Shown here in pieces: positions 1 through 43,840 of a stretch of 43,840 bases of DNA. The stretch lies in assembly GCA_025361645.1 (NCBI GenBank), contig JANYKI010000128.1:1-43840 (forward strand), given 5' to 3'. The notes below the pieces were generated by a model that saw nothing but the letters and a program-made list of their open reading frames with translations, was not told where the DNA came from and searched no databases. The stretch is from Methanothrix sp. (GTDB lineage Archaea; Halobacteriota; Methanosarcinia; Methanotrichales; Methanotrichaceae). The position numbers and the translations under genes are program-made. Each line of letters begins with the position of its first letter. The first letter of the stretch is position 1.

Positions 1-247
1 CGAGTTCCACAAAAACAAGGATTGAAACGCCGTTGGGCAAGTGGTAGACGTAGAATGGGATAATCTCCGAGGGCGAGTTCCACAAAAACAAGGATTGAAA
101 CACATCACCGGATCTGCTAATCCTACAACGGCAGGCGCTCCGAGGGCGAGTTCCACAAAAACAAGGATTGAAACTTTCAGGAACAGAATGTGGAAAAACA
201 AGGGCAGTGACTCCGAGGGCGAGTTCCACAAAAACAAGGATTGAAAC
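1..247 (+). CRISPR. CRISPR array, leader-distal end (one partial and three full repeats, three 36-bp spacers); continues off the left edge
   Basis: Repeat CTCCGAGGGCGAGTTCCACAAAAACAAGGATTGAAAC (37 bp) is identical at 65-101, 138-174 and 211-247, with the last 28 nt of a repeat at 1-28. Spacers 29-64, 102-137 and 175-210 are each 36 bp. The ATTGAAAC 3' end suggests plus-strand orientation. Confidence 0.97.
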
Positions 248-429
248 GCCTTGTCACAGTCATAATTGGCCCGTCCGAGCAGCCTCCTCTTGATCATCTC
301 TTCCACCTCGCCGGGCCGGGCACCGAAGACCTCCGCCAGGATCTCCTTGGCCGTCTCCAGCTCCATGGCCCTGATGCTGACCGCCCGTCTGGGCTCGATC
401 GCTCTGCGCAGCTTCCAGGGCCAGCTCAT
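248..429 (-). CDS. Small hypothetical protein (MSWPWKLRRAIEPRRAVSIRAMELETAKEILAEVFGARPGEVEEMIKRRLLGRANYDCDKA...) whose frame runs into the CRISPR array
   Basis: ATG at 429-427 overlaps the upstream ORF stop (ATGA). The frame has no stop before the array and stays open to the window edge. Confidence 0.45.
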
Positions 430-659
430 GAATAGGCCTCCAGAGTTCTCTGGTTCTCCCTGGCCCGCGGGTGGGTTTTGGCCGTCAGCCTTGGAATTTC
501 ACGGGGGCCTTCTTCGAAGTAGAACACCCGGTCGGCATTCTGCACCAGGACCTCAAACCTGCGGTCCAGCCTGGATAGGATGGCGGAGGAGTTGCCGGTG
601 ACGTAGAGCACCTTGAACCGTTGCAGATTCAGGTTGCGGTTCAGGGCCTGGATAAACAT
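426..659 (-). CDS. Hypothetical protein, 77 aa
   Basis: ORF MFIQALNRNLNLQRFKVLYVTGNSSAILSRLDRR..., coupled by ATGA to the next minus-strand ORF. Confidence 0.5.
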   Translation of the reverse strand: MFIQALNRNLNLQRFKVLYVTGNSSAILSRLDRRFEVLVQNADRVFYFEEGPREIPRLTAKTHPRARENQRTLEAYS

Positions 660-914
660 CTCCCTGGGAGCCGTCAGGGCATTGAAGGACCGGGGCCGGA
701 GGGGAGACTGTGGGAAGAAGCTCGAAGTCCATGCTTAAAGGCTGGAGCTACGGGGATATGAGGGCGAGCCGGGTGCGGGGCGAAAGTGATTGAAGAGACA
801 AAGAGCTAACCATAATAGCACTTGGCTGGAATGCATCCGAAGCCTATTAGGATGTGCAAAATTCTTCCGATCCCTCAAAAGCTTTTTCTTAAATCACATT
901 GACAATAAGTTGCT

Positions 915-1439
915 ATGGCGAATACCACTGGAGAATGGTTCGATAAGGGCAATGCATACTTTCTATCGGGCAAATATAGGGAGGCCATTAAGTGCTATGA
1001 CAAAGTTATCAAGATCGACCCCAAACGAGCATTAGTTTGGACGGGGAAAGGCCATGCTTTGAATTTATTAGGCAAATACAAAGATGCCATCGAATGTTAT
1101 GACAACGCTATCAAGATAAATTCGCAAGATTCGAATACATGGACTATGAAAGGCCTTTCTCTCAGTGGATTAGGCCAACGCGACGAAGCGATCAAGTGTT
1201 ATGAAGAGGCCATTAGGATAAATCCACGAAATGCTCTTGCCTGGAAAGGAAAAGGCTCTGCTCTTGGTCTATTGGGTAAAGACGATGAGGCTATTAAAGA
1301 CTTTGATAAGGCGATTGAGATAGACAAAAATGATGGTGAAGCCTGGTATGGCAAAGGCATCGGCCTTCAGAACCTTCATAGAGACTCTGAAGCTGAATCG
1401 GCATTTACTAAGGCGAAAGAGCTGGGATACAAATTTTAA
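915..1439 (+). CDS. Tetratricopeptide repeat protein
   Basis: Several ~34-aa TPR units (W..KG.AL..LGKY.DAIECYD.AI.I). Confidence 0.9.
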   Translation: MANTTGEWFDKGNAYFLSGKYREAIKCYDKVIKIDPKRALVWTGKGHALNLLGKYKDAIECYDNAIKINSQDSNTWTMKGLSLSGLGQRDEAIKCYEEAIRINPRNALAWKGKGSALGLLGKDDEAIKDFDKAIEIDKNDGEAWYGKGIGLQNLHRDSEAESAFTKAKELGYKF

Positions 1440-1481
1440 TCCAAATTTCATGTTCAAAGATCTGGATTTAAGAGATGCAAA

Positions 1482-2338
1482 ATGACAATTCTCGTGGGCT
1501 GCAGCGGCTGGTCTTATGATGATTGGGGGGGAAATTTTACCCAATGGAGCTGGCCAAAAGGAAGGGCAATTGGTTCTCTTACTATGCCCTGTTCTTAAAC
1601 ACCGTAGAGATCAACAGCACCTTCTACCGGCCGCCGGGCGAGCTGCAGGTTCAGTCTTGGATAAAGAATGCCAAGGATTTGAAGGGCTTTGAGTACTCCG
1701 TCAAAGTGCCCCAGCTCGTCACTCACAAGGCGCTCGTGGAGGGAGACCCGGAGAAGGCCATCTTCTGGGCTACCTCCTTCGAGAAGACCTGCGTGAAGCA
1801 CCTGGCAAAAGCAGGTCTTTTGGGCGGCGTGCTGCTACAGCTATCCCCCTACTTCAAGAATGAAGCCTCCGCTCTCGCCACGCTGAAAGGTGTTCTGGAT
1901 GCCGTTTCTCATGAAGAGTACAACTACGCCGTCGAGTTTCGGCATCGGAGCTGGCTGGACGATAGCCGCAAGGATATAGATCCTGTAACGCTGGAGGCTC
2001 TGAGTGATAGAAATGTCGCCAACGTCCTGATCGATGGCCTTGGGCATCATGCAGGCAAGGAGCAGACTGCGGATCATGCCTACGTGCGCTTCCATGGCCG
2101 GAACTACGATATCTGGTATAGTATAAGGGCGAGGAGGGAGGACGACCACAGGCTGAATAGATATGACTATCTCTACAAGAAGGAGCAACTTGAGACCTGG
2201 GTGCCTCGCATCAAGGAGGCCGAACTGAAGGCCGCCAAGGCGAGGGTGTACTTCAACAACCATTGCTCGATCCAAGTCTGTGAGGAACGCTTTTCTGCTC
2301 TGTGATCCTTGTATCCACGGCAAAAGCCCGGGGGGAAC
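1482..2338 (+). pseudogene. DUF72 (YecE-like) family gene disrupted by two apparent frameshifts
   Basis: MTILVGCSGWSYDDW from ATG 1482 is in a different frame from GKFYPMELAKRKGNWFSYYALFLNTVEINSTFYRPP (ORF 1523-2305); the shift falls in a G7 tract. Near 2264 an extra T shifts the expected HARSKSVRNAFLLCD end. Confidence 0.75.
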
Positions 2339-2343
2339 CTGCA

Positions 2344-2814
2344 ATGATGAACTCAATTAATAGAAAAGCAACATTAATGGCCCTTGCACTCATAAGTTTA
2401 CTGCCTCTAGCGATAACGGGAGACTGCCTGGCGAGCCCGGAGGGGCAGATGAATGTCAACGCCTCCGGGCCGGCACGGATGTTTCCAGAGTCTCCCGTTG
2501 TCGTGAATGACGGTGGCCTGGACGAGGCGCTCAAGATCTACTCGCCTTTTGTTTTGGACTGCTGGGAGATAGGCTGCCGGCCCTGCCAGCTTATCGAGCC
2601 AAAGATAGACAAAATGGCGGAAGATTTTAAGGGCCGGATCGTATTCGCAAAGCTTTGTATCGATCGAAATCCCATAACTATGAGCAAGTATGGGGTATCA
2701 AGAACTCCAACCCTGCTTGTCTTCGAAAACGGCACTCTCGTGTATAAGCAGGTGGGCAATTATCCCCAAGAGGAGCTGGAGCACATAATTCTGACCGTCC
2801 TGCATATGCGATGA
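2344..2814 (+). CDS. Secreted thioredoxin-like protein
   Basis: Signal-peptide-like N-terminus (MMNSINRKATLMALALISLLPLAITGDCLA), GCRPCQLIEPKIDKMAEDF active-site motif, cis-Pro region SRTPTLLVFENG. Confidence 0.85.
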   Translation: MMNSINRKATLMALALISLLPLAITGDCLASPEGQMNVNASGPARMFPESPVVVNDGGLDEALKIYSPFVLDCWEIGCRPCQLIEPKIDKMAEDFKGRIVFAKLCIDRNPITMSKYGVSRTPTLLVFENGTLVYKQVGNYPQEELEHIILTVLHMR

Positions 2815-2820
2815 GGTCGC

Positions 2821-3155
2821 TTACCCCTTGTAGTCCCCGCCCATCAGCTCGCGAATGCGCTGTGCGATCTTGTGGCCATGCAACTTCGGCTCACGCCCCT
2901 CTCGCATCTCTCTATGGGCCAGCAGGGCAATAACCGCGACCGTTTCATTCCGATCTTCCGTGGGAATGATGGGGACGCCATAGTCCACAGCCACGGAAAT
3001 CATTGCTCCGCGAATAGATCCGGCATTCATCTAAGTGGTGTAAAGATCCCTGCCCTCTAAAATCAAAACCGGCCGCTCGTAAGTCCTGGCCAAATCCGCA
3101 ATCTGCCGGAATAAGTTTCTCTCCGGATCGATAATCGAGGCCACAATATGGAGCC
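2821..3155 (-). pseudogene. ERCC4/Hef-type nuclease domain, N-terminally truncated, with an in-frame TAG
   Basis: SIIDPERNLFRQIADLARTYERPVLILEGRDLYTT-TAG-MNAGSIRGAMISVAVDYGVPIIPTEDRNETVAVIALLAHREMREG. Same frame across the TAG at 3033-3031. Confidence 0.7.
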
Positions 3156-3570
3156 GGCCCAGAAGCATTTCCAGGTGGTGCTGAAGATGGAGGCACCCGA
3201 GGAGCGGCGCAGTCTGGCCAGAAATGGGCTCTCGAAGATTGCGGCCCGAGAGCTCAAGGCCCGTGGGCCACGCATGGATGCGGTCTTCTATCTGCTGGAT
3301 GCCATGCGGCTGTTTCGCGGCAAGTCGCTGCAGGAGATCCAGGAGATGACCTTCGAGATCGGCATGCTGGGCAAGTACGGGCTGGATATCAACGATCCTC
3401 AGGAGAGCCACGTCCTGCGGACGCTGCCGGGGAGGACCTCTTCTGCGCTGCAGCTCATCTGCATCATGTATGCCGGCTTCAAGAGGATCGAGCCGGGGAT
3501 GGATATCGGGGTGGACTTGGGCGAGGAGTGGGGGATGGCGGATAGGGTGGAGAGAGAGGAAGGCCCATAA
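3148..3570 (+). pseudogene. C-terminal fragment of a conserved hypothetical protein
   Basis: FEIGMLGKYGLDINDPQESHVLRTLPGRTSSALQLICIMYAGFKRIEPGMDIGVDLGEEW looks like the end of a larger protein; it starts abruptly at the junction with the ERCC4 remnant. Confidence 0.5.
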
Positions 3571-3965
3571 GGTGGACTCACGGGAGCTGGCCAGGGATGC
3601 CCGATCCCTGCACAAGGCCGCCCGTGCACCCGCAGCTCGCCCCTAGGGCAAGGGCTGCAAGGGGGAAGGCGCGACCCTGGCACAGGCCGAGGCCCTCAAG
3701 CCCCAGGCCCGCCGGGAGGACCTGACTGTGTGGGAGATGAAGAGCCATCCCTCGCACCCGTGCCCCTGGGCCCGCTTGCCCGTTGCAGCATCATGCAATT
3801 GAGTTTGACACGCGCGGCGAGCTTGGAGCTTTGCATCTGTTGCAGAAGGGCAAGACCAAAGAGGTACGCATAAACCTGATCGAGAAGAAACTGCTTTAAA
3901 TTTGGGCGAAAAAGCCATATCCCATTGACGGCATAGATCACCGACAATTCTCATGGAGGATCCAG

Positions 3966-4328
3966 ATGGTTATAGAAAGCGAATTCAGAGGTAAATGGAA
4001 AGTCATCGAAGCCGTGGATATGGTGGAAGATTATCTCAGCCAATCTCCTGACCCACATCTTCTGATAATAGTGGATGAAAAAAACGAGATAACAGGAAGC
4101 TATCAGTTTGGCACCCAGGATGGCTACATCGATGGCCTATTCGAGAAGGATGAAGAATGTCTGAAGTTGATTTTCTCCTTTGAAGGCTGGGACGAGGCAG
4201 ATCTGGTAAACGGCTCTGGAACTTTCTCGGTTGAATCCGGGGACACGTATCTCTTGACGATGAACTACGAAAATGGCAATACTTTCAGCTTCAGATGCCA
4301 GGCAACACAGAACGATCTTACTAACTAG
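3966..4328 (+). CDS. Hypothetical protein, 120 aa
   Basis: ORF MVIESEFRGKWKVIEAVDMVEDYL...; overlapping antisense ORFs look low-complexity. Confidence 0.6.
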   Translation: MVIESEFRGKWKVIEAVDMVEDYLSQSPDPHLLIIVDEKNEITGSYQFGTQDGYIDGLFEKDEECLKLIFSFEGWDEADLVNGSGTFSVESGDTYLLTMNYENGNTFSFRCQATQNDLTN

Positions 4329-4366
4329 TATCGATCCGATTACATCGCTTACGAAGGTTCGAATAC

Positions 4367-7300
4367 ATGCAGGTCTTACACTCTCTCTGGGACACGGAAA
4401 CTTTCTACATATGGGCCGAATCCTCAGCTTTGCCCCTCTCTGTCGGCAAATCAGATGGTCGCAGGAAAAAGCATCCATCGTCTCATCTCCATCCCTTTGC
4501 CCTGCCCGGTGTAGAGCTCAAGAAGCTTTTTTCACAGATATTACCCAGGGGCGGCGACGGCTGCCGGGTGGAAGCACTGTCTCTTCGCCTTCCTGCAGGT
4601 ATTTCCGGACCTCTTCCTTCCCCCTGGCTTTTGCGGGAGGACTACCTATCTGAAAAACCATCTCTACTGGGCACCTACTCCGTCCCGACCCTGGCCCTGG
4701 AACCCGGCCCCGCCCTCGATCTTCTCCTGGAATTGCCCATCCATCCACCTTTTGGCACAGCTTATGCAAACTCCCTGCTCTTCTGGTCACAGCTGGCCCT
4801 CTTTTCTCTGGAGCTAGTATCGCGTGAGCAGTTTGTGCCCGCCGTCCGGAAAAGCAGAGCCCTCTGGAATGCGGTGATTGACGAGCCGGATCAAGAGCGT
4901 CTCAATATCTTCAGCAGGTCCCTGCCGCCCAGTTGTCGTGGTCTGTCGCCCCTGCCTCTCCCATCGCCTGAACAGGCCCCGATGGCCACCCCCTCCCGCC
5001 TGGTCCACAGCTTCGTGAACATCGCTGTGGACGCACTGGTGCATAGCAGCCTGAACGGGGTCAGTCTCCTGCCTGCTAAGCGAGGCCGCAAGCCCAAGAT
5101 TGTCCCACTGCCGATTCAATTCCTCTCCGCCCTCACCTGCCAGGAGACGGACCTGTCTGCCTCTGCCCCGGATCTGGCCTCCTTCTCTTTAAAGATGGAC
5201 GCCTGGACGGCACAAATCCATCCAAAAATTGAGGACGTTCCTTTTCGCACCTGCTTTCGCCTGGAAGCACCAGGACTTGAAAAAGCCGCCTGGTGTCTCG
5301 CCTTCTTCCTCCAGGCCAAGGATGACAGAAGCCTGCTGGTTCCGGCAAAAGAGGTATGGCAGACCAAATCTCGTGCCCTCACCTTCCTCAAGAAACGGCT
5401 CAAAAATCCTCAAGAGCAACTCCTGGCCGACCTTGGCAAAGCATCTAGGGTCGTTCCTCTGATGGAGAAGTGCCTGGAGAGCGCCCGCCCCACCGGCCTG
5501 GAGATGCAAACCGAGGAGGCCTATTCCTTCCTGCGGGAGTCGGCTCCTCTCCTGGAGCAGAATGGTTTCGGGGTGCTGCTGCCCTCCTGGTGGGAGAAGC
5601 CCGATTCGCGCCTGGGCATAAAGCTGCAGCTCAAAGGTGCGGTTAAAAAAGAGGGCCAGGTCGGCCCGGCCTTCTTCGGGCTCGACTCTCTGGTCAGTTA
5701 CGACTGGCAGCTCTCCTTAGGCGGCGATATCCTCACCAAGGCCGAATTCGCCGAGCTGTCCCGCCTCAAGGTCCCCCTCATCCAGATAAGGGGTGAGTGG
5801 ATGGAGCTTCGCTCCACAGAGATCGAGGCCGCCATTGCCTTCTTCCAGAAGAACCAGGACAGAGAGATGACCCTGGCTGAGGCTCTGCGCCTGGGCCAAA
5901 GCCTTCCCGGCCAGAGTCTTCCCGATGTTGATTCAACCCTACCCGTTCTCGGTGTTCAGGCAGAGGGCCAGATCGAACAAATGCTTAACGCCCTGGCCAA
6001 TCCCGGCAGTCTGGAGGAGGTCTTGCCGCCCCAAGAGTTCCAGGGCACACTACGCCCTTACCAGCTGCGGGGCGTCTCCTGGCTGGAATACCTGCACAGG
6101 ATAGGTCTCGGAGCCTGTCTGGCGGACGATATGGGCCTGGGAAAGACTGTGGAGCTGATAGCTTTTCTCCTGCGTGAACGAGAGCATGAAGATAGGTCCA
6201 AAGACCCCCTCCAGCCGGCTCTTCTCATCTGTCCCATGTCCGTGGCCGGCAACTGGCAAAAGGAGCTGGAGCGTTTTGCCCCCAGCCTGCGGGTCCTGGT
6301 GCATCATGGCCACAATCGTCTCACAGGTCCCGGCTTCCTGCAAGAGGCAACAAAGAACGACGTGGTCATCACCACTTATGCTCTCGCCCAGAGAGACGAG
6401 GAGCATCTGTCTGCCGTCACCTGGAGCCATTTGATCCTGGATGAGGCCCAGAATATCAAGAACCAGGCCGCTCGGCAGACCCAGTCCATAAAACGGCTCC
6501 ATTCAGGGCAGAAGATCGCTCTCACCGGAACCCCAGTCGAGAACAGGCTCTCCGAGCTATGGTCTATCATGGATTTTCTCAATCCCGGCTACCTGGGGTC
6601 TTTTCAATCTTTCCGCAAGAATTTCGTGCTGCCAATTGAAAAATACAAAAATAAGAGCTGCTCCGAGACGCTGCGCTCCATAATTCAACCTTTTGTCCTG
6701 CGTCGGCTCAAGACCGATCCAACCGTTATCCAGGATCTGCCTGAGAAGATGGAGATGCGGGTCAACTACAATCTCACCGCTGAGCAGGCATCGCTTTATG
6801 CCGCCGTGGTCGAGGAGATGCTCAGCCGCATAGAATCGCTGGACGGCATAGAGCGCAGAGGTATGATCCTGGCCGCTCTGACCAAGCTGAAGCAGATCTG
6901 TAACCACCCTGCCCTCTTCTTGCAGGACGGAAGTGCTCTGGCGGGCCGTTCAGGAAAGCTCTCCCGTCTGGAGGAGATGCTTTATGAGGTCTTAGCCGGT
7001 GGCGACAAGGCCTTGATCTTCACCCAGTATGCCGGAATGGGGGCCATGCTCAGACACCATCTTCAGGAGAAGCTGGGAGTCGAGGCCCTGTTCTTGCACG
7101 GAGGAACCTCCCGAAAGCAGAGAGATGATATGGTCCAGAGGTTCCAGGCGGGTGGATCGCCCATATTCATACTCTCTTTAAAGGCGGGCGGCTCTGGCCT
7201 CAACCTGACCCGAGCGAGTCACGTCTTTCACTTTGATCGATGGTGGAACCCTGCCGTGGAAAATCAGGCAACCGATCGCGCCTTTCGTATCGGTCAGAAG

Positions 7301-7501
7301 AAGAACGTCTTTGTCCACAAGTTCGTGTGTCTCGGCACTCTGGAAGAGCAGATAGACCGGATGATCGAGCAGAAGAAGGCCCTGGCTGAATCGGTAATAG
7401 GGACTGGTGAGTCCTGGCTGACGGAGCTTTCCAATGAGGCGTTAAGAGATATGCTCTCCTTGCGGCGGGATGCCGTAAGTAGCGAGGATGATGATAAATG
7501 A
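4367..7501 (+). CDS. SNF2/RapA-like DEAD-box helicase
   Basis: LRPYQLRGVSWLEYLHRIGLGACLADDMGLGKTVE, ILDEAQNIKN, LTGTPVENRLSELWSIMDFLNPG, SLKAGGSGLNLTRASHVFHFDRWWNPAVENQATDRAFRIGQ. Confidence 0.97.
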   Translation: MQVLHSLWDTETFYIWAESSALPLSVGKSDGRRKKHPSSHLHPFALPGVELKKLFSQILPRGGDGCRVEALSLRLPAGISGPLPSPWLLREDYLSEKPSLLGTYSVPTLALEPGPALDLLLELPIHPPFGTAYANSLLFWSQLALFSLELVSREQFVPAVRKSRALWNAVIDEPDQERLNIFSRSLPPSCRGLSPLPLPSPEQAPMATPSRLVHSFVNIAVDALVHSSLNGVSLLPAKRGRKPKIVPLPIQFLSALTCQETDLSASAPDLASFSLKMDAWTAQIHPKIEDVPFRTCFRLEAPGLEKAAWCLAFFLQAKDDRSLLVPAKEVWQTKSRALTFLKKRLKNPQEQLLADLGKASRVVPLMEKCLESARPTGLEMQTEEAYSFLRESAPLLEQNGFGVLLPSWWEKPDSRLGIKLQLKGAVKKEGQVGPAFFGLDSLVSYDWQLSLGGDILTKAEFAELSRLKVPLIQIRGEWMELRSTEIEAAIAFFQKNQDREMTLAEALRLGQSLPGQSLPDVDSTLPVLGVQAEGQIEQMLNALANPGSLEEVLPPQEFQGTLRPYQLRGVSWLEYLHRIGLGACLADDMGLGKTVELIAFLLREREHEDRSKDPLQPALLICPMSVAGNWQKELERFAPSLRVLVHHGHNRLTGPGFLQEATKNDVVITTYALAQRDEEHLSAVTWSHLILDEAQNIKNQAARQTQSIKRLHSGQKIALTGTPVENRLSELWSIMDFLNPGYLGSFQSFRKNFVLPIEKYKNKSCSETLRSIIQPFVLRRLKTDPTVIQDLPEKMEMRVNYNLTAEQASLYAAVVEEMLSRIESLDGIERRGMILAALTKLKQICNHPALFLQDGSALAGRSGKLSRLEEMLYEVLAGGDKALIFTQYAGMGAMLRHHLQEKLGVEALFLHGGTSRKQRDDMVQRFQAGGSPIFILSLKAGGSGLNLTRASHVFHFDRWWNPAVENQATDRAFRIGQKKNVFVHKFVCLGTLEEQIDRMIEQKKALAESVIGTGESWLTELSNEALRDMLSLRRDAVSSEDDDK

Positions 7502-8391
7502 GCCCTTATTGGAATTACTACGAAAAGACTTCGCCAAAGGCGGTCAAGAACGGCCTGAAGGCCAAGAGTAAGCGTGGCTCCATCGGAGAGACCTGGTGGT
7601 CAAAACGATGGGTCAGTGTTCTTGAGTCCTTCGATATGGGCGCCAGGCTCTCGCGTGGTAAAAGCTATGCCCGAAAAGGCCAGGTCATCTCCATCGATAT
7701 CGAGCCGGGAGTGGTGCAGGCCCGTGTGCAGGGCTCATTTGCGAAGCCCTATGATGTATCGATAAAACTGGTACCCCTATCATCGCAAGAGTGGGAGAAA
7801 GCCATAGCTGCCATGGCCTCTAAAGCGGTATTCTCAGCCCGCCTGCTCTCCGGGGAGATGCCGCAAACAATCGAGGAAGCATTTTCCGATTGCGGCATAT
7901 CTCTCTTTCCCAGGAAGGGCGCGGATCTGTTGACGGATTGCTCCTGTCCGGATTGGTCCAACCCCTGCAAGCACATAGCTGCCGTCTATTATCTCTTGGC
8001 TGAGCAGTTCGATCATGATCCTTTTCTCATCTTCAAGCTTAGGGGCAAATCCAAAGAGGAGATCGTCGAGGCCCTGCGTAGTTTCCGTTCTGCCGGGGCG
8101 AAAGAAGAATCCGAGCGCTCTCGCTCTCCCGATTCTGTCTCTGTCTCCCTCATCGAGGATAAGGCCAGGCCTCTGGAAGAGTGCCTGGATTGTTTCTGGC
8201 AAAAAGGAAGCGAGCTTGATTTGCTGGTGATCAATCCCAAGAGTCCGCCGGTGGAGAACGCAGTCCTAAAAATACTTGGAGAAGCCCCCATCTCCATTGG
8301 CCGGGCCAATTTGGCTGGCTTGCTCAAAAAGGCATACGTAATAGCAGGTCAGGCCGCACTCCAGAAGGCCGCGAGGGGAAGCGAAGATTAA
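7498..8391 (+). CDS. SWIM zinc-finger protein, partner of the SNF2 helicase
   Basis: CSCPDWSNPCKHIAAVYY (CxC...CxH SWIM motif); ATGA overlap with the helicase stop. Confidence 0.93.
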   Translation: MSPYWNYYEKTSPKAVKNGLKAKSKRGSIGETWWSKRWVSVLESFDMGARLSRGKSYARKGQVISIDIEPGVVQARVQGSFAKPYDVSIKLVPLSSQEWEKAIAAMASKAVFSARLLSGEMPQTIEEAFSDCGISLFPRKGADLLTDCSCPDWSNPCKHIAAVYYLLAEQFDHDPFLIFKLRGKSKEEIVEALRSFRSAGAKEESERSRSPDSVSVSLIEDKARPLEECLDCFWQKGSELDLLVINPKSPPVENAVLKILGEAPISIGRANLAGLLKKAYVIAGQAALQKAARGSED

Positions 8392-8495
8392 CGGTTTATC
8401 GCATTTTTTGGTCCTGACAAACTCTTCTTTGGACCGGCCACCGAGCAGCCTATAAATAGTTTGGAGAATATTACCGAACTTAAGGAGTGTATGAT

Positions 8496-9191
8496 ATGGG
8501 TTTCTTGGATCGTATGAGCACCGTTGTGCAGGCAAAGATGAACAAGATCATGGACAAGATCGAGGATCCCAGGGAGACCCTGGACGTGTCCTACGAAAAA
8601 CAGCTTCAGCTTCTGCAAAATGTTAAAAGGGGCGTAGCCGAGGTTACTACCTCCAAGAAGAGACTCGAGCTGCAAAAGGCCAAGCTGCAGATGAGCCTGG
8701 ACAAGCTGGACGGTCAGGCTAAAGAGGCATTGCAGGCGGGCCGCGAAGATCTGGCTCGAAAGGCTCTGGAGAACAAGGCCTCGCTGCAGGCGCAATCGGC
8801 CACGCTCGACCAGCAGATCGCCGACCTGCAAGACCAGCAGCAGAAACTCATGGACGCCGAGAGCCGCCTGGCCACCAAGGTGGAGTCCTTCCGCACCAAG
8901 AAGGAGACCATTAAAGCCCAGTATTCTGCAGCAGATGCCCAGGTAAAGATCACCGAATCCGTGACAGGCATCAGCGAGGAGATGGCCGATGTGGGCATGG
9001 CCGTACAGAGGGCAGAGGAGAAGACGGAAAATATGAAAGCCCGCTCGGCAGCCCTGGACGAGCTTCTCGAATCGGGAACATTAACCGATTACTCCGGCAG
9101 CGATGATCTGGACCGGGAACTTGCCAAAGTAAAGGCGCAGAGCAGCGTCAATGATATGCTGGCCAAAATGAAGGAGGAGATAAAGAAATGA
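8496..9191 (+). CDS. pspA: PspA/IM30 family protein
   Basis: MGFLDRMSTVVQAKMNKIMDKIEDPRETLDVSYEKQLQLLQNVKRGVAEV followed by a long coiled coil. Confidence 0.95.
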   Translation: MGFLDRMSTVVQAKMNKIMDKIEDPRETLDVSYEKQLQLLQNVKRGVAEVTTSKKRLELQKAKLQMSLDKLDGQAKEALQAGREDLARKALENKASLQAQSATLDQQIADLQDQQQKLMDAESRLATKVESFRTKKETIKAQYSAADAQVKITESVTGISEEMADVGMAVQRAEEKTENMKARSAALDELLESGTLTDYSGSDDLDRELAKVKAQSSVNDMLAKMKEEIKK

Positions 9192-9466
9192 TCATCAGGA
9201 TCTTAGGTGATGGGCAGTTTCGGCTGGACGACAATCTTGTGGACAGAGTAAACAAGATCGACAACAAAATTGTAAAACATGTCTCCCAGGGCAACAAGGA
9301 AGAGTATGCCAGGGATCTGGCCAATTTGATATCCACCATTAAAGAACTGGCCGAGCCCCTTGATCCGGTGGAGATCCTCCCCTCGGACATCATAATTCCT
9401 CAATCCGACATGTCATTTGAGGAGGCAAGGAAGGTGTTCTGCGACGAGGGCCTGATCAAGGGTTGA
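9188..9466 (+). CDS. PspAA-type protein
   Basis: MIIRILGDGQFRLDDNLVDRVNKIDNKIVKHV...; ATGA overlap with pspA. Confidence 0.8.
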   Translation: MIIRILGDGQFRLDDNLVDRVNKIDNKIVKHVSQGNKEEYARDLANLISTIKELAEPLDPVEILPSDIIIPQSDMSFEEARKVFCDEGLIKG

Positions 9467-9532
9467 GGGAAAATCAGATAGGTTAACCAGTGGCTAACGA
9501 CGTTTTCACCACGAAGATCACAAAGCTCAGAA

Positions 9533-9868
9533 CTAGAAGGTATAAATCCGGCTGCCTTCTTGCATCATGTCGTCCACCAGACTCTCGTAAAAATCAGTTG
9601 GCACGATTGCCTTCCCATCAGCAGAAACGCCCCTAGCTTCCAGGTCTTCCCGGCAAGCTATGATTCTATGCCTGCCGGGCAGAGCGGATGCTAAAGTCTG
9701 GTCCGCCTGGCCTGCTTGACTGGCCTTGTCAGCCTCTTCCCGGCCCAGCAGATTATAGACCCCATCTCCGGCCAGATAGACCACCGCATCAACAGAGCTG
9801 GCCAAGAGTCGCAGGCATAGTTTTGTGCGCTCGTTCTGGGGCGTTTTGGTTAAAAGAAATATCCTCAT
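9533..9868 (-). CDS. DsrH/TusB-like sulfur relay protein
   Basis: MRIFLLTKTPQNERTKLCLRLLASSVDAVVYLAGDGVYNLL...IIACREDLEARGV; overlaps the DsrF-like ORF. Confidence 0.8.
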   Translation of the reverse strand: MRIFLLTKTPQNERTKLCLRLLASSVDAVVYLAGDGVYNLLGREEADKASQAGQADQTLASALPGRHRIIACREDLEARGVSADGKAIVPTDFYESLVDDMMQEGSRIYTF

Positions 9869-10206
9869 AATAGTATAATGCTATCCGATTGCAGCATCTC
9901 CTTTAAGAACATCTCCTCGTCCATAAGGTCCACTCTCTCCACCAGGCTGGCGCTCATGAGGCCTCGATCCGCCAGGGATAGTTCATGTGCTACGATCCTC
10001 ATCTCCGGATAGGCGTAAAGGATGTCGGAGTGATTGGGCAGCCCCAAAGCTCTGCTGTCCTGACCGGCCAGGGCCAGGTAGACGCCGTCCCCGTAAAGGC
10101 CCACAGCTACATCCATCTTGCTGCTCACCGCTGCCGCATTGAGCAGGCCGAATGCCTTCTCGCTGCCGTAGGGGGCGCTGTCCAGGAGAAAGAAAAAGGA
10201 TCTCAC
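9865..10206 (-). CDS. DsrF/TusC-like sulfur relay protein
   Basis: VRSFFFLLDSAPYGSEKAFGLLNAAAVSSKMDVAVGLYGDGVYLAL. Start uncertain (GTG at 10206 or upstream). Confidence 0.75.
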   Translation of the reverse strand: MRSFFFLLDSAPYGSEKAFGLLNAAAVSSKMDVAVGLYGDGVYLALAGQDSRALGLPNHSDILYAYPEMRIVAHELSLADRGLMSASLVERVDLMDEEMFLKEMLQSDSIILL

Positions 10207-10267
10207 AAATAGAACATATTTAAAGCATGAATAACTAGATTTCCATTCATACTTTGAGGCGAGAGAC

Positions 10268-10516
10268 ATGAGCAAGATTGCCGAGATGGTCCAGGAGCTC
10301 CCACCCGATCTTCAGCAAGAGGTCGAGGATTATGTGCAGTTCTTGCTGGAAAAAAAGGTAAGAAAGCACAAAGGCCGCATGAAGCTAGACTGGAGGGGCG
10401 CTTTACGTGATATGAAGGACGAGTACACTTCAGTAGAACTGCAACACAAGGCTCTCGATTATCTTGTTAGAGCCACTACCCTGTCGCTTTCCTCCAGCAT
10501 CTCTGCCAGGCGGTAG
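10268..10516 (+). CDS. DUF2281-like putative antitoxin, no toxin partner visible
   Basis: MSKIAEMVQELPPDLQQEVEDYVQFLLEKK...MKLDWRGALRDMKDEYTSVELQHKALDY. The C-terminus after ~10464 overlaps the opposing DsrE gene and looks non-native. Confidence 0.6.
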   Translation: MSKIAEMVQELPPDLQQEVEDYVQFLLEKKVRKHKGRMKLDWRGALRDMKDEYTSVELQHKALDYLVRATTLSLSSSISARR

Positions 10517-10827
10517 AGGCTAGTGATCTTGATCCCCTCCACATAGTCCTCGCTCTTTCCGCCCTCGGGCGCATAGCCGCGCGCCGTGGCGCACCTGGGG
10601 CAAGCCTCCACCGTTGCCCCCAGCCGGGCCAGCTCAGCGAAGAGCTTTCCCGCATTGGCAAAAAAGGCAGGATTCTGGCCGGCCTTGGGGATATGGACAG
10701 CATCCAGATAGAGGAAGATATTTACCCGGTGCGCTTTTGAGTTCGCCGCTTTAGCAATCTTGTAGGCCATCTCAGCATACTGGGAGATGTAGGGCCCGTC
10801 CGTGAGGATAATGGTCAATGTGCCCAT
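10459..10827 (-). CDS. DsrE/TusD-like sulfur relay protein
   Basis: MGTLTIILTDGPYISQYAEMAYKIAKAANSKAHRVNIFLYLDAVHIPKAGQ...GATVEACPRCATARG. Confidence 0.85.
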   Translation of the reverse strand: MGTLTIILTDGPYISQYAEMAYKIAKAANSKAHRVNIFLYLDAVHIPKAGQNPAFFANAGKLFAELARLGATVEACPRCATARGYAPEGGKSEDYVEGIKITSLYRLAEMLEESDRVVALTR

Positions 10828-10912
10828 GCGTCGTTCCCCATAAATCCTAAATACCTCATACTACTGCCGCCACTATTATTACTATTACTACTATTTACTC
10901 TTACTAATCAGC

Positions 10913-11719
10913 TTACAAATACTCTCGTAAGGCTCGCAGCGTTTCCAGGCTGGTGGCGAACCTGGGCTCCAGCAGCGGCGTGCACTTCTCTAATGCGGTC
11001 TCCCCCGCAACCAGCCGGATGGCAAAGGCGTAGCAGCTCTGCTCTCCACAGATCTTGCAGTCGGTCCTGGGCAGATATTTGTAGATCTCGGCGTGATCCA
11101 CCATAACCCTCTCCCTGGCCACGGGCGTAATGCCGCTGGCGATGGCTTTATTGATGGTCTCTTTCAGGCTTTCCAAAACTGCCCGGGCTTCCGCCTCGCT
11201 GCTGATCATGGTCATGGTTACGTTGCCCGTAGAGTAGAGGGTGATGAGGACATTGCCCTTTTGAATGATGAGCGCCCCGATCCTCTCCGAATATCTGCCT
11301 CGCGGAAATAAGGGCTCCAAGAGCTTCAGGGCCCCGCCCAAATTCGGCTCCAGTCGGGCGATGATGCGAAATTTGGAGACATCGGCAATGCAGGGCAATA
11401 GCTGCCGTACCTCGGTGATCTTGAGGGGCATTGTCCCGGAGAGGTCCTTCCGGGCCTCTGCTGGCTTCTCGGCCTTGGTCTCCATGAAATTCTTGCCGAA
11501 TTCGGTCAGGACGATTTGCTCCTCCTTGATGTCGGCAAGTCCGGCCTGTTGCAGCATTTGCAGGTGATAGTCCAGCATGCTGGCTCCCGCCGCCTGCTCG
11601 ACCTCAGCTCTTGTTCTTTCTTTCTCAACCAGCATGGCCATAATCTTTCTTCTCGTGGCATTGGCCATGGCGTTGCTCACGAGCTTAACGTCTGCCTGTC
11701 CTCCAACCATATTGTCCAC
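10913..11719 (-). CDS. Winged-helix regulator with C-terminal 4Fe-4S (CxxCGxxxC) domain
   Basis: N-terminal wHTH MANATRRKIMAMLVEKERTRAEVEQAAGASMLDYHLQMLQQAGL; C-terminal TDCKICGEQSCYAFAIRLVAGETALEKCTPL resembles the PF04060-type FeS domain. Confidence 0.8.
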   Translation of the reverse strand: MDNMVGGQADVKLVSNAMANATRRKIMAMLVEKERTRAEVEQAAGASMLDYHLQMLQQAGLADIKEEQIVLTEFGKNFMETKAEKPAEARKDLSGTMPLKITEVRQLLPCIADVSKFRIIARLEPNLGGALKLLEPLFPRGRYSERIGALIIQKGNVLITLYSTGNVTMTMISSEAEARAVLESLKETINKAIASGITPVARERVMVDHAEIYKYLPRTDCKICGEQSCYAFAIRLVAGETALEKCTPLLEPRFATSLETLRALREYL

Positions 11720-11735
11720 CCCATTGGCAAATCAA

Positions 11736-12209
11736 TTATTTTCTCTTAAGCTGTCCAGCTAAGTTGAGCATATCAGTAACTGCCCCATCCGAGATCCTGT
11801 AGCGACACCATTTTCCCTCCTTTCTCTCTTTTACGAGGCCAGCGTCTTCAAGTATGGAGAGATTATGGGATACAGAGGATTGCGGTCTTTTCAGAGCCAG
11901 CATTATCTCACCAATGCATAGCTCTCCTCCGCTCAGAAGTTTGAGAATCTTGAGGCGGGTCACATCCGCTACAGCCTTAAAGACTTTCATCTCGGCAGTA
12001 AAATCCAATTCTTCTATCTTTTTTGCCTGAGCGCATACCTGGAGACATCGCTCTCTGGCAATGCTTCTATCTCCATAAAACCGGGCCAGAGTATTTTCTG
12101 CTTCGCAGCAAGCGCTATTGTCCTGGCAGGAGACTTTCTCTACTCCCGGCTGAGGAAGGGGCAATCTTTTTCTTGGGATCATTGGGAGTTCTTTATCCAG
12201 CATTAGCAC
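11736..12209 (-). CDS. ArsR-family transcriptional regulator with N-terminal extension
   Basis: AEMKVFKAVADVTRLKILKLLSGGELCIGEIMLALKRPQSSVSHNLSILEDAGLVKERKEGKWCRYRIS. Confidence 0.93.
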   Translation of the reverse strand: MLMLDKELPMIPRKRLPLPQPGVEKVSCQDNSACCEAENTLARFYGDRSIARERCLQVCAQAKKIEELDFTAEMKVFKAVADVTRLKILKLLSGGELCIGEIMLALKRPQSSVSHNLSILEDAGLVKERKEGKWCRYRISDGAVTDMLNLAGQLKRK

Positions 12210-12449
12210 AGCCTACCATGGTGATTTATTACTACTCGTATCAATCTATTCATATATAAGGATTTCTAGATACGATTCTCTTTGCCAAAAGAGATATAAG
12301 TATTCTCAAAAAAAGTTTCCCGCCGGTGAGTTTTTCGAGGATTTAGGTTACCGCAACGATCAGAACAATCACTTTCCGCTACTAGTAAAAAATTAGCATT
12401 TTCCCTTTAGATCCGCCGCTATTGGGGTGCATCTTTTTTTGGCTTCTTC

Positions 12450-12665
12450 TTACTCTTTCTTGCCTAGCGTATTCATGCCGAGCATCGAATAGAGCGGACA
12501 GGTCCCGATAATTCCCGTCACGAGCAGGATCAGTCCGATAAGCGCAACAAGATACGACCATGGTGCTGCGACCGTATTCACCACGAAGAGGTACAGCAGG
12601 ATAATTCCAAGAATGATCCTGATCACACGATCAATCATGCCAACATTCTTTTCTCCAATCTTCAC
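12450..12665 (-). CDS. DUF2892-family small membrane protein
   Basis: NVGMIDRVIRIILGIILLYLF...LIGLILLVTGIIGTCPLYSMLGMNT. Confidence 0.88.
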   Translation of the reverse strand: MKIGEKNVGMIDRVIRIILGIILLYLFVVNTVAAPWSYLVALIGLILLVTGIIGTCPLYSMLGMNTLGKKE

Positions 12666-12855
12666 ATCTTTTCACCAAGATATAATAGCATGGATTAGAA
12701 TATAAAATTATTGCATATCTGCCACGAACACTTAATCTATTTTCTCCTAAATACATATCAAAGATGGAGCTACCCAAAATGCGTTGAGATAATCTGCGTT
12801 TACAAGCCGCAATGTCTTTATTGTCAATAGATAAAGCAGGAGGTGTGAGTTAGAT

Positions 12856-13362
12856 ATGGACATCATTATCCGCAATGAGATCAAGTCGGACATCAAAGCG
12901 ATATCGGAGATCACGAAAGCCGCTTTTGAGACTCTTGCAGTTAGTAACCAAACGGAACAGTTCATTATTGATGCACTGCGAGATGCGAACGCGCTTACCA
13001 TCTCGTTGGTGGCAGTTTCTGGGAAAGAGGTGGTAGGCCACATAGCTTTCTCGCCTGTGACCATTTCCGATGGTAGCCTCGGTTGGTATGGTCTCGGACC
13101 CATCTCTGTCTTGCCGGAATTACAGAAGCAGGGTATCGGAAAATCCCTGATCCGTGAAGGCCTGTCCTCACTAAAGTCGTTGGGTGCAAAGGGCTGCGTG
13201 CTCGTGGGAGATCCCGGCTACTACGAGCGGTTCGGCTTCAGAAGTCCCAAGTACCTGGTTATTGACAGCGTTCCCCAGGAGTACGTTCTTGCATTGCCGT
13301 TCGATGAAAGCAAAATCCATGGTACTGTGGTATTTCATGATGGTTTTGCTGCAACCGGCTAA
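12856..13362 (+). CDS. GNAT-family N-acetyltransferase
   Basis: LGPISVLPELQKQGIGKSLIREGLSSLKSLGAKGCVLVGDPGYYERFGF. Confidence 0.93.
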   Translation: MDIIIRNEIKSDIKAISEITKAAFETLAVSNQTEQFIIDALRDANALTISLVAVSGKEVVGHIAFSPVTISDGSLGWYGLGPISVLPELQKQGIGKSLIREGLSSLKSLGAKGCVLVGDPGYYERFGFRSPKYLVIDSVPQEYVLALPFDESKIHGTVVFHDGFAATG

Positions 13363-13614
13363 CAATGGCGCAGGTGCCAATCGGCGGAATAGGGCGCTTC
13401 GACTCAAGCTCGGTTGAGTTCCTTGGCTTGACACCGACGAATGAGATGCGTCTTCTTCTCAAATAAGGAGGGGCCCTACAAACAGGGAATGTGACCTTGG
13501 GGAGAACCATGACGAAGACTTCGTCAGAGATTAAAGGTAAAATGCTTGCCGAACCAGGCTTTCTACTGTGCTGGCAAAACGAAACTGAAGCGTGACGTTC
13601 GACAAGCTGGATAA

Positions 13615-14202
13615 ATGAATATGGCAGAAACAACGGCTATAGACATTGAGTGGATAGGACCCTTCGCATGGCCAAAGTTCGAGACTGAATCCGATCTCCC
13701 TGCAATTCCGAAGCATCCTGGCATCTACTTGATGACCTCTGCATATAAAACGGGCTACATAATCTATGCGGCAGGAATTACACGCCGACCTATACCAATA
13801 CGTTTCCGAGAGCACACCATGAAGTACCTGAGCGGGGATTATACGATCTTGGACATGTCTGTCATGAAGCTCGGGGTACGAAAAGAGATATGGCATGGGT
13901 GGGGTTGGACGCCAGAGAAACGCAAAGATTACGAGCGCAGGGAAAACGAGTTGGCGGAGGCTGCCAGAAAGCAATTAGCGGCATTTCGCATTTTCGTAGC
14001 AAATGTAGGCAAGATGCCTCGGATTCTTGAGCGACTTGAAGCGACAATAATCAATACACTCTATAAAGATGCTCCGCCTTTCTGCGATATTCCAGACAGA
14101 GGAATGATGCTTGCTCCACGATGGAAATCGGAAATTCCAATTACGGTATTTATGCATTGCGCTGTGAAGCTCCACGGGATTCCGCAACAGCTTGAGATAT
14201 AA
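13615..14202 (+). CDS. GIY-YIG-like domain protein (tentative)
   Basis: PGIYLMTSA...YIIYAAGITRRPIPIRFREHTMKYLSGDY...RLEATIINTLYKDAPPFCDIPDRGM pattern. Confidence 0.5.
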   Translation: MNMAETTAIDIEWIGPFAWPKFETESDLPAIPKHPGIYLMTSAYKTGYIIYAAGITRRPIPIRFREHTMKYLSGDYTILDMSVMKLGVRKEIWHGWGWTPEKRKDYERRENELAEAARKQLAAFRIFVANVGKMPRILERLEATIINTLYKDAPPFCDIPDRGMMLAPRWKSEIPITVFMHCAVKLHGIPQQLEI

Positions 14203-14334
14203 CGTCGAACAACAGCCTGCTGCCTTCTCGCTGTTGATAGGGTCCAGTTTCACGCGAAGCCGCGAAGCAAAAAAAATTGGTTTATTTCGGCCCTCGCCGT
14301 ACTAGCTGTCGCACCTCGCCCGATCTCCCGCAAA

Positions 14335-14438
14335 CTATCTCTCCATCAGCTTAACCGCCACATTCGCCAGTCCTATCTGCATCGGCACCTCGATGAGTGG
14401 CCCGATCACGGCAGTGAAGGCTTCATGAGATGCAATGC
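14335..14438 (-). pseudogene. Relic of an ACR3 arsenite permease C-terminus
   Basis: Minus strand reads [33 protein letters not shown]-stop, matching [33 protein letters not shown] of the intact ACR3 at 15297-16373. Confidence 0.85.
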
Positions 14439-14484
14439 GCCTCGTTCGGCAAGTTTAAACTTCAGAAGCATGTGAGGATCAGTT

Positions 14485-15198
14485 ATGACCAATCCATGCA
14501 AAGAAGGAAATTTCGACGAAAGACCGCCGGTGAATGTTGAAGAATATGATAAGTCCATCAGGCTATTTTGTGGTGCTTACGAAGAGATGTTTAAACTGAC
14601 TCATTGCTACCTGCGAGCGAGGCTTCCCAAGCAGGCCAAGATTCTGGTAGTTGGCGCAGGCACCGGTATGGAAATTTCCGAATTTGCTCCTTTGAACCCT
14701 GGCTGGTCGTTTTGCGGCGTTGATCCTTCTGCAGATATGCTCTCTCTTGCCAGGAAAAAAATCTGTGAAAAGAATCTGGCCTGCGAAATTGAGTTAAGAA
14801 AGGGGTATGTGGATGACCTCAAAGATGAGGAGGTTTTCGACGCTGCCACCTGCATTCTGGTAATGCATTTTTTGAAAGACGACGGGACTAAGTTAGCGCT
14901 ACTCGAAAGCATATGCAAACGCTTGAAGCGCGGTGCACCTTTTGTATTGATAGATGGTTTTGGAGAGCCGGGAAGTATGGATTTCGAGGAGATCAAAGCG
15001 GCCTGGAAGAATTACCCTGTAATTAGCGGTGTGCCAGGCGAGATGGTGGAAAACGTCTTCAATGAAGTAATTATGAAGATGATCCAATTTGTTCCAGAGT
15101 CGCGTATAATGGAATTGCTGGAAACAGCGGGCTTCACAAGGGTGTCCAAGTACTTTTCAGGATTTCTCTATGGCGGTTGGATGGGCTATAAGAAATAG
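14485..15198 (+). CDS. Class I SAM-dependent methyltransferase
   Basis: AKILVVGAGTGMEISEFAPLNPGWSFCGVDPSADMLSLARKKI; ATCILVMHFL. Confidence 0.93.
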   Translation: MTNPCKEGNFDERPPVNVEEYDKSIRLFCGAYEEMFKLTHCYLRARLPKQAKILVVGAGTGMEISEFAPLNPGWSFCGVDPSADMLSLARKKICEKNLACEIELRKGYVDDLKDEEVFDAATCILVMHFLKDDGTKLALLESICKRLKRGAPFVLIDGFGEPGSMDFEEIKAAWKNYPVISGVPGEMVENVFNEVIMKMIQFVPESRIMELLETAGFTRVSKYFSGFLYGGWMGYKK

Positions 15199-15296
15199 AT
15201 ATCAAAGAAAGCCGAACGGCGAAACTGCGGCAGCGCACCCATGCATTAAGTTGCGAGTCATTGCACTTTTAAAAAATGGTTGATATTTATTTTTTA

Positions 15297-16373
15297 TCAG
15301 TTCCTGCTATCACATGTCGCCCGAGCACCGGCAAAGTATCTATCCTTCAGCTTCAAAGACACATTCACCAGCATGATCAGCATGGGCACCTCGATGAGCG
15401 GCCCGATGACAGCAGCAAACGCCTCCTGCGAGGCGATGCCAAAGACGCCCACAGCTACAGCGATAGCCAGCTCGAAGTTGTTGCTGGCCGCAGTAAAGGA
15501 CAGAGCTGCTGTGTTCTCGTAGTTGACTCCCAGTTTGTAAGCCATAAAGAAGCTGACAAAGAACATGAGCAGGAAGTAAATGGCCAGAGGCACGGCCACC
15601 CGCACCACATCCAGGGGAAGCTGGACGATGTAGTTGCCCTTCAGGGAGAACATCACCACAATGGTAAAGAGCAGGGCGATGAGCGTCAGGGGCGAGATTT
15701 TAGGTATGAAATCCCTCTCGTACCAGACTCTTCCTCGGGCCTTGATCAGGCTGAATCTGGTGATTATGCCGGCCAGGAAGGGTATGCCCAGATAAATGAA
15801 GACGCTCTGTGCAATCTGGGAAATTGTTACATTGACCAGCGTTCCCTCAGCTATGCCTAGAGCTGCCGGCAGCACTGTGATAAAAACATAGGCGTAAACG
15901 GAATAGAACAGCACCTGGAATATGGAGTTGAGCCCCACCAGGGCGGCGCAGTACTCGGTGCAGCCGCGAGCCAGTTCATTCCAGACGATGACCATGGCGA
16001 TGCAGCGAGCCAGACCGATGAGGATTATGCCGTACATGAGATGAGGATAATCTCGGAGGAAGATTACCGCCAATGCAAACATCAGAATGGGACCGATGAT
16101 CCAATTTTGTATCAGGGAAAGACTGAGGACCTTTCTGTCTTCGAAAACCCTTCCCAGCTCTTCATACTTTACCTTGGCCAGAGGCGGATACATCATCAGA
16201 ATTAGCCCGATGGCGATAGGTATTGATGTTGTGCCGATTTGCAGGCTTAAGATGAACCGGGTAATTCCGGGAGCATAGTAGCCCACGGCCACACCGAGGA
16301 ACATGGCTACAAAGATCCAGATAGTGAGGTAGCGGGATAAGAAATCCAGGCCCTTACTGACACCATTTGACAT
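15297..16373 (-). CDS. ACR3-family arsenite efflux permease
   Basis: [66 protein letters not shown]. Confidence 0.95.
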
Positions 16374-16409
16374 TTAACTCCTCCCTCCATTGGTAAAATT
16401 AAAAATTAA

Positions 16410-17444
16410 TTATGTCGTGCCAAGCTTGGTGTACTTCGAGCCGACAGCGTCTTCACCGGCAGTGGATGTCTTGTTCCCGGTGTCGGAGGTCGTTTCATTA
16501 ACTGCGTCCCCAGACTTGTGCGCCTTCCAGTCCTCCCAGGTATAAATGCTGGCCTCATATCCCATGAGCTGCAAGGCATACCAGACCAGAGCAGACCGAC
16601 TGTAATCATCGGAATAGACCACAATCGGCTTTTCTTTGTCCAGCCTGCTGAACACCGTGCCCAAATCCGTACCGGTTTTGATCTTATCTCCTTTGATCAC
16701 ATTGGCTGGATCCAGTGCGATAGAACCAGGTATGCGGCCTTTGCCAAACTCGACGAACGGCCGGACGTCTATGATCTGGGCCTGGCCGGACTTCACGTAT
16801 TGGTATTCAGCTATTACCTGTGGCTTGACCAGAGGCTTGTACTCCGTGCCTGGCAGTATGTTTGCAGGAGCCTCTTCAGGCAGGCCGGAAGCTTTCCAGT
16901 CGCCCAGACTTCCATCCAGGAGCTTGACATCCTTTTGTCCCAGGTAGCGCAGCACCAAAAAGGCAAATTCAGCCTCGCCAGAGCTCTCTTTGCCGGCGTA
17001 TAGAACTATGGAATCATCTCTGGAGACACCGGCATCTCCCAGAACCTTGGCAAGTTCTTCATCGGTCTTAAGGCTGCCTTCACTATTAAGGAAGACTTTG
17101 CAGGGAATGTGAATGGCATTCTTAATGTGAGATGTAGAATAGCTGTCTGTGTTGGACACGTCCATTACCACATCTGAGCTGGAAACGCTCTTCATAGCCT
17201 TGAGGATCGCACCATTCGGAAAGGAGGCCACTCTATCGAACGGCTTTTGCGTGCCGGACGTGCCGCTCCCTGAATTTCCCGCAGCGCTATCCCCGGCGCT
17301 GCCTGGCAAGCCCGTGCCAACCTCAGAGTTCAGGAAACCGCTCGGATCCCAGTTGCCACCACTGCAACTGCAGCCTGCGTCCACCACGGGAGCAAAAGCT
17401 ATCAAGGAAAGTATCAGAATTCCAATTGCATTGAATTTTGTCAT
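16410..17444 (-). CDS. Secreted double-rhodanese-like protein lacking both active-site cysteines
   Basis: N-terminal signal/lipobox-like VVDAGCSCSGG; two rhodanese-type repeats with loops VLYAGKESSGEAEF and VVYSDDYSRSALV. Confidence 0.85.
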   Translation of the reverse strand: MTKFNAIGILILSLIAFAPVVDAGCSCSGGNWDPSGFLNSEVGTGLPGSAGDSAAGNSGSGTSGTQKPFDRVASFPNGAILKAMKSVSSSDVVMDVSNTDSYSTSHIKNAIHIPCKVFLNSEGSLKTDEELAKVLGDAGVSRDDSIVLYAGKESSGEAEFAFLVLRYLGQKDVKLLDGSLGDWKASGLPEEAPANILPGTEYKPLVKPQVIAEYQYVKSGQAQIIDVRPFVEFGKGRIPGSIALDPANVIKGDKIKTGTDLGTVFSRLDKEKPIVVYSDDYSRSALVWYALQLMGYEASIYTWEDWKAHKSGDAVNETTSDTGNKTSTAGEDAVGSKYTKLGTT

Positions 17445-17459
17445 TGATTGTTGCCTCTC

Positions 17460-17852
17460 TCAGACTTTCGCTTCTTTCATCAGCTTCACTAAATTTAGCA
17501 TATCTATCACAGCGCCTTCGGACAGCCGGTATCTGGACCATCTTCCGTCTTTGCGTTCTTTGATGAGACCTGCATCCTTGAGGATGGAGAGGTGGTGAGA
17601 AGTGCTGGATTGCGGTCGGTCCACGCCGACCATGATCTCGCATACGCATAGCTCGCCTTCCCGCAAAAGCGACACGATCTTGAGGCGGCAGGGATCGGAC
17701 AATGCCTTGAATATTTCTGCCTCAACTTCGATCTCCTTCTCGTCCAGCTTGCTTGTAATGGAGCGCAGCTTATTGACTTTGCACTCGGCCTTATCGGCAT
17801 CTCCAATCAGCCGCGTCATCCTGCTGACAGCCTCTTTTGGAATACATGCCAT
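17460..17852 (-). CDS. ArsR-family transcriptional regulator
   Basis: IFKALSDPCRLKIVSLLREGELCVCEIMVGVDRPQSSTSHHLSILKDAGLIKERKDGRWSRYRLS. Confidence 0.95.
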   Translation of the reverse strand: MACIPKEAVSRMTRLIGDADKAECKVNKLRSITSKLDEKEIEVEAEIFKALSDPCRLKIVSLLREGELCVCEIMVGVDRPQSSTSHHLSILKDAGLIKERKDGRWSRYRLSEGAVIDMLNLVKLMKEAKV

Positions 17853-18049
17853 GCAATGATCCTCTCTAGCAGCAACCGCAGCTTTTTTGAGCCAGGAGGC
17901 TATGCGCTTCTTGCTTCAAACAACCCTCGCATATCCTTATTCTCCCTCTCTCTTTGTGACTGACTATGAAGAGGGATTCTACTTCACTATTGCAGATTTC
18001 GCATTTCACTGGGCTCATTTTGGTATTCACCTATTTCATGCATCTTGAT

Positions 18050-18069
18050 CCGCCCTAATTGCAGGGCGG
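18050..18069. promoter_or_regulatory. Perfect inverted repeat CCGCCCT-N6-AGGGCGG upstream of the thioredoxin/CcdA genes; operator or hairpin
   Basis: Read directly: CCGCCCTaattgcAGGGCGG in the divergent arsR / thioredoxin intergenic region. Confidence 0.5.
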
Positions 18070-18170
18070 TCTGGACATCCATATCCAGTTATTTCGATAT
18101 ATAAGATTTTCCCGTCATACAGTTAAACCCAGGTACGACATCTGTCTTTAATTAAATATAATCATAAAGT

Positions 18171-18185
18171 CGAAAGGCTTATATC
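18171..18185 (+). promoter_or_regulatory. Candidate archaeal BRE/TATA element
   Basis: CGAAAGGCTTATATC located ~75 nt upstream of the 18259 ORF start. Confidence 0.4.
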
Positions 18186-18258
18186 CAATAATGTCGATGC
18201 TATCGGCATTGGGAATGAGTGTGGAAAAGAATAGCATGCAACGTGGAGAGTGTGTTTA

Positions 18259-18780
18259 ATGTACAAATCATCTTTGATTGCGATCATCCTTTTGGCATCC
18301 GGCATTAACGCCATGGGTGCTGAATTCTCTGTGGGATTTGGAAATAATGACTGGTGGACGGCTTATCCTGACCAGTCCTCAGGCGCCGGCGGCGATGTCA
18401 ATCATCCATCCTGGGTTCTTGACGCCCTTAAATCCAAGCCTGTGCTGATTTATGTGCACAAGTCGTGCAGTTATTGTACGCCTCAAACAGAGGCCGTGCA
18501 GAATATAACCGATGAATTCAATGGCCAGATCACATATTTCGAGATAGGCGCCGATGGTAGTGATGCCAGGTCCGAGGAAGCCCTTCAGATTTATGATCCC
18601 GATGGCGGCACCATGTATGTGCCTCTGACCGTCCTGTTAACTTTGGCTCCCAATTCCGAAGGCGAGGTAGTGCCGGTCTGGCACAGCACAGATAAGGTCA
18701 CGGGCGATGCCTGGGTCAAGAATTACGTGGAGGATGCATTGAGCCAATACAATGAGTTCTCACCTGACTGGAATATGTGA
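18259..18780 (+). CDS. Secreted thioredoxin-like protein (CSYC)
   Basis: Signal peptide, then KPVLIYVHKSCSYCTPQTEAVQNITDEFNGQITYFEIGADG. Confidence 0.8.
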   Translation: MYKSSLIAIILLASGINAMGAEFSVGFGNNDWWTAYPDQSSGAGGDVNHPSWVLDALKSKPVLIYVHKSCSYCTPQTEAVQNITDEFNGQITYFEIGADGSDARSEEALQIYDPDGGTMYVPLTVLLTLAPNSEGEVVPVWHSTDKVTGDAWVKNYVEDALSQYNEFSPDWNM

Positions 18781-18805
18781 AGGCAGACCTCGGATAAGGG
18801 ATCGA

Positions 18806-20227
18806 ATGCCATTTTCAATAAAATGTAAAAAATCCCTGATATCAGGGTCTATCAAACTTTTTGTCGTCTTTTGTTCTATCTTATTTTTGTGCTCGTCCTC
18901 TGGCTTATCTCAGGCGGCGATAGCTCCCAATTTTCAGGCAGTGGACCAGAATGGAAAAGATGTATCTCTAAGCGACTATCGGGGCGAGGCTGTCCTTCTG
19001 CACATTACCAACATTGAAAATCCCCTCTGCCGGGAGTGCGAGCATGCTTTAAACGCACAGACCAGCCAGATTTCCCTGCTCGCCAAGAAAGATCCGGGCA
19101 TAAAAATCATAACCCTCAACGTCCGGAAAAATCCCTATTCTAAAGACGGGCCCACCCTGGCCAAAGCCTGGTGGAACATCAATGTAACCTGGCCCTGGAT
19201 TGAGGATTTTGAGCCCTATCCACTCACAAGCAAGTACATCGACTACTCCACTCTGGAAGGCGGCTTTGCCAACCCTACCTTGATATTGATCGACAAAGAG
19301 GGAAAGGTAGCCGGCCTCTATCACGTCTATCAGCTCGGTAAGGGAGAGATAGACGGCATCCAGAGCGCTGAGAATCTATCCACCGACCTCTCAGGTCTGG
19401 AGCATGGTGAGGCCTCAGCCTCCGGTTTCAAGGGCGTAGCTTCCCGCCAGGGGGTAAACTACCTGAGCATGTTTGGCTTAGGCATTATAACCTCCCTTTC
19501 TCCCTGCTCGGTAGCCCTGCTGCTGGCCATGTTCTCCTACGTGATGACGGCCCGCCGGAAGGAGGAGTACCTCAAGAAGTCAGCCTCGGCATCCAAGGAG
19601 GGCTTCATGATCGGAGTGGCCTTCACCTTAGGCATGGCCATGGTCTTCTTCGTGGTGGGGCTGTTCCTATCCGACATCGGCGTCTTCATTCGCCAGGCCC
19701 GCTTCTTCGACCTGGCTGCCGGGCTGCTGATGGTAATCCTGGGCATCAATATCATCAAGCCCATTGGTGAAATAATCGAGCCGGTGCGCTCGCGTCTCTC
19801 TTTACGCCGGGCTCATTCCGATGACTTTCCCGGTGATTGTGCGACTGAGAAGAAGGGCATCATGGAAAGGCTGGTCCACTTTTCCATGGGCCTTTTCCAG
19901 TACTCGGCCTTCATCGGCGCCTTCACTCTGGGCGTCTTCTTTGCCCTGGGCTGGGCTCCCTGTGCCGTATCCCTGGTCTTTCCCGTGCTCATCTGGCTCA
20001 TCTCCCAGGATGTAACGCCCCTGGCGGGAGGGCTGATGCTCTTCGTCTTCGGCGTTGGGCACGGCGTGCCGGTGATTCCCATTGCCACCTTCTCTCGGGC
20101 AGTGGGCGGACAGATCGGCGAGAAGTACATCTCTGCCGGCAAGTACGTCACCAAGATCTTCGGGGTGGCAGTGATAGTGATCGGGCTGATCTACGCGGTG
20201 AGGTACCTGGGGTACAAGATGTGGTAA
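18806..20227 (+). CDS. Thioredoxin-domain / CcdA-DsbD transmembrane fusion protein
   Basis: N-terminal FQAVDQNGKDVSLSDYRGEAVLLHITNIENPLCRECEHAL; membrane domain GLGIITSLSPCSVALLLAMFSYV and FFALGWAPCAVSLVFPVLI. Confidence 0.9.
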   Translation: MPFSIKCKKSLISGSIKLFVVFCSILFLCSSSGLSQAAIAPNFQAVDQNGKDVSLSDYRGEAVLLHITNIENPLCRECEHALNAQTSQISLLAKKDPGIKIITLNVRKNPYSKDGPTLAKAWWNINVTWPWIEDFEPYPLTSKYIDYSTLEGGFANPTLILIDKEGKVAGLYHVYQLGKGEIDGIQSAENLSTDLSGLEHGEASASGFKGVASRQGVNYLSMFGLGIITSLSPCSVALLLAMFSYVMTARRKEEYLKKSASASKEGFMIGVAFTLGMAMVFFVVGLFLSDIGVFIRQARFFDLAAGLLMVILGINIIKPIGEIIEPVRSRLSLRRAHSDDFPGDCATEKKGIMERLVHFSMGLFQYSAFIGAFTLGVFFALGWAPCAVSLVFPVLIWLISQDVTPLAGGLMLFVFGVGHGVPVIPIATFSRAVGGQIGEKYISAGKYVTKIFGVAVIVIGLIYAVRYLGYKMW

Positions 20228-20232
20228 TCTTA

Positions 20233-20967
20233 TTATTTTGCAGCCAGCATTCCTTCCACAATTCCCGTCCAGGGATCGCCTTTAGTCGAAAACGCCCTGT
20301 ATTCACCGGAGGCGGAGTTGCCACTCAGGTTGAGCCTAAGCCGGTAAAGGTTTACGGTTCCAGAGGATATCACATCCAAACTCAATTTATCAGCGAAAAC
20401 TGAGCCGGAAGCTGAGACCTTCATGGTATCGCCGCCGTCATTTATGTTGCCCGTTCCGAAAACTGCATTCTCTGACTGGAAAAGCGTGAGGGCCAGGAAT
20501 CTGTTCTTGCTGTCTCTAAGCCGGAAGGACCAGTTTCCTGCCGTGCTTGCGGCCTGAGATATCGCCGTAGATATCCCCGGCAATGGAGTTGGTAATATGG
20601 CTGGCTCTGAGGATGATGCAGCTTTGGCCTGGCCTGAGCTTACGGTACTTGCTGTCTGATATTCCAGTCCCTCGCCGGTTTTCACAGAGCTTCGGGATGC
20701 CTGCGGATTGGTGCCGTTTTCCGGTAGATTGCTGGGCATGGAGAAATTGATGCCGCTCTCTTCGCTCCACAGCTTCCTTGCCGCCGCTGGGTTTTCCGGT
20801 ATACCGTTATTGGGGATGTAAATCCCATTGCTGAAATCAATGAGCTGATCCGCGGATAGTCCCGAGCCTCCATCAATGATGGCGCAGGCATGGACGGCAA
20901 ATAGTGCAAGAATCGCCAGTGATAAGGCAATCAAAATTACTAATCTCCTGGCTTTCCAAATCATCAT
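20233..20967 (-). CDS. Hypothetical secreted protein
   Basis: Signal-peptide-like N-terminus and low-complexity linker; TAATG overlap with the upstream ATPase gene. Confidence 0.65.
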   Translation of the reverse strand: MMIWKARRLVILIALSLAILALFAVHACAIIDGGSGLSADQLIDFSNGIYIPNNGIPENPAAARKLWSEESGINFSMPSNLPENGTNPQASRSSVKTGEGLEYQTASTVSSGQAKAASSSEPAILPTPLPGISTAISQAASTAGNWSFRLRDSKNRFLALTLFQSENAVFGTGNINDGGDTMKVSASGSVFADKLSLDVISSGTVNLYRLRLNLSGNSASGEYRAFSTKGDPWTGIVEGMLAAK

Positions 20968-22571
20968 TATGCCTTTCTCGCCCCAAAGACCTTTTTTAAT
21001 AGTCCACTTGCCTTTTTCTCCCCGGGTCTTTTTGCTTTAGCTCCCGCAGGAGACGCTGGGGGAGCGCCTGCTCTTTTTTCCGCGCCCCGAGAAGCACGCG
21101 CTCCCGCTGCAGCGGCTTTCTCTTTGATCACAATCTGGGTGCTCACGCCCCCGTGTCTGGATTTCCTTGGCCGGATATCAACGGTGATGGGCCTTTCGAT
21201 CTCATTACTAACCAGCATGGCCACGCCCGCCGGCAGCCTCTTGATCTCCTCCTCCAGCTCACCTGTCATTCCCTCCAGGCCTTTGGAGAGCGCCTTGAGG
21301 TCATTGGGATTGGTGACCCTCATAATGATCTGAGTGTTGCACTGAGAGATGACGTTCTTGTCCACACGGGCCGGTCTCTGGCTGATGATCATCAGCCCCA
21401 AGCCAAATTTTCGTCCTTCCGCGGCAATGGTACGCACAATGCTGGTAGAAGCGGCGTTTCCTGTGCCCCGTTCCGGGATGTAGTTGTGGGCTTCCTCTAC
21501 CACCACCATTCCCGGCGAGACCAGCCTGCGCTTTCTGGCCTCAAAGACATCCGTTAAGAGTCGAGATACGATCATGGCCTGCAGTTCAGGGAGGATGCCG
21601 GTCATGTCGATAACAGCGGCCCTGCCGGGTCGCAAAAGTTCCTCTACCGGCGTCTCCGCTCCCGAGAAGAGCCCCAGCTCCAGGAGCGACTCCAGTTGAC
21701 CAACTAAATTCCACTTTACCTTGGAATTGCTGCGTACTACCTGTTCGATGACGTCCTCCAGGGTATAGGCATCCGTCTCCGCCCGCAGGGCACTGATGGC
21801 CTCGTAGAGCAATCCCAACTGGCCGCTGCTGCTGCTCTCGTGGGGAATCATCTTTGCCACTTCTCGGGCAGACATGTTCATTCCGTTAAAGCGAAAAGGC
21901 CGGTCGGCTCTCGGGTTCATGGCCATCTCTCCGGGAGTGTAGATGGTGGCATCATAACCGCGCGGCTTGACCTTATATCTGGAAAAGTCGCCCACTTTGT
22001 TGGGCTCCTTCATGGAGGCGTACTCGCCGTGGGGATCGATGATGAGCAGAGCCACCTTTCTTTCCAGCAACTCTTCCAAAATCACGGCTGCCGTGTAGGA
22101 TTTTCCTGAACCGGTTTTGGCGAGGACGCTGCAGTGCTTTTGTACCAGGGTATTGGCGTCCAGCTCCACCCGGATATCATAGCCTTGCAACATGCCGATG
22201 TACATATCTCCCTTGGCCAGGCCCAGAGTTGCCTTGATCAGTTTTTCGTCGGCTATGAAGACCGGATCTCCCGGCCGGGCAGGACTGGTGGGAAGATGCA
22301 GCTTGCCGTTGCTTGTCACGCCGATAACCCTGGCTTCAGCTATCATCATCTCTCTTGAATCATAATTCCGGGCGGCATCATTGAGCTGGTTTACGCTGTA
22401 GGCGGAGTTGGACCGTTTGACGTCCTCCACCTGGGCGAGTGCCCATTCCTTCCCGTCGGCTTTGGCCTTGATGTAAGTGCCTCGACCTACCTCTTTGTTT
22501 ATAATGAACTTAAATGCTAATGGATTGGTCTCACCAACAATTGTACCGACCGACCCCTTTGCTATCGACAT
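20967..22571 (-). CDS. HerA-like ATPase (DUF87)
   Basis: HCSVLAKTGSGKSYTAAVILEELLERKVALLIIDPHGEYASM; MVVVEEAHNYIPERG; MIISQRPARVDKNVISQCNTQIIMRVTNPNDLKAL. Start set at MSIAKGSVG. Confidence 0.93.
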   Translation of the reverse strand: MSIAKGSVGTIVGETNPLAFKFIINKEVGRGTYIKAKADGKEWALAQVEDVKRSNSAYSVNQLNDAARNYDSREMMIAEARVIGVTSNGKLHLPTSPARPGDPVFIADEKLIKATLGLAKGDMYIGMLQGYDIRVELDANTLVQKHCSVLAKTGSGKSYTAAVILEELLERKVALLIIDPHGEYASMKEPNKVGDFSRYKVKPRGYDATIYTPGEMAMNPRADRPFRFNGMNMSAREVAKMIPHESSSSGQLGLLYEAISALRAETDAYTLEDVIEQVVRSNSKVKWNLVGQLESLLELGLFSGAETPVEELLRPGRAAVIDMTGILPELQAMIVSRLLTDVFEARKRRLVSPGMVVVEEAHNYIPERGTGNAASTSIVRTIAAEGRKFGLGLMIISQRPARVDKNVISQCNTQIIMRVTNPNDLKALSKGLEGMTGELEEEIKRLPAGVAMLVSNEIERPITVDIRPRKSRHGGVSTQIVIKEKAAAAGARASRGAEKRAGAPPASPAGAKAKRPGEKKASGLLKKVFGARKA

Positions 22572-22853
22572 CACTATTTTGCATCGCCTTCTTGCTACAT
22601 TCCCATTTTTAATAGGTATCTTGAAGTATAAAAAGATTGGTCCAAATGCGGGATAGCTTATTGCACCGGAAATTAATTTAATATAATCGTGCACTGAGCT
22701 ATAGAGCTACAACTCATTGCCTTATTATGCTCAATAGTTAATCATCATTATTTACTTTTTGCAGTAAAATTAAGGTGCTTTGTCCCACCTGAGCGAATAT
22801 TATAAAAATAATATTAATTATACGATGAAACTTAAGATCATCTATAGCTCATA

Positions 22854-23516
22854 TTAATATTTCGACGTTCTCATCATCGCCTGCCCATAAGCCAGTCCAA
22901 CTAACAGCCCCACGATATGGGCCATATGAGCGATGTTGTCTGCCGAACCTAAGGTCAGAAAATCAATCAGTGCGAATAGCACGACTGCACCACGGATGCT
23001 CACCGGTATCACGAAGAAGAGCAGTATGCGAATCTCGGGGGCAATCATTGCAAGACAGCCCATCACACCATAGAGAGCTCCGCTCGCTCCCACCATGGAG
23101 CCGCTGGATATCATCATCTGGCCAAACGCCGCCACTATCCCTGAGAAAATGTAGATCTGCAGAAATTTATTCTCACCCACGCGCCTTTCCAGCTCCATGC
23201 CAAAGAAGAAGAGAAATAGCATATTCCAGAAGAGGTGGTTAAAGTCTGCATGCACGAACATATGCGTTATGAGCGTCCAGGGCCTTTGCAATACATAATC
23301 TGGATTTAAAGCCAGGTAGTTGTATACAAAGTTAGGAAAAATGATGCTGATGAAGAATACTACTATGCATGCTAATAATATAAGACCCGAATAGGTTATG
23401 GGCAGCCCGGAAGGTATGTGACTTCTCCAGCCGTTGACTGGTTTTTGCGATTCACCCCATTCATCCCGGTATCTATTGTCCTCTCTTCTACCTGCCATGG
23501 CCTGAAATGGTTTCAA
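22854..23516 (-). CDS. Rhomboid-family intramembrane serine protease
   Basis: HMFVHADFNHLFWNMLFLFFFG; GSMVGASGALYGVMG; IAHMAHIVGLLVG. Confidence 0.93.
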   Translation of the reverse strand: MKPFQAMAGRREDNRYRDEWGESQKPVNGWRSHIPSGLPITYSGLILLACIVVFFISIIFPNFVYNYLALNPDYVLQRPWTLITHMFVHADFNHLFWNMLFLFFFGMELERRVGENKFLQIYIFSGIVAAFGQMMISSGSMVGASGALYGVMGCLAMIAPEIRILLFFVIPVSIRGAVVLFALIDFLTLGSADNIAHMAHIVGLLVGLAYGQAMMRTSKY

Positions 23517-23543
23517 TTTAACTCCATTACAATAATATTATAT

Positions 23544-24038
23544 TTATTCCGGTACGTACTGGCCGTTACGAAGAACTATGACATAATCTGCGGAGTTACG
23601 TAGAGCCACTGAGAAGCCGGGCTCCGCTCCGAAGATGATGGTCTCCTTGCCGTGTTCCATAGCTTTCATGAGCACTGGTTTTAAATCGGCATCGCGGGTG
23701 ACGAGTGCCAGGGTGTCGATGACGGGATTATAGATCATATCCACACCCTCTACGGCCATTCTCACATCTACGTCGCTGGTGCAGATCACCGGCTCAAAAC
23801 CCTGATTTTCCACGGCTTCAACCAGCTTCTCCGAGGCGTACTGATTTAAGAAAACCTTACCCATCTTGATGTCGCCGTAATCCTTGAGGATGTCCCGGAT
23901 CTCTTCCAGATCCGTCTGGAACTCCTTTCTGAGCATATTGGGCCCATCTACGAGCAGTCCGATCTTCTTTCTCCCCTTCTCCTTCTTGGAGCCCAGGTAA
24001 CTCAAGATATGCTCGAACTGTATTGGCATCCGATTCAT
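23544..24038 (-). CDS. NYN-domain protein (TIGR00288-like)
   Basis: KKIGLLVDGPNMLRKEFQTDLEEIRDILKDYGDIKMGKVFLNQYAS...DTLALVTRDADLKPVL. Confidence 0.85.
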   Translation of the reverse strand: MNRMPIQFEHILSYLGSKKEKGRKKIGLLVDGPNMLRKEFQTDLEEIRDILKDYGDIKMGKVFLNQYASEKLVEAVENQGFEPVICTSDVDVRMAVEGVDMIYNPVIDTLALVTRDADLKPVLMKAMEHGKETIIFGAEPGFSVALRNSADYVIVLRNGQYVPE

Positions 24039-24063
24039 GTTGACCCTTCTTGATATGTTTGGA

Positions 24064-24819
24064 TTAGATGTTATAAATTCGTTTGGTATTATCCGCAGTT
24101 ATCTGGGCGATTTCTTGCGGCTCTATGCCTCTGATCCTGGCAATGAGCCGAACAGAGTCCGTAACAAACGCGGGTTCATTTCTGCCACTTCGGGGCGAAA
24201 GGAAGGGGCTATCGGTCTCCACCAGCAGCCGGTCCAGTGATACATTTTTAGCCAGGATCTGATGTTGTGCGGATCGACAGAGATTAGTGGCCAGAGATAT
24301 ATAAAATCCCCTATCAATGGCATCTTTCATAGTTCCAATTGTTCCGCTGAAGCAGTGGAATACGACCTTGTCCAGGTGCTTTACCATTTCCAGAGCAGGC
24401 TGCTCAGCATCGCGGGAATGAATGACCAGAGGCAAATCGAGGGACCTGGCCAGTTCTATGACCCTGCTAAAGACCTTTGCCTGGCGCTCCCTGGTTGGAG
24501 CATCTTTGCAGTGATAGTAGTCCAGCCCCGCCTCCCCGATGCCCACGGCCTGGCCGGCATTGCTTTCTATCTGCTTGAAAAGCATCTCGAGTTCCGGCTC
24601 CCTTATGCTCTGCAATGTATTGGGAGAAAGACCCAGGGTGGCGGAGATGAAATCATACTTCTTGGCCAGCTCCAGGGACCTGGCATTGGTGGAATAGTCC
24701 ACACCAGAGTTGATCATGTGGACCACGCCGGATTTTCGGGCACTGTCCAGTACTGCTTCGCGATCTTTGTTGAACTGCTTGAAGTCCAGGTGGCAATGCG
24801 AATCGATTACCCCTTGCAA
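24064..24819 (-). CDS. TatD-family hydrolase
   Basis: MQGVIDSHCHLDFKQFNKDRE; GIGEAGLDYYHCKD; LPLVIHSRDAEQPALEMV; VFHCFSGT; LVETDSPFLSPRSGRNEPAFV. Confidence 0.95.
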   Translation of the reverse strand: MQGVIDSHCHLDFKQFNKDREAVLDSARKSGVVHMINSGVDYSTNARSLELAKKYDFISATLGLSPNTLQSIREPELEMLFKQIESNAGQAVGIGEAGLDYYHCKDAPTRERQAKVFSRVIELARSLDLPLVIHSRDAEQPALEMVKHLDKVVFHCFSGTIGTMKDAIDRGFYISLATNLCRSAQHQILAKNVSLDRLLVETDSPFLSPRSGRNEPAFVTDSVRLIARIRGIEPQEIAQITADNTKRIYNI

Positions 24820-25021
24820 GGGAACATTTATCGATGAGATTCCTCCAGAATCGTATTTTTAGTCTCGATGGTATTATCTTTTTTGGTGTAGCTCATCTTC
24901 AGGCGCCACAGCAAAGTGCGAGAATCGTCCTGGCGTCGGACGCAGCCATTCGTCCAAGGGATTCTATCGCGAAGAGATATCCCGCATAAGGAATATAAGT
25001 TTGGAGACCCTGTACCATGTT

Positions 25022-25369
25022 ATGAGCAAAATGGAGATTATCCATAGTCTTATCGAGGATATTCCGGTTCTCTTCGTATCTGGCAAGATAGATGCAGTGA
25101 CTTCCAAGGACCTTGAAACTGCTTTAATTGGACTAATCGACCAAAACAAAAAATTTTTAGTTATTGATATGGAAAAGGTAGAGTTTCTCAGCAGCTCTGG
25201 TCTGCGAGTGCTCATGGCATCCCTGAATAAGCTCAAAAGCAGAGATGGCGATCTGTTGCTGGCGGCCTTGCAGCCTTTTGTAAAGGATGTCTTCTTCATG
25301 ACAGGAGCCAATCGATTTTTTCCCATTCATGCTAGCCGGGCTGAGGCAATCAAGAGCCTTCAAGCGTAG
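25022..25369 (+). CDS. STAS-domain anti-sigma factor antagonist-like protein
   Basis: IPVLFVSGKIDAVTSKDLETALIGLIDQNKKFLVIDMEKVEFLSSSGLRVLMASLNKLK. Confidence 0.92.
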   Translation: MSKMEIIHSLIEDIPVLFVSGKIDAVTSKDLETALIGLIDQNKKFLVIDMEKVEFLSSSGLRVLMASLNKLKSRDGDLLLAALQPFVKDVFFMTGANRFFPIHASRAEAIKSLQA

Positions 25370-25383
25370 AGCTGATAATCCCC

Positions 25384-26790
25384 ATGTTAGGTACACTCAT
25401 CAGCAATTCCCTGGTACTGCTCCAGGCAGTAAGCGTTATCGTAGTTGCGGCCCTTTTGATCTCACGCAGCCGATATTTCGCAGAGGTTATGGATGGGCGA
25501 GCAACATGGAAAAATCAGTTGATTCTCGTTCTCTTCTTCGGGATGGTCTCAATTTACGGCTCAGTTATCGGCATCAATGTATTTGGCGCCATCATCAACG
25601 TCCGCGATCTGGGCCCTCTTGTAGGGGGTCTCGCTTGCGGGCCTGTGGTGGGGCTGGGCGCTGGACTTATCGGCGCGGCTTTTCGCTTTTCGGAAGGGGG
25701 CTTCACGGCTCTAGCCTGCAGTATAGTGGTAACTCTAGCAGGCCTTTTGGGCGGCATCGTCTACCTTCGCAAGTCCAAGTTTCCCGGTGTTGTCTTCTCC
25801 GTCATATTTGCCGTTCTCTTCGAGCTCTTGCATATGGCGCTAACGCTGGCCATCTCCCGGCCCTTTGATCTTGCCAGGGATGTGGTAGCACAGGCAATTG
25901 GACCCATGGTCCTGGCCAATGGAGCAGGCATGCTCATATTCGCTTTTATCATAGCCAATGTCGTCACACACAGAGAGACAAAGAGGGAACGGGACAGCTA
26001 CCAGCTAGAGCTGCAGATAAAGCAGGCGGAAATGGTGGTCGCCGCTGATATCCAGAAGAGTTTTCTTCCCAAGAATATTCCTTCACTGGAAGGATTTGAT
26101 ATCGCGGCTACTACCATTCCCGCCAGGGAGGTGGGTGGGGACTTTTACGACTTCACCGAGCAGGACGACAATCTGCAGTTTGTGATCGCAGACGTATCCG
26201 GAAAAGGTGTTCCTGCCGCATTGTTCATGGCCCTCTCCCGAATCATTGTGCGAGCGTGCGCTGCTCCTCAGAGGAGGGCGTCCGAACGGCTCAAATGTGC
26301 CAACAAAATGATCGTGGATGATTCCGGTTCTGCAACTTCGGGTATGTTCGTTACTCTGTTTTTTGCCATGCTGAACCAGATGAATCGAAACCTGGTTTAC
26401 GCCAATGCCGGCCACAATCCTCCTCTGCTCTTCCGGGCCGCTTCGAGCAGCATAGTGGCAATGGATGTGACGGGCGTCGCTCTAGGAATGATGGCGGATA
26501 TGGAATACGAGCAGCGGGAACTTGTCCTTGAATCCGGTGATATCTTGCTCTTGTACACAGATGGCATTGTGGAAGCCATGAACGGCAAGGAGGAGTTCTT
26601 CGGCGAGAAAAGGCTCAGATCTTCTCTGGCCTCAGCCACAGAGCTCTCTGCCCAGGGGATACTTGATATCATTTTACGTGATCTGAGGCAGTTTACTGTT
26701 GGTGCGGAGCAGTCGGACGACATAACCGCCATAGTGTTCAAGGTGGAGGACGATCCGGCGGCAGAAACCAATAAAACTATATTTGAGTAA
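25384..26790 (+). CDS. Membrane-anchored SpoIIE/RsbU-type PP2C phosphatase
   Basis: Multi-TM N-terminus (5TMR-LYT-like), then VAADIQKSFLPKNIPSLEGFDIAATTIPAREVGGDFYDFTEQDD...VIADVSGKGVPAALFMALSR...YANAGHNPPLLF...LLLYTDGIVEAMN. Confidence 0.94.
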   Translation: MLGTLISNSLVLLQAVSVIVVAALLISRSRYFAEVMDGRATWKNQLILVLFFGMVSIYGSVIGINVFGAIINVRDLGPLVGGLACGPVVGLGAGLIGAAFRFSEGGFTALACSIVVTLAGLLGGIVYLRKSKFPGVVFSVIFAVLFELLHMALTLAISRPFDLARDVVAQAIGPMVLANGAGMLIFAFIIANVVTHRETKRERDSYQLELQIKQAEMVVAADIQKSFLPKNIPSLEGFDIAATTIPAREVGGDFYDFTEQDDNLQFVIADVSGKGVPAALFMALSRIIVRACAAPQRRASERLKCANKMIVDDSGSATSGMFVTLFFAMLNQMNRNLVYANAGHNPPLLFRAASSSIVAMDVTGVALGMMADMEYEQRELVLESGDILLLYTDGIVEAMNGKEEFFGEKRLRSSLASATELSAQGILDIILRDLRQFTVGAEQSDDITAIVFKVEDDPAAETNKTIFE

Positions 26791-26815
26791 GGAAATTCCT
26801 GAATGGGAATCCAAA

Positions 26816-28525
26816 ATGCCCAGAAAACCCACCAACCTGATCTACGGAGTTGACGATGAGCCACCTCTTGCGACTACGCTACTCTTGGGGTTTCAGCACA
26901 TTTTCATCTTATCCATTGCCTTCATCTTTCCGGTGGTGATAGTAACTGAAATCGGTGCCTCCCCTGAGGATGCGCAAAACCTCATCTGCATGGCCATGCT
27001 GGCCACGGGTTTCTCCACAGCTTTGCAGGCTTTGAAAAAAGGGCCGGTCGGTTCCGGCTACCTCTGCCCTCTGTTGAACGGCCCGGCCTTTGTGCCGGCA
27101 TCGCTTTTAGCAGGCAAGGCAGGCGGCCTGGCTCTCATCTTCGGAATGACGGTCGTTGCTGGCATCTTCGAGGCGTTGTTCTCACAGGTGGTAGGCCGGA
27201 TGCGCAAGTTCTTCCCGCCGGAGGTGACAGGAACAGTGGTGCTCATGGTGGGGGTGGAGGTGATACCCATCGCCGTCCCCAAGTTCTTTGGGGTGGACAG
27301 TACACATCCTGGGTTTGTGGCGCTGCCTTTTCTGGTGGCGTTGATCACTCTGGCTGTCACGGCTGGATTCAATGTCTGGGGCAAGGGCAAGATGCGGCTC
27401 TACTCTCTTTTAATCGGCATGGTGGCGGGCTATGTGCTCTCCTTTGCCACAGGCATATTGACCCTAGACAAGGCCAGGCTGATAATCGACTCTGCCTTTT
27501 TCCGGCTTCCCGAGATGGGCAAATTCGGAATGTCGTTTAGCACAGTCATGCTCGTGCCCTTTGTTGTGGCAGCCTTCTCCTCGGCGCTCAAGACCATGGG
27601 CGATCTCACCACCTGCCAGAAGATCAACGACGCCGATTGGAAGAGAATTGAGATGCGTTCCATAAGCCGCGGCATGCTGGCCTGCGCGGCAGGAAACATA
27701 GCCTCCGGGCTTTTGGGGGCCCTGGGCCAGTCGGTTTCGTCGAGCAATATCGGCCTGTCCATCGCGACAGGTGCTACGAGCCGGCGCATCGGCTACGCGG
27801 CAGGCGGCATTCTCATGCTGCTGGCCTTCTTTCCCAAATTGGCCGCCATCTTCGTGATCATGCCCACGCCGGTAATGGGCGCGTCTCTGATTTTTACGGT
27901 TTGCTTCATGATCATGGCTGGAATTCAGATCATCATGTCCCGCATGATCGATGCGAGAAAGACCTTCGTAGTGGGGCTCTCCATCATCTTCGGGCTGTCT
28001 TTTGATAGCGTGCCCGGACTATATGCTGGCGTTGACCCGGTGCTGCGGCCTCTGCTGTCGTCGTCTCTGGCACTGGCCACTATCTGCGCCGTGGTGCTCA
28101 ATATCTTCTTTCGCATGGGCATCAGCCAGAAGATGGAGTTTGAGCTTGACCCCAGCGTGGATACTTCCGAGAAGATATTTCAGATCATGGAGAAGCAGGG
28201 CGGAACCTGGGGTGCGCGGCGAGAGGTCATATTCAATGCCATCGCGGCCATGAACGAGCTGCTGGATGCGGCGCCTTTCCTGGATCTGTTGGGAAAGAAG
28301 ATCGCCCTGAGCGTTCATTTCGATGAGTTCAACCTGGATGTTCGAGCAGTTTATGAGGGCAAACCCTTTGATATTCCGACCACCATGCCCGGCATCGACA
28401 CCATGCATGATGCAGATGCGAGCGCGCTGGCTCTCGCAGCATTTACTATGAGCAGGTACGTGGATAAGATGAACTTCTCAACCAAAGACGGGAAGACCGA
28501 GCTGCACATGCACTTCGAACATTAG
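26816..28525 (+). CDS. NCS2 uracil/xanthine permease-family transporter with a C-terminal HATPase/RsbW-like extension
   Basis: LLGFQHIFILSIAFIFPVVIVTEIGAS, GSGYLCPLLNGPAFVPASLLAGKAGG; cytosolic tail IFNAIAAMNELLDAAPFLDLLGKKIALSVHFDEFNLDVRAVYEGKPFDIP...KTELHMHFEH. Confidence 0.88.
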   Translation: MPRKPTNLIYGVDDEPPLATTLLLGFQHIFILSIAFIFPVVIVTEIGASPEDAQNLICMAMLATGFSTALQALKKGPVGSGYLCPLLNGPAFVPASLLAGKAGGLALIFGMTVVAGIFEALFSQVVGRMRKFFPPEVTGTVVLMVGVEVIPIAVPKFFGVDSTHPGFVALPFLVALITLAVTAGFNVWGKGKMRLYSLLIGMVAGYVLSFATGILTLDKARLIIDSAFFRLPEMGKFGMSFSTVMLVPFVVAAFSSALKTMGDLTTCQKINDADWKRIEMRSISRGMLACAAGNIASGLLGALGQSVSSSNIGLSIATGATSRRIGYAAGGILMLLAFFPKLAAIFVIMPTPVMGASLIFTVCFMIMAGIQIIMSRMIDARKTFVVGLSIIFGLSFDSVPGLYAGVDPVLRPLLSSSLALATICAVVLNIFFRMGISQKMEFELDPSVDTSEKIFQIMEKQGGTWGARREVIFNAIAAMNELLDAAPFLDLLGKKIALSVHFDEFNLDVRAVYEGKPFDIPTTMPGIDTMHDADASALALAAFTMSRYVDKMNFSTKDGKTELHMHFEH

Positions 28526-28570
28526 TTGGAAAAATTCATGACCGGGTAAAAACGTAAGAAGGCCTGGAAT

Positions 28571-30121
28571 TCAAACCTTCTTCTGTTCATCTGCGGGATT
28601 CAAGAGCATCAACCGATTAATGGCGCTGACCAGTGCCTCCACGGATGCCATGACTATATCCTCGCGGGCCGATTTGGCGCTGACCCTGCGCCCCCGGTCG
28701 TCCTCTACTCCAATCACCACTTCCGCCAGGGCATCAGCCCCACCGCTTATGGCTTCAATTCTAAAGTCGCAGATGCGAATGGATGTGTCGCACTCCAGGA
28801 GACCCTGCACGGCGTTAACAGCAGCGTCTACCGGCCCTACGCCGATATGGGCGAGAACCCTCTCTTTGCCCCGCACCAGGGCCCTTACCGTTGCCGTGGG
28901 CGTGATGATGTTGCCGGTCATGACCGAGACCTCCCGGAGCACTACAGCCTGGCTTCCTTTGGCTACCTCTCCGATCACCACGTCGGCAATGGTCTGAAGA
29001 TCGATATTAGCGATCTGCTTTCCTTTGTCGCCCAGCTCCTTGATCCTCTCCAGGATCTCCTGGAGCTGCTCCTCGGTGGGCTGGTAGCCTGCCTCCTCCA
29101 GCACTTTGGCCACGGCATGCCGTCCTGTGTGCTTGCCAAGGACAATGCGCCTCTTGTGGCCTACCATCTCCGGAGTCATGATGCCGGGCTCAAAGGTCTT
29201 GCTGTTCTCAATAATTCCTTGGCTGTGAATGCCGCTCTCATGGGAGAAGGCGTTCTCGCCAACTATTGGCGCAGTTATGGGTATCTTAACCTCGGTGAGC
29301 CGCTCTACCAGGCGGGCCGTCTCCACCAGGTATTCCGTCTTTATGCTGGTGCGAGCCCCATAAATGGCGTGCAGACTCATCACCGTCTCGGCTAGGTTGG
29401 CGTTGCCGGCCCTCTCGCCGAGACCATTTACGCAGACCTGCACCTCTCGGGCCCCTGCCTCCACTGCCGCCAAGCTATTGGCCACGGCCAGGCCGAAGTC
29501 ATTGTGGCAGTGCACATCGACCACCATATTGACATCATCGCAGATATCCTTGACAAAACGGTAGAAGGCAGAAGGAGCTGCTACTCCCACCGTGTCAGGG
29601 ATGTTGATGATATCGCAGTGCACCTCCTGCACTGCCCGGAAGATGCGATGCAAAAACTGCGGCGAAGTGCGAGTGGCGTCCATGGCAGAGAAGAGACATG
29701 TTCTGCCGTTGTCCTTGACAAACTGCACCGTCTCCATAGCTCCGGCCACAATCTCGTCGTGGCTCTTCTTAATGGTATGAGCTATCTGGATGTCGGAGGT
29801 GGGAACGAAGACGTGCACCATGCCCACATCGGCATCAAGGCAGGCCTGGACATCCTTTTTCACAATGCGGGAGAGGCCGCAGACCTGGGCCCGGAGGCCC
29901 TCTCTGGCGATCTGCCGGACACTGTCAAACTCGCCCTTGGAGGATACGGGAAATCCTGCCTCGATAACATTCACACCGAGTTTATCAAGCTGCCTGGCGA
30001 TCTTGAGCTTTTCGTCCAGGGTGAGAGATACGCCTGGAGTCTGCTCGCCATCCCTAAGTGTGGTGTCAAAAATGCAAACTTTTTCATCAACGAGTGAACG
30101 AACGTCGTAGAAGACGATTCC
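28571..30121 (-). CDS. 2-isopropylmalate synthase / (R)-citramalate synthase family protein; start codon unresolved
   Basis: [95 protein letters not shown]. Confidence 0.92.
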
Positions 30122-30237
30122 CCACAGATGTTTCGTGTGTCGTGTGTGTCATAGATCAAGCATAGCATGCATAGCTATAAAACTTTTGCCGCCCAAGGGG
30201 TAGAGATATTTACCCCTTCGTTAAAGAAAGGCTCTCT

Positions 30238-30912
30238 ATGAAACTTGCAATTACTATTATCGCGGTGCTGACGGCGATATATGTTCTGCCGGCAATGGGA
30301 GAATCGGCACAGTTCTGGTCCAATCAGGCAAATGGGTACTTCATCTCGGGCGACTTTGAAAAAGCAGCTGCAAGCTATGACAAGGCCCTGGAGCTGGAGC
30401 CGAACAGCGCGGACCTGTGGAATAATAAGGGAAAGGTCCTAGGCATGATGGGCCGCTTTGACGATGCCATCTCTTGTTTTGATAAATCGCTTGCTATCAA
30501 CACCTCCAATCCCGAGTCTTTAAACCTGAAAGCAATTGCACTCTCCCGGGGATTAAATAGAAACCGTGAGGCTCTTACCATCTTTGACCAGATCCTGCAG
30601 ACAAATCCCTCTTATTTTGATGCCTGGATAGGAATGGGCATGGCTCTGGCCAATGAAGGCAGCCTTTCCGGCTCCCTGGAATGCTTTGAAAAAGCCACAG
30701 AAATCAAGCCTCAAGATCCCACCGCCTGGAATAACAAAGGTGTCGTCCTCCGGCAAATGGAAAGATATCAGGATGCTTTGACCTGCTTCAACAAAGCACT
30801 CACCATCGACTCTGCCAATGAGGCTGCCCAGCAGAACCGGGAGTTAACCCTGCAAGACATGGATCAGCAACCACAGGCAACTCCAAGCATGAGCACGCAA
30901 GATATGATGTAG
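30238..30912 (+). CDS. Secreted TPR protein
   Basis: Signal peptide, then TPR units (NSADLWNNKGKVLGMMGRFDDAISCFDKSLAI). Confidence 0.88.
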   Translation: MKLAITIIAVLTAIYVLPAMGESAQFWSNQANGYFISGDFEKAAASYDKALELEPNSADLWNNKGKVLGMMGRFDDAISCFDKSLAINTSNPESLNLKAIALSRGLNRNREALTIFDQILQTNPSYFDAWIGMGMALANEGSLSGSLECFEKATEIKPQDPTAWNNKGVVLRQMERYQDALTCFNKALTIDSANEAAQQNRELTLQDMDQQPQATPSMSTQDMM

Positions 30913-31034
30913 GCCGGCAAGATCTATTTTTTTAAGCTGCATCTATTTCTGGGTAGCCCATTATTTTTAAACGCAATATCGGGCAATAGCTTAAAATAAA
31001 TGTTCGACAATCATCGATATGAGGTGTTGGGTAA

Positions 31035-31529
31035 GTGTTCAAGCTGATCTATCTGATGGTCGCGGCATTCGCTCTTATTTCCGGAGTGCAAGGCATGCCC
31101 CTGGGCTTTGCCGAGGCCATGAACAACGCCGGCCAAAAAGATATCCTCACCGTCAAAAATTATGATACCGGCGCGTCATTGACCGAATCTTACACTGACA
31201 TCGAGCACCTGGAGAGAAATACACAGGTCAATACCGGAGCTTATGGGACGCAATCTGATGCCAATGGGACAGATGCCGGCAGTCGCAACTTCAGCCCAGC
31301 ATGGAACCCTGCCGGCGGTCTTGAGGCCAGCATCAACTCTAATGTCATAGGCAAGGCCTACATCGCCTGGCAATCAATTGATCCGAGCGTCTCAAGCATT
31401 GGCCGTCATCAGCTCTTAGGCCGCAGCGTGGAGGAGCTGACCGGAGTATTCTCCATTGAGAAGTTCATACAGCTTTGGTCCCAAAGCCGTCCTGGGGAGA
31501 TAAGCGTGGACTGGCTGCCCTGCTCTTGA
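31035..31529 (+). CDS. Hypothetical secreted protein
   Basis: Signal-peptide-like N-terminus MFKLIYLMVAAFALISGVQG. Confidence 0.6.
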   Translation: MFKLIYLMVAAFALISGVQGMPLGFAEAMNNAGQKDILTVKNYDTGASLTESYTDIEHLERNTQVNTGAYGTQSDANGTDAGSRNFSPAWNPAGGLEASINSNVIGKAYIAWQSIDPSVSSIGRHQLLGRSVEELTGVFSIEKFIQLWSQSRPGEISVDWLPCS

Positions 31530-31636
31530 ACCACGAGCTTTCTATTAAACTTTGTTATTTTTTATATACTATCATCAAAAAGAAAGTTATTAATAGCCCG
31601 CAAACGAACCATTGGTGTACCAGGGGGATTTTAGCT

Positions 31637-32128
31637 TTGGAGGTTCTGATTAAGAGATCTGCGCGACGCAAGAAGACCATCCAGGCCAGGATGGTGGGAG
31701 GAAAGATGGAGGTTTTGGCACCGGCCTCTATCTCAGACGCCGTTTTGCAGGGTCACATCGAAAAACTGCGCTCTAAACTGGAGGGGCGGGTCTATCCGAA
31801 GGATGACGTCCATCTGCATGAAAGAGCCTGCCTTCTAAACAGCAGATACTTTCAAGGGGTTTTGATCTGGAACAGCATCCAGTACTCCACAAACCAGGAG
31901 CGAAGGCGCGGGTCGTGCAACTGTACCGCCCGGACCATTCGCATCAGCAGCAAGCTGGCCAGTCTTCCCCAATGGGTTGAGGATTATGTGATTGTGCACG
32001 AGCTTGCCCACCTTCTTGAACCTAATCACGGCAAGAGGTTCAAGGCACTGGTACGTAGATACCCCCTGGCGGAAAGAGCCATCGGATTTCTCATAGCAAT
32101 CGAGATGCAATTGGAGGTTAGACGATGA
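31637..32128 (+). CDS. YgjP/WLM-like metallopeptidase (DUF45)
   Basis: YVIVHELAHLLEPNHGKRFKALVRRYPLAERA (HExxH...H). Confidence 0.88.
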   Translation: MEVLIKRSARRKKTIQARMVGGKMEVLAPASISDAVLQGHIEKLRSKLEGRVYPKDDVHLHERACLLNSRYFQGVLIWNSIQYSTNQERRRGSCNCTARTIRISSKLASLPQWVEDYVIVHELAHLLEPNHGKRFKALVRRYPLAERAIGFLIAIEMQLEVRR

Positions 32129-34161
32129 AAAACTTTCTTATTATTATCATTTTTGCTATCCTGCTGGCGTCTTTGGGTGGCGCGGATACGAAGGCAGGAG
32201 AGCAGAATAGGAATAACAGTTCTCTTATTTCCCGGGATCTGCTCTTTGGTAATCCGGACCGGATTACCACCAGAATCAGCCCAGACGGCTCGAAGCTGGC
32301 CTTTCTGGCCCCGAAAGCGGGAGTGCTCAATGTTTGGGTGGGTGGGGCAGATATGCCAAAGACGGCAAAGCCTGTGACCAATGACACCTATCGCGGCATT
32401 AGAAGCTACACCTGGGCTTACACCAACCAGCATATCCTCTACCTGCAAGATGGCAATGGAGACGAGAACTGGCGCATTTACAGCGTTAATCTAAGTAGCG
32501 GCAAGATCTTAGACCTCACGCCTTTTGAGGGCGTCCGGGCCGATATCCGGGCTCTTAGCCCCAAGCACCCAGAGGAAGCTATCATCGGCCTCAATAGGCG
32601 TGACCCTGAGTATCATGACCTCTACCGGCTCAATATCGAGACCGGCAACATGACACTTATCCTGGAGAATAGAGAGTTCTCCGGCTTTGAGATCGATAAC
32701 GACTTCCAGGTGAGGCTGGCCAGCAATATGACGGCAGACGGCGGAAGTGAGGTATTCATGCCCGCCGAAAACGGCAGTTGGGAGACCTTCCAGAAGATCG
32801 AGATGGAAGATGTCCTCACCACCGGCTTTTCCGGATTTAATAAGATAAATGATCAGATTTACCTTATCGACAGCAGGGGCAGAAATACGGCTGCTCTTTA
32901 TGCCCTCAATCTGCATACGAAAGAGAGCTATTTTTTGGCAGAGGACCCCAAATCGGACCTCACGAGCATGATGATTCATCCCACGGAGAAGAATGTGCAG
33001 GCGGTGGCATTTTACTACGATCGGATACAGTGGAAGATCCTGGACCCATCCATAGAGCCGGATATCGATCTCTTGCATAGTGTGGAGGAAGGGGATATGT
33101 CGATAGTAAGCCGCAACCTGGACGATAAAGTATGGATTGTCGTTTTCACCAGGGACAATGGACCGTCGCGCTACTACCATTATGACCACGATAAGATGCG
33201 GGCCTCTTTCCTCTTCACGGACAGGGAGTTGCTGGCGGGACTGCCGTTAGCCAAAATGATTCCTGCCGTCATAAAATCGCGCGACGGCCTGGACCTGGTC
33301 TGCTACTACACCTTGCCCCTGCAAAGCGATGAGAATGGCGATGGACGGCCGGAAAAGCCGCTACCAATGGTTTTGTACGTGCACGGCGGCCCCTGGGCCC
33401 GCGACTACTGGGGGCTTGATCCCATTCACCAGTGGCTGGCCAACCGGGGCTACGCCGTTTTGAGCGTCAACTTCCGCGGCTCTACCGGTCTGGGCAAGAA
33501 TTTCATCAATGCGGGAAATCTGGAGTGGGGCAAGAAGATGCATGACGACCTCATCGATGCTGTCAATTGGTCCGTGCAGCAAAAAATCGCCGATCCCAAG
33601 AAGATTGCCATCATGGGAGGAAGCTACGGCGGCTATGCTGCTCTGGCCGGCTTAACCTTCACTCCTGGCATCTTTGCCTGTGCTGTGGACATCGTGGGCC
33701 CCTCCAACTTGATAACGCTCCTGGAGACCATTCCGCCCTACTGGAAGCCGGAGATAGAGCAGTTCACCAAGAGGGTGGGCGATTTTCGGACGGAGCCGGG
33801 CAGAAAGCTGCTACAAGAACGCTCACCCCTTAATTCTGTAACGCGAATTGAGCGGCCCCTGCTTATCGGCCAGGGAGCCAACGATCCTCGCGTCAAGCAG
33901 AATGAGTCCGACCAGATCGTCAAAGCCATGCAGGCCAAGGGCCTTCCTGTGACTTACGTGCTTTACGGCGACGAGGGTCATGGATTTGCCCGTCCCGAGA
34001 ACAGGCTTTCCTTCTACGCCATAGCCGAGGCATTTTTGGCCGAGCACCTGGGCGGCAGATTCCAGCCCATCGGCCAGGACTTTGCAGGATCTAATCTTAC
34101 CGTGCCCGCCGGAGCAGGGGAGGTTCCAGGCCTGGCGGAGGCTCTGGGCGGCGGATCCTAA
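32125..34161 (+). CDS. S9-family (prolyl oligopeptidase-like) peptidase
   Basis: LYVHGGPWARDYWG, IAIMGGSYGGYAALAGLTFTP, GANDPRVKQNESDQIVKAMQAKG, YGDEGHGFARPENR. Confidence 0.95.
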   Translation: MKNFLIIIIFAILLASLGGADTKAGEQNRNNSSLISRDLLFGNPDRITTRISPDGSKLAFLAPKAGVLNVWVGGADMPKTAKPVTNDTYRGIRSYTWAYTNQHILYLQDGNGDENWRIYSVNLSSGKILDLTPFEGVRADIRALSPKHPEEAIIGLNRRDPEYHDLYRLNIETGNMTLILENREFSGFEIDNDFQVRLASNMTADGGSEVFMPAENGSWETFQKIEMEDVLTTGFSGFNKINDQIYLIDSRGRNTAALYALNLHTKESYFLAEDPKSDLTSMMIHPTEKNVQAVAFYYDRIQWKILDPSIEPDIDLLHSVEEGDMSIVSRNLDDKVWIVVFTRDNGPSRYYHYDHDKMRASFLFTDRELLAGLPLAKMIPAVIKSRDGLDLVCYYTLPLQSDENGDGRPEKPLPMVLYVHGGPWARDYWGLDPIHQWLANRGYAVLSVNFRGSTGLGKNFINAGNLEWGKKMHDDLIDAVNWSVQQKIADPKKIAIMGGSYGGYAALAGLTFTPGIFACAVDIVGPSNLITLLETIPPYWKPEIEQFTKRVGDFRTEPGRKLLQERSPLNSVTRIERPLLIGQGANDPRVKQNESDQIVKAMQAKGLPVTYVLYGDEGHGFARPENRLSFYAIAEAFLAEHLGGRFQPIGQDFAGSNLTVPAGAGEVPGLAEALGGGS

Positions 34162-34180
34162 TTTTTTTTCTACTTGCGAT

Positions 34181-34486
34181 TCATCCTTTTTCGGCCAGAG
34201 CCTGGAAGTATCCGCTCATGACGCAAACCGCATCCGCAGGTCCAACTTGCTCGAACTGCTCGCAGGGCGATCCCCGGTAGCAGGGCAGGTGGTGGATGGT
34301 GCAAACGGCCAGACAGCCATCCTGGCCAGCCTGGGAGGCAAGATGGGGGCATCTCTCTCCAGCGGGCTTGAGGATCATGGCCTCTTTATCATCGGATTCG
34401 ATGCTGCCGTCTTCCAGAATGGAAAAAGGGTTGACGACAAAAATATCCAGATGAAGGCAGCACTGGCCGCAGCGTAGGCAGATCAT
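34181..34486 (-). CDS. YkgJ-like Cys-cluster protein
   Basis: MICLRCGQCCLHLDIFV...CPHLASQAGQDGCLAVCTIHHLPCYRGSPCEQF. Confidence 0.8.
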   Translation of the reverse strand: MICLRCGQCCLHLDIFVVNPFSILEDGSIESDDKEAMILKPAGERCPHLASQAGQDGCLAVCTIHHLPCYRGSPCEQFEQVGPADAVCVMSGYFQALAEKG

Positions 34487-34540
34487 GGTCGCAATGTCGG
34501 ATGGGCGTCTTTATTAATTACAATTGCGATTGGTGATATC

Positions 34541-35104
34541 ATGAGAATAATAGTTCCCCTGGCAGAGGGCTTCGAGGAGATCGAAGCGATTTGCGTTATC
34601 GACATTTTGCGACGAGCCGATGTGGAAGTTGTGACGGCGGGATTGAAAGAAGGACTGGTGGAGGGCTCTCATAAAATCAAGGTGCTGCCTGACACCACAC
34701 TGGAAAAAATCGACTACCGGGACTTCGACGGGCTGGTCCTGCCCGGAGGCGCACCGGGTTTTATCAATCTGGGAAATGATGAGCGCATCCTAAACATGGC
34801 ACGTGAGATGGATCGAGCGGGAAAAATTGTCGCGGCGATATGCGCGGCTCCCTCGGTTCTCATCAAGGCCGGTGTCCTGCAGGGCCGCAGGGCCACGGTC
34901 AGCCCTTCGGGCAAGGCCCAGGTGGAGGCCTGCGCATACTTTAGTGAAGAGCGGGTGGTAGTGGACGGCAACCTCATCACCAGCCGCTCGCCGGGAACGG
35001 CCCTGGAGTTTGCCTTGAAGCTGGTGGAGGTGCTGGTGGGAAAGGAAAAAATGCAGGAGGTCAAGGCGCAGACGATGGCCGTCTGCCTTATCGGAAAATT
35101 TTAA
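34541..35104 (+). CDS. DJ-1/PfpI family protein
   Basis: MRIIVPLAEGFEEIEAICVIDILRRADVEVVTAGL; GLVLPGGAPG; VAAICAAPSVLIKAG. Confidence 0.94.
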   Translation: MRIIVPLAEGFEEIEAICVIDILRRADVEVVTAGLKEGLVEGSHKIKVLPDTTLEKIDYRDFDGLVLPGGAPGFINLGNDERILNMAREMDRAGKIVAAICAAPSVLIKAGVLQGRRATVSPSGKAQVEACAYFSEERVVVDGNLITSRSPGTALEFALKLVEVLVGKEKMQEVKAQTMAVCLIGKF

Positions 35105-35131
35105 AGCGGAGAGCAAAATGAAGGCCATCTA

Positions 35132-35776
35132 ATGAGAATCTCGGTAATCCTCGCCCACCCCCGTCCGGGAAGCTTCAATCACGCCATCGCCAAGGCATCA
35201 GTGCAAATGCTTATGCAAAACGGCCATCAAGTCGCTTTTCATGACCTCTACTTGGAATCCTTTGATCCCATCCTTCGCTCTGCAGAGATTGCCAAAGATG
35301 CGCCGCTTGACGACATGATCCGGGTTCACTGCCAGGAAACAGCAATGGCAGACGGGATAATAATAATTCATCCCAATTGGTGGGGCATGCCTCCTGCCAT
35401 CCTCAAAGGCTGGGTGGACAGGGTCATGCGGCCAGGTATTGCCTATGAGTTCCTGGAAGGCGATAGCGGCGAGGGAACGCCTCGCGGACGGCTTTTGGCC
35501 AGGCGGGCAATCGTCTTCAACACCTCCAACACCCTTCCGAAGAGGGAGCAAAACGCTTTTGGCGATCCTCTGCAGACGATTTGGAAGAACTGCATCTTCG
35601 GGTTATGTGGCGACATAGACTTTCACCGCAAGACCTATAACGTGGTAGTGACCAGTACTTATGAACAGCGAGCAGCCTGGTTGGATGATGTCCGGGCGAT
35701 AGTTGACGAAAATTTTCCAGGATTGAAGCTTGTCGCCACCTTATCAAGTGACTGGTTCAAGTCGATTACGGAGTAG
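35132..35776 (+). CDS. NAD(P)H oxidoreductase, flavodoxin-like fold
   Basis: ISVILAHPRPGSFNHAIAKASVQML; IIIHPNWWGMPPAILKGWVDRVMRPGIAYEF. Confidence 0.93.
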   Translation: MRISVILAHPRPGSFNHAIAKASVQMLMQNGHQVAFHDLYLESFDPILRSAEIAKDAPLDDMIRVHCQETAMADGIIIIHPNWWGMPPAILKGWVDRVMRPGIAYEFLEGDSGEGTPRGRLLARRAIVFNTSNTLPKREQNAFGDPLQTIWKNCIFGLCGDIDFHRKTYNVVVTSTYEQRAAWLDDVRAIVDENFPGLKLVATLSSDWFKSITE

Positions 35777-35899
35777 TCGAGCATTTGACTTTGGCCCATA
35801 GTCCAGTCTTACTCCGTGACCGTCATTTTCGTCTTGTCCCCCACGGCTTTGAAGTAGAACTACCTGCAAGAAAATAGATATACTAGAAGGAGATTGGCA

Positions 35900-35974
35900 A
35901 TGAAGGCATCAAGTGGCATATACCGGGCGGCTCGGACGGCCCTAGATATCGAAACCCTGGTCCGCGGCAGATGA
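35900..35974 (+). CDS. Micro-ORF 1, 24 aa (MKASSGIYRAARTALDIETLVRGR)
   Basis: ATG preceded by AGAAGGAGATTGGCA (SD-like). Confidence 0.5.
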   Translation: MKASSGIYRAARTALDIETLVRGR

Positions 35975-35978
35975 TGAT

Positions 35979-36065
35979 ATGGCTGACAAAAACCGAAGCC
36001 CAGGCAAAAGCAAAAAAGCGATGACAAAAAAGGCAAAGCTAAAAAAGAAGGAAGTGAAATCATGA
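35979..36065 (+). CDS. Micro-ORF 2, 28 aa, Lys-rich (MADKNRSPGKSKKAMTKKAKLKKKEVKS)
   Basis: Starts 4 nt after the micro-ORF 1 stop; ends in an ATGA overlap. Confidence 0.45.
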   Translation: MADKNRSPGKSKKAMTKKAKLKKKEVKS

Positions 36066-36199
36066 GTGAAGCTAGAGACCGAAAAATGAAACGCGAGCGC
36101 AGATTCGAAATGCAAAAGGCCGAAAAAGTCTTGCGAGCGTGCAGGAGCAGGAGAGGCTATGAGCTCTTTCAAGAGCCAGAGAAAAAAAAGCCAAAATAG
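36062..36199 (+). CDS. Micro-ORF 3, 45 aa, basic (MSEARDRKMKRERRFEMQKAEKVLRACRSRRGYELFQEPEKKKPK)
   Basis: ATGA overlap with micro-ORF 2; AGAAGGAAGTGAA SD-like sequence upstream. Confidence 0.5.
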   Translation: MSEARDRKMKRERRFEMQKAEKVLRACRSRRGYELFQEPEKKKPK

Positions 36200-36389
36200 G
36201 GGCAATTTGGGCGAATCTTCTTTTTTTTGCTGATTACTTTCGCCTCGCTTTTGGAAATTTTTAATGGCATTATGACAGCAGCGGCCTTATTGCCACGACG
36301 TATTGGCAGTTGATCGAGTCTTGCGGGCTACCGGAAACAGCGCCAGGCAGCCGCGGGGCCGCGCTCCTCGCCAATCGGGTCCCGGCTGC

Positions 36390-37060
36390 TGCTCGTGGCC
36401 GCCGCCTGTGGGCCAGACCGTCCGGACTTGCCGTCGTTGTCAGGGCGGGTTGGCTTGCCTGGCGGGGACTCGGGGGCTGGAGGCCCGGTCGGGCCGAGAT
36501 CACGGGTTCACGCGAAGGCGCGTAGGCGCGAAGTTCCGATGAGAAAAGGACAATTTTTCGCCAGAGCCCTCGGGCCGCGTCAGTGGAGAAGCAAGGCCTT
36601 CGGTTTGCTATTACTATTAGCTGATAATTATATCTAGCAACTACGGACCAAACCACAAAGGCACGAAGGCACAAAGGACGCGCAAAGATTCGAGGCAGTC
36701 TCCAGCTTTGCATTCCTTGTGGTCTGTGGGCTAGCCTCGCCTGGTTGCCGCTCGACCGTGGCTGCCCTGGGAAGCGGGCTGCGTTCGTGGCCTGCCGCCA
36801 GTGGGCCCAGCCTTGGCTGCGCCGCTCGTCCGGACGGGCTGGCCCGCATGTGCACGCGCTCGCACTCGGGGGCGGAAGGCCCGGTCGGGCCTGAGGAGCC
36901 CGGCGGAGCTGGCGTTCGGCTGAGGCGGCTTCTTTTGGGGGGCAGGATTTTGGAGACGAGAGCGGTCTGTTATTATTAATAGCAGAAAATTATACACTAA
37001 CAACTAACGATCTCACCACAAAGCTCACAGAGCGCACAAAGGACGCACAAAGACGCTTAA
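36390..37060. repeat. Degenerate tandem duplication of a non-coding element (GC-rich block, AT-rich block, ACCACAAAG...CACAAAGGACGC block)
   Basis: TCGGGGGCTGGAGGCCCGGTCGGGCC at 36470 vs TCGGGGGCGGAAGGCCCGGTCGGGCC at 36866; ACCACAAAGGCACGAAGGCACAAAGGACGCGCAAAGA (~36652) vs ACCACAAAGCTCACAGAGCGCACAAAGGACGCACAAAGA (~37015). Confidence 0.65.
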
Positions 37061-37209
37061 AAAATCTCTGTGACAGACCAGGTAGACGCTGAGCTTGGCA
37101 TATTTCGCTCATCTAGCTTTTTCGGATGCATGTCATGGTCCTGTGCAAGTCGTGCAAAAGCTTTTTCCGCCCGCTGGCTGCAAAGGAGGCCTCGGCAGGA
37201 TAACAATAA

Positions 37210-38472
37210 ATGAGCGCAATATCTTTTGAGATCTTAAGGCAGGATAAAGAGACACATGCCAGGCTGGGGCTGATTAAAACCAGACGAGGAGATATAGAAA
37301 CGCCCTACCTGGTTCCGGTGGCAACAATGGGCAGCGTGAGAGCTTTGGGCTCCGACGATCTGCAGAGTTTAGGCGTGCAGTGCACCCTTGCCAATACCTA
37401 CCATCTTCACCTGAATCCGGGCGATGAGCTGATCGCAAGGCTCGGTGGGCTGCACCGGTTCATGGGGTTTGACCGGCCCATGTTCACCGATTCCGGCGGC
37501 TTTCAGGCCTTTTCTTTAGGCTTTGCCAGAGAGCATAACATCAGCAAGATCGGCAACATCTTCCCGCAAGATTACAGAAAAAAATATGATGATAAGGAAA
37601 ATGGGAGCACGTTAGGCATAGGCTGCAGGGAAAACGAAAACGTAAGGCCTAAGGAGAATTTGACCAAGATCACAGATGAGGGCATCTCCTTCAAGTCCCT
37701 TGCCGACGGAGCCTGGCATTTCTTGAATGCGGAAAAGTCGATGAAGATTCAGTCCAATCTCGGAACAGATATCATCATGGCATTTGACGAATGCACTTCA
37801 CCCCTCTCGGATTACGATTACACCAAGAAAGCCATGATAAGGACCCATAATTGGGCAGAAGAGTCCATTCGATACCACGATAAAAATCAAGCTCTTTATG
37901 GCATAATCCAGGGAGGCTGGTTTGATGACCTAAGAAAGGAAAGCACACAGGCCATCACTGAAAAGCCTTTTGACGGCATCGCCATTGGAGGCTCGCTGGG
38001 AAACAGCAAGCATGATATGCATCAGGTCCTGGACTGGACCATTCCCAGACTGGATGACGACCGGCCGCGCCATCTCTTAGGCATAGGCGAAATCGACGAC
38101 ATATTTGAATGCGTGGCGCGAGGAATAGATACCTTCGACTGCGTCTCTCCCACCAGAATCGCTCGCCGGGGAAGCCTCTTGCTCTCGCCGCAAGCGGGTG
38201 GATCGCAGGAGAACAAGTTCCACATAAATATCAAAAATTTGCAATTCAAAGAGGACTGCCGGCCCGTCGATCCCAACTGCTCCTGCTCGACCTGCTGCAC
38301 CTACTCACGAGCCTACCTTCGCCATCTTTATGTCTCTCGGGAGCTGTCCTACTTCCGGTTGGCCACGCTTCATAATCTCCATTTTATGCTCCGCTTCATG
38401 GAAGAGATCAGGGAAAGCTTAAGAACAGGGACATTTGCGCAGCTTAAAGATAAATGGCTGAAAGAGATTTAG
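37210..38472 (+). CDS. tgt: Bacterial-type tRNA-guanine transglycosylase
   Basis: MFTDSGGFQAFSLG, ALYGIIQGGWFDDLRKES, AIGGSLGNSKHDMHQVLDWTIP, FDCVSPTRIARRG, zinc site NCSCSTCCTYSRAYLRHLY. Confidence 0.95.
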   Translation: MSAISFEILRQDKETHARLGLIKTRRGDIETPYLVPVATMGSVRALGSDDLQSLGVQCTLANTYHLHLNPGDELIARLGGLHRFMGFDRPMFTDSGGFQAFSLGFAREHNISKIGNIFPQDYRKKYDDKENGSTLGIGCRENENVRPKENLTKITDEGISFKSLADGAWHFLNAEKSMKIQSNLGTDIIMAFDECTSPLSDYDYTKKAMIRTHNWAEESIRYHDKNQALYGIIQGGWFDDLRKESTQAITEKPFDGIAIGGSLGNSKHDMHQVLDWTIPRLDDDRPRHLLGIGEIDDIFECVARGIDTFDCVSPTRIARRGSLLLSPQAGGSQENKFHINIKNLQFKEDCRPVDPNCSCSTCCTYSRAYLRHLYVSRELSYFRLATLHNLHFMLRFMEEIRESLRTGTFAQLKDKWLKEI

Positions 38473-38473
38473 A

Positions 38474-39193
38474 ATGCAGATAAAGACCGAGGGCCAGGAC
38501 GAATGTGGGGGCCAGAAGACGTTGAGAGCCAATGCTAGCAGGCTCAAGGGCGGCAAATTGGGGCTGGACAGGACACAGGCCACCATAATTCTCTCCGGCC
38601 TTTACCTCTTCTTCTCCCTGGCAGGCAACATCGCTGCCACCAAGGTCACCTACTTCGGCGGCCTGGTCATGGATGCCGGCTTCATTTACTCTTTAACCTT
38701 CACCTGGCGCGACCTGATCCACAAGCAACTCGGTCAGAAGGCGGCAGTCACCACGATCTGGCTGTCGGCAGCCGTCAACCTGCTCGCGGCACTTTATTTT
38801 CAGTTGGTGGTCCTGCTGCCGGCGCAGACGGATTGGGCGAATGGCGGAGGGCAGATTGCCTGGGAATTTCTTTTTTCCCTGCAAATGAGGATTGTACTGG
38901 CATCCATCCTCACGGCGCTAATTGCCGAACTGATTGACACGAAAGTCTATCAACTCTGGACGCGGGGCGGCAGAGAAAAATGGCCGCAATGGACCCGGGT
39001 CTTTGCCTCCAATTCCGTCTCCATTCCCGTGGACAGTCTGCTCTTTCCCATCATTGCCTTTGCCGGGGTTGTGGGTGCAGAGGGCTTGCAGCAGATGGTC
39101 TGGACCAACATCATCGTTAAAGCGCTGGTCACCGCGCTGGTCTTCTGGACGATCTATCTGGTGCCGGAAAAGCCGATCTATGGAGATGAGTAA
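38474..39193 (+). CDS. YhhQ-like queuosine-precursor transporter (VUT family)
   Basis: LFFSLAGNIAATKVTYFGGLVMDAGFIYSLTFTWRDLIHKQLGQKAA; ASNSVSIPVDSLLFPIIAFAG. Confidence 0.88.
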   Translation: MQIKTEGQDECGGQKTLRANASRLKGGKLGLDRTQATIILSGLYLFFSLAGNIAATKVTYFGGLVMDAGFIYSLTFTWRDLIHKQLGQKAAVTTIWLSAAVNLLAALYFQLVVLLPAQTDWANGGGQIAWEFLFSLQMRIVLASILTALIAELIDTKVYQLWTRGGREKWPQWTRVFASNSVSIPVDSLLFPIIAFAGVVGAEGLQQMVWTNIIVKALVTALVFWTIYLVPEKPIYGDE

Positions 39194-39281
39194 GGCGCTG
39201 GCTAATCCATCTCCAAAGCTCGTTCGTAGTAGTAGTATGCCGGGTTCCGGTGGTAGGGGCACGATTCTGCTGCGCCTCCTT

Positions 39282-40544
39282 TCATCTCACCATCACTCTC
39301 GCTCCCAGACCCGTCATCTGCCCGAAGAAACCCGGATAGGAGACATCCACCGCTTCCGCCGTATCGATCTGCGTCTCCCCTGCCACCAATCCCGCCACCG
39401 TGAGCGCCATGACGATCCTATGATCGTGCCACCCGTGCACCTTTGCTCCGTGCAGCTTTCCGCCCGTGATCTCCAGCCCGTCCGGACGCTCCCGGATGTC
39501 AGCGCCCATTTTAGAAAGCTCCACAGCCATGGCGTGCAGCCGGTCCGTCTCCTTGTGGCGCACATGCTCGGCATTCACCACGGTCGTCTTGCCGCTCGCC
39601 ACAGCACCCAGCACGGCGATGGTGGGCACCAGATCGGGAGTGCGGCTGGCGTCCACCTCTACACCCACCAGGTCGCCGCCCTTGATGTGGAGGTCCCCTC
39701 TTTCCTTATCCCAGGAGACCTTGGCGCCCATGCGGCCCAGTATGTCGATGATTGCCGAGTCGCCCTGCCGGGAGGGGAGGACGCCCTTGACAGTGACCTC
39801 GCTGCCGCTGACCGCTGCTGCGGCCAGCGGGTAGGAGGCAGAGGAGAAGTCTCCGGGAATGGTGTAGCTCTTCAGGCCAAAGCTTTGCCCTCCGGGCACA
39901 AAGAACTCCTGCGGCTGCGCCTGCACCCGCACGTTTGCGTCGGCCAGCATGTCCAGGGTGATCTCAGCATAGGGGCGGCTCTTCAGATCGCCCTCGATTA
40001 TTATCCTCGTGTCCTCTTCCGCCAGAGGGGCAGCGATGAGCAGCGCCGAGAGGAACTGGGAGCTGACGCCCCCGTTCAGGTGGGCCGTGCCGCCTCGCAT
40101 CTTTCCCTTGATCACCAGCGGAGCCTTGCCGTTATTGCGAATGGAGAAAGCCTGGGCACCCAGCTCCGAGAGCGTGCTCAAAAGAGGGCCGTTGGGCCGG
40201 GTGCGAATGGAGGCATCGCCCGTAAGCACCGCTCCGTCGGTCAGGGCCGCCACCGCCGAGCAAAAGCGGAGCGTGGTGCCCGAATTTAAAACGTTGATGA
40301 CATCTTCCGGGGTCTGGGGCCGGTCGGAGACGCCAGTGATTAACACTTCGTCGTTAAGTGAGATCTTGGCTCCAAAGGCCTCGCTGGCGGCAACTGTCGC
40401 TCGGGTGTCTGCGGAGAGGAGGGGCCGCTTTACGGTTCCGCCTGGTCCCAGGGAAGTTATGAGGATAGCGCGGTGGGTGTAGCTTTTAGAGGGTGGGGCA
40501 TATACCTCACCAAAGAGAGAAGAGCGCTCGACTGACGCAATCAT
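39282..40544 (-). CDS. aroA: 3-phosphoshikimate 1-carboxyvinyltransferase (EPSP synthase)
   Basis: GEVYAPPSKSYTHRAILITSLGPG, NVLNSGTTLRFCSAVAALTDG, VNAEHVRHKETDRLHAMAVELSKMGADI. Confidence 0.96.
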   Translation of the reverse strand: MIASVERSSLFGEVYAPPSKSYTHRAILITSLGPGGTVKRPLLSADTRATVAASEAFGAKISLNDEVLITGVSDRPQTPEDVINVLNSGTTLRFCSAVAALTDGAVLTGDASIRTRPNGPLLSTLSELGAQAFSIRNNGKAPLVIKGKMRGGTAHLNGGVSSQFLSALLIAAPLAEEDTRIIIEGDLKSRPYAEITLDMLADANVRVQAQPQEFFVPGGQSFGLKSYTIPGDFSSASYPLAAAAVSGSEVTVKGVLPSRQGDSAIIDILGRMGAKVSWDKERGDLHIKGGDLVGVEVDASRTPDLVPTIAVLGAVASGKTTVVNAEHVRHKETDRLHAMAVELSKMGADIRERPDGLEITGGKLHGAKVHGWHDHRIVMALTVAGLVAGETQIDTAEAVDVSYPGFFGQMTGLGARVMVR

Positions 40545-40681
40545 GATCGAGGAAATGGTAGCGCAAGTATAAGAAATGTGTGCTATGAGTCGAATATAAA
40601 TTTGGCGGTTCAATCCGATCAAAGCGGAAGATAAATCTATGATACAATGAACAAAGCTACGGGCTTGCCAGTGGGACTACT

Positions 40682-41959
40682 ATGAATATCATTTGCGCCT
40701 ATCCTGTAAACGTCGATGCTGTCTGCAATATACGTAGTGAGGAGATATCGGCCCTCATCTCATCCAATATGAAAATAGAGCTGAAAGAGTCGATAGGCAG
40801 CCGTGAGGACCTCCTATCCTGCCTGTTATTCTGCATGCAGCAGGGATCGGGAGCAGAGATCCTTATCCAGGGCCCGCAGGTGGCCCGGCAGATCGAAGAA
40901 TCCTTCTCCTGGCAATTTCGCCTGGGCGGAAATGCGGGCATCATGGCCAATGTCCTGGCCACGCTGGGAGCCAGGCCGGTTCTCAATGCTCCCGCCCTGG
41001 GACCGAGATTGGCAGGCATGCTGCATGCCGTGGTGCATGTGCCCGTTTCCGTAGCAGAAGAGCCGGGCCAGGCGGCAGAAGGGCCCAAAGCTGATCAAGA
41101 AATGGTGCATTTCGTCTTCCAGTTCAAAAAGGGAGACCTGGTATCCAGTGGCCAGAGCAGAATAATTGCGCCCAGCGATAATCGTTTTATTGCCACATAC
41201 GATCCGGTGAATACCAGGCTCCTCTCCAGCAAACATTTCGATTCCTATTGCCTGGAAAATATCCGGGAAATCGATGGCGCGCTGCTCTCCGGCTTTCACC
41301 TGGCACCGTTTAAAGAGTACCAGGAGATCTTTCCCCAGAAAATCGCCCAGATCAAATCCTGGAAGGATAAAAATCCGCAGATCTTCATCCACGCCGAGAT
41401 GGGCAGCTTCCAGAGTCCTGAGATTATGCAGTCTCTTCTTTTGCTTCTTCCCCAAATTCCCGTGGACAGCCTGGGCCTGAATGAGGACGAGCTGGCGGCT
41501 GCAGAAGGCTTATCGCCAGGATCATTGCCCGCCCGATGGCAGGAGACCATGAAGGCGACAGAGCGTCTGCGTGAAAGCCTGGGGCTTTTTAGAGTGGCGG
41601 TTCATACCCGAGACTACATTCTGAGCGTCATGTTGCCGGGAAAGATCACAGCCGCTATAGAGCTCTCTGCCCTCCAAAGCGGGGCTGATGCCGCAGCCGC
41701 GTTGGCAGCCACGGGCTTTGTAACAGGAGAGTCACCCGAAGTGGTTAATTCCGTGGGACTTGAGGCCAAAGAGGAGTTTTGCCGCAATGGGGCCACGGCA
41801 TCCGGGAGGGGTGCATTCCTTCAAACCGGAGAGGCAATCATATCTTTGATGCCGTCTCTCCTGGCAAAAAAGCCAAAGATTACCGTCGGCCTGGGGGATA
41901 CCGCCACCGCAGCCGTCTTTTTCCGGGAACTTACGGCCATTAAAAAAAATCGGTTTTGA
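40682..41959 (+). CDS. ADP-dependent phosphofructokinase/glucokinase family kinase
   Basis: RLGGNAGIMANVLATLGARPVLNAPALGPRLAGML, LSGFHLAPFKEYQE, FIHAEMGSFQSPEIM, DSLGLNEDELAAAEG. Confidence 0.9.
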   Translation: MNIICAYPVNVDAVCNIRSEEISALISSNMKIELKESIGSREDLLSCLLFCMQQGSGAEILIQGPQVARQIEESFSWQFRLGGNAGIMANVLATLGARPVLNAPALGPRLAGMLHAVVHVPVSVAEEPGQAAEGPKADQEMVHFVFQFKKGDLVSSGQSRIIAPSDNRFIATYDPVNTRLLSSKHFDSYCLENIREIDGALLSGFHLAPFKEYQEIFPQKIAQIKSWKDKNPQIFIHAEMGSFQSPEIMQSLLLLLPQIPVDSLGLNEDELAAAEGLSPGSLPARWQETMKATERLRESLGLFRVAVHTRDYILSVMLPGKITAAIELSALQSGADAAAALAATGFVTGESPEVVNSVGLEAKEEFCRNGATASGRGAFLQTGEAIISLMPSLLAKKPKITVGLGDTATAAVFFRELTAIKKNRF

Positions 41960-41972
41960 TTGCGGCTCTACT

Positions 41973-42254
41973 TTACCCGCCCGTCTCCAGGTTATCATCC
42001 TGCATCTTAACCGCATCCATCATATCTTGCGTCTGCTTGAACCGATCCTGGATCTGTTCAATGGTCATGCCCTCCAGATCTTTTCTATCCGGAGCCTTTT
42101 CGATCAGCTCCAGGGTATCCAGGCGGTAGTAAAGGCCGGTGCTGTCTAAATAGGCCCACGTCTCTCCATCTTCTTCCACCTTCAGCACCTTGACCGTCCC
42201 GATGGTGCCCGTGCCCTTGTACCTGACCAGGCTGTCTTCTTTTATCTCCGCCAT
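41973..42254 (-). CDS. DUF2098-family protein
   Basis: DSLVRYKGTGTIGTVKVLKVEEDGETWAYLDSTGLYYRLDTLELIEK. Confidence 0.75.
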   Translation of the reverse strand: MAEIKEDSLVRYKGTGTIGTVKVLKVEEDGETWAYLDSTGLYYRLDTLELIEKAPDRKDLEGMTIEQIQDRFKQTQDMMDAVKMQDDNLETGG

Positions 42255-42268
42255 AAAATCACTCGTTT

Positions 42269-42730
42269 CTACAGCTTTTGCACAATTATCTCGCTTTCTT
42301 TTGAAGCTATGCCCAATATCTCTGCGCCCCCGGGCTTCGCCAGCACCTGGGCTTCGTGAAACTCCTCAGATCCACAGAGCACATCCTGCTCGGGATGCGT
42401 TCCCTGCTCTATCTTGCAGCTCAAACGAGTGCAGGGGCCGATGGACACCACCGTCTTCAAGCGGGGCGATGCGGGATGGCCTTTAGGGAGCACTATCAAC
42501 GGTGCGCCTAGTTCCCTAAGCTGATAAATGGTGCAACATAGGCCGCGCATAACCTTCTCGCCTACGCCTCGGGAAGAAGCCACCATCAGATCCTCTGGAT
42601 CGGTGAAGAGCACAATCTCCTCTGACTCCGTCTCCAGATAAAAAAAGTGTCCTTTCGTCTTGGCAATCGCTAAAGTGCCACTGCGGCCTACGAGATAAGC
42701 TATCTCGTCCTCCTTGATGAGTATATGCAT
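42269..42730 (-). CDS. Conserved archaeal hypothetical protein (start likely at MHILIKEDE)
   Basis: Ordered ORF in a same-strand run between DUF2098 and a zinc-ribbon gene. Confidence 0.65.
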   Translation of the reverse strand: MHILIKEDEIAYLVGRSGTLAIAKTKGHFFYLETESEEIVLFTDPEDLMVASSRGVGEKVMRGLCCTIYQLRELGAPLIVLPKGHPASPRLKTVVSIGPCTRLSCKIEQGTHPEQDVLCGSEEFHEAQVLAKPGGAEILGIASKESEIIVQKL

Positions 42731-42735
42731 GGCCC

Positions 42736-42888
42736 TTAGACTGCCTTGACGTTCCTGGATTTGCAGGAAGGACACATGGGCCTTCTACCCATTCCCTTAA
42801 ACTGATTCTTGCAGTCCAGACATTCGTAATCTTTGGTGGCCAAAGTTTCGATATTCCCTATGTCCGGCCCGCCTCCAACAGTACACAT
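42736..42888 (-). CDS. Small zinc-ribbon protein
   Basis: MCTVGGGPDIGNIETLATKDYECLDCKNQFKGMGRRPMCPSCKSRNVKAV (two CxxC). Confidence 0.75.
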   Translation of the reverse strand: MCTVGGGPDIGNIETLATKDYECLDCKNQFKGMGRRPMCPSCKSRNVKAV

Positions 42889-42956
42889 TTTGCCTTCACC
42901 TCCTCTCATTCTATAGCACTTTTGCATATGTTAACTTATCGGAACATTTTTTTGCA

Positions 42957-43625
42957 TCAGAAGCTCAATGCATGCTTCGGGCAAGCTTCCACACATCTGG
43001 CGCATTTAATGCAGTCCGGCTTATCCAGTATCTCGTTTACAGGAAGCTGCATGGGGCAGACCTTCTGGCACTTGCCGCAATCGATGCATTTCTCTCTGTC
43101 CACTTTTAGCTGGTACTTCTTGCCACCCATTGCTCTTTGCATCGTTCCCATGGGGCAAAAAGAGCACCAGGTTCGAGGGGCTATGATTACACCAAAGAGG
43201 ATGGCAATTGATGTGGTTAGAATGCAGAGCGTAACAAAAACCATTCCAATTTTGTCCACTACACCCTCTGTCTGTATAATGCGAAAGATCATGAATCCCA
43301 TGAGTGCGATGAAGATGGGGGCTCTTAGCCACATGCTCCGAAATAGAGGTGGTATTCTCAATTTTCGGCTCAAGGGAGCCAGCCAGAAATCAACAAAGCT
43401 TCCCCGCGGGCAGAGATTTCCGCAAAACCAGCGTCCTCGGAAGGGAGCAATGATCATCAGGCTGGCAAAGACCAGCAAGAGGAAGTAGCCAAGCTTGGGG
43501 TAAAATATGCCGCCTATGGATACTATCAGCACCATGATTCCAAGATAAGGGGTGATCTTTAGCATATTTGTCAGTTGCATAGAGCACGCAAAGTTATATA
43601 AGCGATTCCTATTAGCCATTCCCAT
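42957..43625 (-). CDS. NapH-like membrane 4Fe-4S ferredoxin-type protein
   Basis: GRWFCGNLCPRGSFVDFW, TWCSFCPMGTMQRAMGG, REKCIDCGKCQKVCPMQ, PDCIKCARCVEACPKHALSF. Confidence 0.92.
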   Translation of the reverse strand: MGMANRNRLYNFACSMQLTNMLKITPYLGIMVLIVSIGGIFYPKLGYFLLLVFASLMIIAPFRGRWFCGNLCPRGSFVDFWLAPLSRKLRIPPLFRSMWLRAPIFIALMGFMIFRIIQTEGVVDKIGMVFVTLCILTTSIAILFGVIIAPRTWCSFCPMGTMQRAMGGKKYQLKVDREKCIDCGKCQKVCPMQLPVNEILDKPDCIKCARCVEACPKHALSF

Positions 43626-43669
43626 TATCTGATTCGGGATCGAAGTAATCGTGTGTAGAGAGGTTCCTT

Positions 43670-43840
43670 TGGCAAAGCTACGTCAACTACCACGCCCTAA
43701 AGGACGTGGCTTGTGACTACGCAAAAAGTCGTGTCACTATCGGTCGGTTGACTCTTCTCCCAGGCGGAGATGTGGCAGACCATGGCCTGCTGGCGACCTG
43801 CTCAGAGGTGAGAGCTTCAATTGCCTTAAGTTCTGCTCAG
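43670..43840 (+). ncRNA. Candidate IscB/TnpB-associated RNA (HEARO / omegaRNA-like), truncated by the window edge
   Basis: GTCAAC (43682-43687) pairs with GTTGAC (43747-43752), enclosing hairpins CCACGcCC-taaa-GGaCGTGG (43690-43709) and GTGACtACG-loop-CGTGTCAC (43713-43737). No ORF here. Confidence 0.6.

Follow-up and report, generated by a model that had tools for sequence, protein, structure and literature searches.

The nuclease TnpB is the ancestor of Cas12. In ISDra2, a guide is derived from RNA of the transposon right end, and TnpB cuts the donor joint, which favours retention of the element (PMC8612924). In the ISDra2 omega-RNA (or reRNA), a pseudoknot forms between a 5' strand within the stem 1 loop and the terminal nucleotides, which are preceded by a stem with a UUUA loop (PMC10097598). 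Other RNAs of archaeal IS200/IS605 elements include the haloarchaeal sotRNAs RF02656 and RF02657, which are omega-RNAs as well (named in PMC12558985), and HEARO RNAs (RF02033) are those of IscB elements. PATEs of Haloquadratum are transposase-free elements related to IS605-type transposons; they have IS605-like near-terminal palindromes, no terminal inverted repeats, no target duplication and a length too short for a transposase (PMC3119063). IStrons are IS605-type elements that likewise contain a large structured RNA, a group I intron (PMC4227781). Here we compare these systems with an element found at the right edge of a 43,840-nucleotide stretch of Methanothrix DNA (the window).

Results

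The window is the end of contig C125 in a genome of 2.43 Mb in total. Its last 159 bases recur with 99% identity at the end of contig C126 and inside contig C111, and the sequence preceding GTCAAC is unrelated among the three copies (Table 1). The window element runs past the contig end and resumes with the first bases of C114 (locus L040 1-183), a contig whose start falls within the left half of another copy and which shows an IS200/IS605 left end and a DUF7557 ORF; between C125 and C114, ~138 bp of the window element are unassembled. The element is complete within C111 (L003, about 1175-1659), where it is ~485 bp long and consists of a left end, a 46-amino-acid DUF7557 ORF on the opposite strand, a ~285-nt structured RNA and a right end; no IscB, TnpB or TnpA was found in this copy. 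Subterminal CCTTYAGG hairpins of like sequence and orientation are present at both ends of L003 and its relatives, which have no terminal inverted repeats; the L003 left-end hairpin reads CCCCATCC-TTTA-GGGTGGGG.

We located empty sites for this insertion in the relatives G010, G008 and G021 (loci L147 to L149, G010 being L148), in which the window flank and the C114 flank are directly joined. In G010 (L148), the site is TTTTTTTAT followed immediately by GTAGCTTTGCCAAAGGAACC, the 3' half being identical to the window flank. The window element has thus inserted exactly 3' of TTTAT and without target duplication, in the order 5'-TTTAT, element, flank. A viral copy of 526 bp (L141) also has its joined flanks uninterrupted in another viral contig. 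In all, empty sites are present in L147, L148, L149 and L176. TTTAT is found upstream of most copies, and TTTAC or TTCAA upstream of some. These sites document past mobility and define the boundaries and anatomy of the element. The original prediction was right in placing here the end of an IS200/IS605 transposon whose architecture is that of a guide-RNA scaffold for an RNA-guided nuclease. Target-specific insertion without duplication and subterminal hairpins are those of an IS200/IS605 element, but the TnpA and TnpB of an autonomous form are missing; in being transposase-free and too short for a transposase, with near-terminal palindromes, no inverted repeats and no target duplication, the element resembles PATEs.

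The genome contains 15 matches to the TnpB zinc-ribbon family and a single Y1 transposase. The latter is a stand-alone, IS200-like locus with CCTTYAGG-type hairpins on both sides (L055 1423-1887; G000 C71:26413-26766) and represents a candidate helper for non-autonomous elements.

Table 1. Features of the element and its flank at the right edge of the window
Feature	Position	Strand	Remarks
Host flank just outside the element (GTAGCTTTGCCAAAGGAACC); putative guide	43662..43681	-	20 bases match the uninterrupted G010 site (L148) exactly; guide role by analogy with ISDra2 (PMC8612924)
Right-end part of the non-autonomous IS200/IS605-type element	43682..43840	-	Sharp boundary at GTCAAC in copies with differing flanks
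Terminal GUUGAC, 3' strand of the proposed pseudoknot (outer helix of the original prediction)	43682..43687	-	Pairs with 43747-43752
Hairpin CCACGUCC-UUUA-GGGCGUGG	43690..43709	-	Two-sided changes in 6/8 pairs
Second hairpin, GUGAC...GUCAC	43713..43737	-	Two-sided changes in 5/8 pairs
CGACC, 3' strand of stem 1	43742..43746	-	Covariation with 43794-43798 across both RNA and TnpB elements
GUCAAC, 5' strand of the proposed pseudoknot, within the stem 1 loop	43747..43752	-	Pairs with 43682-43687
3' portion of the 5' RNA domain (R1)	43792..43840	-	Same sequence as L003 1501-1549
GGUCG, 5' strand of stem 1, context GCAGGUCGCC	43794..43798	-	No other 5-mer within 110 nt can pair with CGACC

We analysed the pairing and strand of the right-end RNA. 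The outer helix (GTCAAC/GTTGAC) and the two hairpins that it encloses (43682-43752) are present as originally predicted and exceed chance in shuffled folds and by covariation. The minus strand of these 71 nt folds at -29.2 kcal/mol (z -4.3), with 0/200 shuffles as good, and the plus strand at -23.3 kcal/mol (z -2.4), with 5/200 shuffles equal or better. In an alignment of 28 related right ends, 96% of the cells are paired, and 71 cells show two-sided changes vs 18 in shuffles (0/500). The pseudoknot pairing is kept in 28/28 right ends, with an A-U to G-U change in 9. On the minus strand, G-U pairs outnumber A-C cells in this and in a further alignment (35:13 and 25:10), and we therefore assign the RNA to the minus strand. 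If made, it reads from right to left in the window; the plus-strand reading proposed originally is disfavoured by both the G-U bias and the fold energies. The tail containing CAATTGCCTTAAG belongs to the same RNA, as the 3' part of its 5' domain. The hairpin next to the terminus is like stem 4 of the ISDra2 omega-RNA, with its UUUA loop, and is at the same time the right-end palindrome for TnpA.

This strand assignment conflicts with a HEARO RNA of an IscB element whose nuclease ORF would follow just past 43840, as the original prediction had it. A weak match to HEARO (RF02033) does exist, and the first ~52 positions of HEARO resemble the complement of the element's transposon end. The best score, however, is 18.4 bits on the plus strand against a gathering cut-off of 83, and the alignment covers positions 1-52 of the 211 in the model, with nothing matching the remainder. 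The same partial likeness is found opposite the tnpB strand at the TnpB right ends L007 and L008 and hence reflects a shared transposon-end palindrome rather than membership in the family. A search of the genome with PF14239 (RRXRR, IscB) gave no match, as was the case for the control genomes. Where a nuclease was expected, the complete copy has the RNA domain and the DUF7557 ORF, and the far side of the window insertion on C114 holds an IS200/IS605 left end and DUF7557 ORF with no nuclease. A HEARO match at the gathering score is absent, but an element boundary is present, and of the two scaffold types proposed the HEARO/IscB type is contradicted and deserves next to no credence, whereas the TnpB type is retained.

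We compared the right end to TnpB loci of the same genome. The right ends of the loci on C39, C91 and C1 contain the same module, downstream of tnpB and on its sense strand. The C39 element is 1221 bp long, starts after TTTAT and encodes an intact-looking TnpB (RuvC motifs GVDLG, LEDL and DADLNAS, read by eye), and its left end closely resembles left ends of RNA elements in G021 and G008. In the shared module, GUCARC lies in the loop of GGYYG/CRRCC and is able to pair with the terminal GUUGAC, a strand that a UUYA-loop hairpin precedes. The GGNNG strand of RNA elements is located 35-56 nt upstream of GUCARC, mostly in the same GCAGG context, and that of TnpB elements 7-9 nt upstream. One pairing-capable 5-mer is present within 110 nt in each of 19 cases, and 19/19 pair vs 9.7 after shuffling (0/10,000), a figure that is inflated by shared ancestry and refers to cases picked by us, with copies lacking a candidate (e.g. 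L004, L005, L057, L077, L084) excluded from the count; reduced to seven distinct combinations, the test yields 16/5040 permutations. The stem 1 partner is absent from some short (L004, L084) and decayed (L057, L077) relatives, and mobility therefore does not require the RNA.

The anatomy of the insertion would have the RNA terminate where the transposon ends on the right, with host flank beyond it and TTTAT plus flank as the empty site; sequence and covariation together provide stem 1, a pseudoknot to the terminal nucleotides and a stem with a UUUA-type loop. The best reading of the 3' part, from sequence comparison, is a TnpB-type omega-RNA scaffold with the host flank as putative guide. The RNA would share with ISDra2 (PMC8612924, PMC10097598) its right-end origin, a 3' host flank as guide, a TAM that equals the insertion target, stem 1 with a pseudoknot to the 3' terminal nucleotides and the UUUA-loop stem. 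Unlike the ISDra2 omega-RNA, it does not overlap a tnpB gene, contains an extra covarying 5' domain of ~180 nt and has a stem 1 loop ~30-45 nt longer, and its association with TnpB is putative. The sotRNAs RF02656 and RF02657, like it RNAs of archaeal IS200/IS605 elements, differ in that neither has an Rfam match to the element. As no nuclease gene is present, yet the RNA contains a TnpB-type scaffold, the element probably borrows TnpB made elsewhere in the cell. We thus favour, as the probable explanation, a non-autonomous PATE-like IS200/IS605 element with a stand-alone omega-RNA that uses TnpB in trans.

The 5' domain (model R1, 179 positions) is located between the DUF7557 ORF and the right end, in the place that the tnpB gene occupies in TnpB elements. 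Only its 3' portion lies in the window; the remainder is visible in the complete copy (L003 1392-1549; 135 bits). R1 is found in several Methanothrix species, with one copy in G004, a near-complete genome of two contigs, in another genus of the family (G031) and in six viral contigs, and records with RNA-motif matches are those of Methanothrix/Methanosaeta. In an alignment of 16 distinct sequences, which was built with the model and is biased to its structure, with several helices first spotted by eye in separate sequences, 95% of the cells pair and two-sided changes occur in 32/37 pairs; all measures lie above all 500 shuffles, and sliding the partner strand leaves ~33-44% pairing. RNAalifold returns a largely similar structure from the same alignment, with 37/40 of its pairs compensated, and a single viral sequence folds into it alone (z -4.2). 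An Rfam search of L003, L076, L078, L079 and L080 (E <= 1) found no family matching the 5' domain and no group I intron. No R1 domain was found in intact TnpB elements, which counts against a TnpB guide; the sole R1 match near a tnpB (L123, 34 bits) is ~900 bp from a broken gene. We also considered the interior as a decayed tnpB, but tblastn with the TnpBs of the genome finds nothing tnpB-like in the 5' domain, its only hits being weak and close to the termini in some elements.

Two alternatives bear on this domain. In a plain PATE or MITE, the hairpins would have no function beyond presenting single-stranded DNA ends to TnpA, with the RNA fold being a relic or incidental. TnpA generally requires the end hairpins of IS200/IS605 elements, and derivatives of ~160-220 bp with left and right ends only exist (L004, L084). 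The 5' domain and stem 1 are nevertheless distant from the ends, their pairing is conserved by two-sided changes, and the excess of G-U over A-C cells is RNA-like, all of which renders this alternative very unlikely. The RNA could otherwise be functional but not a TnpB guide, acting as an IStron-like ribozyme, as a regulatory RNA under the control of DUF7557 or as the guide of some unrecognised protein. In favour of this, no relative of the 5' domain is known, DUF7557 often accompanies it, and IStrons demonstrate that other large RNAs can reside in IS605-type elements (PMC4227781). Unlike an IStron, the element has no group I intron match, and we do not claim that insertions are spliced; in addition, stem 1, the pseudoknot and the UUYA hairpin of the 3' part are common to the TnpB elements of the same genome. 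We regard this second alternative as unlikely and retain the omega-RNA using TnpB in trans.

The 46-amino-acid ORF matches DUF7557 (E 6e-7) and, weakly, the VapB antitoxin, and we take the protein to be ribbon-helix-helix-like. Within this genome, DUF7557 is found in these elements only. The ORF is divergent from the RNA, and several RNA elements are without it. Silent changes between diverged copies are near saturation and amino-acid changes are few (e.g. dN 0.19, dS 2.4), indicating that the ORF is under selection. Our guess is that the protein acts as a repressor. In L094 1-350 (G026:C36), a DUF7557 ORF lies beside an IS605-type left end and divergent from an apparent TnpB start (MRTAYKFRMYPNKQQ...) that is truncated where the contig stops, possibly a TnpB element with the same accessory gene. 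This locus, judged by eye, is the only one in which DUF7557 adjoins a tnpB start; most other DUF7557 genes of the genus have no TnpB match nearby, and we thus do not claim DUF7557 as a general TnpB companion.

Several related elements were observed. A diverged sub-family (L178, L183, L113, L078; two members viral) has a DUF7557 ORF, a like RNA layout (<=18 bits with R1) and a left end starting near CATGAAGACCTCGGGG. A second nuclease-free sub-family (L044 1477-1871, L046 904-1298, L089, L090) is ~330-395 bp long, inserts after TTCAA and has a possible stem 1, GGGUG/CACCC; its different interior may be structured, too. Very short elements of ~160-220 bp consist of left and right ends only (L043 about 1255-1420, L084 404-626). 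Two viral contigs contain the same RNA-only insertion (L142 about 7180-7600, and L144) with AGTTTTCT on either side, for which a joined-flank search found no empty site. In two IMG/VR contigs (L143, about 2405-2930, and L145 in the corresponding region), a DUF7557-RNA element lies inside a rearranged C39-like TnpB element, with the C-terminal part of tnpB on one side and TnpB left-end-like sequence on the other; this surrounding TnpB element is 89.5% identical to the C39 TnpB.

Discussion

From these comparisons we infer a course of events in which the RNA is expressed, bound by TnpB and used for cutting, with a role for DUF7557. A Y1 transposase (TnpA) supplied in trans would mobilise the element and insert it exactly 3' of TTTAT-type pentamers. 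The minus strand would encode the ~285-nt stand-alone RNA, with a TnpB-type scaffold as its 3' part and the flank guide thereafter. TnpB from a different element, such as the one on C39 in this genome, may bind this RNA, and the complex would cut the TTTAT-plus-flank site left by excision. Repair from a sister copy would then restore the element and favour its retention, in the manner described for ISDra2 (PMC8612924). Control of the shared promoter may fall to the divergent DUF7557 gene.

Taken a step further, the conserved 5' domain and the divergent DUF7557 gene could form a mobile RNA module of a new kind. This would be a regulated omega-RNA transposon without a nuclease, present in viruses as well, that relies on the TnpB of its host or of a rival to be retained and whose 5' domain does something that no known omega-RNA does. 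We advance this only tentatively and consider it rather doubtful. PATEs carrying an omega-RNA have reportedly been noted in work on Geobacillus. The element differs from Haloquadratum PATEs in its conserved structured RNA and its often selected DUF7557 ORF, neither of which appears in the accessible part of the PATE description (PMC3119063). A literature search, with most subscription papers outside its scope, returned no account of this RNA, of stand-alone TnpB omega-RNAs or of a link between DUF7557 and TnpB; we claim no priority.

Our findings suggest that selfish elements can exploit TnpB without encoding it, by supplying the guide RNA only, and that elements of this kind are also present in viral contigs from the same habitat. 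The RNAs form a defined family, absent from Rfam 15, with candidate TnpB partners in one genome, and the use of TnpB in trans by non-autonomous elements can therefore be tested directly. With the additional RNA domain and the DUF7557 gene come new questions of how such an RNA is stabilised and switched.
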